A stretch of 40,823 nucleotides of DNA from Bacteroidia bacterium (GTDB lineage: Bacteria; Bacteroidota; Bacteroidia; NS11-12g; UBA9320). The first letter of the stretch is position 1, and each line of letters starts with the position of its first letter. The DNA is taken from contig JAFMCI010000015.1 in assembly GCA_017857855.1 (NCBI GenBank), positions 1-40,823 of the forward strand, written 5' to 3'. Both the position numbers and the translations under genes were made by a program. Positions 1 through 40,823 of this stretch are shown in pieces. The notes under the pieces are model-generated. The model searched no databases, had not been told where the DNA came from, and saw only the letters and a program-made list of their open reading frames with translations.

Positions 1-224
1 CCACTTACTACGTTTACTGTAACTGGACCCGAAACACCTACACCATTGATAGCTGTTGCAAATGCAGTAAAACTTGCATAATTAGTGCCGCTTGTAGCTG
101 CACCAGAATTAATGGTATACGTACCACTAAGTTGTGCTGAAACCGCCCCTGCACATAGCATGGAGCCGAAAACAGCCATAGTTTTTAGATAGAAAAGCCA
201 ATTTCTGTTGTAATTTTTTTTCAT
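1..224 (-). CDS. Secreted surface protein, N-terminal fragment (cut by window edge)
   Basis: The reading frame starts at an ATG at 224 and stays open to position 1, so only about 74 residues are visible. It begins with a signal peptide: basic start (MKKNYNRNW), hydrophobic core, and a cleavage site around AGAVSA-QLSG. The mature part is rich in small and polar residues (SGTYTINSG, TSGTNYASFTAF). That pattern is typical of the N-termini of large Bacteroidota adhesin-like proteins exported by the type IX secretion system, but the C-terminal sorting domain that would prove it lies outside the window. A well-formed promoter sits 33 to 61 bases upstream, so it is transcribed separately from comEC. 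The function of the missing part cannot be stated. Confidence 0.8.
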   Translation of the reverse strand, partial: MKKNYNRNWLFYLKTMAVFGSMLCAGAVSAQLSGTYTINSGAATSGTNYASFTAFATAINGVGVSGPVTVNVVS

Positions 225-256
225 ACGCTTTAGATTGTTATTACGTTTTAAGAATC

Positions 257-285
257 CAAAACTATAAAAAAAAACATAGAGTCAA
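257..285 (-). promoter_or_regulatory. Bacteroidota SigA-type promoter of the left-edge surface protein
   Basis: On the minus strand there is a TTG (-33 element, 283-285), an 18-base spacer and TAGTTTTG (257-264), a perfect match to the Bacteroidota -7 consensus TAnnTTTG with correct spacing. Transcription would start near 250, giving a leader of roughly 25 bases before the ATG at 224. The spacer contains a run of A/T. Confidence 0.7.
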
Positions 286-331
286 GCCAATATGCCTAAA
301 AATAATTCATTTTTTTTAAAATATGACATTA

Positions 332-2404
332 CTAATTTGGTGAATTAGTTTTATTACCTTTAATATCTATCTGTTTTTCAATCCTTTCGCTATTTCTTTT
401 GTCCATAAGGATAGCTGTATCATATAAAACGTGAATTTTTACAAATTTCAAAAATGCATCAGATTTATGAGTGCCCACTACCAGATTATTTACTTCTATA
501 TCCTTTTTCAAGTAACCCTTGTAAGCATCAGTCAAAAAATAGGATTTGTTATCAAACCAAACAAAGCCATTTCCCAGTGAATGTAAATTACCGTAACTGG
601 CTTTTGCCTTTAGCATTTCCATAGGAATAACCACACATATTGATACCCTATTATTAATCAAGTAAGGTTTTAGAGTATAATCATATACCGCATCGCTCGT
701 ATATGCCCCTTTGGATGCTATTACAGTAAGTCTATCATTGTCTCTAAAACCGAGTAAAACTTCTTTTTTTACATCAAAGGCTATAAACTCATTCTTATGA
801 AGTGAGTATTGGTAATTATAATCTATGGCCATAAAACCCATCGCAGCTATAAGCGCTATACCGAAGCCTTGCCACCATTTATGTACCAACGCCACCGTTA
901 GCGCAATTAGAAATACATAAACCGTGAGCATCTGGCTAAAGGTTATGTGTACATTTTCGAAGAACGCATAAGGTAATTCTTGAATATAGCTAGCTACCTG
1001 CACTATAAATCGAATGTAGACTTCTGCCAAGTCTGCTAAAAACTGAGCAACGGGTTGATATATAAAGGTGCAGATTACCATAAATACACCTAAATACAAG
1101 ACAATACTGATACACGGTATTACGAGCAGATTTGATAGGATAAAATAGTTAGGGAACTGATGAAAGTAATAAAGCCCAAGCGGAAAGGTGGTAAGCTGCG
1201 CAGCCAGACTTACACATAACAGTGTCATCACCTTGTCCCCAATTTTAGTTGACGACCTCCATATTCTCTTGAAATAATCCGTATACAATACGATGCCGAT
1301 TACCGCTAAAAATGAAAACTGAAACCCTACATTGTAGATGTTAAGTGGGTTCAATAGCAGTAAAATGAAACACGCAAATGAGAGTGTATTATAAAGATTA
1401 GTCTTTCGCTGAAATGCCTTTGCCACAATAACCGTGGCAAACATGATGGCTGCACGTGAAACAGAAGGAGAAAATCCAGTAACTAAGCAATATAAAAAGA
1501 GGGACAAGAGAATTACAATGGATTTTATAACACGTGATCTACCTTTACTGCTACCTAGCATTAGCAAATAACTTAAAAGAGTGTAAATAATGCCTACGTG
1601 TAAACCAGAAACAGCCAATACGTGTATGGTTCCGGTCTTGGAAAAGGCCTCAAGCCAATCGTCATTTAACTCGTCTTTATATCCAAACACGATTGCCTCA
1701 GCCACTCCTCTTACGGATTCATCTGTAAAATAATGATTAAAGATTTTTTGTAATGCACGTTGCCAAGTATAACCAAGCGCATAAATAGGATTTACCTTAT
1801 TGCCTCCTGTTGCACGCCAACGTTCACTTGTAAAATAACCGTTGTGATAAATATTAGTGGCTGCATAATAACGTTTAAAATCAAATTGAAACGGATTACT
1901 GCTTGCCGCTATTTCATTTAGCTGTCCTTTAATTATAATATAATCGCCGTAATGCAAGGATAAGCTTGCACTGTCTTTAGACAGATAGACTTGGGCTTTA
2001 CCTTGTGTTTTATAATTTTTAGTTGCTTGATTAACCCAACTTATTTCAACTAAACAAGAGACTGACTTTTCTTTTTCTTGGGGTACCTCTAGAACCCTTG
2101 CTACCATATACTCCACATCACTTATTTTTGAAAAATGCGATGTGTAGGTATTGTCCTTTCTGGCATTCGTAAGTAAGATTCCTAAGAAAAAGAATAACAG
2201 TAGTATGATAAAAGACCCCGCTAACTGCAGTCTTTTATGGATACTTTTTCTTAAATAAAAATGTATTCCGATCGATAAGAGTAACGATAGTGCTGTTATT
2301 ATTTGCACCCAAAAAATAGATGTTAAAAATAAGTCAGCGCAAAAAATGCCGCCGATAAAGGGTATAAGGAAGCGAAGAAGGGGTATATGCCTCCAAAAAA
2401 ACAT
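332..2404 (-). CDS. comEC: ComEC/Rec2-family DNA uptake channel protein, without a metallo-beta-lactamase domain
   Basis: ComEC forms the inner-membrane channel that passes single-stranded DNA into the cytoplasm during natural transformation. The 690-residue protein opens with membrane helices (about residues 8-80), then a soluble DUF4131-like region (about 95-200), then the polytopic Competence domain with the signature HVLAVSGLHVGI at residues 261-272 and several helices to about residue 540. The last 150 residues are soluble but show no HxHxDH metal site, so the metallo-beta-lactamase domain of longer ComEC proteins is absent, as is common in Bacteroidota. It lies 5 bases after the upstream gene (2410-3096), so the two are probably co-transcribed. 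No pilus or other competence genes are nearby. Confidence 0.88.
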   Translation of the reverse strand: MFFWRHIPLLRFLIPFIGGIFCADLFLTSIFWVQIITALSLLLSIGIHFYLRKSIHKRLQLAGSFIILLLFFFLGILLTNARKDNTYTSHFSKISDVEYMVARVLEVPQEKEKSVSCLVEISWVNQATKNYKTQGKAQVYLSKDSASLSLHYGDYIIIKGQLNEIAASSNPFQFDFKRYYAATNIYHNGYFTSERWRATGGNKVNPIYALGYTWQRALQKIFNHYFTDESVRGVAEAIVFGYKDELNDDWLEAFSKTGTIHVLAVSGLHVGIIYTLLSYLLMLGSSKGRSRVIKSIVILLSLFLYCLVTGFSPSVSRAAIMFATVIVAKAFQRKTNLYNTLSFACFILLLLNPLNIYNVGFQFSFLAVIGIVLYTDYFKRIWRSSTKIGDKVMTLLCVSLAAQLTTFPLGLYYFHQFPNYFILSNLLVIPCISIVLYLGVFMVICTFIYQPVAQFLADLAEVYIRFIVQVASYIQELPYAFFENVHITFSQMLTVYVFLIALTVALVHKWWQGFGIALIAAMGFMAIDYNYQYSLHKNEFIAFDVKKEVLLGFRDNDRLTVIASKGAYTSDAVYDYTLKPYLINNRVSICVVIPMEMLKAKASYGNLHSLGNGFVWFDNKSYFLTDAYKGYLKKDIEVNNLVVGTHKSDAFLKFVKIHVLYDTAILMDKRNSERIEKQIDIKGNKTNSPN

Positions 2405-2409
2405 TTACA

Positions 2410-3096
2410 TCAGAGGTGTTTTCGGTACATCAAAACTTTTAACTCATCTCGCAACTCTTCATTTTCCCATTTGTATTTTTCCTTTGCCGCATGGTATATT
2501 TCAAAAGCTCGGTCTCTGCTTGATGCTTGATCTAATTCAACCATAAATGAATTGTATGCCGCCGCATCATCGTTAAAAAATTCTCCTTGAAGTTCAAATC
2601 GTTTGGCTAGCGATATCGCTTTTGGAATGCTTTCTATAGGCTGATTGCTAAATTTTTCAAATAACGATAGCATATCGTCTTCTGTTTTTTCTTTTTTCAC
2701 AGGCAACTTTGGTTCTGGTATAACAACCACTTCTGGCTCGATTATTTCTTCAACTGGCTGAGCGGTAATTTCCTCCGAGGCGACATTAAGATCTTCCTCT
2801 TTAGCTGTTTCGGTAATTTCATTTTTAGATACTACTACCTCGGTAATCATCTGTTCTACAGGTGCAGGGGTTGAAGAAGATTCTTGTGGCGTAATTTTCT
2901 GAACACTAGGTTTAGCCACAATTTTACCTTGCAATGCTAATAAATTCACTTGGTCGTATAAATCTATACATTGCTTTCGCAACACGTCAATGTCTAACTG
3001 AGAGAGCTTCTCTGCATGCAAACTCAATCTTCCGTTGTGTATGCTTAATAACTCAAGTAACTCATCTATTTTGCTGTGAATATTTTCTCTGCTCAT
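2410..3096 (-). CDS. Conserved hypothetical protein with charged linker
   Basis: This is a 228-residue soluble protein of unknown function. Residues 1-60 look helical (HSKIDELLELL, DVLRKQCIDLYDQVNLLA). Residues about 65-135 form a low-complexity acidic and proline-rich linker (runs of E, V, P, K). Residues about 140-228 form a second helical domain (EKFSNQPIESIPKAISLAKRF; RDRAFEIYHAAKEKYKWENE). There is no signal peptide or membrane helix. The ATG at 3096 is preceded by a 57-base divergent spacer shared with tdk. The stop is 5 bases before comEC, which suggests an operon, but a role in DNA uptake is only inferred from position. I recognise the architecture as Bacteroidota-specific without a firm family name. 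Confidence 0.75.
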   Translation of the reverse strand: MSRENIHSKIDELLELLSIHNGRLSLHAEKLSQLDIDVLRKQCIDLYDQVNLLALQGKIVAKPSVQKITPQESSSTPAPVEQMITEVVVSKNEITETAKEEDLNVASEEITAQPVEEIIEPEVVVIPEPKLPVKKEKTEDDMLSLFEKFSNQPIESIPKAISLAKRFELQGEFFNDDAAAYNSFMVELDQASSRDRAFEIYHAAKEKYKWENEELRDELKVLMYRKHL

Positions 3097-3153
3097 AATA
3101 TTACTACGAATAAAATCAATTAAATATTACTTTCGAATTCTCTTATCAACACC

Positions 3154-3741
3154 ATGTTTGTAGAACCCAAAAATAGTAAAGGCTGGATAGAAGTTATATG
3201 CGGATCTATGTTTTCGGGTAAAACTGAAGAACTTATAAGACGCGTAAAACGTGCGAAAATAGCCAGACAACAAGTACGCATTTTCAAACCAAAAATGGAG
3301 ACACGCTACGATAAAGTAAAGGTGGTGTCTCATGATGATAATTATATAGACTCTTTCCCAGTAGACACTGCGTCAGAAATTTTAAATTGGATAGAAGGGG
3401 TGGATGTTGTTGCAATAGATGAAGCTCAATTTTTTGATGACGGGCTTCCAGACGTATGCAATGAACTGGCTAACCGGAATAAGCGCGTGGTAATAGCAGG
3501 TTTAGATATGGATTATCTTGCAAAACCATTCGGGGTGATGCCTGAACTAATGGCCATGGCTGAGTATGTGACTAAGGTACACGCCATCTGTATGCAATGT
3601 GGAAGCATAGCTCAGTATTCTTATCGCTTTTCTAAGAACGGTGGACAAGTACAACTAGGCGAAAAAGACCAATATGAACCCCGATGCCGTAAGTGCTTTG
3701 TTACAGGAATGGCAGAACAAGCAGCGGATATACGTAAATAA
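3154..3741 (+). CDS. tdk: Thymidine kinase, type II
   Basis: Phosphorylates thymidine to dTMP with ATP in the pyrimidine salvage pathway. The 195-residue length is normal for type II (bacterial/human TK1-like) enzymes. The P-loop GSMFSGKT is at residues 17-24. The DEAQFF motif at 89-94 holds the Walker B aspartate and the catalytic glutamate. A zinc ribbon is made by Cys146/Cys149 (CMQC) and Cys178/Cys181 (CRKC). A TACTTTCG element at 3128-3135 is one base off the Bacteroidota -7 consensus and would give a short leader. The last 41 bases overlap, antisense, the 3' end of the convergent UbiA-like gene. Confidence 0.95.
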   Translation: MFVEPKNSKGWIEVICGSMFSGKTEELIRRVKRAKIARQQVRIFKPKMETRYDKVKVVSHDDNYIDSFPVDTASEILNWIEGVDVVAIDEAQFFDDGLPDVCNELANRNKRVVIAGLDMDYLAKPFGVMPELMAMAEYVTKVHAICMQCGSIAQYSYRFSKNGGQVQLGEKDQYEPRCRKCFVTGMAEQAADIRK

Positions 3742-4555
3742 AATCACCCCAAAAACGATACCTGTCGTTTGTCTTAAAAAAGATGGAGAATAGAGCTATT
3801 ACAAACAATGTGATGATCATAGAGGCAAATAGAAAAAAGTGCAACCATTCAATTTCAGACCTCTGAAGCGAAATAGCTGACCAAATCATAGCAAGGGTTA
3901 AACTAGCATAAACAAATTTTTTGATTGTATTATCATCATAGATACTTGCTATCGACATCGTATTGGCCATCTCGTCTTCTTCTTTATCAAAATAAGAGAA
4001 GAGTATAAGATTGGATAAATTTATACAATAAAACACGCCGAAAAGAAACCTTGCTTCTATAAATATTTTTTTATACGGTGCCTCTATGTAAGGCGTAAGC
4101 ATAAATCCAAGAGTTACCACAAAAGCAATAAATACTTCTTTTAAAAAAAACTTTCGTTTCGCATCCTCTGAAACCAAATAGTTGATTAAAAAATGAAGTC
4201 CAGTAAGAGCAACAAGCAACCCACAAAAGGTATAATACACTTTGGGTACATAAAAAGCCATTATTCCTAGAATTATAGCTACAAATACCAATATGGTTTT
4301 AATACGTTTTTGATGTACGTAATGAATAGTGTGCCTTCGGGTAGACGCATTCTCTTTAAGATTAAGAGCATCTAACAAGTGGTCTAGCGTGTAAATAAAC
4401 CAAACTCCAAGGCACAATCCCAAAGCTACGAGCATATTGGGCTTTACCTCATAAATTCTACTAAAAAAAAGATATGAACTAAACGAGCCCAGTGAGACCC
4501 ATATACTGTAGGTGTTTACAAAATGAATGAATGAAGAAATAGGTGGTCTCCTCAT
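3701..4555 (-). CDS. UbiA-superfamily-like integral membrane protein
   Basis: A 284-residue protein with about eight or nine predicted membrane helices and little soluble sequence. Residues 55-64 (YTLDHLLDAL) followed by a charged stretch with an RRHT at 73-76 resemble the first aspartate-rich motif and following arginines of UbiA prenyltransferases. However, the canonical NDxxDxxxD is not intact and a clear second Asp-rich motif is not obvious: the acidic cluster FDKEEDEMAN near residues 193-202 is a candidate. I therefore call it UbiA-like, substrate unknown. It is the last gene of a minus-strand cluster (DUF6787-like, mrp, nifU), 17 bases after nifU, and its end overlaps tdk by 41 bases in antisense. 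Confidence 0.6.
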   Translation of the reverse strand: MRRPPISSFIHFVNTYSIWVSLGSFSSYLFFSRIYEVKPNMLVALGLCLGVWFIYTLDHLLDALNLKENASTRRHTIHYVHQKRIKTILVFVAIILGIMAFYVPKVYYTFCGLLVALTGLHFLINYLVSEDAKRKFFLKEVFIAFVVTLGFMLTPYIEAPYKKIFIEARFLFGVFYCINLSNLILFSYFDKEEDEMANTMSIASIYDDNTIKKFVYASLTLAMIWSAISLQRSEIEWLHFFLFASMIITLFVIALFSIFFKTNDRYRFWGDFIYVYPLLVLPFL

Positions 4556-4572
4556 TAGTATTGACTTTAATA

Positions 4573-4803
4573 CTACTCTACCGCTAAAACCTCTAACACC
4601 TCAGGAAGCATATTTTTAATGGTCTCCTCAAGGCCGGCTTTCATCGTAAAGTGACTGATGCTGCATGTGCTGCAAGCGCCTAGTAATTTCAGCGTTACAA
4701 CTTTATTTTCATAAGAGACCAGTTCTACGTCCCCTCCATCTTTTTTTAGAAATGGTCTCATAGTTTCTAGGGCTTCTTCTATGATGGTTTCCGATACTGT
4801 CAT
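4573..4803 (-). CDS. NifU C-terminal-domain Fe-S scaffold protein
   Basis: A single-domain protein of 76 residues matching the C-terminal domain of NifU/Nfu, which binds a 4Fe-4S cluster between subunits and passes it to target proteins. The conserved segment DGGDVELVSYENKVV is followed by the CxxC ligand pair Cys44/Cys47 (GACSTC), with the usual SGCPS replaced by STCSI. I chose the ATG at 4803. A longer frame could start with TTG at 4815, but it adds only four residues before the family's normal start. It lies 18 bases after mrp and 17 before the UbiA-like gene. The direct neighbourhood with Mrp supports a shared Fe-S assembly job. Confidence 0.85.
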   Translation of the reverse strand: MTVSETIIEEALETMRPFLKKDGGDVELVSYENKVVTLKLLGACSTCSISHFTMKAGLEETIKNMLPEVLEVLAVE

Positions 4804-4821
4804 TATGTAATTCAAAGATAT

Positions 4822-5835
4822 CTATTTTTCTTTATTCGCGGCTATAATGGATAATTTTTGGACCAGCTTACCCACTATAGGTATGTAACTCTTTTGCATA
4901 TTAGAAAAGGACTTGTCTTCTTCAATAGGAATTGTGCCCAATAAATCTATATTCCACTCCTCACTTAGATTTTTGCCGCCATCTTTGCCAAATAAATAGT
5001 ACTTACGGCCATCTTCTGGTTGGAAATAGCTCATATTTTCTACCACTCCTAGTATTTCCTGCTTTAAATGAGGATTTGTAAACATATCAAGGGCTTTTCT
5101 AGTATCAGCGACAGCTACTTCTTCTGGAGTCGTGACTATAACTACGCCACTTAAAGGTATATGTTGCATAATACTTAAGTGTGCATCACCTGTTCCAGGA
5201 GGTAAGTCTACAAATAAGTAGTCTAGCTCTCCCCACTTAACATCAGTACAAAACTGAGATATTGCCTTACTTAACATTGGACCACGCCAAACCAACGCTT
5301 GTTTAGATTCTACCAAGTAACCAATACTCATCGTCTTTAGTCCATTATATTCAATGGGCACCATTAGCTCACCATCCATTGCTGGCTTCTGCCCTTGGGT
5401 GCCGAGTAAGGTAGGAATAGACGGGCCGTGTATATCAGCATCTAGCAGTCCTACTCTGGCACCTGCATCACTCAAGGTTTTAGCTAGATTTACGGCCACT
5501 GTACTTTTACCAACACCCCCTTTGCCCGAAGCTACCGCTATAATATTGCGAATACCGCTAAGTACTGTGCTATTTTCTCTACTGGATTGAACGTTACTGG
5601 TGATGTTTATGTGAACGTCAGCATCAGCACTTACCATGGTATGTACAGCCGTGGTGCATGCTCTCGCGATACTTTCCTTCATAGGACAAGCAGGCGTTGT
5701 AAGCACTAGGTCAAATGCTACTTTGTGCCCGTCAATCTCTATTTTTTGAATCATGCCAAGTGTCACCAAATCTTTGTTAAGATCCGGGTCATCTACATAG
5801 CTTAATGCTTTCAGTATCTGGTCTTGGGTTATCAT
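4822..5835 (-). CDS. mrp: Mrp/ApbC-family Fe-S cluster carrier ATPase
   Basis: A 337-residue P-loop ATPase of the Mrp/Nbp35 family that carries Fe-S clusters to apoproteins in the cytoplasm. Residues 1-80 are a MIP18/DUF59 domain with the conserved TTPACP around Cys50. The deviant Walker A GKGGVGKST is at 104-112, and the switch region DLPPGTGD is near residue 215. The CxxC pair that many Mrp proteins carry after the ENMS motif is not present: the equivalent segment here reads ENMSYFQPEDGRKYYLFG, a form common in Bacteroidota. It overlaps the upstream DUF6787-like gene by an ATGA (5832-5835), implying translational coupling, and is followed by nifU. Confidence 0.93.
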   Translation of the reverse strand: MITQDQILKALSYVDDPDLNKDLVTLGMIQKIEIDGHKVAFDLVLTTPACPMKESIARACTTAVHTMVSADADVHINITSNVQSSRENSTVLSGIRNIIAVASGKGGVGKSTVAVNLAKTLSDAGARVGLLDADIHGPSIPTLLGTQGQKPAMDGELMVPIEYNGLKTMSIGYLVESKQALVWRGPMLSKAISQFCTDVKWGELDYLFVDLPPGTGDAHLSIMQHIPLSGVVIVTTPEEVAVADTRKALDMFTNPHLKQEILGVVENMSYFQPEDGRKYYLFGKDGGKNLSEEWNIDLLGTIPIEEDKSFSNMQKSYIPIVGKLVQKLSIIAANKEK

Positions 5836-6158
5836 AGTTTTTTTTGTAAAAAAGGAAATATTCTTTTATTCATTTTCAATACAAACCACTTCACGAATTG
5901 GTGTTCACCCAACAAACTGCCTATTGAAAAAAGTAAAATTTGATATATAAAATAAACAATAACTACAGTAAGAAGTAATTCATACCAAATGAGCTCACCG
6001 TAAGTAGTCTTTTGAAAAAGAGCCATTGTTAGGGGTCTACGAATAAAACCGATGGAACTTCCTGTAAGAGCAAAGATTATAAAAATCCATGCCATTCTCT
6101 TATCAGACTGAATATTCCACTTTACTTTCAATTTCTCCCACAAGGCCTTCATACGCAT
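5832..6158 (-). CDS. Small membrane protein, DUF6787-like
   Basis: A 108-residue protein with a basic amphipathic start (KALWEKLKVKWNIQSDKRM), a first helix at about 23-50 containing GSSIGFIRRP, and a second at about 58-84, ending in a basic tail. This resembles the short Bacteroidota family annotated as DUF6787, whose function is unknown. I assign it by pattern, not by search. It is the first gene of the minus-strand operon and overlaps mrp by four bases. A perfect TATCTTTG element lies 31 bases upstream of the ATG. Confidence 0.65.
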   Translation of the reverse strand: MRMKALWEKLKVKWNIQSDKRMAWIFIIFALTGSSIGFIRRPLTMALFQKTTYGELIWYELLLTVVIVYFIYQILLFSIGSLLGEHQFVKWFVLKMNKRIFPFLQKKL

Positions 6159-6188
6159 TCTCAGCTATTATTATTTCTAATTATCGGT

Positions 6189-6196
6189 CAAAGATA
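6189..6196 (-). promoter_or_regulatory. -7 promoter element (TATCTTTG) for the DUF6787-like/mrp/nifU operon
   Basis: A perfect TAnnTTTG on the minus strand, ending 31 bases upstream of the ATG at 6158. A clear TTG is not found at the expected distance: only T-rich sequence lies around 6220. Transcription would start near 6182. Confidence 0.45.
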
Positions 6197-6368
6197 AGAG
6201 AACCCTCTGAATGCTTGTTTAAAACACCTACTTTAAATAATAAGATTGAAAAAAGTATTCACTATTTAGTTTGAAACTCTACTGAATAAAAAAGGATACA
6301 ATTGTTGAAAAACTTATTTTAAATCTCAAGTGTATTCTTAATCTTTGTCTCCTCGTAAAAAACATAGT

Positions 6369-6731
6369 ATGAACCGCGTTATTACATCATTTAAGAAGGC
6401 AAATAGGGATTTATTGAAGTACATCATGGAAGAATATCCAGATGGTGTCGACGAAGAGACATTAGTTAGTTTTCCTAAAGCGGGGGGCGGCAGTATCCGT
6501 GCTCTGGAAATTGAAATGGGTGATACTATTTACCTGGTAAAAATGGAAGATGAAGAGTATTACCAAAAATACATGGCTAAAGACGATGATGATGAAGACG
6601 ATGAAACAGCAACTGTAGATGTAGAAGAGGATATTGAAGAAGTTGAAGTAGACGAAGAAATTGAGGTCGAAGATGAGGCAGATGAAACCGACAAATCAAG
6701 CGACAACGAAGATGACGAAGACGAGGATTAA
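6369..6731 (+). CDS. Small acidic-tailed conserved protein
   Basis: A 120-residue soluble protein. Residues 1-60 form a conserved globular part (NRVITSFKKANRDLLKYI, EEYPDGVDE, GGGSIRALEIEMGDTIYLVKM) of a type widespread in Bacteroidota but without known function. The rest is an extremely acidic tail (mostly D, E, V, T), as seen in nucleic-acid mimics or chaperone-like proteins; that comparison is only a suggestion. The frame can be extended to a TTG at 6345, but the ATG at 6369 fits the conserved start. The gene stands alone and ends in a very strong hairpin terminator. Confidence 0.75.
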   Translation: MNRVITSFKKANRDLLKYIMEEYPDGVDEETLVSFPKAGGGSIRALEIEMGDTIYLVKMEDEEYYQKYMAKDDDDEDDETATVDVEEDIEEVEVDEEIEVEDEADETDKSSDNEDDEDED

Positions 6732-6768
6732 CCATTAATCCGAGTTTACTGATACGCTAGAACATTAT

Positions 6769-6818
6769 TATAAAACACAAAAAGCATAGCTTTCACGCTA
6801 TGCTTTTTGTGTTTTATA
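6769..6818. terminator. Strong bidirectional hairpin terminator
   Basis: Arms 6769-6790 and 6797-6818 form a perfect 22-bp stem around the 6-base loop TTTCAC. The A-rich left and T-rich right flanks of the stem give a U tract on either strand. It ends the gene at 6369-6731 and can also stop transcripts coming from the opposite direction. Confidence 0.85.
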
Positions 6819-7025
6819 GAAGTTGAAATCCTGCCAAGTATCTTGTTTGACGCAGTAAATTTACAGTATTAACTGCCGCTACGTCACTTTTATAATACAT
6901 TGAACGTGGTAGGCTAATAGTGAAGCCCACTAGGTTATGCTGTGATTAACGTTCCGTTTAAATCCTTGGGTAATAAACACAACATATGTTTTCAGCACAA
7001 AATTTCTTGTTTTACCCCAAAAATA
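6819..7025. other. Intergenic stretch between two terminators, no gene seen
   Basis: With the two flanking hairpins this makes a 352-base gene-free stretch (6732-7083). The 200 bases between the hairpins contain no open frame with a credible start and no tRNA-like fold. I see no convincing TAnnTTTG promoter on either strand. It may simply be spacer between convergent genes. Confidence 0.5.
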
Positions 7026-7049
7026 AAAGGGGGACATAAGTCCCCCTTT
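7026..7049 (-). terminator. Hairpin terminator of the OmpA-like gene
   Basis: A perfect 10-bp stem (7026-7035 with 7040-7049, GGGGGAC core) with the tetraloop ATAA. On the minus strand it is followed by a T-rich run (TTTTATTTTTGG). It lies 35 bases after the stop codon of the gene at 7084-8619. Confidence 0.82.
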
Positions 7050-7083
7050 CATAAACGTAGCTTTTAGTTTTTGGTTTTAAAGA

Positions 7084-8619
7084 CTAGTATACTAGTTTAA
7101 AGTCTACTCGGCGATTCAGTATTCTACCTGAATTTACAGAATTATCTGCCACTGGTTTTGTTTCTCCATATCCAATAGCGGTCATGCGAGATGCACTTAC
7201 TCCTTTATTGGCTATATACGCTTTTACTGCATCAGCTCTTTTCTGAGACAATACTAGATTAACATCATCAGCACCTTGGTTATCTGTGTGACCTTCTATC
7301 ACAACACTTGCTTCCTTATATTCTTGCATAATACCTGCTAATAAATCTAGGTTAGCAAAAGACTGAGGCTTAATAATGTCTTTTCCGCTTTCGAAGTAAA
7401 TTCCGCTTGCAGCTACTCTTATTTTCTCTTTTACTTCTTCTTTAATTTCAGGACAACCCTTGTTAGATGCTGGTCCTGCTGTAGCTGGACATACATCCTT
7501 GTGATCGTATACACCGTCACCATCACTGTCTGGACAACCTTCACCTTCTTTAGAACCTGCCATCAATGGGCATTTATCTTCAGAATCTTGAATCCCATCT
7601 TTATCAGAATCTGGACAACCACCAAATGCAGAAACACCTGATACGTTTGGACATTTATCTTCAGAATCTTGAACTCCGTCACCATCTGTATCTGGGCAAC
7701 CGTTGAATGCCTTTAATCCAGCAACATTTGGACATTTATCTTCTTCGTTAACAACACCGTCTTTATCATCATCCAAAGGACAACCAACCGTATCCACTTG
7801 GTATCCCTCTGGGGTGTTAGGACAAATATCAAATGCATCACTAATTCCGTCATCGTCGGCATCCTTAATTTTATAAGAAGAACCACTTGAATTACCATTG
7901 CTACCAAAATTAAACACAAAACCAATGTTGTGATATAAGTAAATATCATGTAGCGGTTTGTTTCCCTCACTAGCGCTATTTAATCTGGCACCCGCGATAG
8001 CAAATGGAGCGCCATCGTAGTTATCATCAAATGAATAATTAACCTGCTCGCTTACTACTAAATCAAGTGCATCGGTTAGACCAATTTTAAAACCTGCAGC
8101 AGCATTCCAATGAGAAGCTAACCAACTCCTATCGCGAGATGCGTAATAGTAGGTCTCTGCATCTCCTACCAAAGTAGATCCTTCGGAAAATTTCGAAATT
8201 GATTTCACAACACCCCAACCAGCTCTAATAAATGGTTTAAAAGTAGCATCTTCTGACATGATTGTACCGTTATTCAACTTGAACGTTACGCCAATCATTC
8301 CCTCTGTAATGTGAGATCTAAATCCTTGACGATAAGGTTCTGCTTTCAAAATATCCCAAGACTCTTTATAAAAACCTAAGTCTCCTGTAGACCCATAGAT
8401 ATTTACGTCAAAAGAAGAATTTAAATACATCCCTAATGCACCACCTACAGCCTGATAATTTGGAGCTTTTTTGAAATACAACGAAGAACCTAAATCTCCG
8501 TGATATTCTCTAATTCCTCCATTAATCTCAATTCCGAATTTCTTAGTGTTAGATTGTGCTTCAGCTCCAATTGCGATAACAAGCAATGAAACTAGCATGG
8601 TAAGTATGTTCTTATTCAT
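7084..8619 (-). CDS. OmpA-family outer membrane protein with thrombospondin type 3 repeats
   Basis: A 511-residue outer-membrane protein that anchors the envelope to peptidoglycan. A signal peptide (MNKNILTMLVSLLVIAIGAEA, cut before QSNTKK) is followed by a beta-barrel-like region of about 230 residues (alternating hydrophobic strands, many aromatic and glycine residues). Then come five calcium-binding thrombospondin type 3 repeats at about 252-391, each of the DxDxDGxxDxxDxCP kind, and a C-terminal OmpA peptidoglycan-binding domain at about 400-505 (IEGHTDNQG, LSQKRADAVKAYI, GYGETKP, NRRVDF). The conserved NxxLSxxRA and final RRV residues are intact. It is a single-gene unit with its own promoter-like sequence and terminator. 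Confidence 0.93.
   Translation of the reverse strand: MNKNILTMLVSLLVIAIGAEAQSNTKKFGIEINGGIREYHGDLGSSLYFKKAPNYQAVGGALGMYLNSSFDVNIYGSTGDLGFYKESWDILKAEPYRQGFRSHITEGMIGVTFKLNNGTIMSEDATFKPFIRAGWGVVKSISKFSEGSTLVGDAETYYYASRDRSWLASHWNAAAGFKIGLTDALDLVVSEQVNYSFDDNYDGAPFAIAGARLNSASEGNKPLHDIYLYHNIGFVFNFGSNGNSSGSSYKIKDADDDGISDAFDICPNTPEGYQVDTVGCPLDDDKDGVVNEEDKCPNVAGLKAFNGCPDTDGDGVQDSEDKCPNVSGVSAFGGCPDSDKDGIQDSEDKCPLMAGSKEGEGCPDSDGDGVYDHKDVCPATAGPASNKGCPEIKEEVKEKIRVAASGIYFESGKDIIKPQSFANLDLLAGIMQEYKEASVVIEGHTDNQGADDVNLVLSQKRADAVKAYIANKGVSASRMTAIGYGETKPVADNSVNSGRILNRRVDFKLVY
7447..7866 (-). repeat. Tandem repeats encoding five thrombospondin type 3 calcium-binding units
   Basis: Within the OmpA-like gene the units begin at DADDDGISD, DDDKDGVVN, DTDGDGVQD, DSDKDGIQD and DSDGDGVYD and each contains a CP pair. 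Adjacent units also share DNA: the stretch GGACATTTATCTTC recurs on the plus strand at about 7650 and 7730, and a one-base variant occurs near 7570. This suggests duplication within the gene. The repeat number could vary between strains. Confidence 0.8.
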
Positions 8620-8651
8620 ATTAATTGTACCTTTTTATTGATTTAAGTAAG

Positions 8652-8678
8652 CAATATTACATTAATTTGACAAACCAA
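8652..8678 (-). promoter_or_regulatory. Promoter-like sequence for the OmpA-like gene
   Basis: On the minus strand a TTG (8676-8678) is followed after 16 bases by TAATATTG (8652-8659), one base off TAnnTTTG and one base short of the usual spacing. The leader would be about 25 bases. The match is imperfect. Confidence 0.35.
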
Positions 8679-8696
8679 AAAAATATTTTTGAAGTT

Positions 8697-9722
8697 TCAA
8701 CCCCAAACTTTAGTTCCTTCTGTACAATTTTTGCAAATATCAATGTTACTTCGGCTTCTAAGTATTAGTCTTCTAAAGCGATTATACTCTTCGCCGTGCC
8801 AAATTGTGCGAAATGTCATTTTTTCTAATTCGCCTAATCTATAAGTAGCGTCTTTGTCAAAACAACACGGAACGACCTTGCCATCCCATGTTATCACACA
8901 ACCTTGCCACATACGCCAGCAGTGACTTAAAAGCCCATTTTTAATCTTATAGGTTAGACCTGTTTTTTCATATCGAGCATACTTAGGGTCTTTGGGCATT
9001 AAATCACTACCCGCCTCGAAATTATATATCTGCGCCGTTTTAAGTGCTAAATGATCTACGCCTACCTCTTTGGCAAGTTGCCGAATCTCTTCAATTTCGC
9101 CTTCATTGTGCCCGAACACAATAAACTGCCAGATGATAAATGGTGTTTTACTGCCTGTTGCCTTTTTCCATTTCACCATGTTTTTGGTACCGTCTATCAC
9201 CTTATCTAGGTTCCCGCCTATTCTATATTTGCCGTAACTCTCCTGTTTTACGCCGTCTATTGATATTATTAATCGGCTTAAGCCACTTTCAATGGTCTTC
9301 TTGCAATTGGCATCGGTCAAATAATGAGCATTCGTGCTTGTAGCTGTATATATATTGTGTCTACTCGCATAGCCTACCATATCGGTAAAGTCCTTATTGA
9401 GATAAGGCTCACCTTGAAAATAATAGGTAATGTAAGTAAGCTCTTTATGTAGCTGGTCTATAATATTTTTATTCAGTTCTGTCTCTAACATTCCAATTGG
9501 TCTGCTAAAAGCGCGAAGACCACTAGGACACTCAGGACACCTTAAATTGCAACTGGTAGTGGGCTCTAAGGATATAGATATAGGATACCCAGCATGATAA
9601 TTTTTTTTGGTACGTTTACTAATATGGTAGGTTACAAAAATGCGTGCAGCGTTCCAAAGTCTATAAGGCGTTAACGTTTTAAGGTATTGCCAGCCGTCTA
9701 CTATTTGTGCTTTTGATGCCAT
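8697..9722 (-). CDS. Radical SAM protein with SPASM domain
   Basis: A 341-residue radical S-adenosylmethionine enzyme. The CX3CX2C motif that binds the catalytic 4Fe-4S cluster is at Cys58, Cys62 and Cys65 (SCNLRCPEC), followed by the partial TIM barrel (YFQGEPYLNKDF, TATSTNAHYL, IISIDGVKQESYGKYR). The C-terminal SPASM domain holds further cluster ligands (HCW, GCVITWDGKVVPCC, and Cys330/Cys333 near the end). SPASM enzymes often modify peptides or mature cofactors, but no short precursor peptide gene is visible here, so the substrate is unknown. The gene starts 3 bases after the small membrane protein gene upstream, suggesting one transcript. Confidence 0.88.
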   Translation of the reverse strand: MASKAQIVDGWQYLKTLTPYRLWNAARIFVTYHISKRTKKNYHAGYPISISLEPTTSCNLRCPECPSGLRAFSRPIGMLETELNKNIIDQLHKELTYITYYFQGEPYLNKDFTDMVGYASRHNIYTATSTNAHYLTDANCKKTIESGLSRLIISIDGVKQESYGKYRIGGNLDKVIDGTKNMVKWKKATGSKTPFIIWQFIVFGHNEGEIEEIRQLAKEVGVDHLALKTAQIYNFEAGSDLMPKDPKYARYEKTGLTYKIKNGLLSHCWRMWQGCVITWDGKVVPCCFDKDATYRLGELEKMTFRTIWHGEEYNRFRRLILRSRSNIDICKNCTEGTKVWG

Positions 9723-9725
9723 TTA

Positions 9726-10199
9726 CTAAGTTAGCAATGCTCTTTTTCTAGTATAATAAAATATGGAAAATGCCGCTAGACACATATAATAAAGATTAAA
9801 GAGCCATCCAAAAACACCCAATCCAAATGTATAAAATCCTGTAAATAGGGTAAAAATTAGACCAGCAACTAACAAGTGATAGCCAATAGACTTCAAATTA
9901 CGGAGTAAGACTAGTCCCAAAAGCACAATAAAACAGCCTACCATACGGTATAATGAATGTTTTTGGTAAACCTCAGGAACCAAAACTGCTTCAGCCTCGG
10001 TGGTTATAAACTCAATTGCATTTAAAGATTCTTCGTCATTTTTTTTATCAGCTTCACTTTGGAGTTGAGCGATCATACCTTCTCTTAATTGCACCACTTC
10101 TTCCGGTTGACTATACCCTCCATAATTACTCACCATCATAAAAGCGAATAAAAACGTAAGTATCCTACTTATCCATATAAATCTGCTACTTACCTCCAT
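9726..10199 (-). CDS. Small integral membrane protein, unknown function
   Basis: A 157-residue protein with a first hydrophobic segment near the start (FIWISRILTFLFAFMMVSNYGG), a soluble acidic helical stretch of about 60 residues (EEVVQLREGMIAQL to TTEAEAVLVPEVYQ), then three close membrane helices. I chose the ATG at 10199. A longer frame would need a TTG at 10220, which overlaps a TTACTTTG promoter-like element at 10218-10225, so the ATG is more likely. It immediately precedes the radical SAM gene and follows the terminator of the DUF2330 gene, so it probably opens a two-gene operon. Confidence 0.7.
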   Translation of the reverse strand: MEVSSRFIWISRILTFLFAFMMVSNYGGYSQPEEVVQLREGMIAQLQSEADKKNDEESLNAIEFITTEAEAVLVPEVYQKHSLYRMVGCFIVLLGLVLLRNLKSIGYHLLVAGLIFTLFTGFYTFGLGVFGWLFNLYYMCLAAFSIFYYTRKRALLT

Positions 10200-10230
10200 T
10201 CTATTTTTAAAACTATGCAAAGTAAATAAA

Positions 10231-10254
10231 AAAGACCTGCCACAGCAGGTCTTT
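10231..10254 (-). terminator. Hairpin terminator after the DUF2330 gene
   Basis: A perfect 10-bp stem (10231-10240 with 10245-10254) with a CACA loop. On the minus strand it is followed by a run of T (TTTTTTTATTTA). It lies 19 bases after the stop codon at 10273 and separates this transcript from the small membrane protein gene. Confidence 0.8.
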
Positions 10255-10272
10255 CCAAATCTCTTTACTCTT

Positions 10273-11730
10273 TTAACCCTTAACCAAAGTCAATTTTAAT
10301 CTCTTAACTGAATATACTATCAGCATTCCAAAAACCAGTAAAAAGAGACCTTTGTGAGGAGTGCTGCCTTTACCAAAAAACCAAAATGGTACATTTATAT
10401 TCTTGCTATTATGGTCTGTTTCTTTTGCCTTATTACTGCGAACCTTATCTGTGCCGTGAGCGATGTAGTCATAATAACTATCCGTATTCCATCGCGCCAA
10501 ACTAGCAAGTTCTATTAATTCTTTTCTGCGCCTAAGTCTTAACTTATCTTGGTATACCCTACCTTCAGCACAAGACAAATCGCCTGTAGCTGGATTTGTA
10601 ATCACATATCGCGCTTGGTACATTTCTGTATTAGGTGTTTCTTGAAAAAAAAGGTCTTCCGGAAATTTATCTAAGGTGTAGCGTACATGTAACCTAGTAA
10701 AGAATGTGGTAACCCCATTTTGATTGGCCCACGGCACTCCTGCCATCGTAATTTCCCGGGTGTACGGTGGATTGCCTACGCAGGGATCACATTTCATTCC
10801 ATTAAATGTAGGTGTTACGTTCCATGCATACTCTAAAAACACCGCATTTTTTCCAACCTTACGGTATTCATTTTTAAATACGTCTGTGTAAAATGTTCCG
10901 AATTTTGGCTTTATAAACGTTGGCACTAGATTGTCCGTAGGCATTTTTACAGTTCTATAATTTGTACATTCTACCCTTCCTCGCTTTGAAAAAGCATACA
11001 CAATCATATCTTGCTCACCTACGCTATTGGCCATCCCTAAACGAATAGGTAGCATAAACTTATCCGATTTAACTTTGATTTGTAACGGTCTAAGAAAGCC
11101 ACCATTGGCTTTTGGATTGTATTTGTTCAAGTCTACTTTAACCACAAAGAACTTAAGCCCACTTTTGATATACGGCTCTAACACGTGCTCTGCTTTGGCC
11201 GGAATACTATAACCATTGTCAACCAACCACCGTTTTAATCCACTGGCATCTTTAGCGCTTAGCAAAACTATATCGTACTCTTCAACGCTGTATTGTGCTT
11301 CTATAGTCACTTTATACTTGAAATTATCCTTCAGTGCAGTATAGGTAGCCATTTTAGTGGTTGACTCTTTTTCCATAGACACATCCATCATAGAAGGCAT
11401 AGGAAGACCGCAAGGATTATAATCATAATACTCTACCAAACGAGGTGCAGAATAAGCATCTAACATCTGAAAAATAGAACGATCTGCTATTTGTATATCA
11501 CTTCTATCAAGAACATTGGGAACGGGCACCACCATGGCAAAGTCTTTTACATTCCCAGAAAAATCATTGCTCATGGTAATGGTGGTATTACTCCCGTCGC
11601 GTACCAGGATTACCTCACTTTTATTATTGTACAAATCGGCTCCCGCTTTTGCTACATAAAAGCCACAAAAGGCCATGGCTAATTGGCCTACAGAAGCAAT
11701 GGCCATCAGTGTTAAAATTACTTTTTTCAT
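10273..11730 (-). CDS. DUF2330-family envelope protein
   Basis: A 485-residue exported protein. The signal peptide (MKKVILTLMAIASVGQLAMA) leads into the DUF2330 hallmark FCGFYVAKAGADLYN and VILVRDGSNTTITMSNDF, then conserved VVPVPNVL. Several cysteines are well spaced for disulfides or metal binding (Cys22, NPCGLP, VECTNY, KCDPCVGNPP, LSCAEGR). A single hydrophobic segment near the C-terminus (about 461-477, KGLFLLVFGMLIVYSVKRLK) probably anchors it in the inner membrane with a periplasmic body. The biochemical role of DUF2330 is unknown. It follows the RnfD-like gene by only 11 bases, so the two likely act together; a redox or membrane-energised function is an inference. Confidence 0.85.
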   Translation of the reverse strand: MKKVILTLMAIASVGQLAMAFCGFYVAKAGADLYNNKSEVILVRDGSNTTITMSNDFSGNVKDFAMVVPVPNVLDRSDIQIADRSIFQMLDAYSAPRLVEYYDYNPCGLPMPSMMDVSMEKESTTKMATYTALKDNFKYKVTIEAQYSVEEYDIVLLSAKDASGLKRWLVDNGYSIPAKAEHVLEPYIKSGLKFFVVKVDLNKYNPKANGGFLRPLQIKVKSDKFMLPIRLGMANSVGEQDMIVYAFSKRGRVECTNYRTVKMPTDNLVPTFIKPKFGTFYTDVFKNEYRKVGKNAVFLEYAWNVTPTFNGMKCDPCVGNPPYTREITMAGVPWANQNGVTTFFTRLHVRYTLDKFPEDLFFQETPNTEMYQARYVITNPATGDLSCAEGRVYQDKLRLRRRKELIELASLARWNTDSYYDYIAHGTDKVRSNKAKETDHNSKNINVPFWFFGKGSTPHKGLFLLVFGMLIVYSVKRLKLTLVKG

Positions 11731-11741
11731 GAAGATGTTTT

Positions 11742-12596
11742 TTAGGTTGTTTGATTAGGATTATTTATTGTGCTAGCTGTTAAATTATTCCATTGGTATT
11801 TAGTTGCTATCAAAAGTTTATCGAAAATGGGTGTTAACAGACTTACCCCAAACAGTAACCAAATAGCAGCTGTTTGCACGTAGAAGAAGGTTGACAGTAC
11901 AAATAAGGCGCCCCCTAATAGGGAAGACCATAGTATGCGAGCTTTTATGTGATTGGGGGTAGTCATGGGATCGGTTATCATGAAAAATGCATAAAGTAAT
12001 AGCGTACCATTACTCATTTTGTGAAGCCAAACTTGTGGTTCCCAACCCAGATAAATAACGTGTCTGATAAATAGAAGTGCACCGAAAACCAAGAGAAAAG
12101 TAATGCTGGTATCTATCCTACCTACTTTTAAAATCATCATTAATCCTCCAGCTCCTACGATAAACCATAATAGCACACTGCTACCCCATTGTCCTGGACT
12201 AACCCATGCATCATTGGTAAGCAGAATGGCCGCGACAATACCAAAGTTAGCCGGATTAAATAGGTGCTTGTGGTTTACCCTGATTAGGAACTTTGACGAT
12301 ATGGCAAAAACCGAAGCTAGAATCGCTGTTTCTATAGTACCTGTTTTTAACAATAAGCTTAATCCGAGCGAGGTTATCAGTGCACTTTTTACGGAGCTAT
12401 ACTGTTTTGTGGTAAAATAGCTAAATACCATTTGTGTGACTATCGCTGAAGCGAAAATGGCTATATACTTAATTGCATCACCATCCCAGCCCAGAAAGCA
12501 AAGTCCATAAAATAAAAAAGACCCCAAGTAAAGTATCTGAAAGTACCTGGGGTCTGCTGTTTCTTTGTTAAAATGAGCGCTTATTTTGCTATACAT
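11742..12596 (-). CDS. Orphan NqrB/RnfD-family membrane protein
   Basis: A 284-residue polytopic protein of about nine to ten helices. It has the family's landmarks: DPR near the N-terminus (15-17), KHLFNPANFGIVAAI in the middle and ITDPMTTPNHIKARI near the end. NqrB and RnfD are ion-translocating subunits that normally carry FMN covalently bound to the threonine of an SGAT motif. I see no SGAT-like motif here, and no other Rnf or Nqr subunit is nearby, so ordinary Rnf function is unlikely. The start at 12596 keeps the conserved DPR segment. A terminator-like hairpin lies in codons 14-26. The partner is the DUF2330 gene 11 bases downstream. Confidence 0.78.
   Translation of the reverse strand: MYSKISAHFNKETADPRYFQILYLGSFLFYGLCFLGWDGDAIKYIAIFASAIVTQMVFSYFTTKQYSSVKSALITSLGLSLLLKTGTIETAILASVFAISSKFLIRVNHKHLFNPANFGIVAAILLTNDAWVSPGQWGSSVLLWFIVGAGGLMMILKVGRIDTSITFLLVFGALLFIRHVIYLGWEPQVWLHKMSNGTLLLYAFFMITDPMTTPNHIKARILWSSLLGGALFVLSTFFYVQTAAIWLLFGVSLLTPIFDKLLIATKYQWNNLTASTINNPNQTT
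12519..12555 (-). terminator. Terminator-like hairpin inside the 5' coding region of the RnfD-like gene
   Basis: On the minus strand, arms at 12544-12555 and 12519-12530 form a 12-bp stem with one G-U pair and a 13-base loop, directly followed by TTTTTTATTTT. It meets the form of an intrinsic terminator but lies 42-78 bases after the start codon. It could act as an attenuator that works when translation is slow, or it may be chance. Confidence 0.45.
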
Positions 12597-12690
12597 AGTT
12601 GTAGTATATACCCCTTATACAAAAAAGGTAAACGAACCATTATAGCATTACAACTAAAAATTAGTCACAAGAAATTAGGATCCAAATAAC

Positions 12691-13272
12691 TTACGATCGC
12701 CAACAATCGCTAAAATGATCACTTACCATACCAACGGCTTCCATATAGGCCATGCAAGTGGTACTGCCCACAAATTTAAATCCTTCTTTTTTTAACGCTT
12801 TGCTCATGGCGTCGCTTTGAGGAATTGTAGCTCGTACATCAGACCACGTTTTAATTGGAATAACGATCGTGTCATACTGGGTAAATTGCCAAATAAAATG
12901 ATTAAAGGAACCATATTCTCTTTGCAAACGCAAGAATTGCCGTGCATTATTTATCGCTGCTTCAATCTTTCCTCTATGTCTAATAATAGCAGGGTTTTGC
13001 ATTAAAATTTCTATTTTATTCTCACGATAATTTGACACTTTTTCTGCATCGAAATTATCAAAAGCCAACCTGAATGCCTCCCTTTTTTTTAGAATGGTAT
13101 GCCAACTTAATCCTGCTTGAAAGGTTTCTAAAATAAGATGCTCGAATAAATAATGGTCATCATGACTCGGTATTCCCCATTCGGTATCATGATATTCTAC
13201 GTACTGTGCATCTTTAAGGCACCATTTGCATCTTTTTTTGTGGTCTTGTGGGTCATAGATTACCTTTACCAT
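12691..13272 (-). CDS. tag: DNA-3-methyladenine glycosylase I
   Basis: Removes 3-methyladenine from alkylated DNA in base excision repair. The 193-residue protein matches the Tag family throughout: RCKWC...YVEYHDTEWG, the HhH region LFEHLILETFQAGLSWHTILKKR, IIRHRGKIEAAINNA, SDAMSKALKKEGFKFVGSTTCMAYMEAVGMVSDH. Zinc ligands are Cys15, His28, His186 and Cys190, with the same 4-residue spacing at the end as in the E. coli enzyme. Glu49 and Trp57 fit the base-binding pocket. It is divergent from the small gene at 13281 with only 8 bases between the two start codons. Confidence 0.94.
   Translation of the reverse strand: MVKVIYDPQDHKKRCKWCLKDAQYVEYHDTEWGIPSHDDHYLFEHLILETFQAGLSWHTILKKREAFRLAFDNFDAEKVSNYRENKIEILMQNPAIIRHRGKIEAAINNARQFLRLQREYGSFNHFIWQFTQYDTIVIPIKTWSDVRATIPQSDAMSKALKKEGFKFVGSTTCMAYMEAVGMVSDHFSDCWRS
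13238..13268 (+). promoter_or_regulatory. Promoter of the small gene at 13281
   Basis: TTG at 13238-13240, a 20-base spacer and TACCTTTA at 13261-13268, seven of eight bases of TAnnTTTG. It lies inside the 5' end of tag and would give a leader of only about 6-8 bases before the ATG at 13281, which supports that start. Confidence 0.45.
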
Positions 13273-13280
13273 ATTGTTTT

Positions 13281-13601
13281 ATGTTAGAAACAAATAACGA
13301 CATAGATTTTTCAACCAACAACGATATTCCCATAGAAGATGTAATTGCTCAAATGGAAAAAGAACTTCAAATGAGTGGCGAATATTATGTTTTTACTTCT
13401 GCTGACCCCCCTCTACTTATTCAAGAACTTGCGGATTATCTGAGCAGCATAAAAACCAGTTATGGCATAGCTAATTTGTTTTACCGAATAGATGTAAGTA
13501 CAAAAAAGGCAGATCCTTCTTTACCAACGTATGAGGCATTATCCCTACTTGCTTGGAACCGTGTATTTCAGAAGGTTTGGTTTAGACGCAATTTTGTGTA
13601 A
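13281..13601 (+). CDS. Small conserved protein of unknown function
   Basis: A 106-residue soluble, acidic protein. The N-terminus is rich in Asn and Asp (LETNNDIDFSTNNDIPIED). The rest is likely alpha/beta: VIAQMEKELQMSGEYYVF, DPPLLIQELADYLSSIKTSYGIANLFYRIDV, ALSLLAWNRVFQKVWFRRNFV. No motif assigns a function. The reading frame is open upstream to a GTG at 13248, but this lies inside tag, and the ATG at 13281 sits correctly behind a promoter-like sequence. It is a single gene, divergent from tag and convergent with the acyltransferase operon. Confidence 0.7.
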   Translation: MLETNNDIDFSTNNDIPIEDVIAQMEKELQMSGEYYVFTSADPPLLIQELADYLSSIKTSYGIANLFYRIDVSTKKADPSLPTYEALSLLAWNRVFQKVWFRRNFV

Positions 13602-13646
13602 GAGTTTTTTAACAAAACCAACAAGTGCTGCTCTCAAAAAAAAAGA

Positions 13647-15155
13647 TTAAAACTGAAAATAAATAAAAGGTTGTAAGTCTGAAGAAGTAGCTTGATAAAT
13701 AACAACTATTACCATTACAAATAGCACTATTTTTACGGTGTAAGAAGCTTCGCTGTACCACCACTCGGCTCTATTTTTAAGATTGCTTGGCAAAAAGTGA
13801 ACTGCAAATCCTGTTAAAATCAAAGCAAATACCTTCCAATAGGCTAATACCCGAGTACCAATTCCTGCAAAGTCAAAATGGGTACTAATATTATTGAGCA
13901 TTAGTTTTACGGTATACATATCTGCCGCCCTAAAGTACATCCAACAGAACGCTACAAAATGAAATGTAATTAGGATTGAGACATAATTACCCCATCTGGA
14001 TGCAGGTAATTTTATATTTTCCGACCATAATTTATGCAATGTAAGAGCCAAACCATGTAATGCGCCCCACACAATAAACTTAAGCGCAGCACCATGCCAC
14101 AATCCCCCTATTAGCATTGTGATTGCCAGATTTAGATACGTTCTTAGTTTACCTTTTCGGTTACCTCCCATGGAGATATAAAGATAATCCCTTAGCCAGG
14201 TGGAAAGTGAAATATGCCACCTTCGCCAAAAATCTGTTATGCTATTGGCTTTATATGGGCTATTAAAATTAATAGGCAATGTAAAACCAAGTAATGCGGC
14301 TAGACCTATTGCCATATCTGAATATCCTGAAAAATCACAATAAATCTGAATAGAATAGCCATAAACAGCCATTAGATTTAAAAACCCACTGTATATTTCA
14401 GGTGTATCAAAAACCCGGTCTACAAAATTGACTGAGATGTAATCACTAATGACCACCTTTTTAAAAAGACCAGACATAATTAGAAAAATGGCCTTACCAA
14501 AACCACTACTGCTCAAGTAGTAAGGTTTCCTGATTTGCGGTAAAAACTCTGATGCACGCACAATAGGCCCTGCAACCAATTGCGGAAAAAAACTTACAAA
14601 AAAGGCAAAATCAAAAATATTGGCACAAGGCTTTATGCGATCTCTGTATATATCAATACTATAACTAAGGGTTTGAAACGTGTAAAATGAAATACCCACT
14701 GGGAGCAATATGTGATGAATATCAAAATTTTCACCACCGATTCCATTAGCAAATGCAGCCAAGAAATTATACGCTTTAAAATCTGCCCCTGTCAAAGCAT
14801 TTATGGAATCAACTATAAAATAAGAATACTTAAAAAAGAAAAGTAAGCCCAAATTAGACGAAATGCTAAGCACTAGAAAAAGCTTTTTTTGCCATTTTTC
14901 TTTCACTATGTAGATGCCAAATCCGCAACCATAGTCTAATAATGTGCTAAACAAAAGCAATAAAAAGTACCATCCACTGCATTTGTAATAGAAAAATAAA
15001 CTAAAGAGTAATAAGTAAAAGTTACGCGCTCTTACCTGCTTGTGCAGCAAGGTAAACCCCGCAAACATGATGGTAAATAAAAACAGGAAGACATACTGGT
15101 TAAATAACAAAGGGTTCTTAGCAGAATACGATAAAATATCTTCTACCCTTAGCAT
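13647..15155 (-). CDS. MBOAT-family O-acyltransferase (AlgI-like)
   Basis: A 502-residue polytopic membrane protein that moves acyl groups, usually acetyl, across the inner membrane onto surface glycans. Family landmarks are PVGISFYTFQTLSYSIDIYR at 152-171, FFPQLVAGPIVRASEFLPQI at 189-208, DFWRRWHISLSTWLRDYLYI with His314, and GGLWHGAA with the invariant His354. It lies one base after the SGNH gene, and such MBOAT plus SGNH pairs are known from alginate, peptidoglycan and other polysaccharide O-acetylation systems (AlgI/AlgJ/AlgX, PatA/PatB). The acceptor here is unknown. With kdsD and manC upstream, a Kdo- or mannose-containing surface glycan is a reasonable guess. Confidence 0.92.
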   Translation of the reverse strand: MLRVEDILSYSAKNPLLFNQYVFLFLFTIMFAGFTLLHKQVRARNFYLLLFSLFFYYKCSGWYFLLLLFSTLLDYGCGFGIYIVKEKWQKKLFLVLSISSNLGLLFFFKYSYFIVDSINALTGADFKAYNFLAAFANGIGGENFDIHHILLPVGISFYTFQTLSYSIDIYRDRIKPCANIFDFAFFVSFFPQLVAGPIVRASEFLPQIRKPYYLSSSGFGKAIFLIMSGLFKKVVISDYISVNFVDRVFDTPEIYSGFLNLMAVYGYSIQIYCDFSGYSDMAIGLAALLGFTLPINFNSPYKANSITDFWRRWHISLSTWLRDYLYISMGGNRKGKLRTYLNLAITMLIGGLWHGAALKFIVWGALHGLALTLHKLWSENIKLPASRWGNYVSILITFHFVAFCWMYFRAADMYTVKLMLNNISTHFDFAGIGTRVLAYWKVFALILTGFAVHFLPSNLKNRAEWWYSEASYTVKIVLFVMVIVVIYQATSSDLQPFIYFQF

Positions 15156-15156
15156 G

Positions 15157-16296
15157 TTAGTTTAGATATTGATGGATAAGAGCCTCGTATAATAATTCTC
15201 CTTGTATTGCGTATCCTTCCTTCGTAAAATGAATAAGATCTCCGCGTGCAAGTCCCTCATTTTTCCATTTTAAAATGGAATTACTTCCCCCCATTATTTC
15301 ATACCAATTCCAAACCGCTACATTTGTTTCTTTGGCAAGTTCCAAAAGCACATCCACAATTTTTTTAGCATTTGGGTTATCCTGTTTTTGATAGAAATGA
15401 TCTGATGGAGTTGTTAACAGTATCGAAGTAGTGGGATTATGGCTTCTTATTTTAGCAATTGTAGCTTCATAATTTTCTTTTATGCAAGACACGCAAAACC
15501 CATTACTTGTTCTGTACCCGTCATTTGTTCCAAAGCTTACAATAACCAAACTCGGGTTAAGATCGGCCGCTTGCTTCTCAAAATTTTGGCAATTTAAATA
15601 CTGAGCCAGCGTACTGCCATTTATGCCAATAGCGTGGTAAAGAATACCAGGATTTTCGTTTTCTAAAATGATTCCTTGTAAATCTGGAAGGTCTCCGTTT
15701 TCTGGAACGGGAGCAAATTGAAGGCTATCTTGCGCTTGGTCAAAATAAATTACGTTGCGATTTCCTTCGATTTGAGAATAATGACTTGAAAATTCCGTGG
15801 GTCTGAAGCTACCCTTATTGGTTAAAAAAGTCAACTTAGTAAATGCTGCGTAATTGTCTTCTTTTTTTGCTGCGTCAATGGTAAACTTAGCGTTACCCGA
15901 AGCAAAAAGAGTATATCCTGACATACCTACATCGCAATTGCTACTGTGTAAAAGGTCGCAATGACGCCAGACACCCTCATAACTAAAACCAATATCAAAC
16001 GCTCCATTTGTTTGGGCTATTCTGTAAGGAAAAACAAAACCTCTACCTGCATTCCCAAAACAATCTTGCATTTTTTTGCGAACGACACTGGTCATAAAAT
16101 CAGCCTGAATATGTGAATCGCCAATATGAATAATAGAAACAGTTTTGGTTTTCTGCATTTCCAAAGACTTTAAAGCCTCAAAAAAAGGTTGCAACGCCTT
16201 GGGATTGACTATTTCGTTATTGCGGTACGCCAGCTCAGAGCTATTAGAATATGACGAGACCATAATCAATACAAGTAAGTAGGCGTATTTAATCAT
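15157..16296 (-). CDS. SGNH/GDSL-family periplasmic esterase or acyltransferase
   Basis: A 379-residue exported protein, with a short signal peptide (MIKYAYLLVLIMVSSYSNSSELA). The catalytic blocks are GDSH at 59-62 (nucleophile Ser61), SFGTNDGY in the middle, and DLIH with Asp353/His356. Between the first and second blocks is an insert of nearly 190 residues that looks beta-rich, as in SGNH proteins that act on polysaccharides. It sits one base from manC and one base from the MBOAT gene. By analogy with PatB or AlgX it probably receives the acyl group exported by the MBOAT protein and places it on a glycan, or removes it. The direction cannot be told from sequence. Confidence 0.87.
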   Translation of the reverse strand: MIKYAYLLVLIMVSSYSNSSELAYRNNEIVNPKALQPFFEALKSLEMQKTKTVSIIHIGDSHIQADFMTSVVRKKMQDCFGNAGRGFVFPYRIAQTNGAFDIGFSYEGVWRHCDLLHSSNCDVGMSGYTLFASGNAKFTIDAAKKEDNYAAFTKLTFLTNKGSFRPTEFSSHYSQIEGNRNVIYFDQAQDSLQFAPVPENGDLPDLQGIILENENPGILYHAIGINGSTLAQYLNCQNFEKQAADLNPSLVIVSFGTNDGYRTSNGFCVSCIKENYEATIAKIRSHNPTTSILLTTPSDHFYQKQDNPNAKKIVDVLLELAKETNVAVWNWYEIMGGSNSILKWKNEGLARGDLIHFTKEGYAIQGELLYEALIHQYLN

Positions 16297-16297
16297 G

Positions 16298-17383
16298 TTA
16301 ACTATATTTTCCTCCGTATTTCTTCTTTATATCGGAAGATATTTTCTTGACTTCTTGCTCTTGGTCTGTTTTACAAATGAGTAAAGCATCGGCGGTATCT
16401 ATAACATAATAGCCATCTAAGTCATTGATTACGATTAGCTTATTACTATCACTTATAACTAAGTTGTTCGAAGAATTCGTGGCATGTAATGTTGCATTTA
16501 ATACGGTATTTATATCCTCATTAGCTATTTTTTCGTGAACACTTTTCCAGGTTCCCAAATCACTCCAGCCAAAATCTGAAGGTAAAACAAATACATTATC
16601 TGCCTTTTCTAAAAGACCATTATCTATAGATATACTTCCTATTTCAGTATATATTCTCTGAATATGTTCCGCTTCTATTGCCGTGTTATAAGCGCCTTTA
16701 CCTTCCGAAAAAGTTAAATCCATTTCAGGTAAGTGTTCATTAAGCGCTTTTAAAATAGAGGGAATGCTCCATACAAACATCCCGCTGTTCCAGAGAAAAT
16801 CACCACTTTCTATAAATTTTTCAGCTAACTCCATCGGAGGTTTTTCCGTAAAGGTTCTAACCTTATTTACACCTGAGCTTACTTCTTTTTCGTCAAATTG
16901 AATATAACCATACCCGGTATCTGGTCGGTGCGGTTTTAGTCCCAAGGTAATGAGTGCGTCATGCTCCTTTGCATACCTATGTGCAGTATGCATTTGGTTT
17001 ATAAAATTGGTAGTATCTTGAATAAGATGATCGCTTGGGGCTACAATGAGTACCCCGTCTTTCGATAATTCTGAGATTTTATGTGCTGCATAGGCAACGC
17101 AGGCTGCTGTATTTTTCCCAACTGGCTCACCCAGTATTTGATTCGAAGAAATTTCAGGCAACTGCTCTTTTACTAGATTTACATAGTCGCTATTGGTAAT
17201 TACAAATATGTTTTCGGGAAGCACTAGTAGCTTGTAACGATCATACGCATCCTGAATTAAGGTTTTGCCAGTACCCAGTATGTCTATAAACTGTTTAGGT
17301 TTGTGCTCTCTGCTAATAGGCCAAAATCTGCTTCCTATGCCTCCAGCTAAAATAATGGCATATGTATTTTTTAATTGTTTCAA
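16298..17383 (-). CDS. manC: Mannose-1-phosphate guanylyltransferase
   Basis: Makes GDP-mannose from mannose 1-phosphate and GTP, the donor for mannose, fucose and related sugars in surface glycans. The nucleotidyltransferase signature LAGGIGSRFWP is at 12-22, with PKQF at 29-32. Further motifs are VAPSDHLI, TGYGYIQF, EKP, WNSGMFVW and DFGWSDLGTW. At 361 residues it has only the transferase and the left-handed beta-helix part, without the fused phosphomannose isomerase domain found in many type II enzymes. The start is a TTG at 17383 that overlaps the kdsD stop as TTGA. No ATG lies near the conserved N-terminus, so translation is probably coupled to kdsD. Confidence 0.93.
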   Translation of the reverse strand: MKQLKNTYAIILAGGIGSRFWPISREHKPKQFIDILGTGKTLIQDAYDRYKLLVLPENIFVITNSDYVNLVKEQLPEISSNQILGEPVGKNTAACVAYAAHKISELSKDGVLIVAPSDHLIQDTTNFINQMHTAHRYAKEHDALITLGLKPHRPDTGYGYIQFDEKEVSSGVNKVRTFTEKPPMELAEKFIESGDFLWNSGMFVWSIPSILKALNEHLPEMDLTFSEGKGAYNTAIEAEHIQRIYTEIGSISIDNGLLEKADNVFVLPSDFGWSDLGTWKSVHEKIANEDINTVLNATLHATNSSNNLVISDSNKLIVINDLDGYYVIDTADALLICKTDQEQEVKKISSDIKKKYGGKYS

Positions 17384-18345
17384 ATCAGTCCTTCCTTAAT
17401 TAAATCTTGTATGTGCACCAAGCCAAAGTCATTGTCTTCATTTAATACAATGAGATGATTTATTTTCCTTTCTCTGATATAGTCAACACCATCTATTGCA
17501 AGAGTATCGCTTTGGATAGTAGTTGGATCTGGCGTCATAATATCTCTGGCAACAAAGCTACCTATGTTGGAATGGTTGGCAAGCATTCTTCTCAAATCAC
17601 CGTCTGTAATAATACCAACCAAGGCGCTATCCTTTGTAACTAAAACAGCACCTAACCTACCTTTAGTCATTGCTAGTATGCATTCTGATAAGCTAGCGTT
17701 TTCTGCAACAGTAGGTCTTGCATTGGCTTGAGCCATTTCGCCTAAGGTTAAATATAACTTTTTCCCAAGAGCACCACCGGGGTGATACTTCGCAAAATCG
17801 TCTGACTTAAAATCCCTGCATTTGATGAGTGCCACAGCTAAAGCATCGCCCATCGCCATTTGAGCAGTAGTACTTGTAGTAGGCGCCAAATTATTAGGGC
17901 AAGCTTCAGCATCTACAGTGGTATCTAAAACATAAGTACTGTTAAGCGCCAGATAGGAATCTAAATTCCCAACCATGCCTATTAGTATATTGTTATTTTT
18001 AATGATTAACGGTGCAAGTGCCTTTATTTCTGGGCTATTACCACTTTTAGAGATGCAAATAACCAGGTCATCTTGTTGTATCATTCCCAAGTCTCCGTGT
18101 ATGGCATCAGCGGCGTGCATATAAAGCGCTGGTGTACCTGTACTATTAAAGGTAGCTACTATTTTTTGGGCTATTATGGCACTCTTGCCTATGCCCGTAA
18201 TTACAACTCTCCCTTTTATTTTCAAGATATCTTCTACAGCTTTACTAAAGTTCTCATTTAACAAGGTACTTAGCTTTTGCAAGCTAGCGCTTTCCATAAG
18301 GATAGTATTTGTCCCTATTTGAAGTATTTCGGTAGATTTTAACAC
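17380..18345 (-). CDS. kdsD: Arabinose-5-phosphate isomerase (KdsD/KpsF/GutQ family)
   Basis: Interconverts ribulose 5-phosphate and arabinose 5-phosphate, the first step to Kdo. The 321-residue protein has a SIS domain (ITGIGKSAIIAQKIVATFNSTGTP, MHAADAIHGDLGM, SKSGNSPEIKAL, APTTSTTAQMAMGDALAVAL) and a pair of CBS domains (ITDGDLRRML; HLIVLNEDNDFGLVHIQDL). Start: GTG at 18345. An ATG 48 bases inside is possible, but the upstream residues align with the normal N-terminal helix of the family. It is the first gene of a tight four-gene operon with manC, SGNH and MBOAT genes. No Kdo synthase gene is in the window. Confidence 0.92.
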   Translation of the reverse strand: MLKSTEILQIGTNTILMESASLQKLSTLLNENFSKAVEDILKIKGRVVITGIGKSAIIAQKIVATFNSTGTPALYMHAADAIHGDLGMIQQDDLVICISKSGNSPEIKALAPLIIKNNNILIGMVGNLDSYLALNSTYVLDTTVDAEACPNNLAPTTSTTAQMAMGDALAVALIKCRDFKSDDFAKYHPGGALGKKLYLTLGEMAQANARPTVAENASLSECILAMTKGRLGAVLVTKDSALVGIITDGDLRRMLANHSNIGSFVARDIMTPDPTTIQSDTLAIDGVDYIRERKINHLIVLNEDNDFGLVHIQDLIKEGLI

Positions 18346-18442
18346 GATATTTTATGCAAATTAAAAATTTATTTCTTCAAGTGGTGTAAGTTGCCGTATA
18401 TTAGTCCGACATTTAGAAGAATATAGATAGAGAAGAGAAAAA

Positions 18443-20635
18443 ATGGCATCTGAAGTTGTTGATTTGAAGAAGAGTTTAAAGGAGTTTTTTGGTTTTGACT
18501 CGTTTAAAGGAATGCAGGAGGAGGTAATCTCAACCATTATGAAAGGCAATGATTGCTTCGTAATCATGCCCACTGGAGCAGGAAAATCGTTGTGTTACCA
18601 GTTGCCTGCTTTGATTTGTCCGGGCACAGCAATTATTATATCCCCACTGATAGCCCTTATGAAAAATCAAGTGGACGCAATACGGGGATTTGGAGATAGT
18701 GATGCAGTAGCACACTTTCTAAACTCATCGCTTACCAAAACACAAACTGATAAGGTGAAATCGGACGTAAGTTCTGGTAAAACCAAAATGCTATACGTAG
18801 CACCTGAAACCCTAAAAAAAGACGAAACAATAGAATTTTTAAGATCCGTTCAAGTAAGTTTTGTTGCGGTGGATGAAGCGCATTGTATCTCAGAATGGGG
18901 TCATGATTTTCGTCCGGAATATCGCCGTATTAAGCAAATTGTAAAAGAAATAGATGATGTGCCTATGGTGGCACTTACGGCTACGGCTACTCCTAAAGTG
19001 CAAATGGATATTCAAAAAAGCTTGAATATGCTCGACGCACAAGTGTTTAAATCATCTTTCAACCGAGGTAACCTTTTTTATGAGGTAATGCCCAAGGGAA
19101 GCAAGGCGCAAACCATGAAAGACCTTATCTCGTTTGTAAATAAACGAAGAGGACAAAGTGGGATTATATATTGCCTAAGCCGCAAAAAGACGGAAGACGT
19201 TGCAGAAATACTGCTCGCTAACGGCATCAATGCGCTGCCTTACCACGCCGGACTTGACGCTAAAACAAGAGCTGGAAACCAAGATAAATTTTTGATGGAA
19301 GATGCAGATGTAATCTGTGCAACCATCGCCTTTGGTATGGGCATAGATAAGCCAGATGTACGATTTGTGATTCATTATGATGTACCTAAATCGCTTGAAG
19401 GATACTACCAAGAAACCGGAAGAGCCGGTAGGGACGGTTTAGAAGGCGACTGTGTTTTGTTCTACAATCCGAAAGATACCGAAAAATTAGAAAAGTTTTT
19501 AAAAGATAAACCCGTAGCTGAGCGAGAAATAGGTACACAACTCATCTCAGAAATGGCCTATTTTGCCGAGTCGTCTCAATGTAGACGAAAATCACTCCTG
19601 CATTACTTTGGTGAAAATTTCAATGCAGACAAATGCGACAAAATGTGTGATAACTGCCGTAATCCAAAAGACACCATCGAAGTAACCAAAGAAATGGTCA
19701 TGGCACTTAGAACAATAGAACATACCGCAGGAAAAGTAGCCATAAAGCACGTTATTGAAATCTTGATTGGCAAATCCTCTCAAGAAGTAAAAGCCTATAA
19801 ACATGACAAGTTTGAGTTTTTTGGAAAAGGGAAAGAAAAAGGGGCTAACTTCTGGAAAACCGTAATTCGATATGCTCAAATCAACAATTACATTGTCAAA
19901 AACATAGAATTGTACGGCCTGCTTTCCATAAGCGAAGAAGGTTTAGCATATATCCAAAATCCTACTAGAATTGACCTAGCACAAGATCGTGAATTTGAAG
20001 CAATCAGCGATTCAGATTTTGATAATATACAACTTGAAGCCGTTTTCGATCAAAGACTCTACAGCCAACTTAAAGAACTGCAAAAAGAGGTTGCCAAAGA
20101 AATGGGCCTCCCTCCTTATGTAATTTTTCAGCAAACTTCCTTGGAAGATATGGCATTTAAATATCCTATCACCATAGAGGAAATGGAAAATATAACAGGG
20201 GTAGGTAAAAATAAAGCAAGAAAGTTTGGTACAAAATTCATTGAACTTATTGCTCAGTATGTAGAGACTTATGAAATAGATCGTCCAGATGACCTAGTAC
20301 TTAAGTCTGTGGTCAATAAAAGCGCACGTAAAATACATATCATACAAAATATTGATAAAAAAGTGCCTTTGGAGGATATAGCTAAGGGACAAGGTTTAGA
20401 TTATGAGGAGCTACTCGAAGAACTCGAAGCCATTGTCTACTCTGGAACCCAAGTAGATCTTATGTATTACATCGATGAGCTGATAGATGACGAAGGTCGA
20501 GAAGATATTTACGATTACTTGAAATCTGATGATACAGGAAGTATTGACGCCGCAGTAAATGCTTATGATGGAGAGTTTTCTCATGAAGAAATGAAAGTAT
20601 TTCAAATACAATTCATGAGCGATGTTGCAAATTAA
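18443..20635 (+). CDS. recQ: RecQ DNA helicase with long C-terminal extension
   Basis: An ATP-dependent 3'-5' helicase for recombination and fork repair. Motif I PTGAGKS is at 43-49, DEAH at 144-147 followed by the RecQ aromatic loop CISEWGHDFRPEY, and motif VI QETGRAGRDG at 323-332. The RecQ zinc-binding cysteines are Cys380, Cys398, Cys402 and Cys405. A winged-helix RQC region follows (KVAIKHVIEILIGK, KFEFFGKGKEKGANFW), then an HRDC domain at about 535-612 (MGLPPYVIFQQTSLEDMA, MENITGVGKNKARKFG). The last ~115 residues form an acidic helical extension (RKIHIIQNIDKKVPLEDIAKGQ, LMYYIDELIDDEGREDIYDYL) that E. coli RecQ lacks. The gene's last codons overlap the promoter of the tRNA-Gln gene. Confidence 0.96.
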   Translation: MASEVVDLKKSLKEFFGFDSFKGMQEEVISTIMKGNDCFVIMPTGAGKSLCYQLPALICPGTAIIISPLIALMKNQVDAIRGFGDSDAVAHFLNSSLTKTQTDKVKSDVSSGKTKMLYVAPETLKKDETIEFLRSVQVSFVAVDEAHCISEWGHDFRPEYRRIKQIVKEIDDVPMVALTATATPKVQMDIQKSLNMLDAQVFKSSFNRGNLFYEVMPKGSKAQTMKDLISFVNKRRGQSGIIYCLSRKKTEDVAEILLANGINALPYHAGLDAKTRAGNQDKFLMEDADVICATIAFGMGIDKPDVRFVIHYDVPKSLEGYYQETGRAGRDGLEGDCVLFYNPKDTEKLEKFLKDKPVAEREIGTQLISEMAYFAESSQCRRKSLLHYFGENFNADKCDKMCDNCRNPKDTIEVTKEMVMALRTIEHTAGKVAIKHVIEILIGKSSQEVKAYKHDKFEFFGKGKEKGANFWKTVIRYAQINNYIVKNIELYGLLSISEEGLAYIQNPTRIDLAQDREFEAISDSDFDNIQLEAVFDQRLYSQLKELQKEVAKEMGLPPYVIFQQTSLEDMAFKYPITIEEMENITGVGKNKARKFGTKFIELIAQYVETYEIDRPDDLVLKSVVNKSARKIHIIQNIDKKVPLEDIAKGQGLDYEELLEELEAIVYSGTQVDLMYYIDELIDDEGREDIYDYLKSDDTGSIDAAVNAYDGEFSHEEMKVFQIQFMSDVAN

Positions 20636-20654
20636 AAATATCTAATTAAATTTG
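20625..20654 (+). promoter_or_regulatory. Promoter of tRNA-Gln
   Basis: TTG at 20625-20627, a 19-base spacer and TAAATTTG at 20647-20654, a full match to the Bacteroidota consensus with ideal spacing. It overlaps the end and stop codon of recQ. The mature tRNA begins 10 bases after the element, so the 5' leader is only a few bases. Confidence 0.75.
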
Positions 20655-20663
20655 CACCCGAAT

Positions 20664-20739
20664 TGGCCGATGGTGTAACTGGCAACACGTCTGTTTTTGG
20701 TACAGAAGAGTCCAGGTTCGAAACCTGGTCGGCCAACCA
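20664..20739 (+). tRNA. tRNA-Gln (anticodon TTG), CCA encoded
   Basis: A complete cloverleaf. The acceptor stem TGGCCGA (20664-20670) pairs with TCGGCCA (20729-20735). The D stem is GTGT with ACAC, and the anticodon stem TCTGT with ACAGA around the loop TTTTGGT, giving anticodon TTG at 20697-20699. The T arm is CCAGG-TTCGAAA-CCTGG. The discriminator is A20736 and the CCA tail (20737-20739) is encoded in the DNA. It has its own promoter upstream and a hairpin terminator 10 bases downstream. Confidence 0.95.
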
Positions 20740-20748
20740 AAGTGAGAG

Positions 20749-20779
20749 AAAGAGGTTCTTTTAACCTCTTTTTCTTTTT
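20749..20779 (+). terminator. Intrinsic terminator of tRNA-Gln
   Basis: A 9-bp stem AAAGAGGTT (20749-20757) with AACCTCTTT (20763-20771) and a CTTTT loop, followed by a T-rich run TTCTTTTT. It lies 10 bases after the CCA end of the tRNA. Confidence 0.85.
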
Positions 20780-20853
20780 ACTATAGAGCGTAAAAAACTC
20801 AATAGTTTATGATAACCCTTTTGAAGAAAAAGGGGTGACAGTAAAACAACGAT

Positions 20854-21825
20854 ATGCCCTCTTTTATTAATAAAGTCAAAATATTTGCCGGATCCGGCTC
20901 AGAACCACTCGCAGAGAAAATCGCTCTCGCTTACGGTCAAAAATTAGGTACAGTTACAGTTAACATTTTTAGTGATGGCGAATTCCAACCGTGTATTGAT
21001 GAAAGTGTGCGTGGATGTGATGTATTTATCATTCAGTCTACCATGCCTCCTGCAGATAACCTAATGGAGCTGCTCATGCTTATCGATGCGGCTAAAAGAG
21101 CATCTGCACACAAGGTAGTTGCCGTTATTCCTTACTTCGGATTAGCTAGACAAGACAGAAAAGATAAACCGCGCGTTCCTATTAGTTCTAAAATGGTGGC
21201 AAACATTCTTACCGCCGCCGGTGCAGACCGCGTAATGACCATGGATTTACACGCACCTCAAATACAAGGATTTTTTGATATACCGGTGGACCACTTGGAT
21301 TCTACCGTAATCTTTATTCCTTATATCAAAAGTTTACAAACACCTGACCTTGTACTTGCAGCCCCTGATGTGGGAGCTACTAAGAGAGTGAGAGAATTTG
21401 CTAAGTTCCTGGGTACTGAAATGGTGATTTGCGACAAAGCGCGTAAAAGAGCTAATGAAATCGCTTCGATGACTGTAATAGGAGACGTAGCAGGAAAAGA
21501 TGTAGTGCTCATAGACGATATATGCGACACAGCCAACACTTTGTGCAAAGCTGCAGCGCTTATCAAGGAACAAGGTGCTAAATCAGTACGAGCAGTGTGC
21601 ACGCATCCCGTGTTGAGCGGTAAAGCCTACGAAAATTTAGAAAACTCTGTGCTCGAAGAAATCATACTTTGCGACACCATTCCTATTAAACCAGGGAATT
21701 ATAACAAAATAAAAGTGTTAAGCGTAGACAGACTGTTTGCGAATGCCATTAGAAATGTATCCGAGTTCGAATCTATCAGCTCGTTGTTTAACGTATCTGA
21801 TACCTATCAACCAGAATTAATTTAA
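20854..21825 (+). CDS. prs: Ribose-phosphate pyrophosphokinase (PRPP synthetase)
   Basis: Makes phosphoribosyl pyrophosphate from ribose 5-phosphate and ATP, the precursor for nucleotides, histidine and NAD. The 323-residue length is typical of class I enzymes. Motifs are FSDGEF at 39-44, the flexible loop YFGLARQDRKDKPRVPIS (94-111), DLHAPQIQGFF at 131-141, the catalytic lysine region CDKARKR (Lys195) and the PRPP-binding loop DDICDTANT at 221-229. The leader (20780-20853) has a 7-bp hairpin (CCCTTTT with AAAAGGG, 20816-20834) of unknown meaning. rplY follows after 25 bases, so the two are probably one operon, an order also found in other Bacteroidota. Confidence 0.95.
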   Translation: MPSFINKVKIFAGSGSEPLAEKIALAYGQKLGTVTVNIFSDGEFQPCIDESVRGCDVFIIQSTMPPADNLMELLMLIDAAKRASAHKVVAVIPYFGLARQDRKDKPRVPISSKMVANILTAAGADRVMTMDLHAPQIQGFFDIPVDHLDSTVIFIPYIKSLQTPDLVLAAPDVGATKRVREFAKFLGTEMVICDKARKRANEIASMTVIGDVAGKDVVLIDDICDTANTLCKAAALIKEQGAKSVRAVCTHPVLSGKAYENLENSVLEEIILCDTIPIKPGNYNKIKVLSVDRLFANAIRNVSEFESISSLFNVSDTYQPELI

Positions 21826-21850
21826 CAATAACGATTTTAATATTTAGAAA

Positions 21851-22474
21851 ATGAAAGTAATCGCACTAAAAGGTGAAGTTAGAGACGCATTAGGAAAGTC
21901 GTCTAACAAAAAACTAAGAACCGAAGGTAAAGTACCTTGTGTTATTTATGGAAAAGGTGAAAATCATCACTTTTCAGTTTATCAAGCTGATTTTAAGCAT
22001 TTAGTATACACACCTAACACGTATCTAGTAAAACTAGAAGTAGGAAATATGGTAAAGTTAGCTAAAGTTCAAGAACTTCAGTTTGAGCCAGTATCGGAAG
22101 ATATTATGCATGCAGATTTTATGGAGGTAACTGCCGATAGCCCTATCTCTATACCTGTGCCTGTAAAAATAGTAGGCAACTCTCCTGGTGTAAGAGCCGG
22201 TGGTAAGCTTCAACTTAAAATCAAAAAACTTACTGTAAAAGGTTTAATAGCTGATTTACCTGAGTATATCGAAGTAAATATCGATAAGTTACAAATAGGT
22301 AAAAGTGTTAAGGTTGGTGAAATTAACGTAGAGAATCTTACTTTACTGGATTCACCTAACAACTCTATCGTTTCTGTAATCGTAACTAGAGCTGCAAGAA
22401 GCGCGGCTGGAGCTGGCGTAACAGCAGATGACGATGAAGAAGAGACTGCTGCAGAAGAAACTGCTGCAGAATAA
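21851..22474 (+). CDS. rplY: Ribosomal protein bL25, long Ctc form
   Basis: A large-subunit protein that binds 5S rRNA. The N-terminal L25 beta-barrel (about 1-92: LRTEGKVPCVIYGKGENHHFSV, VKLAKVQELQFEPVSEDIMHADFMEV) is followed by the TL5/Ctc C-terminal domain (about 95-185: IPVPVKIVGNSPGVRAGGKLQ, PEYIEVNIDKLQIGKSVKVGEI). The final ~20 residues are acidic and alanine-rich (ADDDEEETAAEETAAE), a common feature in this phylum. It is co-directional with prs and closed by a strong terminator. Confidence 0.94.
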   Translation: MKVIALKGEVRDALGKSSNKKLRTEGKVPCVIYGKGENHHFSVYQADFKHLVYTPNTYLVKLEVGNMVKLAKVQELQFEPVSEDIMHADFMEVTADSPISIPVPVKIVGNSPGVRAGGKLQLKIKKLTVKGLIADLPEYIEVNIDKLQIGKSVKVGEINVENLTLLDSPNNSIVSVIVTRAARSAAGAGVTADDDEEETAAEETAAE

Positions 22475-22488
22475 TTTCTGATTCATAT

Positions 22489-22536
22489 AAAACTAAAAAA
22501 TCCCCTAATCTTTCGATTAGGGGATTTTTTAGTTTT
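22489..22536. terminator. Strong bidirectional terminator between rplY and the SDR gene
   Basis: Arms 22489-22510 and 22515-22536 form a perfect 22-bp stem with a TTTC tetraloop. The flanks are A-rich on the left and T-rich on the right, so it works on both strands: for rplY (plus) and for the epimerase gene at 22639-23649 (minus). Confidence 0.88.
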
Positions 22537-22638
22537 GTAATTTACGTAAAAGTCGGAGCATTATTTTAGAAATCCCCCTTGAGAGGGCCAAAACTATTCG
22601 CGAGACATTGCTCTTACGCTATTTAAAGTAATCACAGG

Positions 22639-23649
22639 TTACCGAGCATGAGACATTCTAACTACACTCACCGCCTCCTTCACCACTTCTTCTATATTTT
22701 CAAACTCAAAATTCAAGGCTTTCTTAATTTTAGCATTATCAAAATAGTTTTGAGAAACACTGGCTCTCACCGTTTCTTTACTTAACATTCCACGAAGGCC
22801 CAAAAACTCTTTAATAGCCATTATACCATAGACCGCCTTATAGAGAAATCCCTTAATCTCGATACTGGGATTTTTAGTTCCCAATGCCTTGGTCATATAA
22901 TCCGCCACCTCCTTAAAACGTTTATTCTCACTCACTACTATAAAGCGCTCGCCAGTTATATCTGAAAGGCACAACTGCTCTGCTATGCGCGCGACATCCT
23001 TTACGCCCACCCAGCCCGTTACGCCATTGCTATAGAAGGGAAAGCCTGACGAGGCATTCTTAAATAATTGATTAGATCCTTTATTCCAATCGCCGTAACC
23101 CAAAATAATACCCGGGTTTATCGCTACTACCGAAAGTCCCTCTTCTTGAGCCCTCCATAACTCGCACTCTCCTAAGTGCTTTGTAAATCCATAGTTACTG
23201 TGCGGCAATTCATTATCCCACTCGGCATCTTCGGTAACCAGCGAAGCATTACCTTTTTTTGAAATAGCAGCTATACTGCTGCAATACAACAGTTTTTTTA
23301 CCCCAACATCCATCGCTACATTTACCACATGGGCAGTATAGCTATGATTTATTCGGATTAATTTTTTAAAATCTCGTTTTAGGTAAGAAATTACGCCCGC
23401 CAAATGCATGACGTAATCCACGCCATTAAAACTTTCTTGTAAACCAACAATATCAAATAACTCACACGGATGCCAGGTTAGATTATCATATTCCACAGGC
23501 GAGAGGTCATAGCATTCTTTTACCTTGTTAAACTCTGCTAAGCTAGACGAAGGCCGCATAATAGCGCGGACCGTATGCCCATTTTTGAGTAAGTGATGTA
23601 TAATATGTACACCCAGAAATCCATTGGCACCCGTTATGGCAAAAATCAC
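22639..23649 (-). CDS. NAD(P)-dependent epimerase/dehydratase (extended SDR family)
   Basis: A 336-residue Rossmann-fold protein. The nucleotide-binding motif TGANGFLG is at 6-13, MHLAGVISYLKRD near 96, the serine region LLYCSSIAAI, and the catalytic YGFTK (YxxxK) near 173. The NPGIILGYGDW segment and the C-terminal substrate part resemble dihydroflavonol-4-reductase-like SDRs, a broad group acting on sugars, sterols or small carbonyls; the substrate is not predictable. Translation starts at a GTG at 23649, because no ATG precedes the beta strand of the fold. It is divergent from the arginase-fold gene with a 40-base spacer. Confidence 0.85.
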   Translation of the reverse strand: MIFAITGANGFLGVHIIHHLLKNGHTVRAIMRPSSSLAEFNKVKECYDLSPVEYDNLTWHPCELFDIVGLQESFNGVDYVMHLAGVISYLKRDFKKLIRINHSYTAHVVNVAMDVGVKKLLYCSSIAAISKKGNASLVTEDAEWDNELPHSNYGFTKHLGECELWRAQEEGLSVVAINPGIILGYGDWNKGSNQLFKNASSGFPFYSNGVTGWVGVKDVARIAEQLCLSDITGERFIVVSENKRFKEVADYMTKALGTKNPSIEIKGFLYKAVYGIMAIKEFLGLRGMLSKETVRASVSQNYFDNAKIKKALNFEFENIEEVVKEAVSVVRMSHAR

Positions 23650-23662
23650 GATTAGCTTGCTT

Positions 23663-23670
23663 TATTTTTG
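23663..23670 (+). promoter_or_regulatory. -7 promoter element (TATTTTTG) for the arginase-fold gene
   Basis: A perfect TAnnTTTG, 19 bases upstream of the ATG at 23690. No TTG lies at the usual distance upstream, so this rests on the -7 element alone. Confidence 0.4.
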
Positions 23671-23689
23671 TAAGCTACGAATATATTTA

Positions 23690-24769
23690 ATGTTAGAAGA
23701 ATACTTAAGTAAAATAAGTCCTAAAGGTGATTATAACCCGTATCAATTGGGTACTAGTGTATCTTATTACAGTGATAATTTTCCCGATTTATCTTCTAAA
23801 AAAATAGCTTTAATAGGCATTACCCGTGATGACGGTCCACTGCAAGGATGTGATTTAATCAGGGATGAGTTTTATAAGCTCGTTACCCATACGCACCTAG
23901 AAAATAGTATTGTAGATATTGGCAATTTACCGGCAGGTGAAACCCCCGCAGATACCCATGCTGCTCTACTTGGCATCGCAAGCGAGTTAAAAAACATGGG
24001 TCTAGTTACTATTCTCATTGGAACTCATATAGACCAAGGCGAATCACTTTTTAAGAGCTATGTCGCCAGTAATAAAGCTGTTGAAATCTCACTCATTTCA
24101 TCCTATTTGCCCCTACTAGAATACCAACTTCTGCATCGTATTTGTTCCAATTATTCTGATCATTTAACTACCTTAAATGCATTAGCGTTTCAAGCACCTT
24201 TTATACCTACCAAAGCGATTGATACCTTACAAAACTTGAATTTTGGCCATTATCGCCTGGGATCCATAAAAAATAATATGGAGGATGCTGAACTATATTT
24301 ACGCAATGCTGCCATTACGTTATTTGATCTAAATGCCATAAAACACAGCGATTCACCCGGTAAAAAAGAAGCACAACCCAATGGACTTACTAACGACGAA
24401 GCATGCCAACTTGCTCGCTATGCAGGATTAAGTGATGTGTCATCATTTTTTGGCTTGTTTGAATATTATCCTGAGCACGATCTTCAAAACGTAACGGCTA
24501 AGCTGGCAGCTCAACTAATCTGGTATTACTTAGATGGATTTACGGCACGTACAAACGATCTGCCTAATAAGCATGACGAATTTTTTAAATACCGTTGTGA
24601 CCTAAAAGACAATCAACTTCCTATACTATTTTTAAAAAGTAAACGAACCAATAGATGGTGGATGCAACTTGAAAATCACCATATTCCTTGTTCGTATGCC
24701 GATTACCAAAAAGCGGCTGCTGGAGAGCTATCAGAAAGGTATTTGGATGCCCTCAAAAAACTGCATTAG
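23690..24769 (+). CDS. Arginase/formiminoglutamase-fold protein with degenerate metal site
   Basis: A 359-residue member of the ureohydrolase superfamily as found in Bacteroidota, often annotated formimidoylglutamase. The fold markers are readable (KIALIGITRDDGPLQGCD, VTILIGTHIDQGES, ITLFDLNAIKHSDSPG, TNDEACQLARYAGLSD), but the manganese ligands are not. The place of GGDHS reads IGTHID, that of DAHxD reads SLISSYLP, and that of DxDxxDP reads FDLNAIKHSDSPG. It is therefore probably not an arginase and may be a non-catalytic or differently acting homologue. The ATG at 23690 is chosen over an upstream in-frame ATG at 23624 that lies inside the divergent SDR gene. Confidence 0.8.
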   Translation: MLEEYLSKISPKGDYNPYQLGTSVSYYSDNFPDLSSKKIALIGITRDDGPLQGCDLIRDEFYKLVTHTHLENSIVDIGNLPAGETPADTHAALLGIASELKNMGLVTILIGTHIDQGESLFKSYVASNKAVEISLISSYLPLLEYQLLHRICSNYSDHLTTLNALAFQAPFIPTKAIDTLQNLNFGHYRLGSIKNNMEDAELYLRNAAITLFDLNAIKHSDSPGKKEAQPNGLTNDEACQLARYAGLSDVSSFFGLFEYYPEHDLQNVTAKLAAQLIWYYLDGFTARTNDLPNKHDEFFKYRCDLKDNQLPILFLKSKRTNRWWMQLENHHIPCSYADYQKAAAGELSERYLDALKKLH

Positions 24770-25035
24770 GCATCGTTATTTATATCACCAATGCAATAAT
24801 CATTCACCCTGCATAAGGCACTTACGTTACATTTCTTCTGTTTTTCCCTTCTGCGATTAGCTGCTATTAGCTGCCAAGTTTTCTGTAATTAGATCAAAAA
24901 ATAAAACACCACATACGCAAGATGTAATTGCAGCAGCTGTCTTTCCATACATGACATTTTGAATTATTTTAATCTTTTAATTGCCAGAATCATAAAGTTT
25001 CAGTATTTCATAAATTCTGCTATTTTTGAAGCGAC
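24770..25035. other. Intergenic region upstream of the MerR gene
   Basis: These 266 bases hold no credible gene. A short direct repeat ATTAGCTGC occurs twice at about 24857-24874. The last 50 bases hold the promoter and palindromic operator candidate of the regulator. Confidence 0.5.
24998..25028 (+). promoter_or_regulatory. Promoter of the MerR/CarH-like gene with operator in the spacer
   Basis: The -7 element TATTTTTG (25021-25028) matches the consensus fully. The -33 position has TTT (24998-25000) in place of TTG, with a 20-base spacer. The ATG is 8 bases after the element, so the mRNA is nearly leaderless. The spacer is almost entirely filled by the imperfect palindrome CAGTATTTCATAAATTCTG (25001-25019; arms of 8 with one mismatch). 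MerR-family operators characteristically lie in the promoter spacer, so this is the best candidate for autoregulation. A partial copy, CAGAATCATAAA, starts 16 bases earlier at 24985. Confidence 0.55.
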
Positions 25036-25968
25036 ATGGAAAACAATTTAAGTATCAAGGACTTAGAAAATCTAAGTGGAATTAAAGCTCATACTATCAG
25101 GGTATGGGAAAAAAGGTATAATTTTATTCAGCCGCAACGGACCGCTACAAACATTCGATTTTATCTAAATAACGACCTGAAAAAGTTGTTAAATGTTACA
25201 GCTCTTATGAATAGTGGGATGAAAATAAGTAAGGCGGCAATGCTAGAAACTAATAAGCTAAATGAAGCTATAGAAAATCTGCAAAAAACCGATTTAGATA
25301 CATTCGAAAAACTATTGGTAAACGATTTAATAATAGCTACCCTAAATTGTGATATCATCATGTTTGAAAAACACTATTCTGATTATCATAAAAAGTATGG
25401 CTTCGAGTCTACCGTGGAAAATATATTGTATCCTTTACTTACTCGAATAGGCCTCCTGTGGACCGTAAATAAGATGAACATCTCGCAGGAACATTTTTCT
25501 AGTCAACTCATCAAACAAAAGCTATTCGCTGCCATAAATGAAATTCCTATCAAGACCTCTACAACAAAGTTTTTACTCTTTCTGCCAGAAAAACAGTACC
25601 ACGAAATAGGACTTTTATACGCTCATTATCTTATCAGAAAGTCAGGGGTTCAGAGTGTTTACCTAGGGTCAAGTGTTCCATTATCAGATGTTAAGATATG
25701 TTCAGAGAAAATTAAACCGACGCATATACTGTGTTCATTTACTATTCCATTAGCCAAAGACAAAATGTCGTTATATCTAAGGAAAACAAGTAATCTTTTT
25801 AAAGATAATAATGTTCTTGTTCACAATGCCTCAATTGATAAATTAACTAAGCGTAGTTACCCATATTTATCTTTTTTATCTACTATCGAGGATCTAAAAA
25901 AGATTCTTTTACGCAGTATAGATTTTGAATCCATGGAAGGTCTAAAGCTTCAATGTAAAGATAGCTAA
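25036..25968 (+). CDS. MerR-family regulator with CarH-like cobalamin-binding domain
   Basis: A 310-residue regulator. Residues 1-70 form the MerR winged helix (SIKDLENLSGIKAHTIRVWEKRY). Residues about 85-165 form a four-helix bundle of the B12-binding type, containing the CarH hallmark Wx9EH (Trp142, Glu152, His153). A Rossmann-type cobalamin domain follows from about 178, whose signature ExHxxG reads QYHEIG (His189 and Gly192 kept, the acidic residue replaced by Gln187). In light-sensing CarH a histidine follows the Trp; here it is Thr143. The protein may therefore bind cobalamin but lack the CarH photochemistry, or bind another ligand. No carotenoid genes are nearby. It is convergent with rpoD across a shared terminator. 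Confidence 0.82.
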   Translation: MENNLSIKDLENLSGIKAHTIRVWEKRYNFIQPQRTATNIRFYLNNDLKKLLNVTALMNSGMKISKAAMLETNKLNEAIENLQKTDLDTFEKLLVNDLIIATLNCDIIMFEKHYSDYHKKYGFESTVENILYPLLTRIGLLWTVNKMNISQEHFSSQLIKQKLFAAINEIPIKTSTTKFLLFLPEKQYHEIGLLYAHYLIRKSGVQSVYLGSSVPLSDVKICSEKIKPTHILCSFTIPLAKDKMSLYLRKTSNLFKDNNVLVHNASIDKLTKRSYPYLSFLSTIEDLKKILLRSIDFESMEGLKLQCKDS

Positions 25969-26036
25969 ATTTGTATGACTAGTCTTTGGTAATAAATTAA
26001 CACACGGTAAATAGGGTAACTACAAATCAGTCTAAA

Positions 26037-26075
26037 AAAAAAGCGGCTACCAAATAAAATGGTAGCCGCTTTTTT
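26037..26075. terminator. Bidirectional terminator between the MerR gene and rpoD
   Basis: Arms 26037-26052 and 26060-26075 form a perfect 16-bp stem (core GCGGCTACCA) with a 7-base loop AATAAAA. A run of A precedes and a run of T follows, so it serves both convergent genes. Confidence 0.87.
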
Positions 26076-26091
26076 AAAATAGGAACCTAAG

Positions 26092-26955
26092 TTAACCTAA
26101 GTACGATTTTAAGATTTTACTTTTACTTGACTTACGAAGTCTTCTTAATGCCTTTTCCTTAATCTGACGAACACGTTCTCGTGTTAGTCCAACTTTATCA
26201 GAAATGTCCTCTAGTGTGTGTGCAGGTCCACCATCTAGTCCGTAGTAGTATTTTAATACATCTCTTTCTTTTTCAGAAAGTGTAGATATTACACGATTTA
26301 TTTCTTTTCTAAGAGATTCATCCATCAGTGGTTGATCTGGATTAGGCTCATCATTATTATCCAGCACACCCAATAAACTATTATCTTCCCCTTCAATAAG
26401 CGGAGCGTCTATAGATAAATGTCTACCAGAAGATTTAAAGGCATTTTCAACCTCTGTAACACTTATTTCAAGTTCTTTTGCGATTTCTTCAGGTGTAGGT
26501 TCGCGCTCTTGGAGCTGCTCCAGTCTAGCTGCTGCCGCACTTATTCTACCAATACTACCCACTTTATTAAGAGGTAATCTTACAATACGTGATTGATCTG
26601 CCAAAGCCTGCAGAATAGACTGACGAATCCACCATACCGCATAAGAGATAAATTTAAAACCACGCGTTTCATCGAAACGTTTTGCCGCTTTAATAAGACC
26701 TAAGTTGCCCTCGTTTATTAAGTCACCTAATGTGAGACCTTGATTTTGATATTGTTTAGACACAGAAACCACAAAACGTAAGTTAGCATTTACTAGCTTC
26801 TCCAAAGCAGCTTGATCGCCATCTCTAATTCTACCTGCTAATTCTACCTCTTCTTGAGCATCTATCATCGCTACTTTACTTATCTCGTTAAGATATTTAT
26901 CGAGCGATTTGTTTTCCCGGTTGGTAAACTGTTTTGAAATTTTAAGTTGTCTCAT
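26092..26955 (-). CDS. rpoD: Primary RNA polymerase sigma factor, short Bacteroidota SigA type
   Basis: A 287-residue sigma-70 that directs RNA polymerase to housekeeping promoters. Region 1.2 is at about 17-47 ([27 protein letters not shown]). Region 2 includes [42 protein letters not shown] and the -10-reading helix [15 protein letters not shown]. Region 3 and region 4 follow, ending with the helix-turn-helix [28 protein letters not shown]. Region 1.1 is absent, as in other Bacteroidota. This protein should be the factor that reads the TAnnTTTG promoters found across the window, including one in front of its own gene. Confidence 0.95.
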
Positions 26956-26990
26956 TTATTATTAAATGTTTCTGCTTGTAATATGACTTG

Positions 26991-26998
26991 CAAAAGTA
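26991..26998 (-). promoter_or_regulatory. -7 promoter element (TACTTTTG) of rpoD
   Basis: A perfect TAnnTTTG on the minus strand, 35 bases upstream of the ATG at 26955. The -33 area is T-rich (TTTATAGC about 22 bases away) without a clean TTG. The same octamer TACTTTTG occurs in front of the nfu gene. Confidence 0.45.
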
Positions 26999-27096
26999 TG
27001 TTTTTTTAGCATAAAAGCTATAAATATAAAAGGCTTCTACGGCTATTTATATCCGCAAAAAGTATGCCTAAATAACAAAATCAGAATGAACATTAC

Positions 27097-27104
27097 TACC
27101 TTTG
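27097..27104 (+). promoter_or_regulatory. -7 promoter element (TACCTTTG) for isocitrate dehydrogenase
   Basis: A perfect TAnnTTTG 24 bases upstream of the ATG at 27129. No TTG is seen at the usual -33 distance. The position in a short divergent intergenic region facing rpoD fits a promoter. Confidence 0.4.
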
Positions 27105-27128
27105 TGTTTCTAAATCTTCAAACAATAA

Positions 27129-28583
27129 ATGACTAAGATAAAAATATCCGTTGCTAAAGGTGACGGAATAGGACCGGAGATTATGAATGCCGTTCTTTCT
27201 GTATTTGACGCTGCACGTGTGCCTTTAGAATACGAGTTTGTATCAATGGGCAAAGGCGTTTATGACTTAGGGTACACAACGGGGATGACAGATGAAGCCA
27301 AGCAAAGCATTGAGTCTACGGGGATTCTTTTTAAAGGGCCCATGGAAACCCCTAAAGGGGGCGGGGTGAAAAGTATTAATGTAACCGCACGCAAAACTTG
27401 GAATACTCATTCTAATATCCGAAAATTTCAAACCATCAAAGGCGTAGATACCGTTTTTAGTAAAGCAGGCATCCCTGTGAATCTAACTATTGTTAGAGAA
27501 AATATAGAAGATACATATGGCGGAATAGAGCATTACATGACAAAAGATGTGGCTGTAAGTCGTCGAATCATATCAAGGCCTGGTTCTGAGCAGGTTATAC
27601 GTTCAGCTTTTGAAACAGCACTAAAAGAAGGATACACTACGGTAACCTGTGGACATAAAGCTAATATCATGAAATTGACTGATGGAATGTTCCTGGACAC
27701 TTTTTATGAAATAGCAAAGGAATACCCTCAACTTCATGCCGAAGACATTATCGTAGACGCCTTGTGTATGAAGCTTGTTTGCGCCCCTCAGCAATTCGAA
27801 TGCATTGTGCTTACTAATCTGCAAGGCGACATCGTGTCAGACCTTTGTGCTGGCCTAGTTGGTGGTTTAGGCTTTGCCCCGTCAGCTAATATCGGTGATC
27901 ATATCAAAATATTTGAGGCCGTCCACGGCACCGCCCCAGATATTGCAGGTCAAAACAAGGCGAACCCAACTTCACTCCTAATGAGCGGTGTTTTAATGTT
28001 AAATTACCTGGGACTAGACCAATATGGTTCTGTGATTCACAATGCCTTAATGGCTGCAATAGAAAGCGGTATACATACCGGTGACTTTGGAGAAAATAGA
28101 GCAATATCTGTTGGCACTAAGGAGTATACTCAAGCCATAATTAAAACATTAAAACTGGACAACATAACTGCTGGTGATATTGACAAATACCATAAGCCCA
28201 CTCTACCATCTGCCAATAAAATGATGGTGAGTAGTAGCGAAATTATTGAAACAGTAGGTATTGACCTTTTTGTAGAATCGGAACAGCAAGCAAATATCAT
28301 CGCAGCTATTGTACAAAGTCATCTCGATAGTGATATGGAATTAACAACCATTACCAATAGAGGAACCCAAGTTTGGCCAGAAGGTTCTGTATTTACAGAC
28401 TTAGTAGACACTTATGTAGTAAGAATTGAGAAAAACACTACCGAGATAATTAAGAAAAAGAAGTTTATGGAGCAAGCCATTCATCTATACGACTTCCTCA
28501 ATATTAGTTCCATAGAAATGCTAATAACCATAGATGGTCAAAGAAAATACTCTCTGGCTCAGGGCCAAAAAACGAATGCATAA
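27129..28583 (+). CDS. icd: Isocitrate dehydrogenase (NADP-dependent, long form)
   Basis: Oxidises isocitrate to 2-oxoglutarate in the citric acid cycle. The 484-residue protein belongs to the isocitrate/isopropylmalate dehydrogenase family. It has GDGIGPEIM at 11-19, substrate-binding Ser/Arg positions at KSINVTARKTWNTHSNIR, the catalytic arginine and tyrosine in IVRENIEDTYGG (121-132), and the metal and nucleotide region NLQGDIVSDLCAG and HGTAPDIAGQNKANP. A C-terminal extension of about 140 residues (from about 345) resembles the long isocitrate dehydrogenases of Thermus and many Bacteroidota and argues against isopropylmalate dehydrogenase. NADP use is taken from that family. The membrane protein gene starts 2 bases after the stop. 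Confidence 0.88.
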   Translation: MTKIKISVAKGDGIGPEIMNAVLSVFDAARVPLEYEFVSMGKGVYDLGYTTGMTDEAKQSIESTGILFKGPMETPKGGGVKSINVTARKTWNTHSNIRKFQTIKGVDTVFSKAGIPVNLTIVRENIEDTYGGIEHYMTKDVAVSRRIISRPGSEQVIRSAFETALKEGYTTVTCGHKANIMKLTDGMFLDTFYEIAKEYPQLHAEDIIVDALCMKLVCAPQQFECIVLTNLQGDIVSDLCAGLVGGLGFAPSANIGDHIKIFEAVHGTAPDIAGQNKANPTSLLMSGVLMLNYLGLDQYGSVIHNALMAAIESGIHTGDFGENRAISVGTKEYTQAIIKTLKLDNITAGDIDKYHKPTLPSANKMMVSSSEIIETVGIDLFVESEQQANIIAAIVQSHLDSDMELTTITNRGTQVWPEGSVFTDLVDTYVVRIEKNTTEIIKKKKFMEQAIHLYDFLNISSIEMLITIDGQRKYSLAQGQKTNA

Positions 28584-28585
28584 AG

Positions 28586-29635
28586 GTGAATAGCCCAAGC
28601 AACATAACAAGCTATTTCACACGTAAAAAGCTCATTATTCCCATATCGATAGGTATACTAACTGCTGCGTATTTTTTCTTTCAAGGATTTGATATTAAGG
28701 CATACAACAGAATACAATGGACGGCATTGAGCTCCATTTGGATAGCATGTGCATTCTTCATGGTCGTTACGCGATTGTTAGGGTATTCCTACAGGCTCAT
28801 TGTACTTTCTAATTATCAACTCAGCTGGACACAAGCGTTGCAAATCATTGTTCTTTGGGAGTTTTCTTCCGCTATATCTCCAGGCATAGTAGGAGGATCT
28901 GCTGCAGCTTTTATACTCCTAGCCAAAGAAAAAAAAATCAATGCCGGAAAAGGTACGGCCATGGTGCTCGCTACATCTTATCTCGATGTATTATTTTATG
29001 TTTTAGCGGCACCATTTTTATGGCTTTTTGTAAAAAAGTCTGAAGTAATTCCTAGCCATATCGATTATGTGTCGGGTTTACACATTCAGTATTTATTTTT
29101 GGGTGCATATGGGCTCTTTCTAGCTTGGTGTATTCTGATTTTCATCGGCCTCTTTTATAAACCACAAGCCATCAAGATGGTAGTTCTTTGGATTTTCAAA
29201 CTTCCTGGTTTGCTTCGATATAAAAATAAAGTAGAAAACTGGGGAAATAATATGGTGGTCGCGGCATCTGACTTTACGAATGAGCCGCTAAGTTATTGGT
29301 TTAAAGCTTTTGGCGGTACCCTAATCGCATGGGTCTCAAGATTTCTATTGGTTAATTTTTTAATATTAGCGCTAGGAAACGGGGCTTCTGTCGCCACCAT
29401 ATTTGCCAAACAGCTGGTAATGTGGGGAGCGCTCATGGTGCCCATTACCCCTGGAGCCGTAGGTATGGCCGAGTGGCTATTTGGTGGGTTTATGGGAGAA
29501 TACTTTGCTAATATGCAACTGACAAATACAACCGCTTTTGTCTGGCGATTATTGAGTTACTGGCCTTACCTATTTGCCGGAATTGTTGTTTTTCCAGTTT
29601 GGTATAATCGCGTTAACAAAAACACCCAACCTTAA
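28586..29635 (+). CDS. Flippase-like integral membrane protein (UPF0104/LPG synthase TM family)
   Basis: A 349-residue polytopic protein with about eight helices. The conserved FSSAISPGIVGGSAAAFILLAKEKKI, and later ITPGAVGMAEWLFGGFM, match the lysylphosphatidylglycerol synthase TM-region family (PF03706), which in other proteins moves lipids across the membrane. The catalytic lysyl-transfer domain of MprF is absent, so only a transport or unknown role can be proposed. It starts at a GTG at 28586, two bases after the icd stop, so translation is probably coupled. The functional link to icd is unclear. Confidence 0.82.
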   Translation: MNSPSNITSYFTRKKLIIPISIGILTAAYFFFQGFDIKAYNRIQWTALSSIWIACAFFMVVTRLLGYSYRLIVLSNYQLSWTQALQIIVLWEFSSAISPGIVGGSAAAFILLAKEKKINAGKGTAMVLATSYLDVLFYVLAAPFLWLFVKKSEVIPSHIDYVSGLHIQYLFLGAYGLFLAWCILIFIGLFYKPQAIKMVVLWIFKLPGLLRYKNKVENWGNNMVVAASDFTNEPLSYWFKAFGGTLIAWVSRFLLVNFLILALGNGASVATIFAKQLVMWGALMVPITPGAVGMAEWLFGGFMGEYFANMQLTNTTAFVWRLLSYWPYLFAGIVVFPVWYNRVNKNTQP

Positions 29636-29718
29636 TCAAGCACTTAATGCATAGCAAGCTGCCTTCATCCGAATTATGATGATTTTTAAAACTACCCTTT
29701 TTAGTAATTTAGAAACCC

Positions 29719-29726
29719 TACATTTG
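29719..29726 (+). promoter_or_regulatory. -7 promoter element (TACATTTG) of pdxA
   Basis: A perfect TAnnTTTG just 8 bases before the ATG at 29735, which would make a very short leader. A T-rich segment (CTTTTT) lies about 20 bases upstream in place of TTG. Confidence 0.45.
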
Positions 29727-29734
29727 CCTTTCAA

Positions 29735-30811
29735 ATGAGTAACAAACCATATATAGGCATCACCATTGGTGATTTTAATGGCATAGGGCCCGAGTTAATA
29801 CTCAAAACACTTGGGAATAATCTCGTTTTTAACTACTGCACTCCTGTGGTATATGCATCTTCGTATATACTTAAGTTTTACGCAGATCTGTTGGGATACA
29901 CACCCATTGAAACGAATATAGTTAATAGAAAAGAAGACCTTAAGGCTGGAGTAGTTAACCTCCGTATTTGCAGTACCGATAAAATCCAAATTACACCGGG
30001 AATAGCGAATGTACAAGGAGGTAAGCTTGCGTTTGATGCATTAAAACTTGCCGTTTCTGATGTCAAGGATGGCATTATTCAAGATATTCTTACTGCACCA
30101 ATAGACAAACAAATGTGTGCTGAAGCAGGTATGACCTCCAACGGTCATACACACTATTTTGCAGAAGCATTTCAGTCAGAAGTTCAAATGATTCTAGTAA
30201 ATGACGATTTACGCGTGGCTATGGTGACCGGTCATACCGCTTTAAGTAACGTAGCCAGCGCACTGAGTGTAGAAAAAATAGTAGATACCATAAAAATGCT
30301 AAATCACAATTTGATTTCGGATTTTGGTATTAAAAAGCCTAAAATAGCTGTTTTGGGAGTTAACCCTCACGGAGGTGATAACGGACTGATGGGAAGAGAA
30401 GAAATAGATCTGATAAAACCTGCTATAGCTCAAGCACAAGACGCTGGGATTCTAGTAATCGGACCTTATCCACCAGACGGTTTTTTCGGAAGCGATAACG
30501 CCCGTAATTTTGATGGGATAATAGGAATGTACCACGATCAGGTTCTCATTCCTTTTAAACAAGTTGCCTTTAAAGATGGAATTAATTTTTCTGCAGGTTT
30601 ACCCATCATTAGAACAAGTCCCGATCACGGGACAGCATATGACATTGCCGGTAAAGGAGAAGCCGATACGTCCTCTTTCATCAACGCGTTATACCTCATA
30701 AATAGAGTACACCGTAATAGAACCTCCTATTTTGACCAAAGCTCTACTCCGCTACCTTTCAAAGAGCACCGAAGAGAAAAATTCAGCATTGGAGTGCCTG
30801 ATTTGAGATAA
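29735..30811 (+). CDS. pdxA: 4-hydroxythreonine-4-phosphate dehydrogenase
   Basis: Oxidises 4-phosphohydroxy-L-threonine in the DXP-dependent pathway to pyridoxal phosphate. The 358-residue protein shows all family motifs: GITIGDFNGIGPELILK at the start, DILTAPIDKQ, NGHTHYFAE (zinc histidine), MVTGHTALSNV, VLGVNPHGGDNGLMGREE, GPYPPDGFFG, MYHDQVLIPFKQVAF with the second metal histidine, and RTSPDHGTAYDIAGKGEAD. It opens the cluster that continues with DUF177 and rpmF after a 56-base gap containing another -7 element, so it may be a separate or a read-through transcript. Confidence 0.95.
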   Translation: MSNKPYIGITIGDFNGIGPELILKTLGNNLVFNYCTPVVYASSYILKFYADLLGYTPIETNIVNRKEDLKAGVVNLRICSTDKIQITPGIANVQGGKLAFDALKLAVSDVKDGIIQDILTAPIDKQMCAEAGMTSNGHTHYFAEAFQSEVQMILVNDDLRVAMVTGHTALSNVASALSVEKIVDTIKMLNHNLISDFGIKKPKIAVLGVNPHGGDNGLMGREEIDLIKPAIAQAQDAGILVIGPYPPDGFFGSDNARNFDGIIGMYHDQVLIPFKQVAFKDGINFSAGLPIIRTSPDHGTAYDIAGKGEADTSSFINALYLINRVHRNRTSYFDQSSTPLPFKEHRREKFSIGVPDLR

Positions 30812-30846
30812 CTTGTGAATAATACATGGAATATACTTAAAATAAT

Positions 30847-30854
30847 TACCTTTG
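30847..30854 (+). promoter_or_regulatory. -7 promoter element (TACCTTTG) before the DUF177-rpmF-fab-acc operon
   Basis: A perfect TAnnTTTG 13 bases before the ATG at 30868, in the only gap over 50 bases in this run of genes. A -33 TTG at a proper distance is missing (the nearest, at 30813, is 31 bases away). Confidence 0.42.
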
Positions 30855-30867
30855 CGGACTTTTTACA

Positions 30868-31368
30868 ATGAAGCTGTCAGATTTCGATATTGATTTTATC
30901 AAGTTTAAAAACGAAAAAGATCAGTTTCATTTTGAGATGAATAATAAGTTCTTTGGATTGAAAGAAAATAGCCTATATCATTCTGGTGATATAGATGTAG
31001 CTGTCACTTGCGAGAGAAACGAGAATACTATCTCAGTAGATTATATACTGAATGGCATGGTAACTGGCGAGTGCGAAAGATGTTTAGACGACATACAACT
31101 AGAAGTTAAAATTACTCACAACGAGTTAATCAAACTAACTTCTAGTGAGAGTTTGCTAACTGAAGAAAACTACATCTCCATTCACCATCCGGTATACAAT
31201 GTTTATGATACGCTGTACGAACAGGTATGTATAAACATGCCGTTAAGAAAGATTTGCGAAAACTCAACAAAGAAACAAGAATGTAAGATAGACGACCATC
31301 TAAGTACTTCGACAAACGAACCAATAGAAGACGAAAGATGGGCACAATTAAAAAAAATTATAAAATAA
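30868..31368 (+). CDS. DUF177/YceD-family protein
   Basis: A 166-residue protein of the YceD family, which is encoded next to rpmF in most bacteria and in E. coli is linked to 23S rRNA accumulation or processing; the mechanism is not settled. The conserved Cys-containing core [14 protein letters not shown] is at about 70-83, followed by [24 protein letters not shown], and the C-terminal [12 protein letters not shown] is typical of Bacteroidota members. rpmF begins 4 bases after the stop. Confidence 0.88.
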
Positions 31369-31372
31369 TAAA

Positions 31373-31558
31373 ATGGCACATCCTAAACGTAAGATTTCCA
31401 AGACAAGAAGAGACAAAAGAAGAACTCATTACAAATTAGGTGATAGACAATTGCACAGAGATCCAGTAACTGGAGACGTTCACTTGTACCACCGTTTGAA
31501 TTTAGAAACTGGCATGTACAGAGGTGTACAAGTTATAGAGTCTAAAAACGCTGAATAA
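31373..31558 (+). CDS. rpmF: Ribosomal protein bL32
   Basis: A 61-residue ribosomal protein of the large subunit. It has the basic start [21 protein letters not shown] and the conserved HLYHR...GMYRGVQV. The zinc-binding cysteines of C+ L32 proteins are absent, so this is a zinc-independent form. It is embedded between DUF177 and plsX, the classical rpmF-plsX-fabH linkage. Confidence 0.96.
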
Positions 31559-31564
31559 AAGCTT

Positions 31565-32512
31565 ATGAGAATTGGCATAGATGCCATGGGGGGTGATTTT
31601 GCTCCTTTAGAGTGCGTAAAAGGTATAGTAGCCGAAGCCAAAGCTGAAAACAACGAGTTTCAGTTTTTTGTGTTTGGCGAAAAATTAGCTCTTGATCCTT
31701 TTAAGGAGGAACTAAATCTACCCAACATTACCGTTTTGTACACTGGTGAGAGTATCGGTATGGCAGAGCACGCAACTAAAGCAGTTGCTTCTAAAAAAGA
31801 TTCCAGTATAAATGTAGGAATGCATTATTTAGCTACAGGCCAAATAGATGCATTTTGTAGCGCAGGTAATACAGGTGCTATGATGGTCTCTGCTTTGTAC
31901 AATGTCAAAACCATTGAAGGTGTTGAGCGACCTGCTCTACCATCGGTTTTACCTCAACGAAGCGGAACTATTGGTGTACTCCTAGATGTAGGTGCCAATA
32001 GTGATGTAAAACCTGAAACCCTAGCTAAATTTAGTGTGCTTGGAAGTGAATTTGCCAAAGCGGTTTATAACATAGAAAATCCTAGAGTTGGACTGGTTAA
32101 CATAGGAGAAGAAGAGGAAAAAGGAAATCTTCTTACCAAAGCTGCTTATCCACTTCTTAAGGCTCAAAAAGGAATAAATTTCATAGGTAACGTAGAAGGT
32201 CGTCACCTTTTTATGGATGGTGTTGACGTTGCTGTTTGTGATGGATTCACGGGTAATGTCATTGTAAAAACGTGTGAAGGATTTTTCTATAATTTATTAA
32301 AACGAGGTGTGGACGACGAGTTCTTAAACCTCTTTAATTTTGAACATTATGGCGGCACACCTATTCTTGGTATTAAAAAGCCTGTCATAATAGGCCATGG
32401 TATTTCTAAAGAGAAAACATTTAGAAACATGTTTAAACTTGCTAAAAATGTAGTTGATTCGAAGTTGATCCAAAAAATTGAAGAATCATTTTCTGCTTCT
32501 ACAAGTAGTTAA
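31565..32512 (+). CDS. plsX: Phosphate acyltransferase PlsX
   Basis: Converts acyl-ACP to acyl-phosphate for phospholipid synthesis, acting at the inner face of the membrane. The 315-residue protein begins with the signature IGIDAMGGDFAP, followed by MAEHATKAVASKKDSSINVGM, CSAGNTGAMM, LLDVGANSDVKPE, NIGEEEEKG and CDGFTGNVIVKTCEG. It starts 6 bases after rpmF and is followed by fabH after 20 bases. Confidence 0.95.
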   Translation: MRIGIDAMGGDFAPLECVKGIVAEAKAENNEFQFFVFGEKLALDPFKEELNLPNITVLYTGESIGMAEHATKAVASKKDSSINVGMHYLATGQIDAFCSAGNTGAMMVSALYNVKTIEGVERPALPSVLPQRSGTIGVLLDVGANSDVKPETLAKFSVLGSEFAKAVYNIENPRVGLVNIGEEEEKGNLLTKAAYPLLKAQKGINFIGNVEGRHLFMDGVDVAVCDGFTGNVIVKTCEGFFYNLLKRGVDDEFLNLFNFEHYGGTPILGIKKPVIIGHGISKEKTFRNMFKLAKNVVDSKLIQKIEESFSASTSS

Positions 32513-32532
32513 CCAAACCAAAAACAAAAGAT

Positions 32533-33516
32533 ATGCGAGCAGCTATAACAGCAGTAGGAGGCTACGTCCCAGAAAAGATAGTTACTAATAAAGATTTAGA
32601 GAAGCTAGTTGACACAACTGATGAATGGATACAATCACGTACAGGCATCAAAGAAAGACGGAAAATGGAAGATGGTACCGCTACGAGTGATATTTGCGTT
32701 GCCGCCATTAACCAGATCATTGCCAAAAAAAATCTTAACCCGCAAGACATAGATCTTATAATAGTAGCAACGGTAACACCTGACCATGTTTTCCCAGCTA
32801 CAGCGAATATTGTTGCTAATAAAATTGGTGCTATCAATGCATGGGGGTACGATGTTAGCGCGGCGTGTTCAGGATTTTTATTCGCCTTAGAAACAGGCAG
32901 CAAATTCATAGAATGTGGTAAGCATAAAAAAGTTATCGTTTGCGGTGCCGATAAAATGTCCGCCATTGTAAATTACCAAGACCGAAACACCTGTGTTATT
33001 TTTGGTGATGGCGGTGGAGCTGTATTACTTGAACCTTCTGAAGACGAGAATGGTATAATTGACAGCGTATTAAAAAGTGATGGATCAGGCCAAGAATTTT
33101 TACATCAGAAAGCTGGAGGATCATTACATCCACCTACGCATGAAACCATTGATGCTAGAATGCACTATGTACATCAAGAAGGTAAAACTGTGTTCAAGTT
33201 TGCCGTAACCAATATGGCCGAAGTGAGCCGACAAATAATGGACAGAAATAACCTAACGGGTGACTCTGTGGACTACTTATGTGCACACCAAGCAAACCTT
33301 CGAATAATAGACGCAACAGCAAAACGCATGGAACTAGACGATAGTAAAGTGCTAATCAACATAGAAAAATACGGTAATACCACCGCAGGAACAATACCTC
33401 TATTGTTTTCTGACTTTGAAACAAAATTCAAGAAAGGCGATAACATCGTCCTCGCAGCCTTTGGCGGAGGTTTTACATGGGGCTCCATTTACCTGAAATG
33501 GGCGTATAATTCATAA
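32533..33516 (+). CDS. fabH: 3-oxoacyl-ACP synthase III
   Basis: Condenses acetyl-CoA (or a branched acyl-CoA) with malonyl-ACP to start fatty-acid synthesis. The 327-residue thiolase-fold enzyme has the triad Cys112 (VSAACSGFLFALE), His252 (CAHQANLRIID) and Asn282 (YGNTTAGTIPL). The N-terminal DEWIQSRTGIKER and the glycine-rich end LAAFGGGFTWGS are also standard. Many Bacteroidota make branched-chain lipids with this enzyme, but primer choice cannot be read here. Confidence 0.95.
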   Translation: MRAAITAVGGYVPEKIVTNKDLEKLVDTTDEWIQSRTGIKERRKMEDGTATSDICVAAINQIIAKKNLNPQDIDLIIVATVTPDHVFPATANIVANKIGAINAWGYDVSAACSGFLFALETGSKFIECGKHKKVIVCGADKMSAIVNYQDRNTCVIFGDGGGAVLLEPSEDENGIIDSVLKSDGSGQEFLHQKAGGSLHPPTHETIDARMHYVHQEGKTVFKFAVTNMAEVSRQIMDRNNLTGDSVDYLCAHQANLRIIDATAKRMELDDSKVLINIEKYGNTTAGTIPLLFSDFETKFKKGDNIVLAAFGGGFTWGSIYLKWAYNS

Positions 33517-33558
33517 ACATTAAACTAATTTTATTATTTTCGTTATAGATTACCAGTT

Positions 33559-34011
33559 ATGGACTTAAAAGAAATTCAAACCTTAATCAAATTTATTTCA
33601 TCATCTCTTGTTGATGAAGTTTCTATTGAGCAAAAAGATTTTAAAATTAATATTAAAAGAAATTTGCCACCTGTTGCAGCTCCTATTACGGCAGCTCCTC
33701 AGCAAATCACTGTCAGCGCACCTGCTCCTGTAGCTGCATTGCCACCTGTTGAAGCGGCACCTGTAACCAACACCGTAGAGCTTAAATCTCCGATGATTGG
33801 CACATTCTATCGTAAATCATCCCCAGACAAACCTGTGTTTGTAGAGGTAGGCGATATGATTGAAAAAGGTCAGGTTATATGCATCATTGAAGCGATGAAA
33901 CTATTCAATGAAATTGAGGCAGAAGCTAGTGGTAAAGTTGTAAAAATATTAGTTGACGATTCTCAACCTGTAGAGTACGACCAACCGCTTCTCCTTATCG
34001 AACCAGTTTAA
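33559..34011 (+). CDS. accB: Biotin carboxyl carrier protein of acetyl-CoA carboxylase
   Basis: Carries carboxybiotin between AccC and the carboxyltransferase. The 150-residue protein has an N-terminal helix region (1-35), a flexible Ala/Pro/Val linker (about 37-72), and a C-terminal biotinyl domain with the biotinylated lysine Lys114 in [12 protein letters not shown]. The thumb region [12 protein letters not shown] is present. accC follows after 10 bases. Confidence 0.95.
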
Positions 34012-34021
34012 CCTGCTTTCC

Positions 34022-35362
34022 ATGTTTAAAAAAATATTAATTGCAAACCGAGGAGAAATTGCTCTCCGGGTTATACGGACCTGTAAAGAAATGGGTATCG
34101 CTACCGTAGCAGTTTATTCAACCGCTGACAAGGATAGCTTACACGTAAAATTTGCCGATGAAGCTGTATGTATAGGTCCCCCACCTAGTAACCAGTCTTA
34201 TTTATGCATGCCCAATATTATAGCAGCCGCCGAAATTACCAATGCAGACGCTATTCACCCTGGTTATGGTTTCTTATCTGAAAATGCAAAATTTTCAGAA
34301 ATGTGCCGTGACCACGGAATCAAATTTATAGGCGCAAGCCCAGAAATGATTAATGGAATGGGTGATAAGTCTAATGCTAAAGCCACAATGATTGCTGCTG
34401 GTGTACCTTGCGTACCCGGGTCTGAGGGATTGCTTAAAGATGAAAAAGATGGCCTTAAAGTGGCCAAAGAAATCGGATACCCTGTAATGCTAAAAGCTAC
34501 CGCTGGTGGTGGAGGTAGAGGTATGCGCCTTATATGGAAAGAAGAAGACTTTGCAGATGCATGGAACAGCGCTCGTACAGAATCTAAAGCCGCTTTTGGT
34601 AACGATGCAATGTATCTTGAAAAATTTGTAGAAGAACCAAGACACATAGAGATACAGATAGCTGGCGACCAATATGGTAAGGTTTGTCACCTCTCTGAAA
34701 GAGATTGTTCAATACAACGTAGACATCAAAAATTACTTGAAGAAGCACCTTCTCCTTTTGCAGATGAAGACCTTAGAACCAGAATGGGTGAAGCCGCTAT
34801 AAAAGCAGGTGAATCTATTGGGTATGAAGGTGTAGGTACAGTAGAGTTCCTAGTGGATAAATTTAAAAATTTCTACTTCATGGAAATGAATGTGCGAATA
34901 CAAGTAGAACATCCTGTTACTGAAGAGGTTATTAATTTTGACTTAATAAAAGAGCAAATCAAAATAGCCGCAGGACATCCCATAAGTGGAAAAAACTACC
35001 TGCCTCAAAAACATTCAATTGAATGCCGTATAAACGCTGAAGATCCTTACAACGACTTTAGACCAAGCCCTGGAAAAATAGAAGTACTTCACAAACCTGG
35101 GGGACATGGGGTGAGAATTGATTCGCATATATATGCCGGATACACTATTCCTCCTCATTACGACTCTATGATAGCCAAACTCATTGTCTCAGCCCAAACC
35201 AGAGAAGAGTGTATCGTTAAAATGGAACGTGCTTTATCTGAATTTGTAATTGAAGGCATAAAAACCACTATACCTTTACACCTTAAACTTATGCAAGACC
35301 CAGAATTTAGAGCTGGTAATTTTACCACAAAGTTTATGGAGACATTTGATATAAATAAATAA
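34022..35362 (+). CDS. accC: Biotin carboxylase of acetyl-CoA carboxylase
   Basis: Carboxylates biotin on AccB using bicarbonate and ATP. The 446-residue length is normal. Motifs are [19 protein letters not shown] (N-terminal domain), [13 protein letters not shown], the ATP-grasp glycine loop [45 protein letters not shown] and the catalytic [17 protein letters not shown]. It is the last gene of the operon and is closed by a terminator. The carboxyltransferase subunits are not in the window. Confidence 0.96.
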
Positions 35363-35379
35363 TCATACCAGATACAATA

Positions 35380-35418
35380 AAAAAAGCGGGAAGTAATTTG
35401 ATTACTTCCCGCTTTTTT
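35380..35418. terminator. Terminator after accC
   Basis: A perfect 18-bp stem, 35380-35397 with 35401-35418 (core GCGGGAAGTAAT), with a 3-base loop. A T run at the right and an A run at the left mean it can also end the T9SS cargo gene on the minus strand. Confidence 0.88.
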
Positions 35419-35488
35419 GTGCGTTTAAAATACCCTAGATAATTAACAAAAACCGGTTTTGAACAATTATACTGTTACAGGATCTTTC

Positions 35489-36160
35489 TTAATTTTTATG
35501 TAAAACCTTAGAAAAACTTGTGTTTCCCTCTGTTCTTAAAATGTAAACACCATTAGTAAGCCTACTTACATCCATCGTCTCACCAGACATTATCGTTTTT
35601 GTCATTACTACAGTACCTAAAATAGAATACACAACAACCTTTTCTTTGCCACCGTTAATAAAGTCTATTTTAACCTGATTGTTCGCGGGGTTTGGATACA
35701 AGTTAAATGATTTACCATAAATACTAGCAACTGAAGCACCTTTTGTCTTCATTCTCATGTATACCGTATCTGCTATTTCTGGATGAAGTTTTGAACGCAC
35801 AGCAACTTTAAACTCACCTTCTCCTGGTTTATCATAAAAACCAAATCCGATTTTAAATTCCATCGCTTTACCCACTGTATGAATATACTCAACATCACCA
35901 GGAGCATTCGTAACACATACACCACCTGTGCACACGTTTAATTCCCATGAAGGATCGCCTAGTTTTTTTTCAATAACATTCCAGATCATTAATGTATCTG
36001 CTGGGTCGGTTGCGTTGTTTTGTAAATACGTTTTTGCGTCATATATCTCCACCGATTCCAAAACTTCTAAGTTGACTAGACTTTTTTGTTCAAACTTGAT
36101 TTGAGCAAAAATGGATGTAGCGAAAAGAAACGCGGCTAAAAGTAAAGTTGTTTTTTTCAT
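35489..36160 (-). CDS. Secreted protein with type IX secretion sorting domain
   Basis: A 223-residue exported protein. The signal peptide MKKTTLLLAAFLFATSIFA is cut before QIKFEQ. The middle (about 20-145) looks like one beta-sandwich domain with two cysteines close together (NVCTGGVCV) and matches no family I can name. The last ~75 residues are a type A T9SS sorting domain: FNLYPNPANNQVKIDF, VVVYSILGTVVMTKTI, LTNGVYILRTEG, ending in a basic SKVLHKN. It should therefore cross the outer membrane and be released or attached at the surface. It begins 11 bases after the nfu stop, so it may share that transcript. Confidence 0.88.
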   Translation of the reverse strand: MKKTTLLLAAFLFATSIFAQIKFEQKSLVNLEVLESVEIYDAKTYLQNNATDPADTLMIWNVIEKKLGDPSWELNVCTGGVCVTNAPGDVEYIHTVGKAMEFKIGFGFYDKPGEGEFKVAVRSKLHPEIADTVYMRMKTKGASVASIYGKSFNLYPNPANNQVKIDFINGGKEKVVVYSILGTVVMTKTIMSGETMDVSRLTNGVYILRTEGNTSFSKVLHKN

Positions 36161-36171
36161 TGATTAATTAA

Positions 36172-36735
36172 TTATGCGGCTTCTGCTTCAACTGCGTCAA
36201 CCTCAGGTATCATTCTTTTAAGTAAATTTTCAATTCCAGCTTTAAGCGTCAGTGTGCTGCTTGGACAACCACTACAAGAACCTTTCATGGTCACCGTTAC
36301 TACGCCTTTTTCAAAACTTTTGAAATCAATCGCACCTCCATCCATTTCGACTGCTGGACGTACGTGATCTTCTAAGAGCTGTTTTATCTTAATTACCACT
36401 TCCGACTCCTCTTCGTCGGTCATATTTTCCTTGATTACCACAATCGGCTTTTCTGCCTCAAGGTAATCTTGTACAAACTTCTTTAATTGAGGGATAATAT
36501 CGAACCATTCGTAATCAGATTTTTTGGTAACCGATACAAAATTATTCATGATAAAAACGCCCTTCACAAAGTCATACTCAAATAACTCCTTAGCCATTGG
36601 ACAAGTATCAAGACCTTCATTTGTTCTGAAATCTATACTGTCATTTGGCAAAATCATTTTATTGGCCACAAATTTCATTGACTCAGGATTAGGAGTCTTC
36701 TCTGAATATATGGTTATTACGTCTGTTAATTCCAT
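36172..36735 (-). CDS. NfuA-like Fe-S scaffold protein (Nfu N-terminal plus NifU domains)
   Basis: A 187-residue Fe-S carrier. An Nfu N-terminal domain (about 8-95: SEKTPNPESMKFVANKMIL, CPMAKELFEYDFVKGVFIMNNFVSVTK) is followed by a NifU C-terminal domain (about 112-183) with DGGAIDFKSFEKGVV and the ligand pair Cys154/Cys157 in GSCSGCPSS. It is the second NifU-domain protein in the window. Unlike the short one at 4573 it keeps the standard CSGC motif and resembles mitochondrial NFU1 in layout. A perfect -7 element lies 20 bases upstream. Confidence 0.9.
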   Translation of the reverse strand: MELTDVITIYSEKTPNPESMKFVANKMILPNDSIDFRTNEGLDTCPMAKELFEYDFVKGVFIMNNFVSVTKKSDYEWFDIIPQLKKFVQDYLEAEKPIVVIKENMTDEEESEVVIKIKQLLEDHVRPAVEMDGGAIDFKSFEKGVVTVTMKGSCSGCPSSTLTLKAGIENLLKRMIPEVDAVEAEAA

Positions 36736-36754
36736 TGTTTATTTGATAACGTGG

Positions 36755-36783
36755 CAAAAGTACTTAATGTTTTAGAATTTCGA
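36755..36783 (-). promoter_or_regulatory. Promoter of the nfu gene
   Basis: On the minus strand TCG (36781-36783, two of three bases of TTG) precedes TACTTTTG (36755-36762) by 18 bases. The -7 element is a perfect match and the leader would be about 15 bases. Confidence 0.5.
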
Positions 36784-36796
36784 CATCTTTATAGCG

Positions 36797-39700
36797 TCAT
36801 GTTTCATCCATAGTTGAATCATCGTCCACCATTAAATGAAGGCCATTATACTGTTCCTGTTTTTTGTAAGAAGAATTAAAGTTACACCATTGGCAATCTT
36901 TTTCTTCACAACCTTTGTCAAACTCCAACAGTTGAATACTTTGATAGGTGGCTTTTATTTGTTTTTTTACAAAATCATAGTGGTCGTCTGTAACCATTAT
37001 TTTACTCCTATGAAAACCTTCATTATCCGGCTCTATAAAATCAATCTCTCCACTTATTACCTTAAGATTTTGAGATGTATCACTTTCTATTAATGCCTTA
37101 TAAAAGAGTACTTGTCTCCAATAATCGCCTCCGTATCTCTTTTCGTAGTTCGATTCGTCAGGATTATCTACCAAACTCACAGGTGGACTTACTTTTTTCT
37201 TGCCGTAATCCCACTTCCCAGTTTTAAAATCTACCACATTCACATTTTTATCATTTATGATGACCTTATCTATCTGCCCCCTAATTGGCACACCATCTAT
37301 TTCGCAATTTTTTAAGTAGAGCTCAGTTTTAATTTCCCCAAGATTGCTCCAATCGCTAGCATAAGTATCGTAGTATTTAGTTAATATTTCAGAGCCATAG
37401 TAAAGTCTTCTCTCCAATCCTTCTTTTGTAAAAGCTTCTCTGCTACTATTCATTGCCGCAGAGAATTTTCGAGTTATCAGTTTTTTAGCCTCTTCTGGCG
37501 TGTTTATCTCATTTAATTGCTTAAAGAGTGCATCCAAAGCACTGTGCACAGCTGTTCCGAATGTGGCGCTTTCTCCCTTTGCTGAAGGTACTCTTAAAAT
37601 GTTCTGGTAAAAAAAGGTCACAGGACACTTTAAATAACTATTCAAATTAGTGGCGCTTAGTCTAAAGTTTTCTACCTCTTTCTTGACAAAATCTTGCTTA
37701 ATTAACGAAATATAAGTATCATTTTTTTGAATAAGCATAAAATCAAAAAAATGCAAGAGTTCCTTTTCAGAAGCATAATCTTTTCTAATGACCGCGGCAT
37801 TACTCTCTTCTAGTTCCACTACATATACACTTTTAGTTAACGGCTTTTCCTTGTCGTCTTGCAAGGCATAACTTACTTCTAAATGCATTCGTGCACGAGT
37901 TAGAGCAACATAAAACAATCTTCTTGTTTCTTCTTCAGACGCTTTTTTAGGTTCTCCAGGAAGCAGCAAATTGAGTCTGTAAGGAAGCCCGGTCTTCTCT
38001 TTTTCCCACTTATCTTCCGTACAGCCCAGCACAAATAAATAATCGAACTCAAGTCCTTTTGATCCATGGACCGTCATTAGATTTACCCCATCAATTCCGT
38101 GTACTATTTTGTTGAGTTTAAGTCCAAGCTTGTTCTTCTCAAGTAGCTCTATTTTTTTTAAGTACTCACGAAGTGATAAATAAGGGTTTCGGGCAGTTTC
38201 TTCTTTTAAAAAGTTATAGTATGTTTTTAGACATTGTATCTGGTGGGTGGCCTCGGTACTTGCCAATGCTCTAGAAACAAATCCCATTTTAGACATAACA
38301 CCCTCTACCAATGTTTGTAGGGTGACATTATGCATTTCTTTTAGCCAATATTCTATATCTGCTAAAAACGCGCGAAGCTCTTTTTTACTCTCCTTATCTA
38401 ACCCTAACTCCTGAGGTAAGTTGTGCAATTGCTCTCGCCATCCTGTAAAGAAATTCTTAGCTAATTTGGCACTCATCCTTGCGATATCAAAAGCAGATAA
38501 CTGTTTGAAATTATGGTAATGTAAAATCTCAAATAACAAGTGCTGACCGCTATCTAATACCTGACTCTCTGCCGCAATATAATGTAATAAATTATTGAGT
38601 TGGTGTACTATCGGTACTTGCAGAACATTTTGAGATTTGGCTACATTGTAACTTATTCCCTCTGCTTGTAAAAACTTGATTAGTTCTTCGCTTTGGGCAT
38701 GTTTTCTGTATAGTATGCCCACGTTTTTAAGAGGAACTCCTGTATCTCGCAACTTTTTTAACTTAGCGGTAATACCTACAATCTCGTGAAATAAGTTTGG
38801 ATATTCTACTATTTGCAATGCATTTTGTATTCCCAAAACCTCATTGTTGGCGGCTACAATTTCTTTATTTAATCCCTCAACTTTACCAACCAGTCTCTCT
38901 TCATTGTTTTTTATTATGGCGTTGCTTCCATCCAAAATAGATTGGCTAGACCTATAATTCTGGTCAAGCACTATGAGCTTTGCAAATGATTCGTATTTTT
39001 TATAAAAGTCAAAAATGTTTTCAACGTTTGCTCCTTGAAATTTATAGATGGATTGATCATCGTCACCCACGACAAATACATTTGGATTTTCCCAATAATT
39101 AATAAGTGTATACAACAAATCATTTTGAATGCCATTCGTATCTTGATATTCATCTACCAGAAAATACTGATATTGTTCCTGGTATTTTAGCAGTAGTTCC
39201 TCATTGGTTTGTAAAGCATAAAGTACCCAAGCGAGCATGTCGCTAAAATCATAGCGTTTTCTGGTTTTTAGCTTAGCGTCATATACGCTAAGTAGGTCAC
39301 ACGCTTCTTGCAATTTATTAAGACTAGCACAAAGTTCATCAAATGGCTTTTGCTTTAAGTCTCCCTTTGCAAAATCTTTATATTTTTTTTGATAATAACT
39401 AGAATCCAGATTGAGGTATTCTTCTTTAGCTAGCTCAATTTTTTTTGCAACCTTGATGCGGTCAAGATTATCTTTTTTAAGTAATCCAAATAATTTTTTA
39501 AGATCATTGGTGTCGTAATAAACTTCTCCTGTAAAACGCTTAAGTAAACTATCGTTGTCCAACTCATCTATTATTTCATGTATGATCTCTATGGTCTCTA
39601 GCTCTGAAACTGGATCAATATCTTGAATACCAAATAAATCCTTGTTCTCTTGTATTACCATATTGCAAAACCCGTGGTATGTGAATATGTTAACCCTATA

Positions 39701-39946
39701 AGCTTCGGACCCAATAAACTTAACCAATCGCAATCGTAATGCTACTGTCGCTGCCTCTGTGAAAGTCAGGCAAATTATGTTTTCTGGAGAGGCATCTGTC
39801 GTAGTTAATATGCTAGCAACCCTTGCTCCAAGTACCTGGGTTTTTCCTGTACCAGGCCCTGCAACTACCATAACGCAACCTTCAATAGTATCCACGGCTT
39901 TTTGCTGATTTTTATTTAATTCGGAGTAAATAGTTGAATATTCCAT
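36797..39946 (-). CDS. UvrD/PcrA-type DNA helicase fused to a PD-(D/E)XK nuclease with Fe-S ligands
   Basis: A 1049-residue superfamily 1 helicase. Motifs are GPGTGKT at 30-36, FLVDEYQDTN, VVGDDDQSIYKFQGA, DQNYRSSQSIL, LMTVHGSKGLEFDYLFVLG and RRLFYVALTRAR. From about residue 760 a RecB/AddB-type nuclease domain follows: LKCPVTFFYQ, FGTAVHSALDAL, IRGQIDKVII and VVDFKTGKWDYG. A cysteine before it (LKCP) and Cys1013/Cys1018/Cys1021 near the end (CEEKDCQWC) have the spacing of the Fe-S cluster in AddB, Cas4 and Dna2. I use the ATG at 39946. The frame extends 8 codons to 39970, but a promoter-like TCTCTTTG (39957-39964) lies there. It is probably a recombination or break-repair enzyme. Confidence 0.88.
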   Translation of the reverse strand: MEYSTIYSELNKNQQKAVDTIEGCVMVVAGPGTGKTQVLGARVASILTTTDASPENIICLTFTEAATVALRLRLVKFIGSEAYRVNIFTYHGFCNMVIQENKDLFGIQDIDPVSELETIEIIHEIIDELDNDSLLKRFTGEVYYDTNDLKKLFGLLKKDNLDRIKVAKKIELAKEEYLNLDSSYYQKKYKDFAKGDLKQKPFDELCASLNKLQEACDLLSVYDAKLKTRKRYDFSDMLAWVLYALQTNEELLLKYQEQYQYFLVDEYQDTNGIQNDLLYTLINYWENPNVFVVGDDDQSIYKFQGANVENIFDFYKKYESFAKLIVLDQNYRSSQSILDGSNAIIKNNEERLVGKVEGLNKEIVAANNEVLGIQNALQIVEYPNLFHEIVGITAKLKKLRDTGVPLKNVGILYRKHAQSEELIKFLQAEGISYNVAKSQNVLQVPIVHQLNNLLHYIAAESQVLDSGQHLLFEILHYHNFKQLSAFDIARMSAKLAKNFFTGWREQLHNLPQELGLDKESKKELRAFLADIEYWLKEMHNVTLQTLVEGVMSKMGFVSRALASTEATHQIQCLKTYYNFLKEETARNPYLSLREYLKKIELLEKNKLGLKLNKIVHGIDGVNLMTVHGSKGLEFDYLFVLGCTEDKWEKEKTGLPYRLNLLLPGEPKKASEEETRRLFYVALTRARMHLEVSYALQDDKEKPLTKSVYVVELEESNAAVIRKDYASEKELLHFFDFMLIQKNDTYISLIKQDFVKKEVENFRLSATNLNSYLKCPVTFFYQNILRVPSAKGESATFGTAVHSALDALFKQLNEINTPEEAKKLITRKFSAAMNSSREAFTKEGLERRLYYGSEILTKYYDTYASDWSNLGEIKTELYLKNCEIDGVPIRGQIDKVIINDKNVNVVDFKTGKWDYGKKKVSPPVSLVDNPDESNYEKRYGGDYWRQVLFYKALIESDTSQNLKVISGEIDFIEPDNEGFHRSKIMVTDDHYDFVKKQIKATYQSIQLLEFDKGCEEKDCQWCNFNSSYKKQEQYNGLHLMVDDDSTMDET

Positions 39947-40086
39947 TTTAGTTGAGCAAAGAGAAAACATTAGATCGACATTCGGAAGGCCTATTTGCTA
40001 ACATTAAAAGGGCTTTCTTGGTTTCATGACAATAATATGACATATATCCTGATTGCATATAATAACTGCTTTATTTTCAGTTTTTT

Positions 40087-40103
40087 ACACTTAATTTAAG
40101 TGT
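40087..40103. promoter_or_regulatory. 17-base palindrome, possible operator
   Basis: ACACTTAATTTAAGTGT has two 8-base arms that are exact reverse complements around a central T. It lies 59 bases before the -33 element of the downstream promoter. The length and symmetry fit a dimeric regulator site. There is no T run after it, so it is not a terminator. Confidence 0.4.
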
Positions 40104-40161
40104 CTGTTTCACTCCAAATATTGCCACTTAACATGACTTTGAACCGAAAACGAAATAATAA

Positions 40162-40194
40162 TTGTTAATTATATGCAACCTTTTTCCACTTTTG
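40162..40194 (+). promoter_or_regulatory. Promoter of the GEVED-domain protein
   Basis: TTG at 40162-40164, a 22-base spacer and CACTTTTG at 40187-40194, seven of eight bases of TAnnTTTG. The leader to the ATG at 40223 would be about 22 bases and is A/T rich. Confidence 0.45.
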
Positions 40195-40222
40195 TTTCTA
40201 ATAATTAAATAATATACAAAAA

Positions 40223-40823
40223 ATGATTAAAAACAATTACTTAACAAAAACCTTGCTGACGCTCTTTACTGTAGCCATTTTCGGTTCTGTAAATGCTCAG
40301 TATTGCTCTTCTGCAGCTGGGTCAACGGCGGATACAAAATGTGACGGAGTTAAATTGGTTGGCAGCTCTGCTACTATTGATAACAACACATCCGCTACAG
40401 GATGTGCTGCCTATTCTGATTTCTCTAGTTCGGTAGCTCCTGCAGATTTATCTCCTGGCGCTGTTTACACAATTGATATTACTGTGGGTACTTGTGGTGG
40501 GACCTATTCTAAAACCGCAAATGGATGGATTGATTTTAATGGAGATGGCGACTGGACCGATGCTGGTGAAATGCTTGGAACGGGAACTAGCTATGTTACC
40601 ACCAGCGGAACAGTAGTTTCGTATAACTTTACGGTGCCTTGTAATGCAAAGTCGGGTAACACGAAAATGAGGGTTATTGTAGTTGAAGGACAAGCAACAA
40701 ATCCTTGTTTGGCTTATACTTGGGGTGAGACCGAGGATTACACGGTTTCTATTCTTTCTCCTTCTGGAGGATTAAGCAGTAACTTCTTTGCTCCTGCTAC
40801 GGCTTACGTAGGAACTCCTGTAA
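40223..40823 (+). CDS. GEVED-domain secreted protein, N-terminal fragment (cut by window edge)
   Basis: The frame opens at the ATG at 40223 and is still open at the window end (200 residues). A signal peptide (IKNNYLTKTLLTLFTVAIFGSVNA, cut before QYCSSA) is followed by a GEVED domain: ITVGTCGG, ANGWIDFNGDGDWTDAGEML, NAKSGNTKMRVIVVEG, and the closing WGETEDYTVSI that names the family. In Bacteroidota this domain is found in large T9SS-exported adhesins and proteases, often with a C-terminal sorting domain, which is outside the window. A second unit seems to begin after residue 185 (GGLSSNFFAPATAYVG). Function unknown. Confidence 0.85.
   Translation, partial: MIKNNYLTKTLLTLFTVAIFGSVNAQYCSSAAGSTADTKCDGVKLVGSSATIDNNTSATGCAAYSDFSSSVAPADLSPGAVYTIDITVGTCGGTYSKTANGWIDFNGDGDWTDAGEMLGTGTSYVTTSGTVVSYNFTVPCNAKSGNTKMRVIVVEGQATNPCLAYTWGETEDYTVSILSPSGGLSSNFFAPATAYVGTPV

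Follow-up and report, generated by a model that had tools for sequence, protein, structure and literature searches.

We take CarH of Thermus thermophilus and Bacillus megaterium to be MerR-type AdoCbl photoreceptor repressors. The accessible portion of one account describes the characterised CarH proteins as repressors acting on repeats that overlap the -35 or the -10 element, gives the half-site the form TnnACA, and assigns tandem 11-bp direct repeats to two characterised tetrameric members (PMC9304148). For Pseudomonas, the available text of another report places folE among the LitR-dependent genes and gives the sites as T(G/A)TACA (PMC9758184), and for Chryseobacterium, the part of the report at hand records light-induced carotenoids and merely speculates on a LitR-like gene (PMC7064467). 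A described operator for B12-type light control in this Bacteroidota group did not appear among the titles and abstract openings listed by searches of the open literature, a body of text that mostly excludes subscription papers.

The window, the whole stretch of 40,823 nucleotides of DNA that was analysed, contains a gene that the initial annotation called MerR/CarH-like, and profile searches bear this out. The encoded protein matches Pfam MerR_1 (3.2e-13, 50 bits against a cut-off of 21.6) and B12-binding_2 (2.8e-8, 34.3 bits against a cut-off of 23), the nearest solved structures are those of T. thermophilus CarH (3whp, 2.1e-20), and the CarH equivalog NF052513 is the top of 16 NCBIfam families with 103.1 bits. 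As this score does not reach the curated cut-off of 400 bits, the ORF is filed as CarH/LitR-type and not as an NF052513 equivalog. The phmmer alignment to CarH ends at residue 233, no Pfam model of the Rossmann-type B12-binding C-terminal domain matched the protein, and its AF2 model is poor (pLDDT 48, from a two-row alignment). Both ligand motifs are present, namely W-x9-EH, presumably the upper-ligand region of CarH, and HEIG, which we take to be the lower-ligand motif for cobalamin; the sole exception to HxxG among the 30 aligned family proteins has HEIS in place of HEIG. A carH match was found in 36 of the 38 family genomes (30 with loci, which were used for the protein alignment, and 6 fetched separately), L031 being excluded from the carH sets because it duplicates the G013 contig, with an equal length (38007) and identical upstream bases. 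The open frame, the HTH and both ligand motifs are intact in all four species of the window clade, i.e. the window genome (G000) and its three closest relatives, G013, G029 and G030. PF01923, the AdoCbl-making cob(I)alamin adenosyltransferase, occurs in the window genome and in 34/38 family genomes; the close relative G030, whose genome is 86% complete, gave no match. Judged from its sequence, the protein is a CarH/LitR-type regulator in which the cobalamin-ligand motifs are kept.

Table 1. Features at and around the carH gene, in window coordinates
Feature	Position	Strand	Basis or remark
Neighbour, arginase-like protein	23690..24769	+	Pfam Arginase, 24.2 bits (cut-off 22)
Partial direct copy proposed in the initial annotation	24985..25003		11/19 identity at offset 16; chance level
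Possible -33 element TTTC, weak	24998..25001	+	Sequence; letters differ there in relatives
Imperfect palindrome CAGTATTTCATAAATTCTG proposed in the initial annotation	25001..25019		7/9 pairs; unsupported as operator
-7 box TATTTTTG, TAnnTTTG type	25021..25028	+	7 nt 5' of the ATG at 25036; kept in 4/4
carH, CarH/LitR-type regulator, 310 aa, MerR HTH and B12-binding helical domain	25036..25968	+	Pfam, NCBIfam, phmmer
W-x9-EH motif, W142 to H153, presumed CarH upper-ligand region	25459..25494	+	30/30 aligned family proteins
HEIG, H189 to G192, presumed cobalamin lower-ligand motif	25600..25611	+	His 30/30, Gly 29/30
Neighbour, primary-type sigma factor (rpoD-type), convergent	26092..26955	-	Pfam Sigma70_r1_2, r2, r3, r4

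The gene had also been predicted to yield a transcript with almost no leader, and the comparison with relatives supports this. A TAnnTTTG box lies 6 to 7 nt upstream of the start in all four clade genomes (TATTTTTG, TATTTTTG, TAACTTTG and TAAATTTG), which makes the near-leaderless start well supported; the remainder of the promoter differs in G013 and G029 despite the kept box. In F. psychrophilum, going by the portion of the study available to us, the TAnnTTTG box occupies -12 to -5, 5.5% of the mRNAs are leaderless and the median leader is 24 (PMC9723704), and this placement would give a carH start near 25033, leaving 3 nt to the ATG. When ORFs of the window genome were called with an ATG start, at least 100 aa and at least 60 nt available upstream (104 ORFs in 218,635 bases), 39 TAnnTTTG boxes were found within 120 nt of them against 11 expected from shuffles. 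Ten of these 39 boxes stand 4 to 8 nt ahead of the ATG, so the near-leaderless arrangement is not rare in this genome. The carH promoter feature itself is ordinary.

The initial annotation had further proposed that the palindrome in the spacer between the -33 and -7 elements is bound and retwisted in the manner of MerR activators. The palindrome exists as described, but 557 of 2000 shuffles of the 51-nt stretch that preserve dinucleotides (28%) and 148 of 800 window tiles of 51 nt hold an equal or better one, and it cannot be called more than chance. At least 7/9 pairs at exactly 25001-25019 was reached in 10 of 2000 shuffles, at a position picked post hoc. The partial direct copy fares no better: the best 19-mer repeat of the stretch (12/19) has an equal in 101 of 1000 shuffles, and 105 of 1000 contain an exact repeat of 7 bases, as TCATAAA is here. 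No TnnACA/TGTnnA half-site was found on either strand within 150 bp upstream of the window carH, which leaves spacer-bound autoregulation unsupported; tandem 11-bp TnnACA repeats were ruled out for this promoter, the half-site being absent altogether.

The proposal had been tied to conservation of the arms among orthologues. At the same register before the -7 box, the pairs number 7/9 in the window, 6/9 in G030, 5/9 in G029 and 2/9 in G013, i.e. the arms are not conserved in G013 and largely not in G029. Upstream identity to the window is 0.76 over the whole length for G030, 0.47 for G013 and 0.46 for G029; with the upstream regions of the latter two not aligning, the arms are not specifically kept. 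In G030, the only relative with a well-aligned upstream region, one pair is lost without compensation. A MerR activator would be expected to have a long -35/-10 spacer with a conserved palindrome; the one present here is at chance level and poorly kept, and 25001-25019 was rejected as an operator on the shuffles and the relatives. It is very improbable that the protein occupies this stretch as a genuine operator and, through the MerR spacer mechanism, autoregulates its near-leaderless promoter, whether by repression or by activation. Such a reading would draw on the paired arms and their location in the spacer, on the pair sum of the four promoters (20 of 36, reached by 18 of 3000 shuffles and hence exceeding chance) and on the right arm and TCATAAAG being retained in G030. 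Against it, more than a quarter of the shuffles are as good, the half-site is absent, the three relatives alone give a sum of 13 that is hardly above chance (196 of 3000), with G013 at two pairs, and identity between G000 and G030 is 0.82 in the 76 bp before carH, only slightly greater than the 0.73 of the distal intergenic part, and so does not single out the palindrome. The palindrome is most likely fortuitous.

A different element emerged from carH and crtI promoters outside the window clade. The candidate operator, TTTGTTTAA-N16-TTRAACAAA, consists of inverted TnnACA half-sites spaced 24 bp start to start, and its half-site TRAACA fits the CarH form. As the pattern was derived from the same genomes in which it was then counted, discovery and counts are not independent, and shuffles and a reversed control serve as the guard. 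The short pattern returned 52 forward and 44 reverse rows (96) in 38 genomes and its reversed control 10 and 9 (19), near-perfect sites counting on both strands in this search. For 30 rows, 28 distinct loci were obtained, of which 16 lie before carH (2), crtI (6), crtZ-like (1), rhodopsin (1) or ECF sigma (6) genes; a further 3 precede fasciclin-domain genes, 2 precede genes for NAD-binding proteins, and 7 have no evident light link (gene identities from ORFs read by eye, partly confirmed by Pfam). The 18-letter pattern is found in 17/38 family genomes and 3/70 sister-family genomes, with 0/108 for the control. In the sister family, two sites in G060 precede an ECF-type sigma gene, after which comes a lycopene cyclase gene; a light link is not evident for the other two of the three loci. 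Allowing up to 3 mismatches, no site was found within the window. Several genomes carry operator-like sites ahead of fasciclin-domain genes, at L129, L130, L135, L187 (named by eye) and L189.

The most conserved predicted target is an ECF sigma gene (PF04542, PF08281), present in 32/38 family genomes. Thirty of these have loci and 29 have enough upstream sequence; G022 (short upstream) and G002, G003 and the second G034 copy (no locus) were left out of the promoter set. The operator occurs at 16/18 letters or better upstream of the gene in 24/29 promoters against 3/1160 shuffles, and a TAnnTTTG box follows it in 21 of the 24, starting 25 to 27 nt past the operator in 19/21 and at 132 in the other two (G031 and G033). 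All four clade genomes carry it, starting 88 to 89 bp before the ECF gene with 16 to 17 of 18 letters and a variable spacer. With at most 2 mismatches these genomes return 15 rows against 1 for the control, and the sigma-gene site is the sole one shared by all four. In the window genome it matches 17 of 18 letters at C18:61932-61965, between the ECF sigma gene and the divergent PTPS-folE genes (PTPS and GTP cyclohydrolase I), and ends 26 bp before the TAnnTTTG box of the sigma gene.

Two further features of this locus were noted by eye. A AATACTTATAGACCTATTT-like stretch lies between the operator and PTPS in all four clade upstream regions (about 1578-1597 of L124, from C18 of the window genome) and is possibly an ECF-type promoter of PTPS-folE. 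TTGTAnnTACA, possibly a further TnnACA half-site, was seen upstream of the ECF sigma gene in G010, G012, G014, G016, G019, G023, G031 and G033-G037, and not in the window clade.

At carH itself, the operator reaches 16/18 or better in 9/36 promoters against 3/1440 shuffles; eight of these nine have it fused to the TAnnTTTG box, the two sharing one TTTG. The count of 9/36 comes from a scan that ran to 20 bases beyond the point where the first aligned residue begins, since the right arm overlaps the chosen start codon in several genomes; a scan ending at that codon gave 1/36. An everted form, TTAAAACAA-n11-14-TTGTTTTAA, reaches at least 16/18 in another 9/36 carH promoters and in 0/540 shuffles. 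Upstream of carH in G002, G003, G005-G007, G017, G019-G022 and G024-G028, the everted repeat TTAAAACAA...TTGTTTTA(A/T) or a weaker version was observed, making up another class of element at carH promoters; 9 of these genomes reach 16/18. Over all oriented sites, only 14 of 60 have the operator fused to TAnnTTTG, and the fused geometry is hence not general. Rhodopsin promoters reach the threshold in 5/18 cases against 4/720 shuffles.

Within the window clade, the picture at these genes differs. The window carH promoter scores 11/18 and 13/18 for the two element classes, below 16/18, and that of G013 scores 15/18. The crtI promoters score 12/18 in 4/4, on which an operator there was rejected, and the rhodopsin promoters stay below threshold at 13 to 14/18 in 3/3 (13/18 in the window genome). 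Upstream of the rhodopsin gene of the window genome (L205, from C25), a degenerate TGTCAA-N18-TAAACA in the correct 24-bp register was observed, and G030 is similar.

Conceivably, TTTGTTTAA-N16-TTRAACAAA belongs to a different regulator of light or stress genes, which would leave the targets of the window CarH undefined. Sites before fasciclin-domain and other genes fit this explanation, as does the presence of an exact site in only 20 of the 98 carH-matching genomes of the order. We nevertheless regard it as fairly unlikely, given that a quarter of the 36 genomes have the site in front of carH itself, that its half-site matches the published CarH form, and that G004 and G008, the family genomes without a carH match, have no site either (G008 being only 77% complete).

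The setting of carH also varies. By coordinates, the gene is grouped with crtI and crtB in 14/19 genus genomes; in G021 it is cut by the contig end. In the window, G013, G029 and G030, it lies between the arginase-like gene and rpoD, and crtI/crtB are on another contig. The crt cluster of the window genome has the order crtI, crtB (SQS_PSY), an ORF resembling crtZ and lycopene cyclase; the third had no Pfam match, and its crtZ-like name is our assumption. Within the clade, carH was observed to be far more divergent than either the adjacent genes or the crt genes (between G029 and G030, 98% of CrtI is shared and 60% of CarH). Exchange of carH alleles as the source of this divergence was rejected, since the fourfold-site values of carH (0.41-0.48) resemble those of the ECF gene (0.39-0.53).

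These data raise the question of whether carH, having left the crt operon, is decaying or changing function in the clade behind a promoter without any regulation. For the 6 clade pairs, the ratio of its amino acid divergence to that of crtI is 3.4 to 18; where carH and crtI are linked (78 pairs, 13 genomes), the median ratio is 1.8 (range 0.4-4.7). Neither operator class reaches 16/18 at a clade carH promoter. We consider this scenario unlikely, since the frame, the HTH and the ligand motifs are kept in the four species, the -7 box is retained in 4/4, and so is the operator at the sigma gene.

Our preferred reading, to which we assign a probability of roughly 0.6, is that a B12-dependent light regulator is made from an ordinary near-leaderless sigma-A promoter and acts away from its own gene, at the inverted-repeat candidate operator. 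carH would be transcribed from a sigma-A promoter whose -7 box is so close to the ATG that the leader is nearly absent. The protein would then bind the predicted site TTTGTTTAA-N16-TTRAACAAA under the control of AdoCbl and light; in the window genome it would act on the ECF-sigma/PTPS-folE locus, which is on another contig. The ECF sigma factor may relay the signal to the crt genes, the clade crt promoter being without the operator, and the carH gene of the clade would itself have a plain, operator-free promoter. Relatives have this site before carH as well, where it is fused to the -7 box, and before crtI, crtZ-like and rhodopsin genes. Several observations weigh against this reading: the NF052513 score of 103 against 400 bits and the unmatched Pfam B12-binding Rossmann domain; an inverted candidate set against the tandem direct repeats of two characterised tetrameric CarH proteins; the operator missing at clade crtI and sub-threshold at clade rhodopsin genes; 7 of 28 loci, and two of three in the sister family, without an evident light link; and the exact site in 20/98 genomes of the order, together with G030 lacking a PF01923 match.

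More tentatively, and with somewhat less than even confidence, we propose that the B12 light regulator of this family reads an undescribed inverted-repeat candidate operator of 24-bp register in two TAnnTTTG geometries, that pterin genes and, in some relatives, rhodopsin belong to its regulon, and that carH in the window clade is no longer part of the crt operon or under its own control. In the first geometry, the operator is fused to the -7 box (carH, some crtI) and would serve repression; in the second, it ends 25 to 27 bp before the box (ECF sigma), a position that would suit contact with RNA polymerase. The analysis thereby offers a concrete, testable candidate operator for B12-type light control in this Bacteroidota group. 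The candidate recurs in two geometries at the promoter type characteristic of the phylum, and its most conserved predicted target is an ECF sigma gene. If the proposal is true, genes for carotenoids and pterins and, in some relatives, for rhodopsin would be linked to light sensing by B12. Promoters other than that of the window carH lend themselves to studying how MerR-type control is arranged at TAnnTTTG boxes.

Among described systems, CarH of T. thermophilus and B. megaterium resembles the window protein in its MerR HTH and B12-binding domain, its W-x9-EH and HxxG motifs, and the TnnACA form of the candidate half-site. The differences are that the window protein falls far below the NCBIfam equivalog cut-off and that the candidate operator is an inverted repeat in a 24-bp register, whereas the available account gives theirs as tandem 11-bp direct repeats. 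The classical MerR activators (MerR, CueR and ZntR) share the HTH domain family; unlike in these, a B12-binding domain replaces the metal site, and the -33/-7 spacer holds no supported operator. Inverted repeats do occur in the CarA operator of Myxococcus xanthus, but CarA differs in being a B12-independent dimer with the antirepressor CarS, according to the portion of the source at hand (PMC9304148). The Pseudomonas LitR proteins (PplR/PmlR) have folE among the genes they regulate and TnnACA-like sites, in common with what is predicted here; as far as the accessible text describes them, these class II proteins work with a LOV photoreceptor, whereas the window protein keeps its cobalamin motifs (PMC9758184).
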